Part shown: positions 1 to 41,324 of the stretch, piece by piece
Layout: the number at the start of each line of letters is the position of its first letter
Numbering within the stretch: position 1 is the first letter of the stretch
From: Lachnospiraceae bacterium
GTDB taxonomy: Bacteria > Bacillota > Clostridia > Lachnospirales > Lachnospiraceae
Assembly: GCA_910574195.1 (NCBI GenBank)
Contig: CAJTBF010000021.1
Coordinates: 1-41,324 of the forward strand
DNA length: 41,324 bases
Direction: 5' to 3'
Notes under the pieces: model-generated
What the model saw: only the letters and a program-made list of their open reading frames with translations
The model's database searches: none
Told to the model about the DNA's origin: nothing
Translations under genes and position numbers: made by a program

Positions 1-80
1 CTAATGGAGGTCTTCCTCCCATGATAAAACGGCAGCGATACTATGATTCCCTGAAAGAAGCAGCATAGGATACAAAATCC

Positions 81-1163
81 TTGAGGAAAATGTGTCAACT
101 AATCTTGACAAAATCAGACCACCATGCGGTCATTCCCACAATGGAGATTGCGGTCACTGACCTTTCCTCTGTGCCGGAGGGGGAAATGAAGATACTTTCC
201 CTTGCCGCAAACCGCCTGCTCTGTGCCACAGGGGAAAAGCATGAGTACGAAACGGTCAAGGCAGAGTTTCTCTGCAACGGCGCTAATTTTACGGTTTCCG
301 GGAAGTCCGTAATAAGGAACGGGTGGAAAGATTTTGAAGCGGCTTTCAGGCGTTCTTACAAAACATCGGAAGATAAGGAAAAAGAGGATAAGAAGCTGCC
401 GGAGCTTTCGGAGGGAATGGCTTTTGAAGGAGTGCAGACAAAGGTAACAGAGCATTTTACCCAGCCGCCGAAACACTTTACGGAAGATTCCCTGCTGTCA
501 GCAATGGAACGTGCCGGAGCGGAGGATATGGGAGATGAAGTGGAGCGCAAGGGGCTTGGCACACCTGCTACAAGGGCAGACGTGATTGAGAAGTTGGTCA
601 AGGACGGTTTTGTGAAGCGGGAGAAAAAGCAGATGCTCCCCACGGAGGACGGGGTGAAGCTCATCACAGTGCTTCCGGATGTGGTAAAGTCACCCAAACT
701 TACCGCTGATTGGGAAAATGCCCTTACCCTTGTGGCAAAGGGCGAGTATTCCATGCAGGAATTTATGGGCGGCATAGAGGATATGGTAAAAGGGCTTGTG
801 CAGACCTACCACAGCGTCAGCGATGAACAGAAATCCATGTTCGGGGGCGGCGCACAGGAATCTCTTGGGAAATGCCCGAAATGCGGCGGCGATGTGGTGA
901 AAGGGAAATTCGGAGCTTACTGTAAAAACAAGTGCGGCATGAACGTGTCACGGGCAATGGGGGCGGCGCTCACCGACAGCCAGGTAAAAAATATGCTGGA
1001 AGGGAAAAAGACCCTTGTAAAAGGCTTAAAAGGGAAGAAAGGCAGTTATGATGCCTACATTATCCCGGAGGGCGTGGAAGATTATTCCTATACCAAAGAC
1101 GGGAAAGAGGTCAAAGGCACACAGTATAAGGTCAGGCTGGAATTTCCCAAAAAGAAAAAATAA
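81..1163 (+). pseudogene. topB: DNA topoisomerase III (type IA), C-terminal half only
   Basis: Type IA topoisomerases relax and decatenate DNA; ICE copies are thought to help transfer or plasmid-like maintenance. The segment starts at the family motif SDHHAVIPT (about residues 12-20) and runs through the C-terminal region to a zinc-ribbon-like part (CPKCGG ... CKNKCG near residues 264-285). The Toprim domain and the catalytic-tyrosine region, which lie N-terminal of SDHHAVIPT in the family, are absent: full-length TopB is about 700 residues and only about 350 are here. The frame is closed by a stop at 66-68, so the N-terminal half is not continuous in this frame even though about 65 bases of window remain. 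The TTG at 81 has no good ribosome site. I read it as a 5'-disrupted gene. The alternative, a frameshift close to the window edge with the other half outside, cannot be excluded. Confidence 0.75.
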
Positions 1164-1179
1164 CAGGGAGGTGATCTGT

Positions 1180-1953
1180 TTGTATGCAGAAGAAGCATCT
1201 TCCGTAATACAGAGCGGGCAGGTATGGGAGAAAGGAGGGAACCATTTGTATGGAACGGACTGCATGGACATACTGCCCAAACTGCCCGGTGAAAGCATTG
1301 ATCTGATTATTGCTGACCCGCCATATTACAGAATGAAAGGCGGCTTTGACTTTGTATTCCGTTCAGAAAAAGAATATCTGGAATGGTGTTCCTTATGGGT
1401 GGCTGAGTGCTGCCGGGTATTGAAGCCGACAGGGGCGTTTTACTGTTGGGGGAGCTGCCTGATGATAGATAAACTTTCCGTCCTTGTCCTGGAACGGTTT
1501 GACTGGACAAAAAGGAACCTGATTGTATGGAATTATAAAACAGGTCGTCCGGCAAAAACGGCATACCGCAATGAAACGGAATTGCTGTGGTTTTACAGTA
1601 AGGAGCTGCATACGCTCAATCTTGATGAAATCAGGATTGCTTACAGCAAGGGAAGTGAGAAGGACAAAAGAAAAAACCCGAAAGGGAAGTCCTGCGGGAA
1701 TGTGTGGGAATTTTCACGCATTATGCCCAATTATAAAGAATGGACAGGTCATCCCACGCAAAAGCCGGAAAAGCTGGCAGAGAGAATCCTGCTTGCAAGC
1801 AGTAAACCGGGCGATTTAGTGTTGATACCGTTTGCTGGAAGCGGAACGGAGATAGAAGCCTGCATCAGAACCGGGCGGAACTGGCTGGCGGCAGAGAAAG
1901 AAGAACAATACATACAGGAATTTATATTACCGAGGATACAGTCGGTTGTGTAA
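1180..1953 (+). CDS. Site-specific DNA adenine methyltransferase (beta-class, DPPY)
   Basis: Likely transfers a methyl group from S-adenosylmethionine to adenine in a short DNA site. The catalytic motif DPPY is near residues 45-48 and the AdoMet-binding motif FAGSGTE is C-terminal near residues 217-223. This order (catalytic motif first, AdoMet motif last) is that of beta-class N6/N4 methyltransferases. HPTQKPEKLAERI, typical of the family, precedes the AdoMet motif. No restriction endonuclease is next to it, so it is probably an orphan enzyme that modifies the element against host restriction. The start is a choice between TTG 1180 (ribosome site GGGAGGTG at 1166-1173) and TTG 1246 (AAAGGAGGG just upstream). 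I prefer 1180 because the later start would cut into the first strand before the YGTDCMD segment. Confidence 0.85.
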   Translation: MYAEEASSVIQSGQVWEKGGNHLYGTDCMDILPKLPGESIDLIIADPPYYRMKGGFDFVFRSEKEYLEWCSLWVAECCRVLKPTGAFYCWGSCLMIDKLSVLVLERFDWTKRNLIVWNYKTGRPAKTAYRNETELLWFYSKELHTLNLDEIRIAYSKGSEKDKRKNPKGKSCGNVWEFSRIMPNYKEWTGHPTQKPEKLAERILLASSKPGDLVLIPFAGSGTEIEACIRTGRNWLAAEKEEQYIQEFILPRIQSVV

Positions 1954-2043
1954 AACATGCATACAAGGCGCAGGGGTATAACAGCTCTCTGCGCTTTTAT
2001 GCAGAAATGGAAAAAGAAGTAGGAGAAATAGAAGGAAAATAAA

Positions 2044-2331
2044 ATGAGTGAAGCTATGGAGAATGCAACAATGAATACATCTGCAGAAAAGGCAGAGGAA
2101 AGCAAAGCGGAGAAATTTATCCGTCTTGGGGAGTACCGTATCAATAAGGCGATTGACGCTATTGGGAGGATAGAGAACCTTGCCAACCGATCAGCCTATG
2201 ACTATACGCCGGAGCAGGTGGAAGCCATGTTTTCGGTTCTGGAGTCTAAGGTGGCAGAAGTGAAGGCAAAGTTTACGGCAACAAAAGCGAAAGAAAACAC
2301 AGCATTTTCTTTCGGGAACAAGGCAGAGTAG
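2044..2331 (+). CDS. Small charged hypothetical ICE protein
   Basis: A 95-residue, Lys/Glu-rich, soluble protein with no signal peptide or membrane segment. I do not recognise a domain. It looks helical throughout, with a disordered, acidic N-terminal 25 residues and two likely helices (around residues 25-50 and 57-85). An AAGGAAAAT ribosome site precedes ATG 2044, and it lies 12 bases before the next gene, so it is part of the same transcript as the methyltransferase, the HTH protein and the giant downstream. Small proteins at this position are usual in Tn1549-like elements; function unknown. Confidence 0.7.
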   Translation: MSEAMENATMNTSAEKAEESKAEKFIRLGEYRINKAIDAIGRIENLANRSAYDYTPEQVEAMFSVLESKVAEVKAKFTATKAKENTAFSFGNKAE

Positions 2332-2343
2332 GAGGGATCGGCA

Positions 2344-2691
2344 ATGGGAACAGGAGTTTTAAGCACAGGCGATAAGATTTTAAATATGATGAAAGACATG
2401 GATATGAGCATTCCGGGCCTGGTGGCGCTTTCCGGCGTCCGTGAGAATACGCTGTTAGACATCATGGCGGGTATCCGGGAACCGGATATAAGCACACTCT
2501 GCCGGATTGCGGATGCGCTCGGTGTCTGTGTGCGGGAGCTGTGCCCGGATGAAGAACAGTATTCTCTCCCGGTGGATAAGAATACCCTTGCAAAGCTCAT
2601 TGTAGTCAGTGAGATAAACGGTGTGGAGCTGGATGCGCTGGTGGCTTCCATTCTGGAAAAAGGCATTGAGGAAAACGGGTTTTACGATTAA
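2344..2691 (+). CDS. XRE-like helix-turn-helix protein
   Basis: A 115-residue protein. Residues about 10-60 have the pattern of a Cro/C1-type helix-turn-helix (SIPGLVALSGVRENTLLDIM as the HTH core, then PDISTLCRIADALGV, the usual helix 4-5 of the fold). The C-terminal 50 residues form a separate helical segment not typical of plain XRE repressors. It ends 11 bases before the giant gene, whose ribosome site overlaps the end of this frame, so co-transcription is likely. It may regulate the ICE operon or act as a small DNA-binding accessory; its operator is not identifiable here. Confidence 0.75.
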   Translation: MGTGVLSTGDKILNMMKDMDMSIPGLVALSGVRENTLLDIMAGIREPDISTLCRIADALGVCVRELCPDEEQYSLPVDKNTLAKLIVVSEINGVELDALVASILEKGIEENGFYD

Positions 2692-2702
2692 GGAGGGTGA
2701 GA

Positions 2703-5700
2703 ATGGCTGGAGAATATCTCGTTTCAAAGAAATACCATGAAATCTCCGTGCTTGCCGGGGAAACCGCAAGGCAGGTGGCAAAGAACGGGAAAGAATGGAC
2801 AAAGTACCTGGACACAGCCGCAAGGCTGTATAAATACCCGTTTGAGGATCAGATGCTCATCTATGCACAAAGGCCGGATGCCAAAGCCTGCGCCACTATG
2901 GAAATATGGAATGAAAAAATGTTCTGCTGGGTAAACCGTGGGGCAAAGGGGATTGCGCTTTTTGACCGGGAGAGCGAGCGCCCAAGGCTGAGATATGTCT
3001 TTGACGTGTCGGACGTGCATAAGGCAAGACGGATAGGGAAAGACCCGTATTTGTGGGAAATGCGGGAGGAGCATAAAGAGGCTGTGGCTGCGCAGCTTGA
3101 AAAGACATACGGCGCAACTGACAGCGGCAGTTCTTTTGAGAGCAGGCTCATGGAGATCGCCAGGAGGATTGCGGAAGATTATTACACGGAGCTTCTGCCG
3201 GATATGCTCTATTCCAAGGAGGGCAGCTTTTTAGAGGAACTTGACGAGCTGAATGTGGGGCTGCGGCTCCGGGAAACACTTTCCGCAAGCATCGCCTATA
3301 CCCTGTTATCCCGGTGCGGCGCTGACATGGACTTTTGGAAAGATGAGCTGAATTTTGACTATATCAGCGAGTTTAACACGTCAATGGCATTATCCGTGAT
3401 CGGCAATGCCACCACGGATATGTGCAGGCCGCTGCTTATGGAGATCGGGAGGACGGTGGCGGCTTATGACCGCCAGATGGCAAGGCAGAGGGCCTCGGAG
3501 AAGGCAAAAGGAAGGCCGGATAAGGCACAGACGGAACATTCTGAAAAGAATCCTGAAAAAGTGCTTGCAAATGGGGAAGAACCACGCTATAATGCTTTAA
3601 AGCGTGAAAGCGAAAACGAACCACAAACCGAAACAACTGCCAATCATAAAGAAACGGAGGGCATAGCGCATGGAACTGACATACGAGAAGAACGGGGATT
3701 ATCTGATACCCAACCTGATACCGGACAGCGAGCCGGAGGAGCCGCTGACCAAGTACGGCCTGATGCGGAAGAATTACCTGAAGGAACACCGGAGGGGGAT
3801 ATACAGCGGGCTTCTGATGGAAGGCAGGCTGAAAGCGCACTGTCTGGAGATACAGAGGCAGGCAGAGGAGCGGATGGACTTCCTGACGGAGCAGATGGCA
3901 AAAGCCGAGGGAGTGGACGAAGCGCTGAAAGCGTCCGATCAGATGAAATGGGTGGCGAAAATGAACAGCATCAGGAACTCAGCGGAGGAGATCGTGCTGA
4001 CGGAGCTGGTGTACAGCCTTTAAGCAGTGAAGAACAGCAGAATAAGGAAGCAGAGGAGCCGGATAATGGAGAGGATTCATTGTCCGGCTCTTTTTTGGAT
4101 AATCCGGACTTTGCGGAAAAAGCAATGGAGGTTCAGAAAGGGATTTTATGCTCTGACAGCTTTCTTATCCATAAAAGGCCAGAGATTGCGGGTTATTTCG
4201 CATTGGAGCAGGACACAAAACTGCAAACGGAATATTTCAAGAACTGTTTCCATTTTAACATCTATTACGGGTATGAAGCGGCGGGCATTCCGGTAGGTTT
4301 CTATGCCAATGAAGAAGGGATTCACTTCAACATGAGCGGGAAACCGGGAGTGGAAAATGAAGCCCTCATATCATGGGAAGATGCCCGTTTCCTTGTCAAT
4401 TCCTATATGGAGGATGATGTATACCTGCTTCCGAGGGAAAAGGCGGAGCGGATCGACACAAACGGGATGTACCAGCAGCTTGACCTGTTTTCCATGTTTT
4501 CGGAGCAGGTAGGCAGTATCGCCATGAAAGAGGCGGAGGACGGCATTATCCCGGCAGAAAAGGCAGGCCCGGAACCGAAAAAAGAAGCGCTGTCAAAAGA
4601 GCAGCTTGAAACAATCCTGCAAAGCGGCGGCGGCAGGGATAACAGCCGCAAACGTATTTATGCCAAGTACCAGCAGGGAAAGACACCGGAGGAAATGGCG
4701 GAGTTTCTGAAAAAGGAATATGGAACTACCGGGAAAGGTTTTGAGTTTGACGGGAAACAGGTAGCTGTATGGTTCAATGAGCAGGGAATGACAGCCGGAT
4801 ATGGCACATCTGCATTGGAAAATCCCCGGTTTACCATGAGCTGGCAGGAGATAGAAATGGTGATCCGCTCTCAGGTGGAAAATGGCATTTATATGGGCGC
4901 AAACGAAGCCTATCTTGTGGATGAGGTGGAGCGTGACCGGATTGCTACCTATGCAGCATATTTTTTCTATGACGGTATAGGGGAACTGCCACAGGAACTA
5001 TTTGAAAAAGTTGGGAACCGTTCGGATGCCCATGCAAAAATGGTGGAGCTTCTATCTTCACCAGAGGGGATTGACCTTGTTGTTTCCTGTATGGATAAAG
5101 TCCTGCACCAGCTTGAAACGGGGGAGAAGAAACTGCGTTACCGTTCTGTTATGCCGAAAGAGGAACTGCGGGCAGAGCTTGACAACCTGCTTTTAGAAAA
5201 GAAAACTTTCCCCGTATCTGACCATGTGGAAATAAAAAAAGAGGACTTCATCACCCAGGACGAGATAGACCACAGGATCGGAAGGGGAAGCGGATTTGAG
5301 CATGGCTCTTTCCGTATCTATGATTATTTCATGGAGGGGCATGACAGCAAGGAAGCGGCGGCTTTTCTGAAAAAGGAATATGGAATAGGCGGCAGCACCC
5401 ATGCGCTTGCGGGAACTGACCACAGTTACGAGAACCATGACGCAAAAGGAATCAGTCTGGAAAAAGGCAGCATCATGGAACCATACACAAAAATCCTTTT
5501 GTCCTGGAAAGTGGTGGAGAAACGTATCCGCAAGCTCATTGAGGAAGATAAGTATTTATCTCCGAAAGGCAAGGAAGCCTATGCGGAGTATAAGGAGGAA
5601 CAGGCGCAGAAAGAGCTTGAAAAGGCGCAGGCAAAGATCGAGCGTGACACAAAGGTTTCCTGCAAGGATGCCATTGACCGGGCTATCGCTGAGAATTTTG

Positions 5701-7478
5701 ACGGATACCGCCTGCCCAAAGGAACGGCGGAAGGCGTGATAAAGGAATACGGCATTGAACGTGTCAGCTATGTGCTTGCCAATACCATTATGCACCGCAG
5801 GCAGGAGGAAAGGATTTCCTCGGAAAATAAGGAATGGGCAATGTCTATTGAACCTTATGCCATGTATGAGAGCCGGGATATTGTTGCCGCTTCCCACCCT
5901 GCCGTGCTGAATGGCTTTATCAACCAGACAAGAAGATATATCGGGCGTGAGAAAGAGCTTGCAGCCCAGGCAAAAGCAGAGCAGGCGCAGGAGCCGGAGC
6001 AGAATGATATTGCCGATGTTTATGAAGGGGAATTAGACTGGCATATCGTACATGACATGGACGATGATAACGGACAGCCCACGGAATGGAGCGCAAAGCT
6101 GCCTGACGGGGAATTTCTCTGGATTGATAAGGAAACGGAAGGGTATGCCCTTTATGACACCTACAATACAGACGCAAGCCCGGTTTCCGTGTCGGAAACA
6201 CTGGACGGGGCAAAGGAAAGCGGAGAAGAGTATTCCTTAGAGCTTACCGGTGTGGTGGATGTGGAGAGGATTACGGTTGCCCTGGAATCGTCAGAGGATT
6301 TTTCAGAACCGGCGATAGGTTTTTATACCCACCAGTATGCCGATGGCAGGGAAGGTGTGCGTTACCGCCTTGTGACAATGGCAGAGGACGGGCTTCTTGT
6401 ACCCTACCCGGAACATAACCGTTTCTTCATCAATCGTGAGCTGGCGCAGGAGTATATAGATAACCATGCAGACCTGATTGATGTGATTGGATATGATGAG
6501 ATGGTATATGGCTCCATGCACAGGCAGAGCGAACACAAAAGGGAGCAGGCACAGGAAGAAACTTCTGGACATCATGTCCAGAAGTCCAAAGGTACGATTT
6601 CCATTGACGGACAGGAGTGCGTAAAGACAGATGAATGGAAGGCAGGCGATAATAAATATGTGCTTGGCAATTCCGTGGAGGACAGCGATTTCTTCTATGC
6701 AGAGGTAAACGGGGATATACATTTTGAGTATGACCATAAACCGGACAGGGAGGAGGTGGAAGATGATTTCATAGACCTTGAAGCCATGCGGGATATTGAC
6801 CGCCACGAAGCGGAGGTATTCTCACGTTTTGAGGGCAGTGATGATTTTCCTGACATTGACGCTGACGCAGACGAAAAGCCCCTGGCCGCAGACGATATAA
6901 AGAATCTGGTCTTGATTAACAGGGAATATTTTGCAACTTCCCGTACTACGGTCTATGACTTTGAATGTGACATTCGTGGGGAACATGATTCCCTGCAATA
7001 TACCTTGGAGTACCATGATGACGGGGAAGGTTTTACCATTCATACGGAAAAGGATGATATATGGGAGCGTATGCCGGAGCCGGAACTGGAACGCCTGGAA
7101 GGGATTCTCAGCCGGGAAGCAGTGTACTTTAAATACCGTGAAAAGATAGCAGGAACGGAAAGCCTTGAGGATTTGAAGGAGCTTGAGTATGAGATCATGG
7201 AAGATGAATCCCCTGAATTTCCTGCTGTTTCTGGGAGGGTATGGAAAGATTTTTCACAAAAAGAGAGTGAACTGTCAGCCCCGGAGCAGGAAACTTCTGG
7301 ACATGATGTCCAAAAGCGGAAGTATCGGATTGGGGTTAGGGTATATCTGGACAATAAGCCCTATGAGATTACCCAAACCAATGACTGGAATGTGGAGATT
7401 ATGGATCGCTCCCTGTACAATCCCCCCTCGCCGCTTGGAAAGCTGGGAAAACTTCGAGAAGCTGCTGCGGCAGGATGA
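2703..7478 (+). CDS. Giant antirestriction/helicase-methylase protein, N-terminal half (frameshifted)
   Basis: First half of a roughly 3,400-codon ICE gene. The ATG at 2703 is chosen over GTG 2697 because AAGGAGGG (2690-2697) is correctly spaced to it. Order of parts: an ArdC-N-like domain (residues about 10-110, with VNRGAKGIALFD); a low-complexity Gly/Glu/Asp linker (about 280-450) that overlaps a nested tnpV gene; a globular region; two similar modules near 4630-4880 and 5270-5560 sharing the pattern AAxFLKKEYG; a DUF3849-like domain (5650-5950, with SHPAVLNGFI); and LPD-like modules to the end. Two copies of a palindromic 23-bp repeat lie in inter-domain linkers. The frame runs out at 7478 after an extra C in the run at 7422-7427; the natural continuation is in the next frame. 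Such proteins are proposed to protect incoming DNA or process it after transfer. Confidence 0.8.
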   Translation: MAGEYLVSKKYHEISVLAGETARQVAKNGKEWTKYLDTAARLYKYPFEDQMLIYAQRPDAKACATMEIWNEKMFCWVNRGAKGIALFDRESERPRLRYVFDVSDVHKARRIGKDPYLWEMREEHKEAVAAQLEKTYGATDSGSSFESRLMEIARRIAEDYYTELLPDMLYSKEGSFLEELDELNVGLRLRETLSASIAYTLLSRCGADMDFWKDELNFDYISEFNTSMALSVIGNATTDMCRPLLMEIGRTVAAYDRQMARQRASEKAKGRPDKAQTEHSEKNPEKVLANGEEPRYNALKRESENEPQTETTANHKETEGIAHGTDIREERGLSDTQPDTGQRAGGAADQVRPDAEELPEGTPEGDIQRASDGRQAESALSGDTEAGRGADGLPDGADGKSRGSGRSAESVRSDEMGGENEQHQELSGGDRADGAGVQPLSSEEQQNKEAEEPDNGEDSLSGSFLDNPDFAEKAMEVQKGILCSDSFLIHKRPEIAGYFALEQDTKLQTEYFKNCFHFNIYYGYEAAGIPVGFYANEEGIHFNMSGKPGVENEALISWEDARFLVNSYMEDDVYLLPREKAERIDTNGMYQQLDLFSMFSEQVGSIAMKEAEDGIIPAEKAGPEPKKEALSKEQLETILQSGGGRDNSRKRIYAKYQQGKTPEEMAEFLKKEYGTTGKGFEFDGKQVAVWFNEQGMTAGYGTSALENPRFTMSWQEIEMVIRSQVENGIYMGANEAYLVDEVERDRIATYAAYFFYDGIGELPQELFEKVGNRSDAHAKMVELLSSPEGIDLVVSCMDKVLHQLETGEKKLRYRSVMPKEELRAELDNLLLEKKTFPVSDHVEIKKEDFITQDEIDHRIGRGSGFEHGSFRIYDYFMEGHDSKEAAAFLKKEYGIGGSTHALAGTDHSYENHDAKGISLEKGSIMEPYTKILLSWKVVEKRIRKLIEEDKYLSPKGKEAYAEYKEEQAQKELEKAQAKIERDTKVSCKDAIDRAIAENFDGYRLPKGTAEGVIKEYGIERVSYVLANTIMHRRQEERISSENKEWAMSIEPYAMYESRDIVAASHPAVLNGFINQTRRYIGREKELAAQAKAEQAQEPEQNDIADVYEGELDWHIVHDMDDDNGQPTEWSAKLPDGEFLWIDKETEGYALYDTYNTDASPVSVSETLDGAKESGEEYSLELTGVVDVERITVALESSEDFSEPAIGFYTHQYADGREGVRYRLVTMAEDGLLVPYPEHNRFFINRELAQEYIDNHADLIDVIGYDEMVYGSMHRQSEHKREQAQEETSGHHVQKSKGTISIDGQECVKTDEWKAGDNKYVLGNSVEDSDFFYAEVNGDIHFEYDHKPDREEVEDDFIDLEAMRDIDRHEAEVFSRFEGSDDFPDIDADADEKPLAADDIKNLVLINREYFATSRTTVYDFECDIRGEHDSLQYTLEYHDDGEGFTIHTEKDDIWERMPEPELERLEGILSREAVYFKYREKIAGTESLEDLKELEYEIMEDESPEFPAVSGRVWKDFSQKESELSAPEQETSGHDVQKRKYRIGVRVYLDNKPYEITQTNDWNVEIMDRSLYNPPSPLGKLGKLREAAAAG
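3670..4023 (+). CDS. tnpV: TnpV-family protein nested in the giant gene
   Basis: A complete 117-residue frame lying wholly inside the giant gene, in the +1 frame relative to it. Its sequence (MELTYEKNGDYLIPNL, then GLMRKNYLKEHRRGIYSGLL, KAEGVDEALKASDQMKWV, and a C-terminal EEIVLTELVYSL) is what I recognise as the transposon-encoded TnpV family. It has its own ribosome site (GGAGGG at 3655-3660) at good spacing to ATG 3670. In the giant's frame the same bases encode a Gly/Asp/Glu-rich linker without domain character, which supports this frame as the one under selection. TnpV has no firmly established biochemical role. The two products would be translated from one mRNA. Confidence 0.8.
   Translation: MELTYEKNGDYLIPNLIPDSEPEEPLTKYGLMRKNYLKEHRRGIYSGLLMEGRLKAHCLEIQRQAEERMDFLTEQMAKAEGVDEALKASDQMKWVAKMNSIRNSAEEIVLTELVYSL
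6561..6585. repeat. Palindromic in-frame repeat, copy 1
   Basis: Arms CTTCTGGACAT and ATGTCCAGAAG around one centre base (C here), extended by one A/T pair to 12-bp arms. In frame it encodes ETSGHHVQK in the linker before the GTISIDGQE module of the N-terminal half of the giant. Confidence 0.9.
7294..7316. repeat. Palindromic in-frame repeat, copy 2
   Basis: The left arm CTTCTGGACAT is exact, the centre base is G, and the right arm has one change (ATGTCCAAAAG). It encodes ETSGHDVQK immediately before the YRIGVRVYL module and about 105 bases upstream of the frameshift. Confidence 0.85.
7422..7434 (+). other. Frameshift site: C6 run splitting the giant gene
   Basis: The frame from 2703 reads AAT CCC CCC TCG here, then runs 17 codons to a stop. 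One base less (C5) gives NPPRRLESWENFEKLL, which lines up without gaps with a second copy of the same module about 320 bases downstream (YPIFRAESRENFERLL). The sequence therefore shows a +1 insertion in the run. A mutation, a sequencing slip, or +1 ribosomal slippage on consecutive CCC codons are all possible. Confidence 0.85.
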
Positions 7479-10400
7479 ACGGAACGCACACCTGTTTACG
7501 CCGGAAGAAAAAGAGCCTGAACAGACGGGCTACACAACGGAAACGGTGGAGGTCTATCCAGGTGAAAAAAACAACCTGCCCTATGATGTAGTTGTTGAAA
7601 AGCTGCACTTTGGGGAGCCGGAGAAAGCCGAACCGGAAAAGCCGGATTACAAGGTCGGCGATACGGTGACTATTGAGGGAACGGAGTTTATCATTGAAAA
7701 TATCTCCGACAGGGAAGTACAGCTCCGTGACCCGGCATTGTTTTACCCGATTTTCCGGGCAGAAAGCAGGGAGAACTTTGAGCGTCTGTTGGCAGAGGAA
7801 ACAGAGAATACCCTGCCGGAACCGGAGGGGAAAAGCCCCGCAAAGCAGGCAGAACCGAAGATTGACAAGTCAAAGGCCGTTAATTTCCATATCACAGACG
7901 ATGCCCTTGGCATTGGCGGCGCAAAAGAGAAATTCAGGCGGAATGTGGAAGCAATCCGCACTCTGGAGAAGATTGAAAGTGAGAACCGCATTGCCACACC
8001 AGAAGAACAAAAGATTTTATCACAGTATGTCGGTTGGGGCGGTCTGGCCGATGCCTTTGACGAAAGTAAAAGCGCATGGGCGGGGGAGTATCAGGAATTA
8101 AAAAGCCTGTTATCGGAAACAGAGTACGCTTCCGCAAGGGAGAGTACCTTAAATGCCCACTACACAAGCCCGGTCATTATCCGAAGCATCTATGAAGCCT
8201 TAGAGAAGATGGGTTTTGAGAAAGGGAATGTACTGGAGCCTGCAATGGGCATCGGGAATTTCTTTGGTATGCTGCCGGAAAAGATGCAGGAGAGCAGGCT
8301 GTACGGTGTGGAACTGGACGGGATCACCGGGCGGATTGCAAAACAGCTCTACCCGAAAGCAGATATCAAAATCTCCGGTTTTGAAAAGACAGACTACCCG
8401 AATGATTTCTTTGACGTGGCGGTGGGCAACGTGCCTTTCGGACAGTATAAGGTGGCAGACAGGCAGTATGACAGGAACAACTTCCTGATTCACGATTACT
8501 TTTTTGCAAAGACCCTGGATAAAGTGCGTCCGGGCGGCGTGGTTGCCTTTGTGACAAGCAAGGGTACAATGGACAAGAAAAGCCCGGAAGTGCGGAAATA
8601 CCTTGCACAGAGGGCGGAGCTTTTAGGGGCGGTCAGACTGCCCAATACCGCTTTCAAGGAGAACGCAGGGACGGAAGTCACTTCTGATATCCTGTTCTTA
8701 AAAAAGCGTGACCGGGTTATGGACTTGGAGCCGGATTGGGTGCATCTTTCGGAAGATGAAAACGGCATTGCCATGAACAGCTATTTTGCCGAACACCCAG
8801 AGATGATCGTAGGAAACATGGAGATGGTTTCCGGCCCCTATGGTATGGAAAGCACCTGCCAGCCCGACACCACAAGACCCTTTGCGGAGCAGTTAAAAGA
8901 AGCGGTAAGCCGCATTGACGGGGAGTTTGAGGAAGCGGCGCTCGATGAGCTTGATGATGAATTTTCAAGTCAGGCGATTCCGGCAGACCCGTATGTGAAG
9001 AATTACAGCTATACTCTTGTGGACGGTCAGGTTTATTACCGTGAAAATTCCATTATGAAGCCTGTTGAGATGAAAGATTCCATGCTGGAGCGCATTAAGG
9101 GCATGGTGGGCATAAGGGACTGTACGCAGGAGTTGATCAATGTGCAGCTTCAGGAGTACCCGGATTCTGTCATTCAGGAGAAGCAGGCGGAATTAAACAG
9201 GCTGTATGATGATTTCTCCAAAAAATACGGCCTTATCAACTCACAGACCAACAAGAGGGCGTTTAACCAGGACAGCAGCTACTGCCTGTTATGCTCCCTT
9301 GAAAAGACAGACGAGGAAGGGAAATTTAAAGGCAAGGCGGATATGTTCACAAAGCGCACCATTAAGAAAGCGGAGGTTGTCACAAGCGTTGACACGGCAA
9401 CCGAAGCCCTTGCGGTGTCGCTGTCAGAAAAGGCGAGGGTTGACCTTGACTATATGGCGGAGCTGTCCGGGAAAAGCATTGACACGATAAAGGAGGAACT
9501 GACCGGGATCATCTTCCAGAATCCCGTGACGGACAAGTGGGAAACGGCGGACGAGTACCTAAGCGGCAACGTTCGTGACAAGCTGGAAACAGCGAAAGCC
9601 TATGCGGAGAACCACCCGGAATATACCGTAAACGTGCAGGCGCTCACGCAGGTACAGCCAAAAGAGCTTGACGCAAGCGAGATCGAGGTGCGTATCGGCG
9701 CAACCTGGATAAAGCCGGAGTATCTGGAGGATTTCATGCGTGACACCTTTGAAACGCCGCAGCATCTGTTTGATAAAAATGTCATGGGCATACAGTTTTC
9801 AGGCGTGACAGGGCAGTGGAACGTAAAGGGCAAAAATGCGGATTACGGAAATTCCCTTGTAAACATGACTTACGGAACAAGCCGCAGGAACGCTTACCAG
9901 ATTTTGGAGGATTCGCTGAACTTAAAGGACAGCCGGGTATATGACACCATAGAGGAGGACGGGAAGGAAAAGAGGGTTTTAAATAAAAAAGAAACCACGC
10001 TTGCGGCGCAGAAACAGGACACCATAAGGGAAGCCTTTAAGGACTGGGTATTCCGTGACCCGGACAGGCGGCAGGACTTGGTGGCGAAATACAATAAGCT
10101 GTTCAATTCCACAAGGCCGAGGGAATATGACGGGGCGCACTTAAAATTCCCCGGCATGACACCGGACATTGAGCTGAAGCCCCACCAGAAAAGCGCAGTC
10201 GCACACGTTTTATACGGGGATAATACCCTGCTGGCGCACTGTGTCGGCGCTGGCAAAACCTTTGAAATGACAGCGGCGGCGATGGAGAGCAAGCGGCTGG
10301 GCTTATGCCAGAAAAGCCTGTTTGTAGTGCCGAACCATTTGACGGAGCAGTGGGCGAGTGATTTTCTCCGGCTCTATCCCGGCGCAAATATCCTTGCGGC

Positions 10401-12915
10401 AACAAAGAAAGATTTTGAGCCTGCCAACCGGAAGAAATTCTGTTCCAGAATAGCGACAGGCGATTATGATGCGGTGATTATCGGGCATTCCCAATTCGAG
10501 AAAATCCCCCTTTCCATAGAACGGCAGGAAGCCATGATTGAACGGCAGATCAGCGAGATTGAGCTTGCCATAGAGCAGGCAAAAGCCGACAATGGGGAGC
10601 GCTATACCATTAAGCAGATGGAAAAAACAAGGAAATCACTTTCAGCAAGGCTTGAAAAGCTGAACGACGCATCAAGGAAAGACAATGTAGTGACCTTTGA
10701 GCAGCTTGGCGTTGACAGGCTTTTTGTGGATGAGAGCCATTTTTACAAAAACCTTTTCTTATACACAAAAATGCGGAACGTAGCGGGCATCGCACAGACC
10801 GAGGCGCAGAAGTCCTCGGATATGTTTGCGAAGTGCCAGTACCTTGATGAACTGACAGGCGGCAAGGGCGTGACTTTTGCCACGGGCACACCGATCAGCA
10901 ACAGCATGACGGAGCTTTACACCAATATGCGTTATCTCCAGTACGGCACGTTACAGAAACTTGGGTTAGGGCATTTTGACAGTTGGGCATCTTCCTTTGG
11001 CGAAACGCAGACAGCGATAGAACTGGCCCCGGAGGGAACCGGCTACCGGGCAAAGACAAGGTTCGCAAAGTTTTTCAATCTGCCGGAACTGATTGCGCTT
11101 TTTAAGGAAAGCGCCGATATTCAGACACCGGATATGCTAAAGCTGCCTGTGCCGGAGGCGGAGTATGAAAACGTGGTGTTAAAGCCGAGTGAATACCAGC
11201 AGGACATGGTGTCTTCCCTTGCAGAGCGTGCCGAGAAAGTGCGTGACCGCAGGGTGGACGCATCGGTCGATAATATGCTCAAGATAACCAACGATGGAAG
11301 GAAGCTGGCCCTGGATCAGCGCCTTATCAATGATATGCTGCCGGACAATGAAACTTCCAAAGCGGCAACCTGTGTCGGAAAGGCATTTGAGATATGGGAA
11401 CAGACAAAAGAACAGAAATCCGCACAAATAATTTTCTGCGATCTCTCGACACCGAAAGGGGATGGTACATTTAATGTTTATGAGGACATAAAAAATAAAC
11501 TGGTGGAGAAAGGAGTGCCGCCAGAGGAAATCGCATTTATACATGAAGCGAATACGGAATTAAGGAAAGCGGAGCTGTTTGGCAAGGTAAGGAGCGGACA
11601 GGTTCGTTTTTTATTGGGTTCCACACAGAAAATGGGCGCAGGAACCAACGTGCAGGATCGGCTGATTGCCCTGCATCATCTCGATGTGCCGTGGCGTCCG
11701 TCCGACATCGAACAGCAGGAGGGGCGTATTCTGCGCCAGGGCAATCTCAATCCAAAAGTGAAGATTTTCCGGTATGTGACGGAAGGTACATTCGACAGCT
11801 ATTCTTGGCAGGTGATCGAAAATAAGCAGAAATTCATCAGTCAGATCATGACGAGCAAATCCCCGGTGCGTAGCTGTGAGGACGTGGACGAAGCGGCGCT
11901 CACTTATGCGGAGGTAAAGGCACTTGCGACGGGCAATCCCTATATTAAAGAAAAGATGGATCTCGACATTCAGGTGTCAAAGTTAAAGCTGATGAAAGGG
12001 AACCACACAAGCCAGAAATACAGACTTGAGGACGATATTTTAAAGCGTTATCCGCAGCAGATAACCACTCTGAAAGAGAGGATCAGCGGCATGGAGGCTG
12101 ACATTCAGACAGCGAAGGCAAACCTTCCGGCAGATAAGGAACAGTTTTTTATGAAAGTCGGGGATAAGGCTTATACGGATAAAAAAGAAGCCGGGGCCGC
12201 ACTTGTGGAAATGTGCAAGGAAACGAAAACCGTCAATGTGCCTGCCACAGTGGGGGAATACGCCGGGTTTAAGATGGCGGTGTCCTTTGATTCCTTTAAC
12301 CACAAATTTGTGATGAATTTGAAGGGGCAGCTTTCCCATAACCTTGAGATCGGCTCTGACCCGCTCGGCAATATTGCCCGTATCAACCATGCACTGGAAT
12401 CCATGCCGAAACAGCTTGCTGAAGCGCAGACGAAACTGGAAACAGTGGAGCGCCAGCTTGAAACCGCAAAAGTGGAGGTTACAAAGCCATTCGCACAGGA
12501 AGCGGAACTTGCGGAGAAGCTGGAACGCTTATCCGCCTTAAATGCCCTGCTCAATATGGACGAAAAGGGCGATGACGCACTCGGCATGGATGATGCGCCG
12601 GAGGAAGAAAACGAAGGACAGGAAACTTCTGGACATGATGTCCAGAAGTCAGGGCAGGAGGAAGAGGCTTCCATAAAGCCGGAAACAGGAGAAAGCGCTA
12701 TGGATATGCCGATTCCATACCCGGTAGAAAACGCAAGGCATAATCACGCAGTGGACAATGGAAAACCGCAGGGGGCGAAACTGGCGGCGGCAATGGCTGA
12801 CAAGCCTGTGCAGCGGACATCGTTGAGAGAGAAACTGGAAGCGTTCAAGGCGAAGGTGTCTGGAACAGAAAAACAGGAGAAGCATAAGGAAAAGGGGAAG
12901 GAGGTAACAATGTAG
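7432..12915 (+). CDS. Giant protein, C-terminal half: N6-methylase plus SNF2-type helicase
   Basis: Continuation of the giant gene after the C-run. Order of parts: an LPD-like module with YKVGDTVTIEG (from about 7648); an N6-adenine methylase-like domain (about 7900-8700) with AdoMet motif VLEPAMGIGNFFG and the catalytic-loop variant GNVPFG in place of NPPF; a long insert; a superfamily 2 SNF2-like helicase with Walker A AHCVGAGKT (about 10,235), Walker B/DEAH-like VDESH (about 10,727) and GTPISNSMTE; the C-terminal helicase motif DVPWRPSDIEQQEGRILRQG (about 11,690); and a coiled-coil tail. Copy 3 of the palindromic repeat sits near the end. No start codon with a ribosome site is evident at the beginning of this half, so it is probably made only as a fusion with the upstream half. 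The methylase may be degenerate because of the VPF variant, although that form is common in this ICE family. Confidence 0.8.
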   Translation, partial: RLESWENFEKLLRQDERNAHLFTPEEKEPEQTGYTTETVEVYPGEKNNLPYDVVVEKLHFGEPEKAEPEKPDYKVGDTVTIEGTEFIIENISDREVQLRDPALFYPIFRAESRENFERLLAEETENTLPEPEGKSPAKQAEPKIDKSKAVNFHITDDALGIGGAKEKFRRNVEAIRTLEKIESENRIATPEEQKILSQYVGWGGLADAFDESKSAWAGEYQELKSLLSETEYASARESTLNAHYTSPVIIRSIYEALEKMGFEKGNVLEPAMGIGNFFGMLPEKMQESRLYGVELDGITGRIAKQLYPKADIKISGFEKTDYPNDFFDVAVGNVPFGQYKVADRQYDRNNFLIHDYFFAKTLDKVRPGGVVAFVTSKGTMDKKSPEVRKYLAQRAELLGAVRLPNTAFKENAGTEVTSDILFLKKRDRVMDLEPDWVHLSEDENGIAMNSYFAEHPEMIVGNMEMVSGPYGMESTCQPDTTRPFAEQLKEAVSRIDGEFEEAALDELDDEFSSQAIPADPYVKNYSYTLVDGQVYYRENSIMKPVEMKDSMLERIKGMVGIRDCTQELINVQLQEYPDSVIQEKQAELNRLYDDFSKKYGLINSQTNKRAFNQDSSYCLLCSLEKTDEEGKFKGKADMFTKRTIKKAEVVTSVDTATEALAVSLSEKARVDLDYMAELSGKSIDTIKEELTGIIFQNPVTDKWETADEYLSGNVRDKLETAKAYAENHPEYTVNVQALTQVQPKELDASEIEVRIGATWIKPEYLEDFMRDTFETPQHLFDKNVMGIQFSGVTGQWNVKGKNADYGNSLVNMTYGTSRRNAYQILEDSLNLKDSRVYDTIEEDGKEKRVLNKKETTLAAQKQDTIREAFKDWVFRDPDRRQDLVAKYNKLFNSTRPREYDGAHLKFPGMTPDIELKPHQKSAVAHVLYGDNTLLAHCVGAGKTFEMTAAAMESKRLGLCQKSLFVVPNHLTEQWASDFLRLYPGANILAATKKDFEPANRKKFCSRIATGDYDAVIIGHSQFEKIPLSIERQEAMIERQISEIELAIEQAKADNGERYTIKQMEKTRKSLSARLEKLNDASRKDNVVTFEQLGVDRLFVDESHFYKNLFLYTKMRNVAGIAQTEAQKSSDMFAKCQYLDELTGGKGVTFATGTPISNSMTELYTNMRYLQYGTLQKLGLGHFDSWASSFGETQTAIELAPEGTGYRAKTRFAKFFNLPELIALFKESADIQTPDMLKLPVPEAEYENVVLKPSEYQQDMVSSLAERAEKVRDRRVDASVDNMLKITNDGRKLALDQRLINDMLPDNETSKAATCVGKAFEIWEQTKEQKSAQIIFCDLSTPKGDGTFNVYEDIKNKLVEKGVPPEEIAFIHEANTELRKAELFGKVRSGQVRFLLGSTQKMGAGTNVQDRLIALHHLDVPWRPSDIEQQEGRILRQGNLNPKVKIFRYVTEGTFDSYSWQVIENKQKFISQIMTSKSPVRSCEDVDEAALTYAEVKALATGNPYIKEKMDLDIQVSKLKLMKGNHTSQKYRLEDDILKRYPQQITTLKERISGMEADIQTAKANLPADKEQFFMKVGDKAYTDKKEAGAALVEMCKETKTVNVPATVGEYAGFKMAVSFDSFNHKFVMNLKGQLSHNLEIGSDPLGNIARINHALESMPKQLAEAQTKLETVERQLETAKVEVTKPFAQEAELAEKLERLSALNALLNMDEKGDDALGMDDAPEEENEGQETSGHDVQKSGQEEEASIKPETGESAMDMPIPYPVENARHNHAVDNGKPQGAKLAAAMADKPVQRTSLREKLEAFKAKVSGTEKQEKHKEKGKEVTM
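12625..12649. repeat. Palindromic in-frame repeat, copy 3
   Basis: Exact arms CTTCTGGACAT and ATGTCCAGAAG with centre G, extended by one A/T pair. It encodes ETSGHDVQK in the charged tail of the giant, after the coiled-coil segment. Confidence 0.9.
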
Positions 12916-12940
12916 GCATAAAAAATTCATAAAAATTCTG

Positions 12941-12969
12941 TTGCAAAAGCGATGATAAAACCGTACAAT
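12941..12969 (+). promoter_or_regulatory. Sigma-A-type promoter for the GNAT pair
   Basis: TTGCAA at 12941-12946, a 17-base spacer, and TACAAT at 12964-12969. It lies between the stop of the giant and the small gene at 13029, giving this pair its own promoter. Confidence 0.65.
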
Positions 12970-13028
12970 GTAGATGGGATGGTATGCGGAATGTAAAAAG
13001 AGCCATACTGATAAAGGAGGTGTTTTTT

Positions 13029-13223
13029 ATGGCAACTTCAAGCATTACAAAGAATTTTGTTATATCAGGCCAGAAGCAGGTGGAGATGTTTGCTGATGCG
13101 ATTGAAGCATCTGCTAATAACCCTACGCCTCCTGTCAATGTCAGCGCTACTTTTTTAACTGACCCGAAAGATATAGCGAAATTTATGGAGAAAAGGAAGA
13201 AAGCGAATGCAGGAAACAAGTAA
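13029..13223 (+). CDS. Small protein paired with GNAT enzyme; antitoxin-like
   Basis: A 64-residue soluble protein starting at ATG 13029, preceded by the strong ribosome site AAAGGAGGTG. The N-terminal half (ITKNFVISGQKQVEMFADAIE) could form a strand-helix as in small DNA-binding antitoxins. The C-terminal half ends in a basic stretch (KFMEKRKKANAGNK). It does not show the DUF1778 ribbon-helix-helix signature of known GNAT antitoxins. It overlaps the next gene by 17 bases, so translation is probably coupled. The arrangement (small protein first, GNAT second, own promoter and terminator) is that of a toxin-antitoxin pair; the assignment as antitoxin is inference from context only. Confidence 0.7.
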   Translation: MATSSITKNFVISGQKQVEMFADAIEASANNPTPPVNVSATFLTDPKDIAKFMEKRKKANAGNK

Positions 13224-13818
13224 ATATACAGTTTTCAACATTCGTGAGTATTTGGGCGATGGAAGTCATGGACTCGGAGAGGACACGCTGCTTCAGGTTC
13301 TTTCCGAGTTTTCATGTAAGATAAACCCGGATGTTGAAAGATTCATAAAGAAACAGTCTATAGAGTTTGCAAAAAAACAACAGTCGGTTACATATCTGGT
13401 ATTTTCAACGGAAGATGCAGAGCTGGTTGGATATTTTGCACTCACAATCAAACCGATTACCATAAACGCAAAACCATTCAGTAATACCGTAAAAAGGAAA
13501 CTGTCAAGAGTAAGCACATTGAATGAACAGGATCAGACTTATAATCTTGCGGCGTATCTGATCGCACAGCTTGGGAAAAATTATAATAATGACGCAAATG
13601 AACGCATTTCAGGTAAAGAATTGTTAGGGCTTGCAATACGGCAGATACAGCAGCTGCAGTATTTAGCGGGCGGCATGGTTATCTTTTTGGAGGCAGCGGA
13701 TGAAGAAAGGCTTTTGTCTTTCTATCGTGAGAACGGTTTTCAGCAGTTCGATACAAGACTGACAGATTCCTCCAAAGGGGAGCCGCATGAGCTGATACAG
13801 TTATTAAAACTGTTGTAA
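13207..13818 (+). CDS. GNAT-family N-acetyltransferase, possible toxin
   Basis: A 203-residue GNAT-fold protein. LVGYFALTIKPITI matches strands 3-4 with the usual beta-bulge region. ISGKELLGLAIRQIQ occupies the acetyl-CoA pyrophosphate-loop position, although the classical R/Q-x-x-G-x-G/A is imperfect. A C-terminal FLEAADEERLLSFYRENGFQQF is the typical helix-strand end of the fold. GNAT enzymes use acetyl-CoA; toxin members acetylate charged tRNAs, but nothing in this sequence proves that substrate. ATG 13207 overlaps the small gene upstream. The pair sits between the two giant genes and is followed by a good terminator, so it behaves as a self-contained cassette. Confidence 0.8.
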   Translation: MQETSKYTVFNIREYLGDGSHGLGEDTLLQVLSEFSCKINPDVERFIKKQSIEFAKKQQSVTYLVFSTEDAELVGYFALTIKPITINAKPFSNTVKRKLSRVSTLNEQDQTYNLAAYLIAQLGKNYNNDANERISGKELLGLAIRQIQQLQYLAGGMVIFLEAADEERLLSFYRENGFQQFDTRLTDSSKGEPHELIQLLKLL

Positions 13819-13848
13819 CGAAAAATTTTATAGTAAAAGTAACTTCAG

Positions 13849-13888
13849 GTGCATGGTAGAGAAAAAATCAATACCATGCACTTTTTTT
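13849..13888 (+). terminator. Rho-independent terminator after the GNAT pair
   Basis: A perfect 10-bp stem GTGCATGGTA / TACCATGCAC (13849-13858 and 13872-13881) with a 13-base loop, followed by seven Ts. Confidence 0.85.
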
Positions 13889-13897
13889 GTTTTCGGG

Positions 13898-13931
13898 ATA
13901 CCGTCTTGTAAATATTCAGGGCGGTATTTTT
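13898..13931 (+). terminator. Weak terminator-like hairpin before the ArdC giant
   Basis: ATACCG (13898-13903) pairs with CGGTAT (13922-13927) and is followed by a short T run. It lies 30 bases before the start codon of the next gene, so it could act as an attenuator rather than a terminator. Confidence 0.35.
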
Positions 13932-13959
13932 GTGTGGAAAAAGGAAAGGAAAATCAAAT

Positions 13960-16900
13960 ATGGCAGACGCAAAAACAGAAAAACAGAAAGTAAAGGAGAT
14001 CACTGACAAGCTGGAGGAAGGGTTAAAAGAACTTTTTGAGAGCGGGAAGTACAAAAACTACCTCTCCACCATGTCTAAATTCCATAATTACAGTGTCAAC
14101 AACACGCTCCTGATAGCCTTACAGCGCCCTGACGCCAGTCTGGTCGCAGGCTACCAGGCATGGCAGAAAAATTTCAACCGCCATGTAAACAAGGGGGAGA
14201 AGGGAATCCGTATCCTTGCCCCTGCCCCTTACAAGATCAAAGAGGAACGGGATAAGTTAGACCCTGTGACCGGGGAAATCATGCTTGACCAGGATGGGAT
14301 GCCGCAGACGGAGGAAGTGGAGATTAAAATCCCCGCTTTCCGTGCGGTATCCGTCTTTGATGTCAAGCAAACATCAGGAGAGCCAATCCCGGAACTGGAG
14401 GCAAAAGAGCTTCTGTCCACAGTGGAGGGGTATGAGGACTTTGTTAAGGCAGTCACCTATGTTGCCCCGGTTCCGATCAGCTTTGAGGATATACCCGGAG
14501 ATTCAAAAGGTTTCTTCAGCCCCACAGAAAAACGGATTGCGGTGCAGGAGGGCATGAGCGAGAGCCAGACTTTAAAGACGATGGTGCATGAAACTGCCCA
14601 TTCCATGCTGCATGATAAGGAGATCAATAAGGATATTCTTGCGCCTGCAAAAGACAGGAATACCAAAGAGGTGGAGGCGGAGGGGATAGCGTTTACAGTT
14701 TGCAGCCGCTTTGGAATTGATACTTCTGACTACTCCTTTCATTATATAGCCGGGTGGTCATCAGGTCGTGACATGAAGGAACTGAAATCTTCCCTTGATA
14801 CAATCCGCAGGACTGCATCGGAGCTTATCACAGGAATTGAGGGGCAGCTCCGGGAATTACAGCGTGACCGGGAACTGATGCAGGGGCAGGAAAAAGAGAG
14901 CCTTTTGCTGATACAGAACAGCGATCTGTCCGAGTACAGCCTTGTAAATGTCAGGGGGATGGATGCGGCAGAGATCATAGAAGCCCTCTCTGCCATGAAT
15001 GACGATGACAGGCTGAGTGTTGCCGCATATCTGGAAAGCAAAGGCGCATGGACTACGGAGATTGCCAATCAGGATACAAAAGAGTTCGGGGAATACCACC
15101 TTGATGTCCGGTATTACACCGATACAAATGAGATCATTGACCTGAAGGCAGAAAGGGAATGGAACGAGAGGGCAAAGGAGCCTGTCGGGGCGGATGATGT
15201 GATTTTGAAAATCACGCATTCAAACGGTTTTGAGGTAGAGCGCATTACCAATAAGACACCGGAGGAAGTGCGGGAGATCATGGGGGCGCTCACAAAACTG
15301 GAGGTTAAGGATAGAAAAAATATCCATGACTGCCTGGAAAGCTGCGGGGCTGATTATATCCCTATTATTGTGGACGGCGGCAGAAATTCCAGTATGCCGC
15401 AGTTTAATGATTTTGAGATTGACCTGGATAAAAAAGAAGCGGTAATGATAAGCCACCTTTCTCCGGTAAAGCAGGCGGAGGGCATCATCAACCGTCTGGA
15501 ATTTGCAAAAACCGCCTTTTCCGATGATGAGCGGAACCTTATCGTGAATTATGCCTTTAAGCTGAATGACATGGAAAAGACAAGGGAACTTGCGGAGCAT
15601 ATCTATTATGAGGAAACGGAGGGCAGTCAGGGGGCTGCCCTTGCGGCCATTGACGCACAGGCCGAAATTGACGCACTCCCTGACCCGATGATCAGTTTAT
15701 GGGAGATGGAGGAATACGGCTATACATGGAATGAAATGCTGCCATTGACACAGGGGAGGGCATTGGAGCTTTTTGACCGTGACCTGCCTGTGTGCCTGCT
15801 CCATGAGGACGGCTCTGAAACAACCGTGCATGACAGGAAGCAGATCACAGGGCATGGGGGAATCTTCGGCATAGAAAAAGGCGATTGGGAAAATGAGAAA
15901 AATTTCCGGGCTATGCGGGAGGAACCTGAAGAAAGCGGCGCAGACAGGGAAGCACAGCTTCTGCATGGCGATACCGATCAATACGGCATTTATCAATTAA
16001 AAGACAATCCGGAGCTTCGGGATTTTCATTTTGTGGGTACAGCGGAACTTTTGAAAAGAGGTATCCTTTCGGACGATTTCAGGGAAATCCAGCCGGGAAA
16101 CTATAACCTTGTCTATGCAGGGGAGCTTTCAGGCATACACGGACAGTCACAGGGGGAGAAGCTCAACGCGGTTTTTGAGAAATTCAACATAGACCACCCG
16201 GCAGATTATAAAGGGCATTCCCTATCTGTCAGTGACGTTGTAGTGCTGCATGAGAACGGGGTGAACAGCGCACACTTTGTAGATTCTTTCGGCTTTACAA
16301 GACTTCCTGGGTTTATGAGGGCTTTAGAGGGTGTAAAAGAGCAGGATACTCAAAAAGCGGAACCGGAAGAAAGGCAGGAAACTTCTGGACATGATGTCCA
16401 GAAGCCGGAAGCAGGACAAACAGAACAGAAAACCTATCCGGCTTTCTATGGGCATACTTTGAGTTATGCAGCCGAGCATGGGGAAGTGGACAAATATATG
16501 AAATCCCACAAATTTGACAGGGAATGCAAGGAAGCGGTTGAGGAAACAATCCGGCAGAATTTTGACGGTATGCACTTAAAGCATGATATTGTAAAGCCGC
16601 TGGCGGAAAAGTACGGTGCGGAGCGCATGGCGTTTATCCTTGCCAACACGCTCCAGCAGGAATCATGGGATGGACGTTTTTCAAGGGATAACAAAGCGTG
16701 GGCGTCAAAGTTTTACATTCCTGAAAATATCGTGCATGGAATAGATATGAACCGTGAACTGATTGTGGGCAGCCACCCGGCAGTTTTGGACGGCTTTATC
16801 GGTATGTTCCGCAGGGAAGTCCTGGAACTGGAAAAAGAAATGTCTGCCGGACAGGAAAAAGCGGCTTCCGGACAGGATGCGCAGAAACCGGAAACAGGGC

Positions 16901-18771
16901 GGCCAGAGACGGAACAGACACAGAAGGAGCAGGCGGAAACAGAAAGACTTAAACCACAGGCGGAGCAGACCGGGCCGGGAAGATTGGTCAAGACACCGGA
17001 ATTAGAGGATTTGGACGAGGGTGACGAGATCATTGACCTTGGAGATGAAAAGGATAAGGTTCTTGCGGAAATGAAGCAGTCTTTAGGGGGCAGACAGGAA
17101 ACTTCCGGACACGATGTCAACCAATCTGCAAAGCAGAATGATCTGAAGCCGGAACAGACAGAACCGGAAGAATCGGCAGAAACAGAGCTTGCCTTTCAGA
17201 TAGCAGACCGCTACATCAGCATCCAGGAAACAGAGGGCGGCTATGACTATTCCATTATGGGCTTGGATTATAAGGAAATAGACGGCGGCGTATATGACAA
17301 TCCCGGTATCGGTATCAAAGAAGCGATTAACGAAATCGTGGAGGATTTGAAAATAATTCCTTTTGATAATGGCGCAAGGGGAAATATCCGTGACGGTGAT
17401 AAGCTGATACCGATTGATTATGATGGATTGATGGAGAAGGCGGAGGCGGCAAATGCTGTCATGCCGCAGAGCGCTGTGGTGGCAGATTTCAAGGCAAAGA
17501 CAAATGAACTGTTCCATGAGATCAGCGAAATGAACCCGGCAGAGATAGAGGAAACTGTAAAATGCCATGTTCAGGCACAGTTAGATGAATCCGGCATAGA
17601 CGCTGTGATTGTGGATGCGGCAGTAGCCGGGAGCCGATGCCGGGGTCTGGAGCAGGAAGGCTCTGACCTTGATGTGGTGGTGGAGCTTTCCACGAATGAA
17701 CGGGAAGATGCGCTGTTTGATATGTTAAATGAAAGCGGGCTTCATATCGGCGGTGTAAAAGTGGATATTAACCCGATCACGGCGCAGAGGACGGGGAGCC
17801 TGGAAACGTATCTCCCGCAGGTGGAGGACTATCTGGAGGGAGTGCGTGAAGCCAGGGAGAGAGACCTGGCTGCCAGCATTTCCAGAGAGGAAAACCAAAA
17901 AGAAACGAAAGAAAGCTTGTTCCCGGAGCAGGCAGAAACGGAAGTGACGCTGACGGTTGCGGAGTGCGGCGAGTTCCACAATTTAGGCGAGTTTTATGAG
18001 AATATCCCTACTGTGGAGGAAGCTGTCGCAATCTGGAAACAGATACCGCCGGAGCGTATGCACGGTATCCCCGCAATCGGCGTCAATATCCATACACTGG
18101 GAACGGAGGCGTTTGAGGATGTGGGGATTGACATTTTAACCGGAAAACGGATTGACCTTGATATTTTAGAGTATATCCCGGATATAAAGGGCAACCCGCA
18201 GGCAATGGAAGTGATTGCGGAGCTTGCGGCAAAACTGCCGGAAATGGAGATAGACGGACGTATGAGCGAGGAATTTGAAGCGAAGGTATGGGAAAAGCGT
18301 ATGCCCGATCTGACGCCTGCAGAACAGCTTGCGGTGGAGATTGACCGCTTTACATATGATTATGATACCGCCCTTTACCGTGACAGCAGCCAGAGCATGA
18401 CGGAGAACGTGTCGGAGATTGCGGGAGCCTTAAAGCAGAGGGATACCCACGATATTGCATTGTGGCTTGCCGATATAGCTGCGGACGGAACGGTGCCGGA
18501 GGAAAGAAAGAGGGCTATGGAGCTGCTCGAAAAGCTGGCGGAGTACAAGCCCCTTGCAAAGATTGAAGAAATGGAAGAACAGAATTACAACATGGTGGAT
18601 AATGTGCTGAATAACGGCGCAGGGGAGAAAGCGCAGAAAGAGGAAAACAAAAAGGTACAGGAGAAGCCAGCCGCAAAGCCGTCCTTAAAAGCCCGCCTTG
18701 CGGAGAAAAAGGCGCAGGCGGCAGGACAGGGGCATGAAGAAAACATAAAAAATAAGCAGAGGGAGATGTAA
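13960..18771 (+). CDS. Giant ArdC/YodL/DUF3849/nucleotidyltransferase protein
   Basis: A 1,603-residue multidomain ICE protein; ATG 13960 follows AAAGGAAAGGA. An ArdC N-terminal, ssDNA-binding-type domain (residues about 10-125, VNKGEKGIRILAP) is followed by an ArdC metallopeptidase domain with HETAH at about 210-214 and a downstream EVEAEGIAF that can supply the third ligand. Next come LPD-like modules, a YodL-like region (about 670-800, DQYGIYQLKDN and GHSLSVSDVV), a DUF3849 domain (about 830-950, paralogous to that of the first giant), a nucleotidyltransferase domain (about 1205-1300, with GSRCRGLEQEGSDLDVVVEL), a DUF4316-like domain (about 1327-1430) and a basic tail. Three palindromic-repeat copies lie in linkers. 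Antirestriction on entry into a new host is the likely role of the ArdC part. The nucleotidyltransferase function is unknown; its G-S ... S-D-x-D motif looks intact. Confidence 0.85.
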   Translation: MADAKTEKQKVKEITDKLEEGLKELFESGKYKNYLSTMSKFHNYSVNNTLLIALQRPDASLVAGYQAWQKNFNRHVNKGEKGIRILAPAPYKIKEERDKLDPVTGEIMLDQDGMPQTEEVEIKIPAFRAVSVFDVKQTSGEPIPELEAKELLSTVEGYEDFVKAVTYVAPVPISFEDIPGDSKGFFSPTEKRIAVQEGMSESQTLKTMVHETAHSMLHDKEINKDILAPAKDRNTKEVEAEGIAFTVCSRFGIDTSDYSFHYIAGWSSGRDMKELKSSLDTIRRTASELITGIEGQLRELQRDRELMQGQEKESLLLIQNSDLSEYSLVNVRGMDAAEIIEALSAMNDDDRLSVAAYLESKGAWTTEIANQDTKEFGEYHLDVRYYTDTNEIIDLKAEREWNERAKEPVGADDVILKITHSNGFEVERITNKTPEEVREIMGALTKLEVKDRKNIHDCLESCGADYIPIIVDGGRNSSMPQFNDFEIDLDKKEAVMISHLSPVKQAEGIINRLEFAKTAFSDDERNLIVNYAFKLNDMEKTRELAEHIYYEETEGSQGAALAAIDAQAEIDALPDPMISLWEMEEYGYTWNEMLPLTQGRALELFDRDLPVCLLHEDGSETTVHDRKQITGHGGIFGIEKGDWENEKNFRAMREEPEESGADREAQLLHGDTDQYGIYQLKDNPELRDFHFVGTAELLKRGILSDDFREIQPGNYNLVYAGELSGIHGQSQGEKLNAVFEKFNIDHPADYKGHSLSVSDVVVLHENGVNSAHFVDSFGFTRLPGFMRALEGVKEQDTQKAEPEERQETSGHDVQKPEAGQTEQKTYPAFYGHTLSYAAEHGEVDKYMKSHKFDRECKEAVEETIRQNFDGMHLKHDIVKPLAEKYGAERMAFILANTLQQESWDGRFSRDNKAWASKFYIPENIVHGIDMNRELIVGSHPAVLDGFIGMFRREVLELEKEMSAGQEKAASGQDAQKPETGRPETEQTQKEQAETERLKPQAEQTGPGRLVKTPELEDLDEGDEIIDLGDEKDKVLAEMKQSLGGRQETSGHDVNQSAKQNDLKPEQTEPEESAETELAFQIADRYISIQETEGGYDYSIMGLDYKEIDGGVYDNPGIGIKEAINEIVEDLKIIPFDNGARGNIRDGDKLIPIDYDGLMEKAEAANAVMPQSAVVADFKAKTNELFHEISEMNPAEIEETVKCHVQAQLDESGIDAVIVDAAVAGSRCRGLEQEGSDLDVVVELSTNEREDALFDMLNESGLHIGGVKVDINPITAQRTGSLETYLPQVEDYLEGVREARERDLAASISREENQKETKESLFPEQAETEVTLTVAECGEFHNLGEFYENIPTVEEAVAIWKQIPPERMHGIPAIGVNIHTLGTEAFEDVGIDILTGKRIDLDILEYIPDIKGNPQAMEVIAELAAKLPEMEIDGRMSEEFEAKVWEKRMPDLTPAEQLAVEIDRFTYDYDTALYRDSSQSMTENVSEIAGALKQRDTHDIALWLADIAADGTVPEERKRAMELLEKLAEYKPLAKIEEMEEQNYNMVDNVLNNGAGEKAQKEENKKVQEKPAAKPSLKARLAEKKAQAAGQGHEENIKNKQREM
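16382..16404. repeat. Palindromic in-frame repeat, copy 4
   Basis: Exact arms CTTCTGGACAT and ATGTCCAGAAG with centre G. It encodes ETSGHDVQK between the YodL-like region and the DUF3849 domain. Confidence 0.9.
16865..16887. repeat. Decayed palindromic repeat, copy 5
   Basis: CTTCCGGACAG-G-ATGCGCAGAAA, aligned to the other copies with several changes. It encodes ASGQDAQK in the linker after DUF3849. The palindrome is lost but the peptide pattern remains. Confidence 0.55.
17102..17124. repeat. Decayed palindromic repeat, copy 6
   Basis: CTTCCGGACAC-G-ATGTCAACCAA. The left half is close to the consensus and the right half is altered. It encodes ETSGHDVNQ in the linker before the nucleotidyltransferase part. 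Confidence 0.7.
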
Positions 18772-18775
18772 GGAT

Positions 18776-18982
18776 ATGGATACAATGTTTACCGTGGAAG
18801 AAAGCAATTTGATCTGTATATTTGCAGGAGAGAGCAGGAACGAGGCCATAGAGGATATTGAAAGGGCGCTGCCGTATCTGGAAGATACGGATATGGCGGA
18901 GCTGTCCGGCAGGGTGATCGGAAAACTGCGGGATATGACGGATGAAGAATTTGAACAGCTTGAACTGACAGAAGCGGAGTAA
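18776..18982 (+). CDS. Transposon-transfer assisting protein (TTRAP family)
   Basis: A 68-residue acidic protein that I recognise as the TTRAP (transposon-transfer assisting) family: an N-terminal FTVEESNLICIF, a central helix pair with a run of Asp/Glu, and the C-terminal KLRDMTDEEFEQLEL pattern. It starts four bases after the stop of the ArdC giant, so it is translated from the same mRNA, and a strong terminator follows. Members occur at this position in Tn1549/Tn4451-like elements. The mechanism by which they assist transfer is not established. Confidence 0.8.
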   Translation: MDTMFTVEESNLICIFAGESRNEAIEDIERALPYLEDTDMAELSGRVIGKLRDMTDEEFEQLELTEAE

Positions 18983-18992
18983 ATTACAGCAG

Positions 18993-19044
18993 AACAGGTT
19001 TTCCCTGCCCGGTTTCCATACGGGCAGGGCAAGCCTGTTTTTTT
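18993..19044 (+). terminator. Strong Rho-independent terminator ending the ICE operon
   Basis: Outer stem AACAGG / CCTGTT and inner stem CCCTGCCCG / CGGGCAGGG around a loop GTTTCCATA, then seven Ts. Confidence 0.9.
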
Positions 19045-19102
19045 GCGCCAGCCGGGGAAACATACCTGTATAAAGAATTTAAAAAACAACCCACAGCTAT
19101 CT

Positions 19103-19130
19103 TTGAAGTTTTGACGGTTCACTGTATAAT
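19103..19130 (+). promoter_or_regulatory. Promoter for the zinc-ribbon gene
   Basis: TTGAAG (19103-19108), a 16-base spacer and TATAAT (19125-19130), directly after the terminator and 27 bases before the start codon at 19157. Confidence 0.6.
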
Positions 19131-19156
19131 AGGTGCAGGGAATGGAGGAACTTAAG

Positions 19157-19960
19157 ATGTCAAAAAAGAAAAAACGCCCGCACGGGCATTACTGTAAAAT
19201 ATGCGGTGAGCATAAGGCAAATGAAAAGTTTTCCGGGAAGGGCCATGCAGCCCATATCTGCAAAGCCTGTTCCCGTTTAAGCGCTGCGGAAAAAGCGGCG
19301 GCAATGGATATGAACCGCCTGATGGACTTCCCAATGCGGCGGCTTACGGACAGCGAGAAGAAATGGCTGAAAGCCAAAATGCACGATCAATGCCCGGAGG
19401 TGGCTGACACGGCACGGGAGGTTTTCAATGTCTGTTTTCCCCATGCAGAGCGCAATGCCATGAAAAAGCAGTTTGTTATCAATACATTGTCTTTTGAAGT
19501 ACATACAGAGGTTTACGATGGGTATGGTGATATGGAAATGGCTGACTGCCGTTTTACCATTGACCGGAAAAGCCGTGTGCTGACAATGACAGATTTCCAG
19601 GCAGAGGACGGGGAGCAGTCTGTCACGCTGGAGGGCGGGCAGATGGCGAAGCTGCTGCGGTATATCGTGCATACACTGGAAATCTTTATGTGGGAACAGG
19701 ATTACTGCCTGAAACCTGATGAGGATGATTATTTCACGGCTGTTCTTTTTGATGAAGATTTATACGGGGATGATCTGGAGGAAAGCGGGGAGGATATGCC
19801 AACGGAACCAGAGGGCAGACCGTCCTGGCGGGCACAGGTGGAGTACAGCAACCATACCGTGCAGGATATTTCCAGTTATGAAGATTACCTGCCGGAGCGC
19901 CCGGAAGAATTGTATCTTTCTCTGCTGGAGTATTTTGAGCCGGAAGATGAAGAATTTTGA
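19157..19960 (+). CDS. Zinc-ribbon hypothetical protein
   Basis: A 267-residue protein. The N-terminus is basic (SKKKKRPHGH) and is followed by two Cys pairs, CKICGEHKANEKF and HICKAC (residues about 13-37), which should bind one zinc ion. The middle is alpha/beta (VINTLSFEVHTEV, RFTIDRKSRVLTMTDF) and the C-terminal 60 residues are very acidic. I do not recognise the main domain. ATG 19157 is preferred over the upstream in-frame starts because GGAGG (19144-19148) is spaced to it. It has its own promoter and is separated from the ICE operon by a terminator. Confidence 0.75.
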   Translation: MSKKKKRPHGHYCKICGEHKANEKFSGKGHAAHICKACSRLSAAEKAAAMDMNRLMDFPMRRLTDSEKKWLKAKMHDQCPEVADTAREVFNVCFPHAERNAMKKQFVINTLSFEVHTEVYDGYGDMEMADCRFTIDRKSRVLTMTDFQAEDGEQSVTLEGGQMAKLLRYIVHTLEIFMWEQDYCLKPDEDDYFTAVLFDEDLYGDDLEESGEDMPTEPEGRPSWRAQVEYSNHTVQDISSYEDYLPERPEELYLSLLEYFEPEDEEF

Positions 19961-19992
19961 TGTATACAATTTGGTGTATATGAAACCTTTTG

Positions 19993-20012
19993 GCAAAAGT
20001 GGGTGCTTTTGC
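19993..20012. promoter_or_regulatory. Inverted repeat upstream of hxlR-type gene
   Basis: GCAAAAG (19993-19999) and CTTTTGC (20006-20012) around TGGGTG. It lies 65 bases before the HxlR-family gene and contains GTGGGT, also present in the second inverted repeat after that gene. It is a possible operator. Confidence 0.35.
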
Positions 20013-20077
20013 TTTAGCGGGAACGATATCCTGCCGAAGCAATAGGAAATAGTGGAAAGCGAAAGGAGTATCTGCCT

Positions 20078-20443
20078 ATGAAAATGCGGACAGAATATAC
20101 CTGCCCTTTGGAACTGGTGCATGACATGATTAAAGGGAAGTGGAAACCAATCATCTTATGGCGGCTGCGTTTAGGGGCAACATCCCTGGCGAAGCTGGAG
20201 CGGGATATAGATGGCATTACACAAAAAATGCTGCTGGAGCAGTTAAAGGAGCTGATGGACTATGGATTTGTGGAAAAGAAATCCTATGAGGGATACCCGC
20301 TCCGGGTGGAATATTCCTTAACGGATGGTATGGGAAGGGAGATACTGGAGGCGTTAAGGATCATGCAGCATATCGGGATTGACTATCTGAAAGCAAACGG
20401 CATGGAACATATTCTGGAGGAAAAGGGGGTAGTTCCGGATTAG
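20078..20443 (+). CDS. HxlR-family winged-helix transcriptional regulator
   Basis: A 121-residue HxlR (MarR-like, winged helix) regulator: YTCPLELVHDMIKGKWKPIIL, then LAKLERDIDGITQKMLLEQLKEL as the recognition helix region and VEYSLTDGMGREI as the wing. Cys9 in the YTCP segment matches the conserved N-terminal cysteine that senses electrophiles or quinones in YodB/HypR-type members; that this one does so is inference. It probably controls itself and the PEBP gene downstream, since an inverted repeat lies between them over the promoter region. ATG 20078 has AAAGGAG upstream. Confidence 0.9.
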   Translation: MKMRTEYTCPLELVHDMIKGKWKPIILWRLRLGATSLAKLERDIDGITQKMLLEQLKELMDYGFVEKKSYEGYPLRVEYSLTDGMGREILEALRIMQHIGIDYLKANGMEHILEEKGVVPD

Positions 20444-20463
20444 TACCCACGAAAAAGTGGGTA
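20444..20463. promoter_or_regulatory. Operator-like inverted repeat before the PEBP gene
   Basis: Perfect 7-bp arms TACCCAC (20444-20450) and GTGGGTA (20457-20463) separated by GAAAAA. It ends two bases before the -35 box of the next promoter, a fitting place for HxlR binding. Confidence 0.5.
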
Positions 20464-20464
20464 A

Positions 20465-20493
20465 TTTACTGTCCGGGAACCGCCGCTTATAAT
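20465..20493 (+). promoter_or_regulatory. Promoter of the PEBP gene
   Basis: TTTACT (20465-20470), a 17-base spacer and TATAAT (20488-20493), 34 bases before ATG 20527. Confidence 0.55.
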
Positions 20494-20526
20494 ATCATCA
20501 TAAAATCGGATTGGAGGTTATCGAAG

Positions 20527-21030
20527 ATGAATGTTACGAGCAGCGGTATTGTAAACGGGGTAATCCAGCCTCAATATGGCGGGCATGGGACGCAGTTCAA
20601 TGAAAACGGCATCCCTACCTATTCTCTGCCTTTTACGGTGGAAGATGCGCCGCAGGGAACAGTGTCGGTTGCCATTGTCTTGGAGGACAAGGACGCATAC
20701 CCGGTGACAGGGGGATTTGCATGGATACACTGGCTGGCGGCAAACATAACCCGTTTTGAGATCAAAGAGAATGAGAGCCAGACGGCGGATGACTTTGTGC
20801 AGGGTAGGAATAGCTGGACGAGCATACAGGGCGGAGAGCAGTCCACGGAGCTTTCCTCCTATTATGGCGGGATGACCCCGCCCGATAAGCCGCACATATA
20901 TGAACTTCATGTATATGCCTTGGATAAGATGCTGGATTTGGAGAGGGGCTTTCTGCTGAATGAGCTATACCGTGAAATGGACGGTCACATCTTAGGGCAG
21001 TTTACTCTGAAAGGGATGTATGAAAATTAG
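20527..21030 (+). CDS. YbhB/YbcL-type phosphatidylethanolamine-binding protein family
   Basis: A 167-residue protein of the PEBP fold. The ligand-pocket motifs are visible: LEDKDAYPVTGGFAWIHWLAANI (Asp and His near residues 52-71) and the second motif YGGMTPPDKPHIYELHVYALD. Bacterial members are small cytoplasmic proteins whose ligand is generally unknown. Pairing with an HxlR regulator is frequent, so it may be part of an electrophile or redox response. Its end overlaps the start of the next, broken gene by 11 bases. Confidence 0.9.
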   Translation: MNVTSSGIVNGVIQPQYGGHGTQFNENGIPTYSLPFTVEDAPQGTVSVAIVLEDKDAYPVTGGFAWIHWLAANITRFEIKENESQTADDFVQGRNSWTSIQGGEQSTELSSYYGGMTPPDKPHIYELHVYALDKMLDLERGFLLNELYREMDGHILGQFTLKGMYEN

Positions 21031-21557
21031 CTGTCTGAAAGTCGGCGGGCGCACAATAAAAACAGTTGTGGCAGTATTCCTGTGCTTGATGACAGGCATA
21101 ATAAGAAAATCAGACACGGCATTTTATGCCGCCATTGCCGCTATGCTATGTATCCAGAGGACTGCGGAGGACAGTCTCCGTGAAGCGTTTAACCGGGAGG
21201 TGGCTACGGTTATTGGCTGGATAGGGGGTATGCTCGTCCTGCTGATCGAGGAATGTCTGGTGTATTCCATATGAAGTGCTGCGATACTTATTTTTATCGG
21301 TGCTTCTTATTCCCATCATCAATTTTTCTGTTTTGATAAAACGGGAAAAAGGGACATTCCTCATGTGCGTTGTTTTTCTGTGCATTACTGTGACGCATGG
21401 AAATGATGAAAGCCCTTTGTCATTTGGGGCTGCACGGATTTTGGATACTACGATTGGCATTGTGATTGCCTTGATAATAAACCAGTTTCCAATCCACCGT
21501 ATATTGACTAAAGGAAAGCGGGTACTGTGCCGCTTGCGCAATCATGGAGCATTTTGA
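21020..21557 (+). pseudogene. Aromatic-acid-exporter-like (ArAE/FUSC) membrane protein, frameshifted
   Basis: Two frames join into one protein. The first (21020-21274) has VGGRTIKTVVAVFL, a transmembrane stretch, AAIAAMLCIQRTAEDS and a further membrane helix. The second (to 21557) continues with EVLRYLFLSVLLIPIINF and VLDTTIGIVIALIINQF. Together they match the N-terminal membrane domain of the ArAE_1 (YqjA/FUSC-like) family. The break is at about 21270-21275: the first frame stops with TGA just after VYSI, and the GAA GTG CTG CGA that should follow is in the next frame, so one base has been gained or two lost. It probably makes no full-length transporter unless this is a sequencing slip. Confidence 0.7.
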
Positions 21558-21729
21558 TAATCCGTCAATAGCTTGTGTGGCTTATCGGCAAAGTACGGAA
21601 AACCTCAAATCTTATATGCAGCACCAGTGGAGCCTTGTAGGAGGAATGGCTGGCACGTTCAGGGAGATGGATTTTGTACTGCAAGATGAATATTTAAGGG
21701 CAGAAAAAGGAAAGAGGTGGCAGAACTGA
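21544..21729 (+). CDS. Short unrecognised frame before the response regulator
   Basis: A 61-residue frame (MEHFDNPSIACVAYRQ...) overlapping both the end of the broken exporter and the first bases of the response regulator. There is no clear ribosome site and no recognised domain. The composition is plausible for protein (NLKSYMQHQW, GTFREMDFVLQDEYL), so it may be the C-terminal remnant of a gene partly deleted here, or non-coding. Confidence 0.25.
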   Translation: MEHFDNPSIACVAYRQSTENLKSYMQHQWSLVGGMAGTFREMDFVLQDEYLRAEKGKRWQN

Positions 21730-22442
21730 AACGGATTGCGATATGTGATGATGAAATCGGCACCTGTTCTGATTTGGAAAAAATAGTTCTGGATTTTGCG
21801 GACCGCCGGGCTTTGCAGATTGAAACGGAAGTCTTCTATTCCGGGGAGGCATTTTACCGTTCCATTCAGGAGCAGTGCCTGTATGACTTATGTTTTCTGG
21901 ATATCCAGCTTTTGGAGCTGGATGGCGTGCAGGTCGGCAGGCAAATCAGGGAGCAGCTTGGAAACGATAAGATCAGCATTGTTTATATTTCTTCTAAAGA
22001 AACCTATGCCATGAGCCTGTTCCAGGTGCGTCCCCTGGACTTCCTGATCAAGCCGCTCACCAAAGAGAAAGTGGCTGCTGTATTGGAGCAGTTCATAAGG
22101 TTGAGTGAAGCCAATAAGAATGAATTTTATTATCATGCAGGGAAGTCAGTCTGCAGGCTGTATCTGGATGAGATACACTACTTTGCCTGCAATGGCAGGA
22201 AGGTTGAAATATATACCAGTTCGGGGCAGAAGGAATTTTACGGTGCCATGCGGGAGGTATGGGAGCAGGTGGAGGGAAAAGGATTCTGGATCATCCATAA
22301 ATCCTATATCGTAAACACAGCGTTTGTTTCGATTTATCATTACGATTCTGTTCAGATGACGGACGGCACGCGCCTGCCGATCAGCCAGAAGTACCGGAAA
22401 GCAATGAAAGAGAATTTAACGGAAAGGTATCAAAGGGGGTGA
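21717..22442 (+). CDS. LytTR-family (AgrA-like) response regulator
   Basis: A 241-residue two-domain regulator. The receiver domain (residues 1-125) has the acidic pair Asp11-Asp12 in RIAICDDE, the phospho-acceptor Asp62 in LCFLDIQLLELDG, and the LDFLIKPL lysine. The LytTR DNA-binding domain (about 135-240) shows LYLDEIHYFACNGRKVEIYT and FWIIHKSYIVNTAFV, typical of AgrA, VirR and ComE. These factors bind pairs of short direct repeats about two helical turns apart. It starts at GTG 21717 after AAAGGAAAG and overlaps the sensor kinase gene by four bases (GTGA), so they form a translationally coupled pair. The natural target is probably the downstream transporter operon. Confidence 0.9.
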   Translation: MAELKRIAICDDEIGTCSDLEKIVLDFADRRALQIETEVFYSGEAFYRSIQEQCLYDLCFLDIQLLELDGVQVGRQIREQLGNDKISIVYISSKETYAMSLFQVRPLDFLIKPLTKEKVAAVLEQFIRLSEANKNEFYYHAGKSVCRLYLDEIHYFACNGRKVEIYTSSGQKEFYGAMREVWEQVEGKGFWIIHKSYIVNTAFVSIYHYDSVQMTDGTRLPISQKYRKAMKENLTERYQRG

Positions 22443-23524
22443 GGCAGGTGTCTATCGTGAAAAGTCTTGTCATCATACTGGCGGCAGTCCGCATCTACCT
22501 TTATATGCGCTGTTTTTCTGTCTGCATTGGAAAGTGCAGGATTTCCAAGAAAATTGTGACAGCCCTCTTTACAGTGCTGTGGATATTTGAGGGCTTTCTC
22601 GTAAGCGTTTCCTATATTGGGCAGGGAATTGCCGCGATGGACCTGTTCTTTTTGCTGGTAGAGATTCCGTTTTTATCAGCAATGTCTTTCTGCTGCCAGG
22701 GCAAAGTGGCACGGCGTCTGCTGATGGCGGTTATCCTCCCCACGGTATACTGGATCGGGAAATGGAGCATTGCGTCTGTTCTTTTTAAGACGGTTGCTGA
22801 CAGCCGCCAGTATTTAATCGTTACATCCATTTCTGTCAGTTTATTTTTTGTTTTTGGGATGATTCTGGAGAAAGCAGGTAAATCCCGGCAGGAGCGGGAG
22901 CGTGAGCTGCTGGAGCAGGAGATCCGCATCTATGAGAACCAGTTCGGCATCATAAGGCAGTCGCAGCATAATATCCGCGCCTTGAAGCACGATATGAAGC
23001 ACCACATAAAAATGCTCACGGATATGGTGTCCGGAGGGGAAACCGAAGAGGCGCTTAAGTATCTTGCGTCAATGGGGGCATTTATGGAGAACAGCGGGGA
23101 ATATGTCGCCACCGGGAACGAAAAGATTGACAGTATCCTGAATTACATGATCTCAAAAGCAAAGAATTCAGGCGTTGATGTCTCCTGGAAAATCCAGATT
23201 CCGGAGCATCTAGGAATCCCCGTTTTCGACATCAATGTGATCTTAAGCAATCTGTTTGAAAATGCCATGAATGCCCTGACGGATGTAACGGAACCGGCAT
23301 TCCGCATCATGATGAGATATGACCGGGGCATCCTCTGCATCAGCACACAGAATAATTGTTCCGGGAAAGGGCAGACATCCGGGGCTTCCAAAGAGCATGG
23401 GTTTGGGCTGAAAAATATCCGGAGGATTGTAGAGAAGTATCGTGGAAGCCTGACGGCATCGGTCCGGGATGGGGATTTCCACGCCAGTGTCCTCCTGTTT
23501 TTGGAAGACGCAGATACAGAATGA
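22439..23524 (+). CDS. AgrC-like membrane sensor histidine kinase (GHKL)
   Basis: A 361-residue kinase: five or so hydrophobic segments in residues 5-145, a short coiled-coil (QERERELLEQEIRIYENQF), the phospho-acceptor His184 in ALKHDMKHH, an N-box FDINVILSNLFENAMNAL and a G-box HGFGLKNIRRIVEKYRG. These are the features of the HPK10/AgrC class, which usually sense peptides through the membrane domain. GTG 22439 overlaps the stop of the response regulator. Followed by a terminator; the transporter genes downstream have a separate promoter candidate. Confidence 0.9.
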   Translation: MRQVSIVKSLVIILAAVRIYLYMRCFSVCIGKCRISKKIVTALFTVLWIFEGFLVSVSYIGQGIAAMDLFFLLVEIPFLSAMSFCCQGKVARRLLMAVILPTVYWIGKWSIASVLFKTVADSRQYLIVTSISVSLFFVFGMILEKAGKSRQERERELLEQEIRIYENQFGIIRQSQHNIRALKHDMKHHIKMLTDMVSGGETEEALKYLASMGAFMENSGEYVATGNEKIDSILNYMISKAKNSGVDVSWKIQIPEHLGIPVFDINVILSNLFENAMNALTDVTEPAFRIMMRYDRGILCISTQNNCSGKGQTSGASKEHGFGLKNIRRIVEKYRGSLTASVRDGDFHASVLLFLEDADTE

Positions 23525-23557
23525 TTTTCTTTCATATGCGATATATAGTGAGCAGGG

Positions 23558-23592
23558 AGTCCGGCAGAATATTCCGGACTTCTTATTTTTTA
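23558..23592 (+). terminator. Terminator after the sensor kinase
   Basis: AGTCCGG (23558-23564) pairs with CCGGACT (23574-23580), extended by wobble pairs, then TCTTATTTTTT. Confidence 0.75.
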
Positions 23593-23610
23593 CCCGCAAA
23601 CGTTTAATTT

Positions 23611-23639
23611 TTGCAATGAGCCGCCATGAAGGGCATTAT
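23611..23639 (+). promoter_or_regulatory. Promoter candidate for the acyltransferase-ABC operon
   Basis: TTGCAA (23611-23616), a 17-base spacer and CATTAT (23634-23639). The palindrome AAACGTTT lies just upstream. No clear pair of LytTR direct repeats is seen. Confidence 0.4.
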
Positions 23640-23686
23640 CTGTTATGCTGAAAACATGAAATAATGATTTGACAGGAGTGGTGTTT

Positions 23687-24427
23687 ATGGAGGAACAGAG
23701 AAGACGGTATTGTCTGGTTGACGGAATCAGGGGTATTGCCATTGTCAACATGGCGGTATTTCATTTTCTGTATGATGTGTTTATTGTCTATGGGAAGGAC
23801 CCGCTTTGGTATGGACTTCCCGCAATCCATATCTGGCAGCAGATAATCTGCCAGACCTTTATTTTTATTTCGGGATTTGTATGGCAGTGGGGGATGGAGG
23901 GGAACCTTCGGCGGGGCTTAAGTTTCAATCTGTATGGTCTTATTATTTCGCTTGTTACCCTTATCGTCATCCCATCGGAAACCATATGGTTCGGGATATT
24001 GAATTTTATGGGATGTGCAGTCCTGCTGATGTTCCCGCTCCGGAAGGTGGTGAAAAAAGTCTCTCCGGCCTGGGGATTGGGAACCTGCTTTGTGCTGTTT
24101 ATCCTCTGCAAGCGGATACAGTATGGCTGTATTGGGATTGGGAGTGGTATGCGGGTTCCGGCAATACTCTATTCCATAAAGATTCTGACGCCGCTTGGTT
24201 TTCCTTTTCCGGGATTTAAGTCAAGTGACTATTTCCCTGTGATCCCATGGATGTTCCTGTATCTGTGCGGGTATTTCTTCAATGAAATATTCCGGAGGCA
24301 TGACACATGGAAAGCTGCCGCCCGGCATAAGGTTCCGGTTCTATCCGCTATCGGGAGCAGGACGATCTGGATTTATCTGCTCCACCAGCCGGTGAGTATG
24401 CTGGTATGCAGTCTGGTATTTGGTTAA
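23687..24427 (+). CDS. Membrane acyltransferase-like protein (DUF1624/HGSNAT type)
   Basis: A 246-residue polytopic protein with about seven membrane helices. It opens with LVDGIRGIAIVNMAVFHFLYD, the signature of the heparan-alpha-glucosaminide N-acetyltransferase catalytic (DUF1624) family; the conserved His of this helix (VFHF) is present. The end has the IWIYLLHQPV helix found in many acyltransferase-3/DUF1624 proteins. Family members move acyl groups onto sugars or envelope components, so it may modify the cell surface as a second layer of resistance beside the ABC transporter; that is inference from context. ATG 23687 is favoured by AGGAG at 23674-23678. It ends 12 bases before the ABC ATPase gene. 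Confidence 0.8.
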   Translation: MEEQRRRYCLVDGIRGIAIVNMAVFHFLYDVFIVYGKDPLWYGLPAIHIWQQIICQTFIFISGFVWQWGMEGNLRRGLSFNLYGLIISLVTLIVIPSETIWFGILNFMGCAVLLMFPLRKVVKKVSPAWGLGTCFVLFILCKRIQYGCIGIGSGMRVPAILYSIKILTPLGFPFPGFKSSDYFPVIPWMFLYLCGYFFNEIFRRHDTWKAAARHKVPVLSAIGSRTIWIYLLHQPVSMLVCSLVFG

Positions 24428-24439
24428 TGGAGGATGGGT

Positions 24440-25201
24440 ATGGATATGGTTTTAAGTGTTGAAAATGCTGAAAAATATTACGGAAGGGAGCCAAACTTAA
24501 AGAAGGCGCTTGACAGGGTGGATTTTGAAGTAAGTGCAGGTGAGTTTGTAAGCATCATGGGGCCGTCCGGTTCCGGCAAAACGACCCTGCTAAATTGCAT
24601 CTCAACCATTGATACAATAGATGCAGGGCATATTTATTTGGGTAGTCAGGACTTGGCATCATTGCCACAGCAAAAATCAGCCAGGTTCCGGCAGGAGAAT
24701 CTTGGATTCATTTTTCAGGATTTTAATCTGCTGGATACCCTCAGCATTGAGGAAAACATTGCACTGCCGCTGGCAATCAAGGATATTCCGGCGAAAGAGA
24801 TAAAAAGCACTGTCAGAAGTTTGATGCAGCGGCTGGGGATAGAGGATATAGCTGCCAAGTTTCCGGCACAGGTATCCGGCGGGCAGAAACAGAGGTGTGC
24901 CTGTGCAAGGGCATTTGTGAATAAGCCCAGGCTGGTTCTGGCAGACGAACCGACAGGGGCCTTGGATTCTGTGTCTGCCAGACAGTTGCTGGCATTGCTG
25001 ACGGAATTAAATGGGCAGGAAAAAGCAACCGTTTTGATGGTGACACATGATCCGCTTTCCGCCAGTTACGGAAACCGTGTCCTTTTCCTGAAAGACGGGC
25101 AAATCAATAAGGAGCTTCGCAGAGTGCGGCAGAGCAGGGTTGATTTCTACCATGCGATTCTGTCAGAAGTATCTGCCTTTGGAGGTGCGGGACTATGCTG
25201 A
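24440..25201 (+). CDS. BceA-type ABC transporter ATP-binding protein
   Basis: A 253-residue ATPase with Walker A GPSGSGKTT (near residue 40), a Q-loop FIFQDFNLLD, the signature VSGGQKQR, Walker B LVLADEPTGALD and the H-loop VTHD. The sequence between them is that of the MacB/LolD/BceA branch, which works with FtsX-like permeases. ATG 24440 is best placed for GGAGG at 24429-24433. The end overlaps the permease start by seven bases. With the AgrC/AgrA-like pair upstream it probably serves in sensing or removal of a peptide antibiotic. Confidence 0.92.
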   Translation: MDMVLSVENAEKYYGREPNLKKALDRVDFEVSAGEFVSIMGPSGSGKTTLLNCISTIDTIDAGHIYLGSQDLASLPQQKSARFRQENLGFIFQDFNLLDTLSIEENIALPLAIKDIPAKEIKSTVRSLMQRLGIEDIAAKFPAQVSGGQKQRCACARAFVNKPRLVLADEPTGALDSVSARQLLALLTELNGQEKATVLMVTHDPLSASYGNRVLFLKDGQINKELRRVRQSRVDFYHAILSEVSAFGGAGLC

Positions 25202-27159
25202 AAAAGTTGTCCAAGAGAAATGCGAAAAGGCAGGCGATGGATTACATTATTTATATCATTACGCTGGTCATCACCGTGGTCTTGATGCTGTCATTTAATA
25301 TGGTTGTGTTTTCAGAAGAAATTTCCGCCATAATAAAAGAACCATCAATCCTGCCGTTTTTGATTGTCGTGGTCAGTATCATGGTGGTCTTCATCATGGG
25401 TGCGCTGGTAAACCATATCACAGTGTTTATATTAAAACGGAGAAGCAGGGAATTTGGGCTGTATATGCTGCTGGGGATTGAAAATGAGGATATAGCGGGG
25501 ATATTCCTCAGAGAGAACAGGTCAATCCACGGATTCATCCTTGCTGCCGGCCTATTCCTTGGAACGTGGTTTTTTCAGGCTGTTAAGGCCGTAATATGCG
25601 GGATGTATGCGGTTCCGTTCAGTTTTTCCTTTGAAGTGTCAGCAGGGGCGGTTATCCTGACCCTGTTTTATATGGGGGCGATCTTAGGTATATCTTCAGT
25701 AAGGGTAAAGCGGGCGGTTCGGAAACTTAATGTACGGGAATTGATTTACTTTGATAAGGCAGCCAGCGGGGATGGAAGCGGGGAGGCGAAGGACAGCACA
25801 CCCATGGCGTTGCTGTCAGTATTATTGGGAATCGTAGGGATAGCGGTTATGGTGCTTTCCGCTGTCAGGAATCTGCCGGATATTGTGAATGTCCTTGCTG
25901 TCACGTTCCTTGTTGTTTCCGTTTATGGATTTTTTGTTTTGCTTTTCCGGCGGCTGCTTTCATGCTTGAAAAGCGATGAATGGAAATACCGTGGCAGCCG
26001 CCTTTTCCTGTACAGGCAGCTCACTGCAAAAATGCGTTCCATGCTGCCCCTTATGGCAGGGGCGTCTATGCTGGTAATGGTCGCGCTATTAGCTGTTGGC
26101 CAGGCGATTTGTTTTATGGATAAGGTTGACAGCCGTGTCGAGGCAGTTGCTTTTGACATAGCTTTTTTCAAGGATGAAGAAAACGCAGATTTTTCTCCGT
26201 ATCTGTCTTATCTGGACGAGAACCACGAATTGGAAAGCAGTTATGGATACAGCCTTTATACCAGTCATGATGATACTTTTTATCAACAGACAAAAAATAT
26301 GGTTCAGGGGAAAATGGGATTTTACATTTCGGGCAACGATGAAGATATCTTTATGTGCATAAGTGATTATAACAGGCTGCGGGATATGCTGGATTTGCCG
26401 CAGGTTCAGATTGACAGCGGTTCCTATGTCCTGCACTGTACCGAACCAGGTATCGCGCCGCTTGCAGATTATATAGGGCAGTCCCCGTTTTTGATAATAG
26501 AGGATGCTCAATATCGTTTTGACGGGATTTACAGTGAGGATTTTATGCAGCAGGAATCGAAGGGAAACGGGAACGGTGTATTGGTCATTGTTCCGGACAG
26601 GGCGCTTTCCGGGCTGGATTTTCACACGTGCGTTATGGCAGTAGATACCCAAAGCGAACTGCCATTATCAGAGATCAGGGAAATGGAGACAATCGGTTCC
26701 GGTATCAGCATCATTTCAAAGACAGGGGTGCGGAACCGTTCTGCATCCATGGCTGTATATACGGTTTTTCCGCTGCTCTATCTGGCCTTTGTACTCAGTG
26801 CTGTTGCCTGCACGATTCTTTCAGTACAGATTTTGAGCGAAGCAAAAAATGAAGTAAATAGCTACCAGATTTTAGATTATCTTGGTGTTGGGCAGGAGCA
26901 GCAAAAAAAGATGATGAAGAAGCAGGTGGCGTTGCTTTATTTTCTCCCGGTTCTTCCGGTGGCTTTTATAGATATTTTGGTTTTCCCGATGATGACAGGC
27001 CGCATTGTCCGGGATGCAGGTGGAATGGTTCAAATAATTTCTGTTGCTGCCGGAATGAAACAGATAGGTATTGCTGTTGGTTTGTTCTTTGTGTTTTTCA
27101 TTTTGTACTATATTGGAACGATTATGCTGTATGCAAGAATTACTATTAAAAAACGATGA
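25195..27159 (+). CDS. BceB-type FtsX-like ABC permease
   Basis: A 654-residue permease with about ten membrane helices: helices at residues about 17-38, 50-75 and 110-175, a pair near 200-250, one near 290-312, a large extracellular domain (about 313-510) and three C-terminal helices. The REFGLYMLLGIENEDI segment before the third helix is the FtsX-domain coupling region. The large external domain between helices 7 and 8 is the hallmark of BceB-type permeases for bacitracin, nisin or other peptides. Translationally coupled to the ATPase upstream; a terminator follows at 27228. Confidence 0.9.
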   Translation: MLKKLSKRNAKRQAMDYIIYIITLVITVVLMLSFNMVVFSEEISAIIKEPSILPFLIVVVSIMVVFIMGALVNHITVFILKRRSREFGLYMLLGIENEDIAGIFLRENRSIHGFILAAGLFLGTWFFQAVKAVICGMYAVPFSFSFEVSAGAVILTLFYMGAILGISSVRVKRAVRKLNVRELIYFDKAASGDGSGEAKDSTPMALLSVLLGIVGIAVMVLSAVRNLPDIVNVLAVTFLVVSVYGFFVLLFRRLLSCLKSDEWKYRGSRLFLYRQLTAKMRSMLPLMAGASMLVMVALLAVGQAICFMDKVDSRVEAVAFDIAFFKDEENADFSPYLSYLDENHELESSYGYSLYTSHDDTFYQQTKNMVQGKMGFYISGNDEDIFMCISDYNRLRDMLDLPQVQIDSGSYVLHCTEPGIAPLADYIGQSPFLIIEDAQYRFDGIYSEDFMQQESKGNGNGVLVIVPDRALSGLDFHTCVMAVDTQSELPLSEIREMETIGSGISIISKTGVRNRSASMAVYTVFPLLYLAFVLSAVACTILSVQILSEAKNEVNSYQILDYLGVGQEQQKKMMKKQVALLYFLPVLPVAFIDILVFPMMTGRIVRDAGGMVQIISVAAGMKQIGIAVGLFFVFFILYYIGTIMLYARITIKKR

Positions 27160-27227
27160 ATGGTAAGATGAAGTTTAGGATTTATGAAGAAATACACAAA
27201 AGCTAACCGTCGCACTATGGCCATCAT

Positions 27228-27257
27228 CCGCCGTATGCGGCGGTCTGCTTTTTTCCC
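27228..27257 (+). terminator. Terminator after the BceAB-like operon
   Basis: CCGCCG (27228-27233), loop TATG, CGGCGG (27238-27243), then TCTGCTTTTTT. The short frame spanning it (27184-27414) lacks a ribosome site and is not called. Confidence 0.75.
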
Positions 27258-27370
27258 AGGCAGGCCGGGCGGCCTGATAAGGGAAATTGCTTGGAAAGCG
27301 GGGGAATCAGAGGTAATATGCTTACACGGCGGTTTGCGTTTGTGCCGCCTTGCGGGGCATCCACGACTTA

Positions 27371-27700
27371 TTATTTACGCAAAGAAGATTTCAAGGCTTG
27401 GATGGTATTTGTAATTATCATCAGTTCATGGCTGGAACAGTCTTCCAAAAGACTGCTGATTTCAGATTTGTAGGTATGTTCTGCATTATGCAGTTCATCA
27501 CATAACAGTTCATCGGCAGAGCAGGACAGGGCATTCAGTATGGCGATAAACACCTTTAAGCTGGGAATGCAATTGCCTGTTTCAATATGGGAGATGTGGG
27601 TTGTACCGACATCACATAATTCGGCCAGTTGCTCTTGGGACAGATTGCGGGCTGTTCTATATTTCCTGATTTTACTGCCAATTGTTTTATAGTCTATCAT
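27371..27700 (-). CDS. XRE-family transcriptional regulator
   Basis: A 109-residue protein with a Cro/C1-type helix-turn-helix at residues about 8-60 (KIRKYRTARNLSQEQLAELCDVGTTHISHIETGN). The C-terminal part (YKSEISSLLEDCSSHELMIITNTIQALKSSL) is a helical segment often seen in Clostridial regulators of this type. The start at 27700 is chosen because AGAGGTGA lies seven bases upstream on the - strand. It converges with the transporter operon, so it belongs to the next module. Confidence 0.9.
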   Translation of the reverse strand: MIDYKTIGSKIRKYRTARNLSQEQLAELCDVGTTHISHIETGNCIPSLKVFIAILNALSCSADELLCDELHNAEHTYKSEISSLLEDCSSHELMIITNTIQALKSSLRK

Positions 27701-27855
27701 TGCTATCACCTCTATTGCATTGTAGGTGCAAATAGACAAACTAATAATGACTTAAAAACGCATATAGACTGTATAATGCAAAAAACTATAAAAAAATATG
27801 GAATTTTGCCGATAAAACATATAAAGACTGAACCGGGTTCCATAAATGCAGGAAG

Positions 27856-28008
27856 CTGATCTTCTCCGTAAGGAACCCCGTGGCAGAGAAAGTGGAGGTC
27901 ACGGAAGGCACCGGCCTGTCGAACGTGAAGGCTGTGGCGGATAAATACGGGGGCGACTTCGCCGTCTCCTGTGACGCGGAAAAGTTCCAGGCGGTGGTGA
28001 TGTTATAA
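27856..28008 (+). pseudogene. C-terminal remnant of a GHKL histidine kinase
   Basis: Fifty codons in one frame read LIFSVRNPVAEKVEV, then NVKAVADKYGGDF and a final strand AVVML before TAA. This is the last part of a HATPase_c/GHKL domain (strand, G2-box-like NVKAVADKYGG, terminal strand), as in AgrC-like kinases. Nothing upstream in frame continues it and no start codon is available, so the rest of the kinase is deleted. The piece is richer in G+C than its flanks. It is not the tail of the kinase at 22439-23524, whose end differs. Confidence 0.75.
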
Positions 28009-28010
28009 AC

Positions 28011-28050
28011 TTTATGGTCATTTCGTGCAATTTATAGTCACTTGGTGCAA
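28011..28050. promoter_or_regulatory. 20-bp tandem direct repeat, LytTR-operator-like
   Basis: Two adjacent 20-base units, TTTATGGTCATTTCGTGCAA and TTTATAGTCACTTGGTGCAA, match at 17 of 20 positions. A repeat period of about two helical turns, directly after a GHKL kinase remnant and 93 bases before a gene, fits a binding site for a LytTR response regulator. This is inference; the cognate regulator is not next to it. Confidence 0.6.
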
Positions 28051-28142
28051 TCGCGGTTTGAAATGCGGGCGTATCTGCCGATGGATTATATGAAACGGGA
28101 TATTTTCAGAAAAAGAAAAATTATATCAAGGAGGTATGCGAT

Positions 28143-28775
28143 ATGCAGATAACAAGGGATAACTATTCACAGTATGCCAACATGGTACAGCAGATGTTTG
28201 GCAATAAGAAAAATTCCAGTGATCCGCTGGCACAGTGTGATTATGGGAATTTTGCATTGCGGTTCAAGCCGGTTGACATCAAGTTCACAAAGCCGAATTG
28301 GGACAATATCATGACTAAGCGTGACAAGCCTGCAATGTCGGAGGAGGAATTTGAGGCGGCAATCAAGGAACTGGCGCAGAAGGAATTTGCCACCGGGAAG
28401 CGGGATGATGCTGCATACAGAAAGCTGTGTATGCAGCATGGGGAGACGGTTTCCCCGGACAGGAAAGCCATCTACGAATCAAGCATGAGAAAAACGGGCG
28501 GGAAGATGAATGCGGCTTGTATGTTTTGGGATAACAATGGGAACAAGACATTATCTTATAATCCCGAATCACGGAACTGGAAGGCCATCAGCACGGAGGA
28601 GGAATTTGCAAGGGCGAGGGTGTTCACTTCCATCTACAATGATGAACTGGCACGCCTGAAAAAGGAATATGGAGAGAATGCGAAAGGAACAGTTTCCTAT
28701 CAGCAGATACAGTCTGACTTGGCGGCAGGCACAAGAGCATCGTCTTCGGGCAGCTCATTGGATATACAGGTATGA
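28143..28775 (+). CDS. Hypothetical protein of the accessory module
   Basis: A 210-residue soluble protein; ATG 28143 follows AAGGAGGT. I do not recognise a domain. The N-terminus (MQITRDNYSQYANMVQQMF) is amphipathic, the middle is Lys/Glu-rich and helical with one two-Trp strand region (MFWDNNGNKTLSYNPESRNWKAI), and the C-terminus is a Ser/Gly-rich tail (SSSGSSLDIQV). No signal peptide or membrane segment. It follows the tandem operator-like repeat and precedes the cluster of MNVNGIG proteins, so it may belong to the same regulon. A perfect 10-bp hairpin lies 15 bases after its stop. Confidence 0.7.
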   Translation: MQITRDNYSQYANMVQQMFGNKKNSSDPLAQCDYGNFALRFKPVDIKFTKPNWDNIMTKRDKPAMSEEEFEAAIKELAQKEFATGKRDDAAYRKLCMQHGETVSPDRKAIYESSMRKTGGKMNAACMFWDNNGNKTLSYNPESRNWKAISTEEEFARARVFTSIYNDELARLKKEYGENAKGTVSYQQIQSDLAAGTRASSSGSSLDIQV

Positions 28776-28790
28776 TCTTTATACCCTATT

Positions 28791-28822
28791 CCGCAGAGGC
28801 GCATAAGGCTTTGCCTCTGCGG
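28791..28822. repeat. Perfect 10-bp inverted repeat
   Basis: CCGCAGAGGC (28791-28800) and GCCTCTGCGG (28813-28822) with a 12-base loop. There is no T run on the + side, so it is more likely an mRNA stabiliser or processing site than an intrinsic terminator. Confidence 0.6.
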
Positions 28823-28840
28823 TCTGCAAGGGGCAGGGGC

Positions 28841-28859
28841 GGCTCTGAACGAGAGAGGT
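28841..28859 (+). ncRNA. Partial copy 1 of the two-hairpin leader element
   Basis: CTCT (28843-28846) pairs with AGAG (28854-28857) around GAACGAG. GCGGCTCTGAACGA matches copy 2 exactly. The first hairpin with its GGACTTATT loop is missing. Confidence 0.4.
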
Positions 28860-28952
28860 GTTATTGAATACGAATAACTAAGAGTGTGGAATTGGAGGTC
28901 ACAGAAGGCTGTAAGAATTAACGACAAATCCAAAATGACGAGGTTTCTATTT

Positions 28953-29573
28953 ATGAACAAAAATGAAAAATGGTTGGAATGGGCGATTGAGTTACAAAGC
29001 CTGGCTCAGGCAGGATTGACCTATGGAAAAGATGTTTATGATAGAGAGCGATATGAGCGGATAAGGGATATTTCTGCTGAAATATTATCATATAAAACAG
29101 ACATTTCCGTAGAAAAAGTAAAAAATTTGTTTTGCAATGAAGTCGGATACCAAACACCAAAACTTGATACAAGGGCGGCTGTATTTGAACATGAGAAAAT
29201 ACTTTTAGTAAAAGAGAATAATGGAAAATGGTCACTACCAGGCGGGTGGGTTGATGTAAATTTATCAGTAAAAGAAAACACAGTTAAAGAGGTAAAAGAA
29301 GAATCCGGATTAGATGTAACTGCTGACAGAATTATTGCGATTCAAGATAGAGATAGGCATAATTTACCAGCATATGCTTACGGCGTATGCAAAATTTTTG
29401 TTTTATGTTCTGTTTTGGGTGGGGAATTTGAAAAAAACATTGAAACAACGGAATTCCGTTATTTTAATAAAGCTGAATTACCAGAACTTGCAACAGAAAA
29501 GAATACAAAAGAGCAAATTGAAATGTGCTTTAATGCATATTACAACAAAAACTGGATAGTCGAATTTGATTGA
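28953..29573 (+). CDS. NUDIX hydrolase with N-terminal accessory domain
   Basis: A 206-residue protein: an N-terminal helical domain (MNKNEKWLEWAIELQSLAQAGLTYGKD) of the kind found before COG1051-type NUDIX domains, then the NUDIX fold. The Nudix box is GGWVDVNLSVKENTVKEVKEESGLDV: the metal-binding EVKEE core is present, the first Glu is replaced as in related enzymes with GGWVDVN, and Arg is Lys. Members hydrolyse nucleoside diphosphates linked to another group, often ADP-ribose; the substrate cannot be read here. ATG 28953 gives the usual family start; ATG 28935 is possible. The gene is clearly richer in A+T than its neighbours and pairs with the HAD gene 13 bases downstream. Confidence 0.88.
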   Translation: MNKNEKWLEWAIELQSLAQAGLTYGKDVYDRERYERIRDISAEILSYKTDISVEKVKNLFCNEVGYQTPKLDTRAAVFEHEKILLVKENNGKWSLPGGWVDVNLSVKENTVKEVKEESGLDVTADRIIAIQDRDRHNLPAYAYGVCKIFVLCSVLGGEFEKNIETTEFRYFNKAELPELATEKNTKEQIEMCFNAYYNKNWIVEFD

Positions 29574-29586
29574 AAGAAGGATAGAT

Positions 29587-30207
29587 ATGCAATATAAACA
29601 AATTGTATTTGATGTTGACGGAACTTTAATAGATACAGAATATGCAGTTCTCCACTCTTTACAAGATACCGTGGAATACATGACAGGTACAAAACCCAAA
29701 ATTGAAAAGCTCATTTTTGCATTAGGAATTACAGGTGAAGATGCATTACTGCAACTTGGAATGACGGATATTCCTTTTGTGTTATCGTTGTGGGATAAGA
29801 ATATGGAGAAATATGCCAGCCGGGTTCAGGTGTTTGACAATATTAACAACTTACTTGAACAATTGACATCATGTGGGTATGAACTTGGGATTGTTACATC
29901 AAAAACTAAGAAAGAATTCATGTGTGATTTTAGTGTATTTGGAATTGACAATTATTTCAAAACGATTGTGTGTGCAGATGATACAAACGAGCATAAACCA
30001 AATCCTGCTCCAATATTAAAATATATGGAATTGGTGCAGTGTGATAAAAAGGAATTATTATATATTGGCGATAGTGTCTATGATATGGAATGTGCTATGA
30101 GAGCAGGAATTGACTTTGCATTAGCAGGATGGGGGCAAAAAGAAAATCTGAATACGCCTATTTCCTATTTAACACCGCTTGATGCTATACAGCATTTGTG
30201 TATTTAA
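29587..30207 (+). CDS. HAD-superfamily hydrolase, phosphoglycolate-phosphatase-like
   Basis: A 206-residue HAD phosphatase. Motif I is FDVDGTLIDTE (nucleophile Asp9, general acid Asp11), motif II is GIVTSKTKKEF, motif III includes the Lys of EHKPNPAPI and motif IV is IGDSVYDMECAMRAG. A helical cap lies between residues 15 and 85. It resembles the Gph/PgmB group; the substrate is not assignable. ATG 29587 has AAAGAAGGA upstream. Same AT-rich character as the NUDIX gene, with which it probably forms a two-gene cargo unit. Confidence 0.9.
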   Translation: MQYKQIVFDVDGTLIDTEYAVLHSLQDTVEYMTGTKPKIEKLIFALGITGEDALLQLGMTDIPFVLSLWDKNMEKYASRVQVFDNINNLLEQLTSCGYELGIVTSKTKKEFMCDFSVFGIDNYFKTIVCADDTNEHKPNPAPILKYMELVQCDKKELLYIGDSVYDMECAMRAGIDFALAGWGQKENLNTPISYLTPLDAIQHLCI

Positions 30208-30216
30208 GATAAATTC

Positions 30217-30510
30217 TTGTTTGTGATAATAAAAACATATAATCCCACAGTTGCATATCTCCCAAAATACACAGAGGCGGGAAGGGCAAGCATCTCTGGC
30301 GTTCCGGGGGAAAATGTGTTTGTAGATGAAGATGAGATTGAATCAGCGGATGCAACGATATCCTACGATGAAGAAACAGAGCAGCATTCAATAGAATTTT
30401 CGTTAAAGACAAATGGTAAGGTAGACAGAGAGAAAATTGAAGTTTATAAAACCTATCTTAGTAAAACATATGCGGATGTGATTTTGATAATTGATGGGGA
30501 GACTATGTAA
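30217..30510 (+). pseudogene. Probable 5'-truncated hypothetical gene
   Basis: A frame of about 97 codons (KTYNPTVAYLPKYTEAGR ... FSLKTNGKVDREKIEVYKTYLSKTYADVILIIDGETM). It has only a TTG without a ribosome site and begins ten bases after the HAD gene. The composition is that of a real protein C-terminus. A likely explanation is that the AT-rich NUDIX-HAD unit replaced the start of this gene. I do not recognise a domain. Confidence 0.5.
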
Positions 30511-30627
30511 GGAAATAGGATAGAGCAGGATTTCCCGGTAGATTGGGGAATTGGGGGAGCAGCGAGAGGAGGTGAAGGTCAGTATGGAATTTGACAGGGG
30601 GAGTTAGGATATAGGAAACAATGAACT

Positions 30628-30673
30628 GCTCGGACTTATTGCGAGGGAGCGGATGCGGCTCTGAACGACAGAG
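30628..30673 (+). ncRNA. Two-hairpin leader element, copy 2
   Basis: First helix GCTC (30628-30631) with GAGC (30647-30650), extendable to six pairs, loop with GGACTTATT. Second helix CTCTG (30659-30663) with CAGAG (30669-30673) around AACGA. It ends 33 bases before ATG 30707. Confidence 0.5.
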
Positions 30674-30706
30674 GGGCTGACAAAAATAATGGAGGAGATT
30701 AAGAAA

Positions 30707-31129
30707 ATGAATGTAAACGGAATAGGAGCAGGTTATGCAGTAGCAGGGTATGAAACGAGAAAGGCAGAGAGGAATGCGGCGGGCAGGAATTTTGCTGATG
30801 CAATAAACAAAGCAGCACCAAAGAAAGAAACGAATGCTTTCAGACCGGAGAGTTCTGATGAGGTGATGCAGGCATGGGATAAGGCACTTGCGGAAACGGG
30901 AGTAAATCCTTTCCCGATGAACCGCATTTCAACGGCATTGGTACTGCACGTTGAAAGCGGGCAGCAGGGTTTGAGTTCCACATTTTTGGGTGACAGCACA
31001 GGCTCCGCAAAGTCAATGGCTGAAAAGATTATACATAGGCTGGAGAATCCGCTGACCCCGGCGGCGAACCCGGATTTTGCAGGGCAGGAATTGATGTTCT
31101 ATAAAAAGTTCTTAGAGTTTTTGGGATAG
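30707..31129 (+). CDS. MNVNGIG-leader protein 1
   Basis: A 140-residue protein starting at ATG 30707 (GGAGGAG at 30691-30697), consistent with the start of its paralogue at 32954. Residues 1-22 share with that paralogue the pattern MNVNGIG, (A)GYxxAGYETR and a following basic ...RN. The remainder is unrelated to the paralogue: SSDEVMQAWDKALAETGVNPFPMN, a Ser/Gly-rich middle, and a helical C-terminus ending MFYKKFLEFLG. No signal peptide by the usual criteria and no membrane helix. I recall similar N-termini in Lachnospiraceae hypothetical proteins but know no function. A conserved N-terminus on varying bodies suggests a targeting or recognition tag. Confidence 0.75.
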   Translation: MNVNGIGAGYAVAGYETRKAERNAAGRNFADAINKAAPKKETNAFRPESSDEVMQAWDKALAETGVNPFPMNRISTALVLHVESGQQGLSSTFLGDSTGSAKSMAEKIIHRLENPLTPAANPDFAGQELMFYKKFLEFLG

Positions 31130-31133
31130 TGAA

Positions 31134-31181
31134 ATGCCTGGACTTATTATAAGAGGGCATGGGGGGTTCTGAATGACAGAA
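31134..31181 (+). ncRNA. Two-hairpin leader element, copy 3
   Basis: First helix ATGCC (31134-31138) with GGCAT (31156-31160), loop with GGACTTATT (31140-31148). Second helix TTCTG (31167-31171) with CAGAA (31177-31181) around AATGA. Both helices differ from copy 2 but keep pairing. An orphan ribosome site (GGAGGATTAAGA, 31209-31220) follows, then the IS110 insertion. Confidence 0.5.
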
Positions 31182-31220
31182 GAAACGCCAATAAATATTG
31201 ATAACAATGGAGGATTAAGA

Positions 31221-31318
31221 AGTTTGAAACTTAGACGTGGAGGATAGCCGCAAAAAAGCGTATAGCAAAAGTTTGAAACTTAGACGTGGAGGATAGCCGC
31301 AAAAAAGCGTATAGCAAA
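31221..31318. repeat. Perfect 49-bp tandem repeat at the IS110 right side
   Basis: Two identical 49-base units (31221-31269 and 31270-31318), each beginning AGTTTGAAACTTAGACG and ending GCGTATAGCAAA. They start directly at the insertion junction and end about 45 bases before the transposase stop. Confidence 0.95.
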
Positions 31319-31363
31319 CAAGCCATCCCCAGACAGCCCCAAAAAACTATGCGTAGAAGGAAG

Positions 31364-32620
31364 TCAGGCAACGTCAACCGTATCGTCAGCTATGGTATAG
31401 CCTCTTAGCCTGAGAAGCTCAAGGGCCTGGGACTTAGTCAATACCTTTTTCTCATTGACAGGCCTGTGCTCTAAAAATCCGCTGGGGTTATAAGGCTCAA
31501 GCTTGCTCAGCATGTTCCAGATAGCGGTCAGGAGCATCTTGCAGACAGCAATGACAGCCTTTTTATGTCCCCGGTTGGACTTGATCCTGTGATACCTCTC
31601 TTTGAATTCAGGATGCTTTTTGGACTTGATGAGGGCATTGGCGACCTGGATCAGAAGGGGTTTCAAATAAGAACCGGCAGTGGAGATGCGCCTGGATTTC
31701 ACCTTACTGTTGCTCTGGTCGTTGCGGGGGCAGCAGCCAGCCCAGGAGACAAGATGCTTCGATGACGGAAACACGGACATGTCCGGGCCAATCTCGGAGA
31801 GGATGGCAATAGCGGTCATCGGGTTCTTGTCCAACCCGGGAAGCGTGCGGAGCAGATCCAATACAGCGGAGAAAGGTTCGGCAATCAGGAATATCTCCTG
31901 CTCGATCTCTTTCCGGTGGGCCTCAAGCTCGTCGATGTGCGCAAGGCATTGGCGCAGCTTGACGGCCTGTTCGGGAGAGACTGCCCCGTCAACGGCAGCC
32001 TGTATCTCCTCCAAAGGGGCCTTGCAGCGCCTGTCCACAAACGGCGCGACATCGAAAGCCTCGCCAGGATGGTCAAGGATGTACTGGGTGATGGACCGGG
32101 CAGACTTTCCAAAGACATCACTGAAGACATCATCAAGCTTCAGGTTGGAGACAGTCAGGCAGTTCTGGGCACGGTTCTTCTCCCCGACGAGCATGTTGGT
32201 GAGCTTGGAGCGGTAACGCACCAGGTCGCGGAGCTGACGGATTTCAGGGGAGGGGATAAAACTTGGTCTTATCATGTCGCACATGAAAAGGTCACAGATC
32301 CATTTGGCATCCTTGCGGTCGGTCTTGTTCCCTTTCTGGGGCTTGGTATACTTGGGATGCGCAAGGGTAACAAAACAGGATTTCTCAAGGATGTTGAAAA
32401 CAGGGATCCAGTACTTGCCGGTGGATTCCATACAGACCTCAAAACAAGAGTATTTGGCAAGCCAGTCAGCCAGCTCCCGCAGACCTTTGGAAAAGGAAGA
32501 GAAGCGGGCCTGCCTATACTCTGTGAGGCCGTTGGTATCGGTGATTCCGATGCATGCATAGATCCAGGTCTTGTGGACGTCAAGCCCACAGCAGTTCTTA
32601 CGAAAGATTTTAAAAGCCAA
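31364..32620 (-). CDS. IS110-family transposase (DEDD plus Transposase_20)
   Basis: A 418-residue recombinase. The N-terminal RuvC-like DEDD domain shows GLDVHK (first Asp), CMESTGKYWIPVF (Glu) and NKTDRKDAKWICDL (two Asp). A coiled linker follows, then the C-terminal Transposase_20 domain with RTLPGLDKNPMTAIAILSEIG and SWAGCCPRND...SRRISTAGSYLKPLLIQVA, which holds the catalytic serine. The start is TTG 32620, with AGGAGGCG eight bases upstream. It appears intact. IS110 enzymes use a bridge RNA made from the non-coding end of the element to choose target and donor DNA. Confidence 0.95.
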   Translation of the reverse strand: MAFKIFRKNCCGLDVHKTWIYACIGITDTNGLTEYRQARFSSFSKGLRELADWLAKYSCFEVCMESTGKYWIPVFNILEKSCFVTLAHPKYTKPQKGNKTDRKDAKWICDLFMCDMIRPSFIPSPEIRQLRDLVRYRSKLTNMLVGEKNRAQNCLTVSNLKLDDVFSDVFGKSARSITQYILDHPGEAFDVAPFVDRRCKAPLEEIQAAVDGAVSPEQAVKLRQCLAHIDELEAHRKEIEQEIFLIAEPFSAVLDLLRTLPGLDKNPMTAIAILSEIGPDMSVFPSSKHLVSWAGCCPRNDQSNSKVKSRRISTAGSYLKPLLIQVANALIKSKKHPEFKERYHRIKSNRGHKKAVIAVCKMLLTAIWNMLSKLEPYNPSGFLEHRPVNEKKVLTKSQALELLRLRGYTIADDTVDVA

Positions 32621-32639
32621 TAAAAACGCCTCCTGTAAG

Positions 32640-32880
32640 GATATTTGCAGGGCAGGCAGGGACTGGCCATCCGGCGAAAAACGAGTGCATTTCGGAAGAG
32701 ATAAGTTTACGGGCTAAAAGAGGTGTGCAGGCACCCTCTTGTTTGCGCCATTCATTGATGCCTTAACAGATGGCCGACACCATATAAAAATGCGGGGTCG
32801 CCGCTATACAGCCCCGCCACTCACCTCCTCGGGTTCTGTAGTATGCCGGCATCCTGCAAGGTGAGTATAACAGATAAAAG
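32640..32880 (-). ncRNA. Candidate IS110 bridge RNA region
   Basis: About 330 non-coding bases lie 5' of the transposase, where IS110-group elements encode their bridge RNA. On the - strand a promoter-like TTTCAC, a 17-base gap and TATACT read into the region at its left edge, followed by several short inverted repeats, for example GCGGGG with CCCCGC at 32792-32818. The exact ends and the two guide loops cannot be assigned by eye. Confidence 0.4.
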
Positions 32881-32888
32881 CGATGAGT

Positions 32889-32932
32889 GAAAGGCACAAT
32901 GGCTGGGTTCCATAACCCCATCGGTGCCTTTC
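32889..32932. repeat. Long hairpin at the IS110/gene boundary
   Basis: GAAAGGCAC (32889-32897) pairs with GTGCCTTTC (32924-32932); inside it, ATGG pairs with CCAT and GGGTT with AACCC. It lies just before the start of the second MNVNGIG gene. Confidence 0.7.
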
Positions 32933-32953
32933 GCAGAAAGGCGGTTTATAAAA

Positions 32954-33520
32954 ATGAATGTAAACGGAATAGGAGCAGCAGGATACCCGGCGGCAGGGTA
33001 TGAGACAAGAAGGGCAAGAAGGAATTACGCTGACCAGATGTGTAATATGGTTCCGGCAACACAGTCGTCCGGCGGCACATTTGAGTTACATATTTCAAAC
33101 GATAAGGACGGAAAGGCAATCGGCTCAATGTGTGGGGCGGATTATTCCCTTACGGTCTATCAGCCGAAGGACTTTGACCCTGCAAACCCGGTATATAAAG
33201 TGAAGGTATGGGATAAAGGCGGAAATGTGACAGAACGCATGGTGGATGTGTCGAAAGTTGACACAGCGGGCAGCGACTATATAGATATGTTTGCATATTC
33301 CAGCCACTTATCGGCAAGCGGGAAATGTCCGGGCGCACAGTCTGCTTTTATCAGGGCAGGGGCAAATCAGCATGGTGCTGGTGATAGGACACATGAAGAC
33401 TTGTTCGGGATGAAAGACTGGATCAGCGTTTTAAAGGATGCCATGCAGACGCAGTATGATGCCGGGAATCTGAAAGGATATCTTGATTATAAGCAGTTCT
33501 GGGATTTTCTGGATAAGTAG
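32954..33520 (+). CDS. MNVNGIG-leader protein 2
   Basis: A 188-residue protein. Residues 1-23 (MNVNGIG, then AAGYPAAGYETR and basic residues) match protein 1. The rest differs: a beta-rich middle (FELHISNDKDGKAIG, YSLTVYQPKDFD, YKVKVWDKGGNVTERMVDVSK) and a helical C-terminus (HEDLFGMKDWISVLKDAMQTQYD ... QFWDFLDK). No signal peptide, membrane helix or recognised catalytic motif. Its original leader RNA and ribosome site lie on the far side of the IS110 element; the present ribosome site is a weak AAAGGCGG at 32937-32944. It may therefore be silenced or expressed from the IS side. Function unknown. Confidence 0.75.
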   Translation: MNVNGIGAAGYPAAGYETRRARRNYADQMCNMVPATQSSGGTFELHISNDKDGKAIGSMCGADYSLTVYQPKDFDPANPVYKVKVWDKGGNVTERMVDVSKVDTAGSDYIDMFAYSSHLSASGKCPGAQSAFIRAGANQHGAGDRTHEDLFGMKDWISVLKDAMQTQYDAGNLKGYLDYKQFWDFLDK

Positions 33521-33629
33521 GATTATCAACAAAGTAAATACGTTAAAGGGAATCAACAGGCATATTGCTAAAAGAAAAGACGAAGGGATTTTGCGGGTAG
33601 AGAATATATAGAGGGTAGTTTAGAAATAA

Positions 33630-33671
33630 AGGCGTCTATTGGAAGATACCAATAGATGCCTTTGCACTTTT
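33630..33671. terminator. Terminator after MNVNGIG protein 2
   Basis: AGGCGTCTATTGG (33630-33642) pairs with CCAATAGATGCCT (33649-33661), with one wobble, then TTTGCACTTTT. It could serve both strands, since the XRE gene at 33734 converges on it. Confidence 0.7.
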
Positions 33672-33733
33672 AAGACGGTGCATAAATGATGATTTTTAGA
33701 TTTGGATGGCTGTTGCGGATGCGGCAGAGAGTG

Positions 33734-34063
33734 TTATTTCCGCAACAGGCCAAGCAGGTAGCGGATCATAGGTATCAGGTCAGCAGCTTCCTGTTCCGTG
33801 CAGTCTTTTTGCAGGACCAGGAGTTTCTGAAGGTTTGGGGTTTCTTCTTTGTATGCCGGATCAAAGATTTTGTCGGCTGGTATTTTCAGGTATGTAACCA
33901 GGGGGTACAGCTTTTCAAATTTGGGGTTTCCCCGTCCGGCTTCGATATTAAGTATGGTGCGTGAGTCAATATTCAGGATTTCGGCAAGTTTTTCATGCGA
34001 GAGTCCGAGTCCAGTCCGGGCATCACGCACTGCGGCAGCAAGATTTTGTTTTGCTTCATTCAT
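33734..34063 (-). CDS. XRE-family transcriptional regulator
   Basis: A 109-residue protein with a Cro/C1 helix-turn-helix in residues about 12-66 (VRDARTGLGLSHEKLAEILNIDSRTILNIEAGRGNP). The C-terminal half is helical (KDCTEQEAADLIPMIRYLLGLL). A GAGGTGA ribosome site lies about eight bases before the start on the - strand. It is downstream of the relaxase gene in the same orientation, about 220 bases away, and probably regulates the mobilisation module or itself. Confidence 0.9.
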   Translation of the reverse strand: MNEAKQNLAAAVRDARTGLGLSHEKLAEILNIDSRTILNIEAGRGNPKFEKLYPLVTYLKIPADKIFDPAYKEETPNLQKLLVLQKDCTEQEAADLIPMIRYLLGLLRK

Positions 34064-34222
34064 TGTGATTCACCTCGATAGTAGTTTACAATACACTTCG
34101 GCGGGCGTGAATTACAGCAGAATACAGTTGGAAAGTGAATCAGAGTACATGAAAGAGCGATATAAGAAAATACATAACATTAAATATGAAGAAGGTCTAA
34201 AAACAGGGACTGCCACACACAT

Positions 34223-34273
34223 AAGGGTGTATCGCAATGGAGGACAAAACCTCGTTGGGATACACCCTTTTTT
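34223..34273 (+). terminator. Long hairpin with T run between relaxase and XRE gene
   Basis: Perfect 11-bp outer arms AAGGGTGTATC (34223-34233) and GATACACCCTT (34259-34269), inner pairing GGAGG/CCTC, and a T run only on the + strand. It would stop + strand transcription entering the relaxase gene from its 3' side. Confidence 0.6.
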
Positions 34274-34283
34274 GATGTCGAAT

Positions 34284-35684
34284 TTAGAGGGTATTTTGGT
34301 TTTTTTCCACTTTTTTGTCAACAGCCGCCTGCTCCGGGGTACGGTCAAGATATTGGTTGAGGTTATCCAGTTTCCGGTTAAGGTCAGCGCTTTCCTTTTC
34401 GGCAGTTTTATAAGTTTTCTGTAAAGCCTGCTTTTTGGAATAGAGCGCATTGTAGTCGCTGCGGAGCTTTTCGACATCAAGGTTTTTTGTGTTAATGCCA
34501 AAGCGTTTCAGCATATTTTTAGCGCCGTCATGGAGCAGAAGCTCCGTTTCGTGCTGGCGCAGGTATCTGTCCTTATCCTTTGACTTCTGGTAGCGGATAT
34601 GGTAGATGCGGTTGGCTTTGTACTGCTCGGCATATTTCAAAACCTGCCCTAAATCCTTTAGCTGATGCTCGGTTTCCACAAGGCTCTCACGGGCTGTTTT
34701 TGCCAGTGTGGACTTGGCGGCGATCTGCTTTTCAAGCTCGGAAATAGAGCCTGCCTGACTGTAACTTGCGGCGGCAATTTTAAGGTTTTGAATGTCAGCC
34801 CAATGTTTCAGGCCAGGGCTTTCAGCAAACTTATCCTCGGTGGTGTCAATAAGATTTTTCCTTGAATAATCTTTGACAACGGGCTTCTTCCGGGCAGGGA
34901 ACGGAATACGCTTTTTTTCCTTAGCAAGCGCCTTTTCCTCAATGCGCTCCCTGATGCGTTCTTTGGTGTACTCCGTTCCTAAAGACTTTGCGCTCCCACG
35001 GACAAAACGCTCCCTGTCCAGAGGACGGAATGAGATAAATTTATGTGCTTTCTCCCCAAAGTCCGCACCTTTGATTTCATAACCTTTTGCCCGGATCAGC
35101 TCAATGCAGTCATCGTAGGTGGCGGCGTTTTTAATGGCTTCGTCAATGTCGGACTTTAACTGTTCTTTCCATGCGGAACCGTTTTTTCCGGCCTGCCATT
35201 CCCTGTAAGTTTTCCCCCGTTTTTCACCCGGAGTAATGATGGAAAGTTTATGCTCCCGGCAGAGGTCATCGCTCAGGCTGCGGATGTTGTAATAGCTCTT
35301 TTTGCAGTCATGGTATTTCGCATGATTGATGTTATCGGCGGCGCAGAAAATGATGTGGTTGTGGACATGCCCTTTATCAATGTGGGTGGTGACAACATAA
35401 GAGTATTTCCCCTCCAAAAGTTTGTCGGCAAGCTCCACGCCTATCTGGTGGGCTTCCTTATAAGAAACCTCACCGGGAAGAAAAGACTGTATCAGGTGAT
35501 AGGCTTTATTTGGATCGGACTGCCTGGTCTTTGACAGCGCAAATTTGAAATCGTAGGCTGCAGTTTCAGGGCTGCACCCATAAGAGGAAATCAGTATGCC
35601 CTCATCAGTTTTGCTTGGATTACAAATGTAGTCTACTGCTTTATTGACGGTTGCCGTGACAGCATGGATTTTTGTGTATGCCAT
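34284..35684 (-). CDS. MOBP-type relaxase/mobilisation nuclease
   Basis: A 466-residue relaxase that would nick oriT and lead the transferred strand. The N-terminal domain has the putative catalytic tyrosine in AVDYICNPSKT (Tyr19) and the metal-binding His cluster HIDKGHVHNHIIF (His101, 106, 108, 110). Residues 190-290 are linker-like, and about 310-460 form a long coiled-coil (ISELEKQIAAKSTLAKTARESL..., ALYSKKQALQKTYKTAEKESADL). The start overlaps mobC by about 50 bases, so the two are translationally coupled. The set MobC-relaxase with inverted repeats upstream is the arrangement of Tn1549-like elements. Confidence 0.93.
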   Translation of the reverse strand: MAYTKIHAVTATVNKAVDYICNPSKTDEGILISSYGCSPETAAYDFKFALSKTRQSDPNKAYHLIQSFLPGEVSYKEAHQIGVELADKLLEGKYSYVVTTHIDKGHVHNHIIFCAADNINHAKYHDCKKSYYNIRSLSDDLCREHKLSIITPGEKRGKTYREWQAGKNGSAWKEQLKSDIDEAIKNAATYDDCIELIRAKGYEIKGADFGEKAHKFISFRPLDRERFVRGSAKSLGTEYTKERIRERIEEKALAKEKKRIPFPARKKPVVKDYSRKNLIDTTEDKFAESPGLKHWADIQNLKIAAASYSQAGSISELEKQIAAKSTLAKTARESLVETEHQLKDLGQVLKYAEQYKANRIYHIRYQKSKDKDRYLRQHETELLLHDGAKNMLKRFGINTKNLDVEKLRSDYNALYSKKQALQKTYKTAEKESADLNRKLDNLNQYLDRTPEQAAVDKKVEKNQNTL

Positions 35685-35974
35685 ACCTTTTGCATCAGCT
35701 CCTTTACTTCTTTTACATCGGCTTTGTATACGTTGCCTGTGGCATTCATGCGCTTTGCGATCTGGTTTAAGTTGTTCCCGATTTTTGCAAGCGCAGCATT
35801 GTATTCCCGAAGCTCTGAGTAGTCAATGTCATAGACATAACCGTACAAAATCAGATGCCGCAGGAAAGAGGACTTGTCTTTCATATGGGAGGCTTTACAT
35901 TTCTGCTCCAGTATGTAAAGTTCATCATCGCTCAGACGCAGGGTTAGGCGGTTTTGGCGTTCTCGGTTCTCCAT
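35633..35974 (-). CDS. mobC: MobC-like relaxosome accessory protein
   Basis: A 113-residue protein with an N-terminal ribbon-helix-helix (NRLTLRLSDDELYILEQKCKASHMKDKSSFLRHLIL) and the MobC motif EYNAALAKIGNNLNQIAKRMNATGNVY. Such proteins bind oriT and help the relaxase open the nick region. The ATG at 35974 is preferred because AAAGGAG lies about ten bases upstream on the - strand; ATG 35995 is possible. The first gene of the mobilisation operon, reading away from the oriT candidate. Confidence 0.9.
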   Translation of the reverse strand: MENRERQNRLTLRLSDDELYILEQKCKASHMKDKSSFLRHLILYGYVYDIDYSELREYNAALAKIGNNLNQIAKRMNATGNVYKADVKEVKELMQKVWHTQKSMLSRQPSIKQ

Positions 35975-36049
35975 TGTTTGGGAAGCTCCTTTCATAAAAA
36001 ATGTTCTGTTTTTGTAATATGCCGTATCCGGCGGGAGGGTTTTTCAAGC

Positions 36050-36275
36050 GTAAAAATTCAGAAATTCCGCAGAGGTAATTTCTGAATTTTGGAGCGCAAA
36101 GGGGGTCAGGGGGATATGCCCTCTGCAAGCCAATTTTCTCAAGTTTCCGCTTGAAGGAAACTTGGGGAAATTGAAGCCTACGGACGTCCGTAGGCAGTGC
36201 TTGCTATTCTTGGCAAATTACCCGTAGGGAATTTGCGTGTTGTGCGAGCTTAGGCGAGCGTCTTACAACACATAT
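36050..36275. other. Candidate origin of transfer (oriT)
   Basis: A non-coding stretch just upstream of mobC with a series of inverted repeats: 14-bp perfect arms AAAATTCAGAAATT / AATTTCTGAATTTT (36053-36066, 36077-36090); CAAGTTTCC / GGAAACTTG (36140-36148, 36156-36164); a perfect 20-bp palindrome with half GCCTACGGAC (36176-36195); an imperfect GCAAATTACCC / GGGAATTTGC; and GTGTTGT / ACAACAC near 36236-36275. Position next to mobC-relaxase and this architecture are typical of oriT. The nick site is not assigned. The remaining 36276-36634 holds one more hairpin (CAGGGCA/TGCCCTG, 36364-36381) and no gene that I can support. Confidence 0.65.
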
Positions 36276-36634
36276 GGGCGTTTCCGCCCCTGCTTTTGAA
36301 AGGCCCTGCGGATATTTGGCTTTTGGGATTGTCCTGGCAAATAAAAAACTGCCACAACCAAAACAGGGCAGAGTTGCCCTGATCCGGCTCATAGCAGTTT
36401 GAGTGTCCGTTGATGAAGTTGTGATTTTATCCACTAAAGATTTTAACAAGCGGCAGGAGGAAAGTCAACAAAAGATAGCAGGAGAAAAACAAAAGACGGA
36501 GGTATAAAGGCTGTCAAAAGAGTGGGGCAGGAGAGAACCGGAAAACTTTTTAAATTATTTTTTTGAATAGGAACGGATTGTTCGGGTTCGTTTTTTACAA
36601 TGTGATTGGAGAATTAGCAGAAGGGAGGTGAAGC

Positions 36635-36964
36635 ATGAATACAGCAGACCGCAGGACGGAAATCATTAACATTCTGATTATCCGGCGGCGTACAACGGCA
36701 AGGGAACTGGCGGACGAATTTGGCGTCACTACCCGCACGATACAAAAAGATATTCAGGCTTTATCTCCCGGATACCCGATTTATACAAAGCAGGGAGGGG
36801 ATGGTGGGATTTTTATAGGGGATGATTACAAGCCATATGTGAATACCCTTTCTGCTGACGAGCTAAAAACTCTGCGTGAAATATATGGACAGGCAGAGGG
36901 AGCGCAAAAGAAAATCCTGTTGCAGATCATACATAAATACGGCCCCGATAAACTGGAATTATAA
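36635..36964 (+). CDS. HTH_11/DeoR-type DNA-binding protein
   Basis: A 109-residue protein; ATG 36635 follows AAGGGAGGTGA. The N-terminal winged helix-turn-helix (RRTEIINILIIRRRTTARELADEFGVTTRTIQKDIQAL) is that of HTH_11/DeoR-like regulators. The usual C-terminal sensor (WYL or sugar-binding) domain is missing; instead there is a short beta turn and one helix (LSADELKTLREIYGQ). A stand-alone HTH of this kind is frequent near the recombination module of ICEs. It may regulate excision genes; its target is not visible. Confidence 0.85.
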   Translation: MNTADRRTEIINILIIRRRTTARELADEFGVTTRTIQKDIQALSPGYPIYTKQGGDGGIFIGDDYKPYVNTLSADELKTLREIYGQAEGAQKKILLQIIHKYGPDKLEL

Positions 36965-37074
36965 ACTTGCCATTCCGCTAAAGCACATAATCTTTACAGA
37001 ACTGTTCATAGCAGACAGAGAGTGCTTATGTGCTTTTTGGGCTGGCAAGTCCAGAAGAGATTTTATCCAAAACA

Positions 37075-37217
37075 GGCAGAGGGTTTTCTGCCCGCCAACG
37101 CAGGTTGGCATGTGTACCTTGATAATTGAATATGTAAATACATACGGGACGTGTGGGATGTGCGGAGCCGCTATGCGGACACGCCAAGAACTGCCTGCTT
37201 CCATTTTTGTGTGGAAG
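37075..37217. other. Hairpin-dense non-coding stretch
   Basis: Between the HTH gene and the small gene at 37522 are about 550 bases with no convincing gene. Within them are consecutive inverted repeats: GGCAGA/TCTGCC (37075-37092), GCCAAC/GTTGGC (37094-37109), TATGTA/TACATA (37131-37144), CCGC/GCGG within CGTGT/ACACG (37150-37183) and CTTCCA/TGGAAG (37198-37217). It could be a structured RNA, a second origin or a recombination-linked site. Confidence 0.4.
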
Positions 37218-37521
37218 TGCATACGAGGGAATACTGAAATCTGGTATTGAAGTTAAGGCAGTGAGCGATGAATGTCTGGCGAAAAGTGCAGCAGTTGCAT
37301 GAGGCAATGAGGCATATCTTTGATAATGATACTTCCGGGTTTTCCGGTCAGTTTGGAATGACGGTGCGATACCGATGTGGGCAGTGTAATGAGCTGTCAC
37401 TCGTATGTGTTTTTTTGAAAAGGATTGGAGAAAAGTTTTGTCTGCTGATGAGAGCCGGGAAAACGGTTCGTGGTTGTCATGGGCAGATAAAGTCTTGTTG
37501 TAATGTTTGGAGGTGATTTTT

Positions 37522-37698
37522 TTGGGAAAAAGAGAGGATATGAATCTTATCATGGGGCATGATGAAGAAATTATAATGGCTCTTGCAATGATACGGCATA
37601 TGTATCATAAAGGAGAAATTTCCGAGATTGTGTATAAGAATATTCGAAAAGATTATTTGCCAAAGATAAAAAGTGTTGCGCTCAGAGAGAAATTGTGA
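37522..37698 (+). CDS. Small SHOCT-like protein before the recombinase
   Basis: A 58-residue protein. TTG 37522 is chosen because GGAGGTGA (37509-37516) is well spaced. The second half, ALAMIRHMYHKGEISEIVYKNIRKDYL, resembles the SHOCT short helical pattern (a helix, a Gly turn, I-x-x-x-x-Y/F, a second helix). It lies 50 bases before the serine recombinase and may act as a small accessory or recombination directionality factor; that is inference from position alone. Confidence 0.6.
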   Translation: MGKREDMNLIMGHDEEIIMALAMIRHMYHKGEISEIVYKNIRKDYLPKIKSVALREKL

Positions 37699-37748
37699 TA
37701 TTATGAATGCGTGGTAACAAAGTAGGAAGTTTAAGAGGGTAGAAATAT

Positions 37749-39413
37749 ATGGAAAGAACTGTGGCGATTTATGCAAGAGTTTCAACAGAACATGAAGCAC
37801 AGCTCTCAGCCTTAGAAAATCAAGTCCAGTATTATGACGATCTTCTTGCAAAGCACCCGGACTGGACACTATATGAAAGATATATAGATGAGGGAATAAC
37901 GGGTACTTCTGTAAAAAAGCGACAGAGTTTTTTGCGAATGATGGAAGATGCGGAAGATAGGAAATTTGACCTGATTATCACAAGAGAGGTTTCGAGGTTT
38001 GCGAGGAATACAGTTGATACTTTGCAGCAAACAAGAATATTAAAAAAATATGGTGTGGAGGTGTATTTTACAGAGGATAATATCTGGACAATGAATGACG
38101 AGGACGGAGAGCTGCGTTTGACGATCATGGCAACTCTGGCACAGAATGAAAGCAAAAAGACTTCAATCAGGGTAAAGGCCGGACAGAAAGTTTCTTTTCA
38201 AAATGCTGTGCCATACGGAACCGGAAACATACTCGGCTATGACAGGGTTGGAAAAGAATTTGTCATCAATGAGGAACAGGCAAAAACGGTACGCATGATT
38301 TTTGATATGTATCTTGACGGAATGGGATTAAGGCAGATACAATTTGCTTTGGAAGGTGCAGGGAGGCTAACCGCTACCGGATTGAAAAATTGGAGTTGTT
38401 CTACTATCAGCAGGGTACTTAACAATGCTTTCTATTGTGGAACGATTGTATATAGGAAAGAATATGTACCTGATTATCTGGAACAAAAGAAAATCAAAAA
38501 TCACGGAGAGATAGAAAATATAGTGGCAGAAGGTACGCACATTCCCATTGTTACTAAGGAAGAATATGCCAGAGTGAAAAAGAAGATGGATGCGAAAACA
38601 CAATCTGTCGATAATCGTGGCAAGAGGGGGAAACACGCATCAGGAGATGTGTGGACAAAAAAATTGAAGTGTAGCTGTTCGGGTGGCAGCTTTAACCGGA
38701 GAGTGTGGCATAGGGTAGCGTCAGGGGAACCACAATACGCATATCAGTGTTACAAGCAGATTACCACAGGTACTATTGCTACAAGAACAAAGAAAGGTCT
38801 TAGCCTGGAGGGGATTTGTGAGGCTCCAATGGTTCCAAGATGGAAATTAGAGGTTATGGCAAAAGTGGTTTTTCAAAATTTCTGGAAAGACCGGACAGCG
38901 GTAAGGCTGATTGCCGAGGAAATGCTTGAAAGACATATCCAAGATGACCGATACATAAATTTTGAAAAAGAAATCAAAGAGTTGAAAACCAAGATTGCCA
39001 AAACTGATAAAAAGTACGAAAATCTTGTTGATCTCCGGGTAAATGGCGAGATTGACAAAGCCATGTTTGACCTAAAGAAAAAGGAATTGTTGGAAGAAAA
39101 GGAAAGACTTGAAAGGCAGTTAGAAGGTTATCAAGTAGACGAGGATATGTCGGATGAGGACTATAATCGCAGACTGGAGGTATTAAAATGCGGGCTGGAA
39201 AATAATTTTGATTTTTCGGTGTATGACATTCCAGAGGAAATAATAGATGATTTTGTAGATGAGATAATTGTTTACAAAGACTGCTTCTTATGGAAATTGA
39301 GTATGTTTGGCGATGAAACACGGATGAAACTTTGTGTAAACAAGGACAAGTCCGTAGAAATTGAAAAAACCCCTAACGTTGATACACGCGGCACAGGCGG
39401 CTATATGCAGTAG
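37749..39413 (+). CDS. Large serine recombinase (integrase of the ICE)
   Basis: A 554-residue recombinase that catalyses integration and excision. The N-terminal resolvase domain has the nucleophile Ser12 in IYARVSTEHE, then REVSRFARNTVDTL and the E-helix region. A Recombinase domain follows (about 165-270, PYGTGNILGYDRVGKEFVINEEQAKTVRMIFDMYLDGMGLRQI), then a zinc-ribbon-like segment (CSCSGGSF, YQCYK and EGICEAP) and a long coiled-coil (about 395-470). The C-terminus ends in a DUF4368-like short segment. It is the last gene on the element side; the attachment site should lie near its 3' end or upstream of it. Start ATG 37749; the ribosome site GAGGGTAG is weak. Confidence 0.93.
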   Translation: MERTVAIYARVSTEHEAQLSALENQVQYYDDLLAKHPDWTLYERYIDEGITGTSVKKRQSFLRMMEDAEDRKFDLIITREVSRFARNTVDTLQQTRILKKYGVEVYFTEDNIWTMNDEDGELRLTIMATLAQNESKKTSIRVKAGQKVSFQNAVPYGTGNILGYDRVGKEFVINEEQAKTVRMIFDMYLDGMGLRQIQFALEGAGRLTATGLKNWSCSTISRVLNNAFYCGTIVYRKEYVPDYLEQKKIKNHGEIENIVAEGTHIPIVTKEEYARVKKKMDAKTQSVDNRGKRGKHASGDVWTKKLKCSCSGGSFNRRVWHRVASGEPQYAYQCYKQITTGTIATRTKKGLSLEGICEAPMVPRWKLEVMAKVVFQNFWKDRTAVRLIAEEMLERHIQDDRYINFEKEIKELKTKIAKTDKKYENLVDLRVNGEIDKAMFDLKKKELLEEKERLERQLEGYQVDEDMSDEDYNRRLEVLKCGLENNFDFSVYDIPEEIIDDFVDEIIVYKDCFLWKLSMFGDETRMKLCVNKDKSVEIEKTPNVDTRGTGGYMQ

Positions 39414-39424
39414 GGAGGGGAAGT

Positions 39425-39544
39425 AATCTATACTTCGATTTCACGATAGATTACGCTCAGGCACTGGCTTTTCGTAAGGCGAATGGCGATTATTTGCGGG
39501 AAGGACAGTGGAAAGACCTTATTGTTGAAGTGTATATAATTTAA
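39425..39544 (+). pseudogene. Gene remnant after the recombinase
   Basis: A short frame with protein-like composition (NLYFDFTIDYAQALAFRK, then GDYLREGQWKDLIVEVYII and TAA). It has no start codon of its own. It contains 9-bp inverted repeats GTAATCTAT / ATAGATTAC at about 39432-39459. It could be the 3' end of a chromosomal gene cut by integration, or a displaced fragment; I do not recognise the family. Confidence 0.4.
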
Positions 39545-39550
39545 ATAGAG

Positions 39551-39580
39551 AATCCCGTCTTTTATAAGGCGGGATTTTCT
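39551..39580 (+). terminator. Terminator after the gene remnant
   Basis: AATCCCGTCTT (39551-39561), loop TTAT, AAGGCGGGATT (39566-39576), one wobble pair, then TTCT. Confidence 0.75.
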
Positions 39581-39692
39581 GATATACTTGGTGAGAAAAC
39601 TAAAGAGTATTTATGTTTGAAATTAAGAGGATATAGATTACATCGAATATTTGTAAAGTGATAATTTCAATTATTGAAATTTGGAGGAAAAA

Positions 39693-41171
39693 GTGATAGC
39701 ATTTAAGAATTATAAAAAAAGTTGCATAGTTACCGATATAGATAAACACGCATGTTCTTATCAGGGACAAATAAGTGTCTTAGAAAACTATCGTGTAATG
39801 ATTGAAATTATGAACGTACCACGGGAAGTGTGTATACAAATACGAGAACTGGAAAATGCGGTACTATGCTTAAGTGTAGATAATAGGAAAGTGACAGCAA
39901 GAAGATTCCTATTCAGAGAAATGAAGGGAAAACCGACAGATGAAGATTTCAGAAGCTGTTATTTTGATGTGACAGTTGAGGTATTTGATGTTTGCTGGGG
40001 AGAAGAAAGTTGTGCAAATGATATTGAAGAATTTCTTTTTGATAGTTTCTCTTGCAGTGTTACAGAAGGGACAGAATTAATTGGTTTAACACCTTATGAA
40101 GAGATTGACAGTTTGAAACTTTATAGTACAGAGATGGATTTGGATATAAAAGCGGAAGTAAAGGAATTGCATTCAGCATCAGGCTTTTCTTGTTATGCTG
40201 TTCATGATGTCATCAGAAAGAATTCAGAAATTAGGTTTGGTATAAAAAGTCAAATTCAATATCAAGCAAAGGAAAAGATAGGAATAGATGCTATAAAAGA
40301 AAATTTATATAATATGATTCTATTTCTAGAATTATTGAGTGGTGAATTGATTACAACTACTCAAGTTGTATTATTTAAAGATGATAAAAAATTTGACTAT
40401 TTGGGGAATTGCAATTTTCCTAAAGATAATTTGACTGTTTTTAATAAGAATAACTTTGATAGTAGATCGTTTTTAAGGGAAAGTCTATTTAAGGTATCTG
40501 ATTTTGAAATATTTTTGGACGAGGCAGTTAACAAATTTGCTTTATTAGTCAAAAGTAAGAAATTAGCCTTTGATTCTTATAAGCAGGTATTGTTAGATGA
40601 TGATGTTGGAATTTCTACAACCAACAAGTTTTTAAAAGTAATGCAAATGATTGAAGGTATGGAAAGAAATGATGTTAGTGAAGAAGAGCAGAAAAGGTTT
40701 GATGAACAAAAGGAAGCTATTCTTAGTAAGCTAGACAGTCAAGAAGATAAGGCGTTTATAAAGAAGCATTGTACAAATAATGGGGATAATTTTATTAAGT
40801 GTATTCAAAAAATAACAAAAAAATCTATAATGTCTTTATCAGGACTTAGTAATAATGAATTTAGAGAATGCCATACACATACGCTATTGTCCAATATAAA
40901 AAATGATAGGGATGTTTATACACACGCATCGCATACGCAAACCCCTATATTGAGCATTGATGAGATATACTGGATAGTTGTTTGCTATAAAGTTTTTTTT
41001 AGAGTAGAAGTGCTTTTAGAATTGGGAATAGATATAAGTCTTATCAGGAAAAGGTTTTCTCATGATAGATATTTTGTAGGAAGTTATAATAACCTTTTTA
41101 ATTTGAAAATTAAGCAGGAGGAGAATTTTGAAACTGGAGAATATGATAGAATAATGCGGGGATTTGACTGA
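39693..41171 (+). CDS. HEPN-domain protein, ApeA-like candidate phage defence
   Basis: A 492-residue soluble, AT-rich gene; GTG 39693 has GGAGG (39683-39687) at good spacing. The N-terminal about 250 residues are beta-rich with a layout like the ApeA N-terminal domain (YQGQISVLENYRVMIEI, SCYFDVTVEVFDVCW). The C-terminal about 200 residues are helical with a HEPN RNase motif R-x4-H: RDVYTH at about residues 406-411 in the segment NIKNDRDVYTHASH. Single-gene ApeA systems carry this arrangement and are thought to cleave RNA in abortive infection. That it is a defence gene is inference from motif and layout. It stands alone between a terminator and an IS3-family element, just outside the recombinase. 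Confidence 0.7.
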   Translation: MIAFKNYKKSCIVTDIDKHACSYQGQISVLENYRVMIEIMNVPREVCIQIRELENAVLCLSVDNRKVTARRFLFREMKGKPTDEDFRSCYFDVTVEVFDVCWGEESCANDIEEFLFDSFSCSVTEGTELIGLTPYEEIDSLKLYSTEMDLDIKAEVKELHSASGFSCYAVHDVIRKNSEIRFGIKSQIQYQAKEKIGIDAIKENLYNMILFLELLSGELITTTQVVLFKDDKKFDYLGNCNFPKDNLTVFNKNNFDSRSFLRESLFKVSDFEIFLDEAVNKFALLVKSKKLAFDSYKQVLLDDDVGISTTNKFLKVMQMIEGMERNDVSEEEQKRFDEQKEAILSKLDSQEDKAFIKKHCTNNGDNFIKCIQKITKKSIMSLSGLSNNEFRECHTHTLLSNIKNDRDVYTHASHTQTPILSIDEIYWIVVCYKVFFRVEVLLELGIDISLIRKRFSHDRYFVGSYNNLFNLKIKQEENFETGEYDRIMRGFD

Positions 41172-41213
41172 TATAAAGTCGAAAAATCTTATTTTGCCGA
41201 TTGGTTTTCAAAA

Positions 41214-41324
41214 TGATATGCTCCCCTTATGGTAGACAGATGAAATAATAAAACTGTCACTATAAGGAGGAGCATATTTTATGGGACAACATTCAAAATA
41301 CTCTTTTGAAATGAAATTAGATGC
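41214..41324 (+). mobile_element. IS3-family element, left end (cut by the window)
   Basis: Begins about 41214 (TGATATGCTCC) and contains the first transposase codons. Its left part folds: ATGCTCCCCTTAT (41218-41230) against ATAAGGAGGAGCAT (41262-41275), which includes the ribosome site of the transposase. The right end is outside the window. Confidence 0.6.
41281..41324 (+). CDS. IS3-family transposase OrfA, first codons only
   Basis: The frame from ATG 41281 reads MGQHSKYSFEMKLD and leaves the window. The start resembles OrfA (HTH) proteins of IS3-family elements (KYSFEMKLDAV). GGAGG at 41266-41270 lies upstream, inside a hairpin. Too short for more than a family-level call. Confidence 0.6.
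   Translation, partial: MGQHSKYSFEMKLD

Follow-up and report, generated by a model that had tools for sequence, protein, structure and literature searches.

In Caulobacter and Agrobacterium, FlbT acts on flagellin mRNA leaders, and in Bacillus subtilis the CsrA-FliW-hag leader system couples translation control to the export of a flagellar subunit. The Salmonella hook protein FlgE is reported to be controlled post-transcriptionally (Bonifield 2000; Lee and Hughes 2006), according to the 2000 paper in response to the assembly stage. The RNA described here resembles each of these systems in part. As with FlbT, a dedicated flagellar protein would follow the course of assembly in acting on the mRNA leader of an axial protein, but the leader is that of flgE and flgG rather than flagellin, the RNA is one defined by covariation, and the reader is a candidate only. 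With CsrA-FliW-hag it would share leader-based translation control and a coupling to export, yet it concerns the hook instead of flagellin and occurs in genomes in which CsrA has no match (7 of 69 RNA-positive genomes). A hook protein regulated after transcription is what it would have in common with Salmonella, which belongs to another phylum. In format it is like the small conserved cis-regulatory leaders held in Rfam, but it has no relevant match among them.

Results

RNA copies in the window

The window is the whole stretch of 41,324 nucleotides analysed here (contig CAJTBF010000021.1, Lachnospiraceae bacterium). An unfiltered covariance search of it, using a model trained on 56 copies that included RNA copies 1 and 2 and left out copy 3, gave matches at 30624..30683 (copy 1, E 1.7e-16), 31132..31191 (copy 2, E 6.7e-16) and 28809..28867 (copy 3, E 2.4e-4), all on the forward strand, and the next-best match in the window had an E value of 0.63. 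An earlier note on this DNA had placed two copies at 30628-30673 and 31134-31181, which these matches confirm. It had also listed a partial copy at 28841-28859; that sequence is present but is not merely partial, since the covariance match spans 28809-28867 and the piece therefore sits inside a degenerate full-length copy. This third copy lies between the array-type gene MQITRDNYSQY (28143..28775, forward strand, 210 aa) and a Nudix gene, and resembles the copy at locus L062. A protein with the same start as MQITRDNYSQY adjoins a GHKL kinase in locus L064.

Copy 1 has the hairpin 1 GCTC-GGA-CTT...GAG-G-GAGC and the hairpin 2 loop GAACGACAGA, and is followed after a gap of 25 nt by the ATG at 30707 of the first MNVNGIG gene (30707..31129, forward strand, 140 aa), which has a further in-frame start at 30689. 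Only 2 nt separate the stop of this gene from the start of copy 2, whose hairpin 1 reads TGCCT-GGA-CTT...AAG-A-GGGCA and whose hairpin 2 has an intact loop on a partly mismatched stem. An IS110 element, whose transposase gene lies on the reverse strand (31364..32620), splits the interval between copy 2 and the second MNVNGIG gene (32954..33520, forward strand, 188 aa), an interval that is uninterrupted in locus L024. The MNVNGIG proteins gave no match in Pfam or NCBIfam, the first being checked at E up to 1. The predicted structure of the second has very low confidence across most of residues 1-41 and a folded domain after them, and its comparison with the PDB gave no clear match.

Structure and covariation

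The element is about 58 nt long and consists of two hairpins. Hairpin 1 has an outer stem, a GGA bulge on the 5' side that usually faces one purine, and a short inner stem, and hairpin 2 has a stem of about 8 bp closed by the 10-nt loop GAHYGACAGA. Both the bulge and the loop are nearly invariant in an alignment of 56 copies, which was made without a model from 67 matches after 11 duplicate, weak or odd rows had been excluded. In this alignment 93.0% of 877 cells are base-paired, 78 cells show double changes compared to 26.9 in shuffles, and the covariation score of 0.403 exceeds both the shuffled value (0.275) and that of the best slid version (0.196), the slid control being the only one that preserves the relatedness among copies. 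Alignments fitted to a model gave 0.366 for 132 distinct copies (0.263 shuffled) and 0.587 for 25 flgE leaders (0.208 shuffled); in the latter most stem positions vary while pairing is kept, with 101 double-change cells against 31.9 in shuffles. In none of the three sets did any of 500 shuffles reach the observed score. Stems that covary beyond the shuffled and slid controls are what a conserved structured cis-acting RNA should have.

The paired stem changes that the earlier note had seen in hairpin 1 recur in an alignment of 10 copies, where U-A becomes C-G at two positions, in 3 of 10 rows and 1 of 10 rows. Its drawing of hairpin 2 (CTCTG-AAYGA-CAGAG) does pair about 93% of cells, as does the alternative, but a better pairing probably exists, its score being 0.307 against 0.403. 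With the 8-bp stem, alignment column 39 is paired in 55 of 56 rows across 18 double changes, while with the partner given before 11 of 56 rows are unpaired there. Hairpin 2 is thus probably best drawn, from the aligned copies, with the 8-bp stem and the GAHYGACAGA loop. In predicted foldings of 80 array leaders the ribosome site is not hidden, its unpaired probability being 0.758 compared to 0.654 when the RNA part is shuffled. The RNA matches no Rfam family: the whole window at gathering score returned nothing besides an unrelated pemK RNA, and relaxed thresholds returned nothing relevant in 27500-34000 of the window or in 12 flgE and array loci.

Distribution among genomes

An exact two-loop pattern matched 12 of 299 genomes of the family, compared to 3 of 299 for a reversed control pattern; five of the 12 (the window genome, G190, G289, G291 and G295) had tight motif spacing and the other seven were scattered and chance-like. 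At E up to 0.05, R1, a covariance model built from 10 copies, found the RNA in 46 of 397 genomes of the family, and G291 alone had 13 matches, several of them clustered. The search of relatives with a covariance model that had been proposed as a check thus bore out the expectation of matches before further genes with pairing kept. Scanning the contigs of named genomes with a pattern gave at least 117 stretches, of which 80 loci were listed. Most of these 80 listed loci are labelled Lachnospiraceae and the rest uncultured bacterium, Clostridia or Eubacteriales, apart from two Bacteroidetes-type labels, one with a single R2 match (L167) and one with none (L166). Together the listed loci hold 161 R2 copies at E up to 0.01. 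R3, a model of the flgE leaders, matched 91 of 341 genomes in a class sample (E up to 0.01), a single copy being present in 87, and 101 of 348 in a phylum sample at E up to 0.001. At L070:1966-2213 tandem copies of the RNA stand about 130 nt apart with one gene downstream.

Arrays of uncharacterised genes

Combining 66 of the 67 matches behind the 56-copy alignment with the 150 aligned ones among the 161 R2 copies, and removing 9 duplicates, left 207 distinct matches. An open reading frame with a Shine-Dalgarno sequence begins within 140 nt of 175 of them, the other 32 having none by the rule used. The gap from RNA to start codon is 22-36 nt in 139 of the 175 (median 28), and an upstream stop, located for 146, stands anywhere from 0 to 393 nt away. 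A covarying cis-acting RNA at a near-fixed place before the ribosome site, as the earlier note had suggested, is well supported by these counts, and such a placement is again expected of a conserved structured cis RNA.

Many of the array proteins start with M-x-I/V-x-G-I followed by nearby tyrosines and then diverge, and DUF6033 was found in 10 of 49 that were scanned. A GHKL kinase precedes the array in six of six tested loci, accompanied by a LytTR regulator in three of three. L064:2060-2523 has a copy of the RNA and a chimeric array gene, in which an MNVNGIG-type N-terminus continues into a reading frame overlapping a recombinase-like fragment. Another array with a LytTR regulator and a GHKL kinase (L350, G726:C11:1-14000) comes from a genome of another family in the class, in which neither FlhA nor CsrA had a match.

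The RNA as leader of flgE and flgG

One locus from the named-contig scan, L195, carried the RNA before flgE, and this prompted us to look at the flgE locus in 30 genomes of the family, hand-picked as FlhA-positive, 20 of them R1-positive and 10 R1-negative. R2 found the RNA at 24 of the 30 (E up to 0.018, the match in L271 being shortened), and an unfiltered search of the remaining six with R3 added L261, L287, L288 and L289 (E up to 0.0019), giving 28 of 30. All 10 genomes missed by R1 have it. Of the last two loci, L290 has by eye only a sequence like hairpin 1, and at L285 no RNA was found and flgD is followed directly by flgE, with no TIGR02530 gene between. Of the R3 loci in the class and phylum samples, 59 were looked at. 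As judged by the N-terminal pattern, a FlgE/FlgG-type gene follows the RNA in 55 of them, and the other four are two array copies, one being that of the window, and two that end with the contig. In five genomes a copy leads flgG, for the distal rod (L353, L355, L356, L357 and L358), and in all three proteins scanned from these loci the FlgG models scored over their cut-off.

Judged by gene neighbourhood, the usual home of the RNA outside the arrays is the leader of flgE, the hook gene, just 3' of the TIGR02530 gene. As the flgE copies are spread more widely, the arrays presumably took the leader from flgE rather than the reverse. The RNA is therefore no signal particular to the MNVNGIG gene family, as had been supposed, but also leads flgE, flgG and arrays whose protein bodies differ. 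In the window genome and two relatives (L287, L288 and L289) hairpin 2 of the flgE leader has a longer stem, and its loop is shorter and unlike the usual one.

Of 98 loci, which represent 95 places, 89 have an HMM match to the flagellar family TIGR02530. The nine without one comprise six entries for flgG, from five places, along with two array loci and L285, the only flgE locus where neither the RNA nor TIGR02530 was found. Three scanned proteins scored 99.3, 108.3 and 115 bits against an NCBIfam cut-off of 83.2. The stop codon of TIGR02530 lies 5-9 nt before the GGA of the RNA in 62 of 79 measured loci. Its C-terminal domain has a predicted RelE/ParE-like arrangement that is weakly RelE-like, while the N-terminal part looks disordered and contains an F...phi motif. 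TIGR02530 is the leading candidate for a protein that reads the RNA.

Association with flagellar export

FlhA is present in 25 of 25 R1-positive family genomes (those with a best E up to 8.1e-5, out of 46 at 0.05) and in 22 of 50 R1-negative genomes, which were hand-picked from the front of the list at completeness 95 or more and among which several of the FlhA-positive carry a flgE leader that R1 missed. In the class sample the numbers are 38 of 40 RNA-positive genomes (taken from 91, the seven without CsrA first) compared to 7 of 40 RNA-negative ones (non-matching, near list order, of any completeness). The two RNA-positive genomes without FlhA are G726, with its array, and G493, where the RNA precedes flgE. 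DUF6033 occurs in 30 of 47 FlhA-positive and 0 of 28 FlhA-negative genomes.

The gate recognition motif can be written as F...phi. In early subunits of Salmonella it matters how far an N-terminal hydrophobic signal (in FlgD, residues 2-5) is spaced from the gate recognition motif (in FlgD, residues 36-40) (PMC8983047). We examined 120 array proteins, after setting aside those shorter than 70 aa or lying over 60 nt away from the RNA, and then those shorter than 140 aa. An F...phi motif starts at residues 20-50 in 66 of the 120, compared to 11% in shuffles, and at the control positions in 9 (60-90) and 16 (100-130); residue 3 is V, I, M, F or L in 116. Together with the co-occurrence of FlhA, the motif suggests that the array proteins may be exported by way of the flagellum.

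Discussion

The reading that we favour, and hold to be somewhat better than an even bet, is that the RNA is a cis-acting mRNA leader controlling the translation of flagellar export substrates of the early, rod-hook class. A trans-acting factor would recognise the GGA bulge and the loop of hairpin 2, and would adjust the translation, or the stability, of hook and rod mRNAs to how far the flagellum has been assembled. If array proteins have joined this hook/rod regulon, it would be because they too pass the type III export gate of the flagellum while early substrates are still being accepted.

If the GGA is a CsrA site, the hook, rod and array mRNAs could instead be under CsrA/FliW. The near invariance of GGA in hairpin 1, the presence of CsrA in 62 of the 69 RNA-positive genomes and the control of Bacillus flagellin translation by CsrA all agree with this. 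We nevertheless consider it quite unlikely, as csrA does not always accompany the RNA: one of the seven genomes in which it has no match, G509, is a single contig listed as 100% complete, with FlhA present and an R3 match at E 1.5e-6. CsrA sites, moreover, lie in apical loops in an A(N)GGA context, whereas the GGA here sits in an internal bulge, and the conserved loop of hairpin 2 would be left unexplained. Two conserved unpaired segments in a compact, conserved RNA, which is multi-copy in some genomes as in the 13 matches of G291, would also suit a riboswitch whose two hairpins bind a small, motility-linked ligand, but the ribosome site of the 80 array leaders is predicted to be more open with the RNA intact than with it shuffled, and we regard this reading as distinctly improbable.

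An element for mRNA processing or stability within the operon, giving the hook, rod and cargo transcripts a stability of their own with no sensing of the assembly stage, fits the position of the GGA so close behind the upstream stop at flgE, inside the operon, and the often intergenic position of the array copies. It appears unlikely to us, as an unspecific stabiliser should have no need of conserved bulge and loop letters. Repeats between array genes with variable bodies, and the mobile-element genes that adjoin the array of the window, bring to mind attC-like sites, at which single-stranded DNA recombination would build the gene arrays. Such a site would hardly keep a near-fixed gap to the downstream start and a variable one to the upstream stop, nor occur as a single copy in 87 of 91 RNA-positive class genomes, at flgE where checked, and this origin is very improbable indeed.

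To return to control of translation by a leader, its leading candidate reader, the TIGR02530 protein, is encoded directly 5' of the RNA at flgE. With its disordered-like N-terminus and F...phi motif it could itself be exported once the gate opens, and repression would then be lifted. Export of FlgM frees sigma-28; the likeness lies in repression being lifted by export, and the difference in that the proposed TIGR02530 step acts on translation. A bolder version, which we think doubtful, makes the leader an RNA tag for an export class. TIGR02530 would then be a repressor with a RelE fold that binds mRNA and is itself exported, the counterpart of FlgM in translation, and its departure from the cell would release the hook, rod and cargo mRNAs; mobile arrays of gut Lachnospiraceae would have captured the tag to export a large and variable non-flagellar set of proteins. 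If this were true, the flagellum of these Gram-positive commensals would be a general secretion machine.

A widespread structured RNA on the flagellar hook gene is new to Rfam, and it offers a Gram-positive handle on how cells keep hook synthesis in step with assembly at the post-transcriptional level. It also hints at what the uncharacterised TIGR02530 family may do, and predicts export by the flagellum for DUF6033 and related uncharacterised proteins of motile gut Lachnospiraceae.

The array of the window is adjoined by genes for a MobA-type relaxase and a serine recombinase, and the region that holds them, 34284-39413, is probably a mobilisable element. These genes, the IS110 insertion, the degenerate third copy and the altered hairpin 2 loop in the genome's own flgE leader fit an array that was acquired and is now decaying. 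The pemK RNA (Rfam RF02913) lies at 37323-37378, above gathering score and 5' of a short open reading frame and the serine recombinase.
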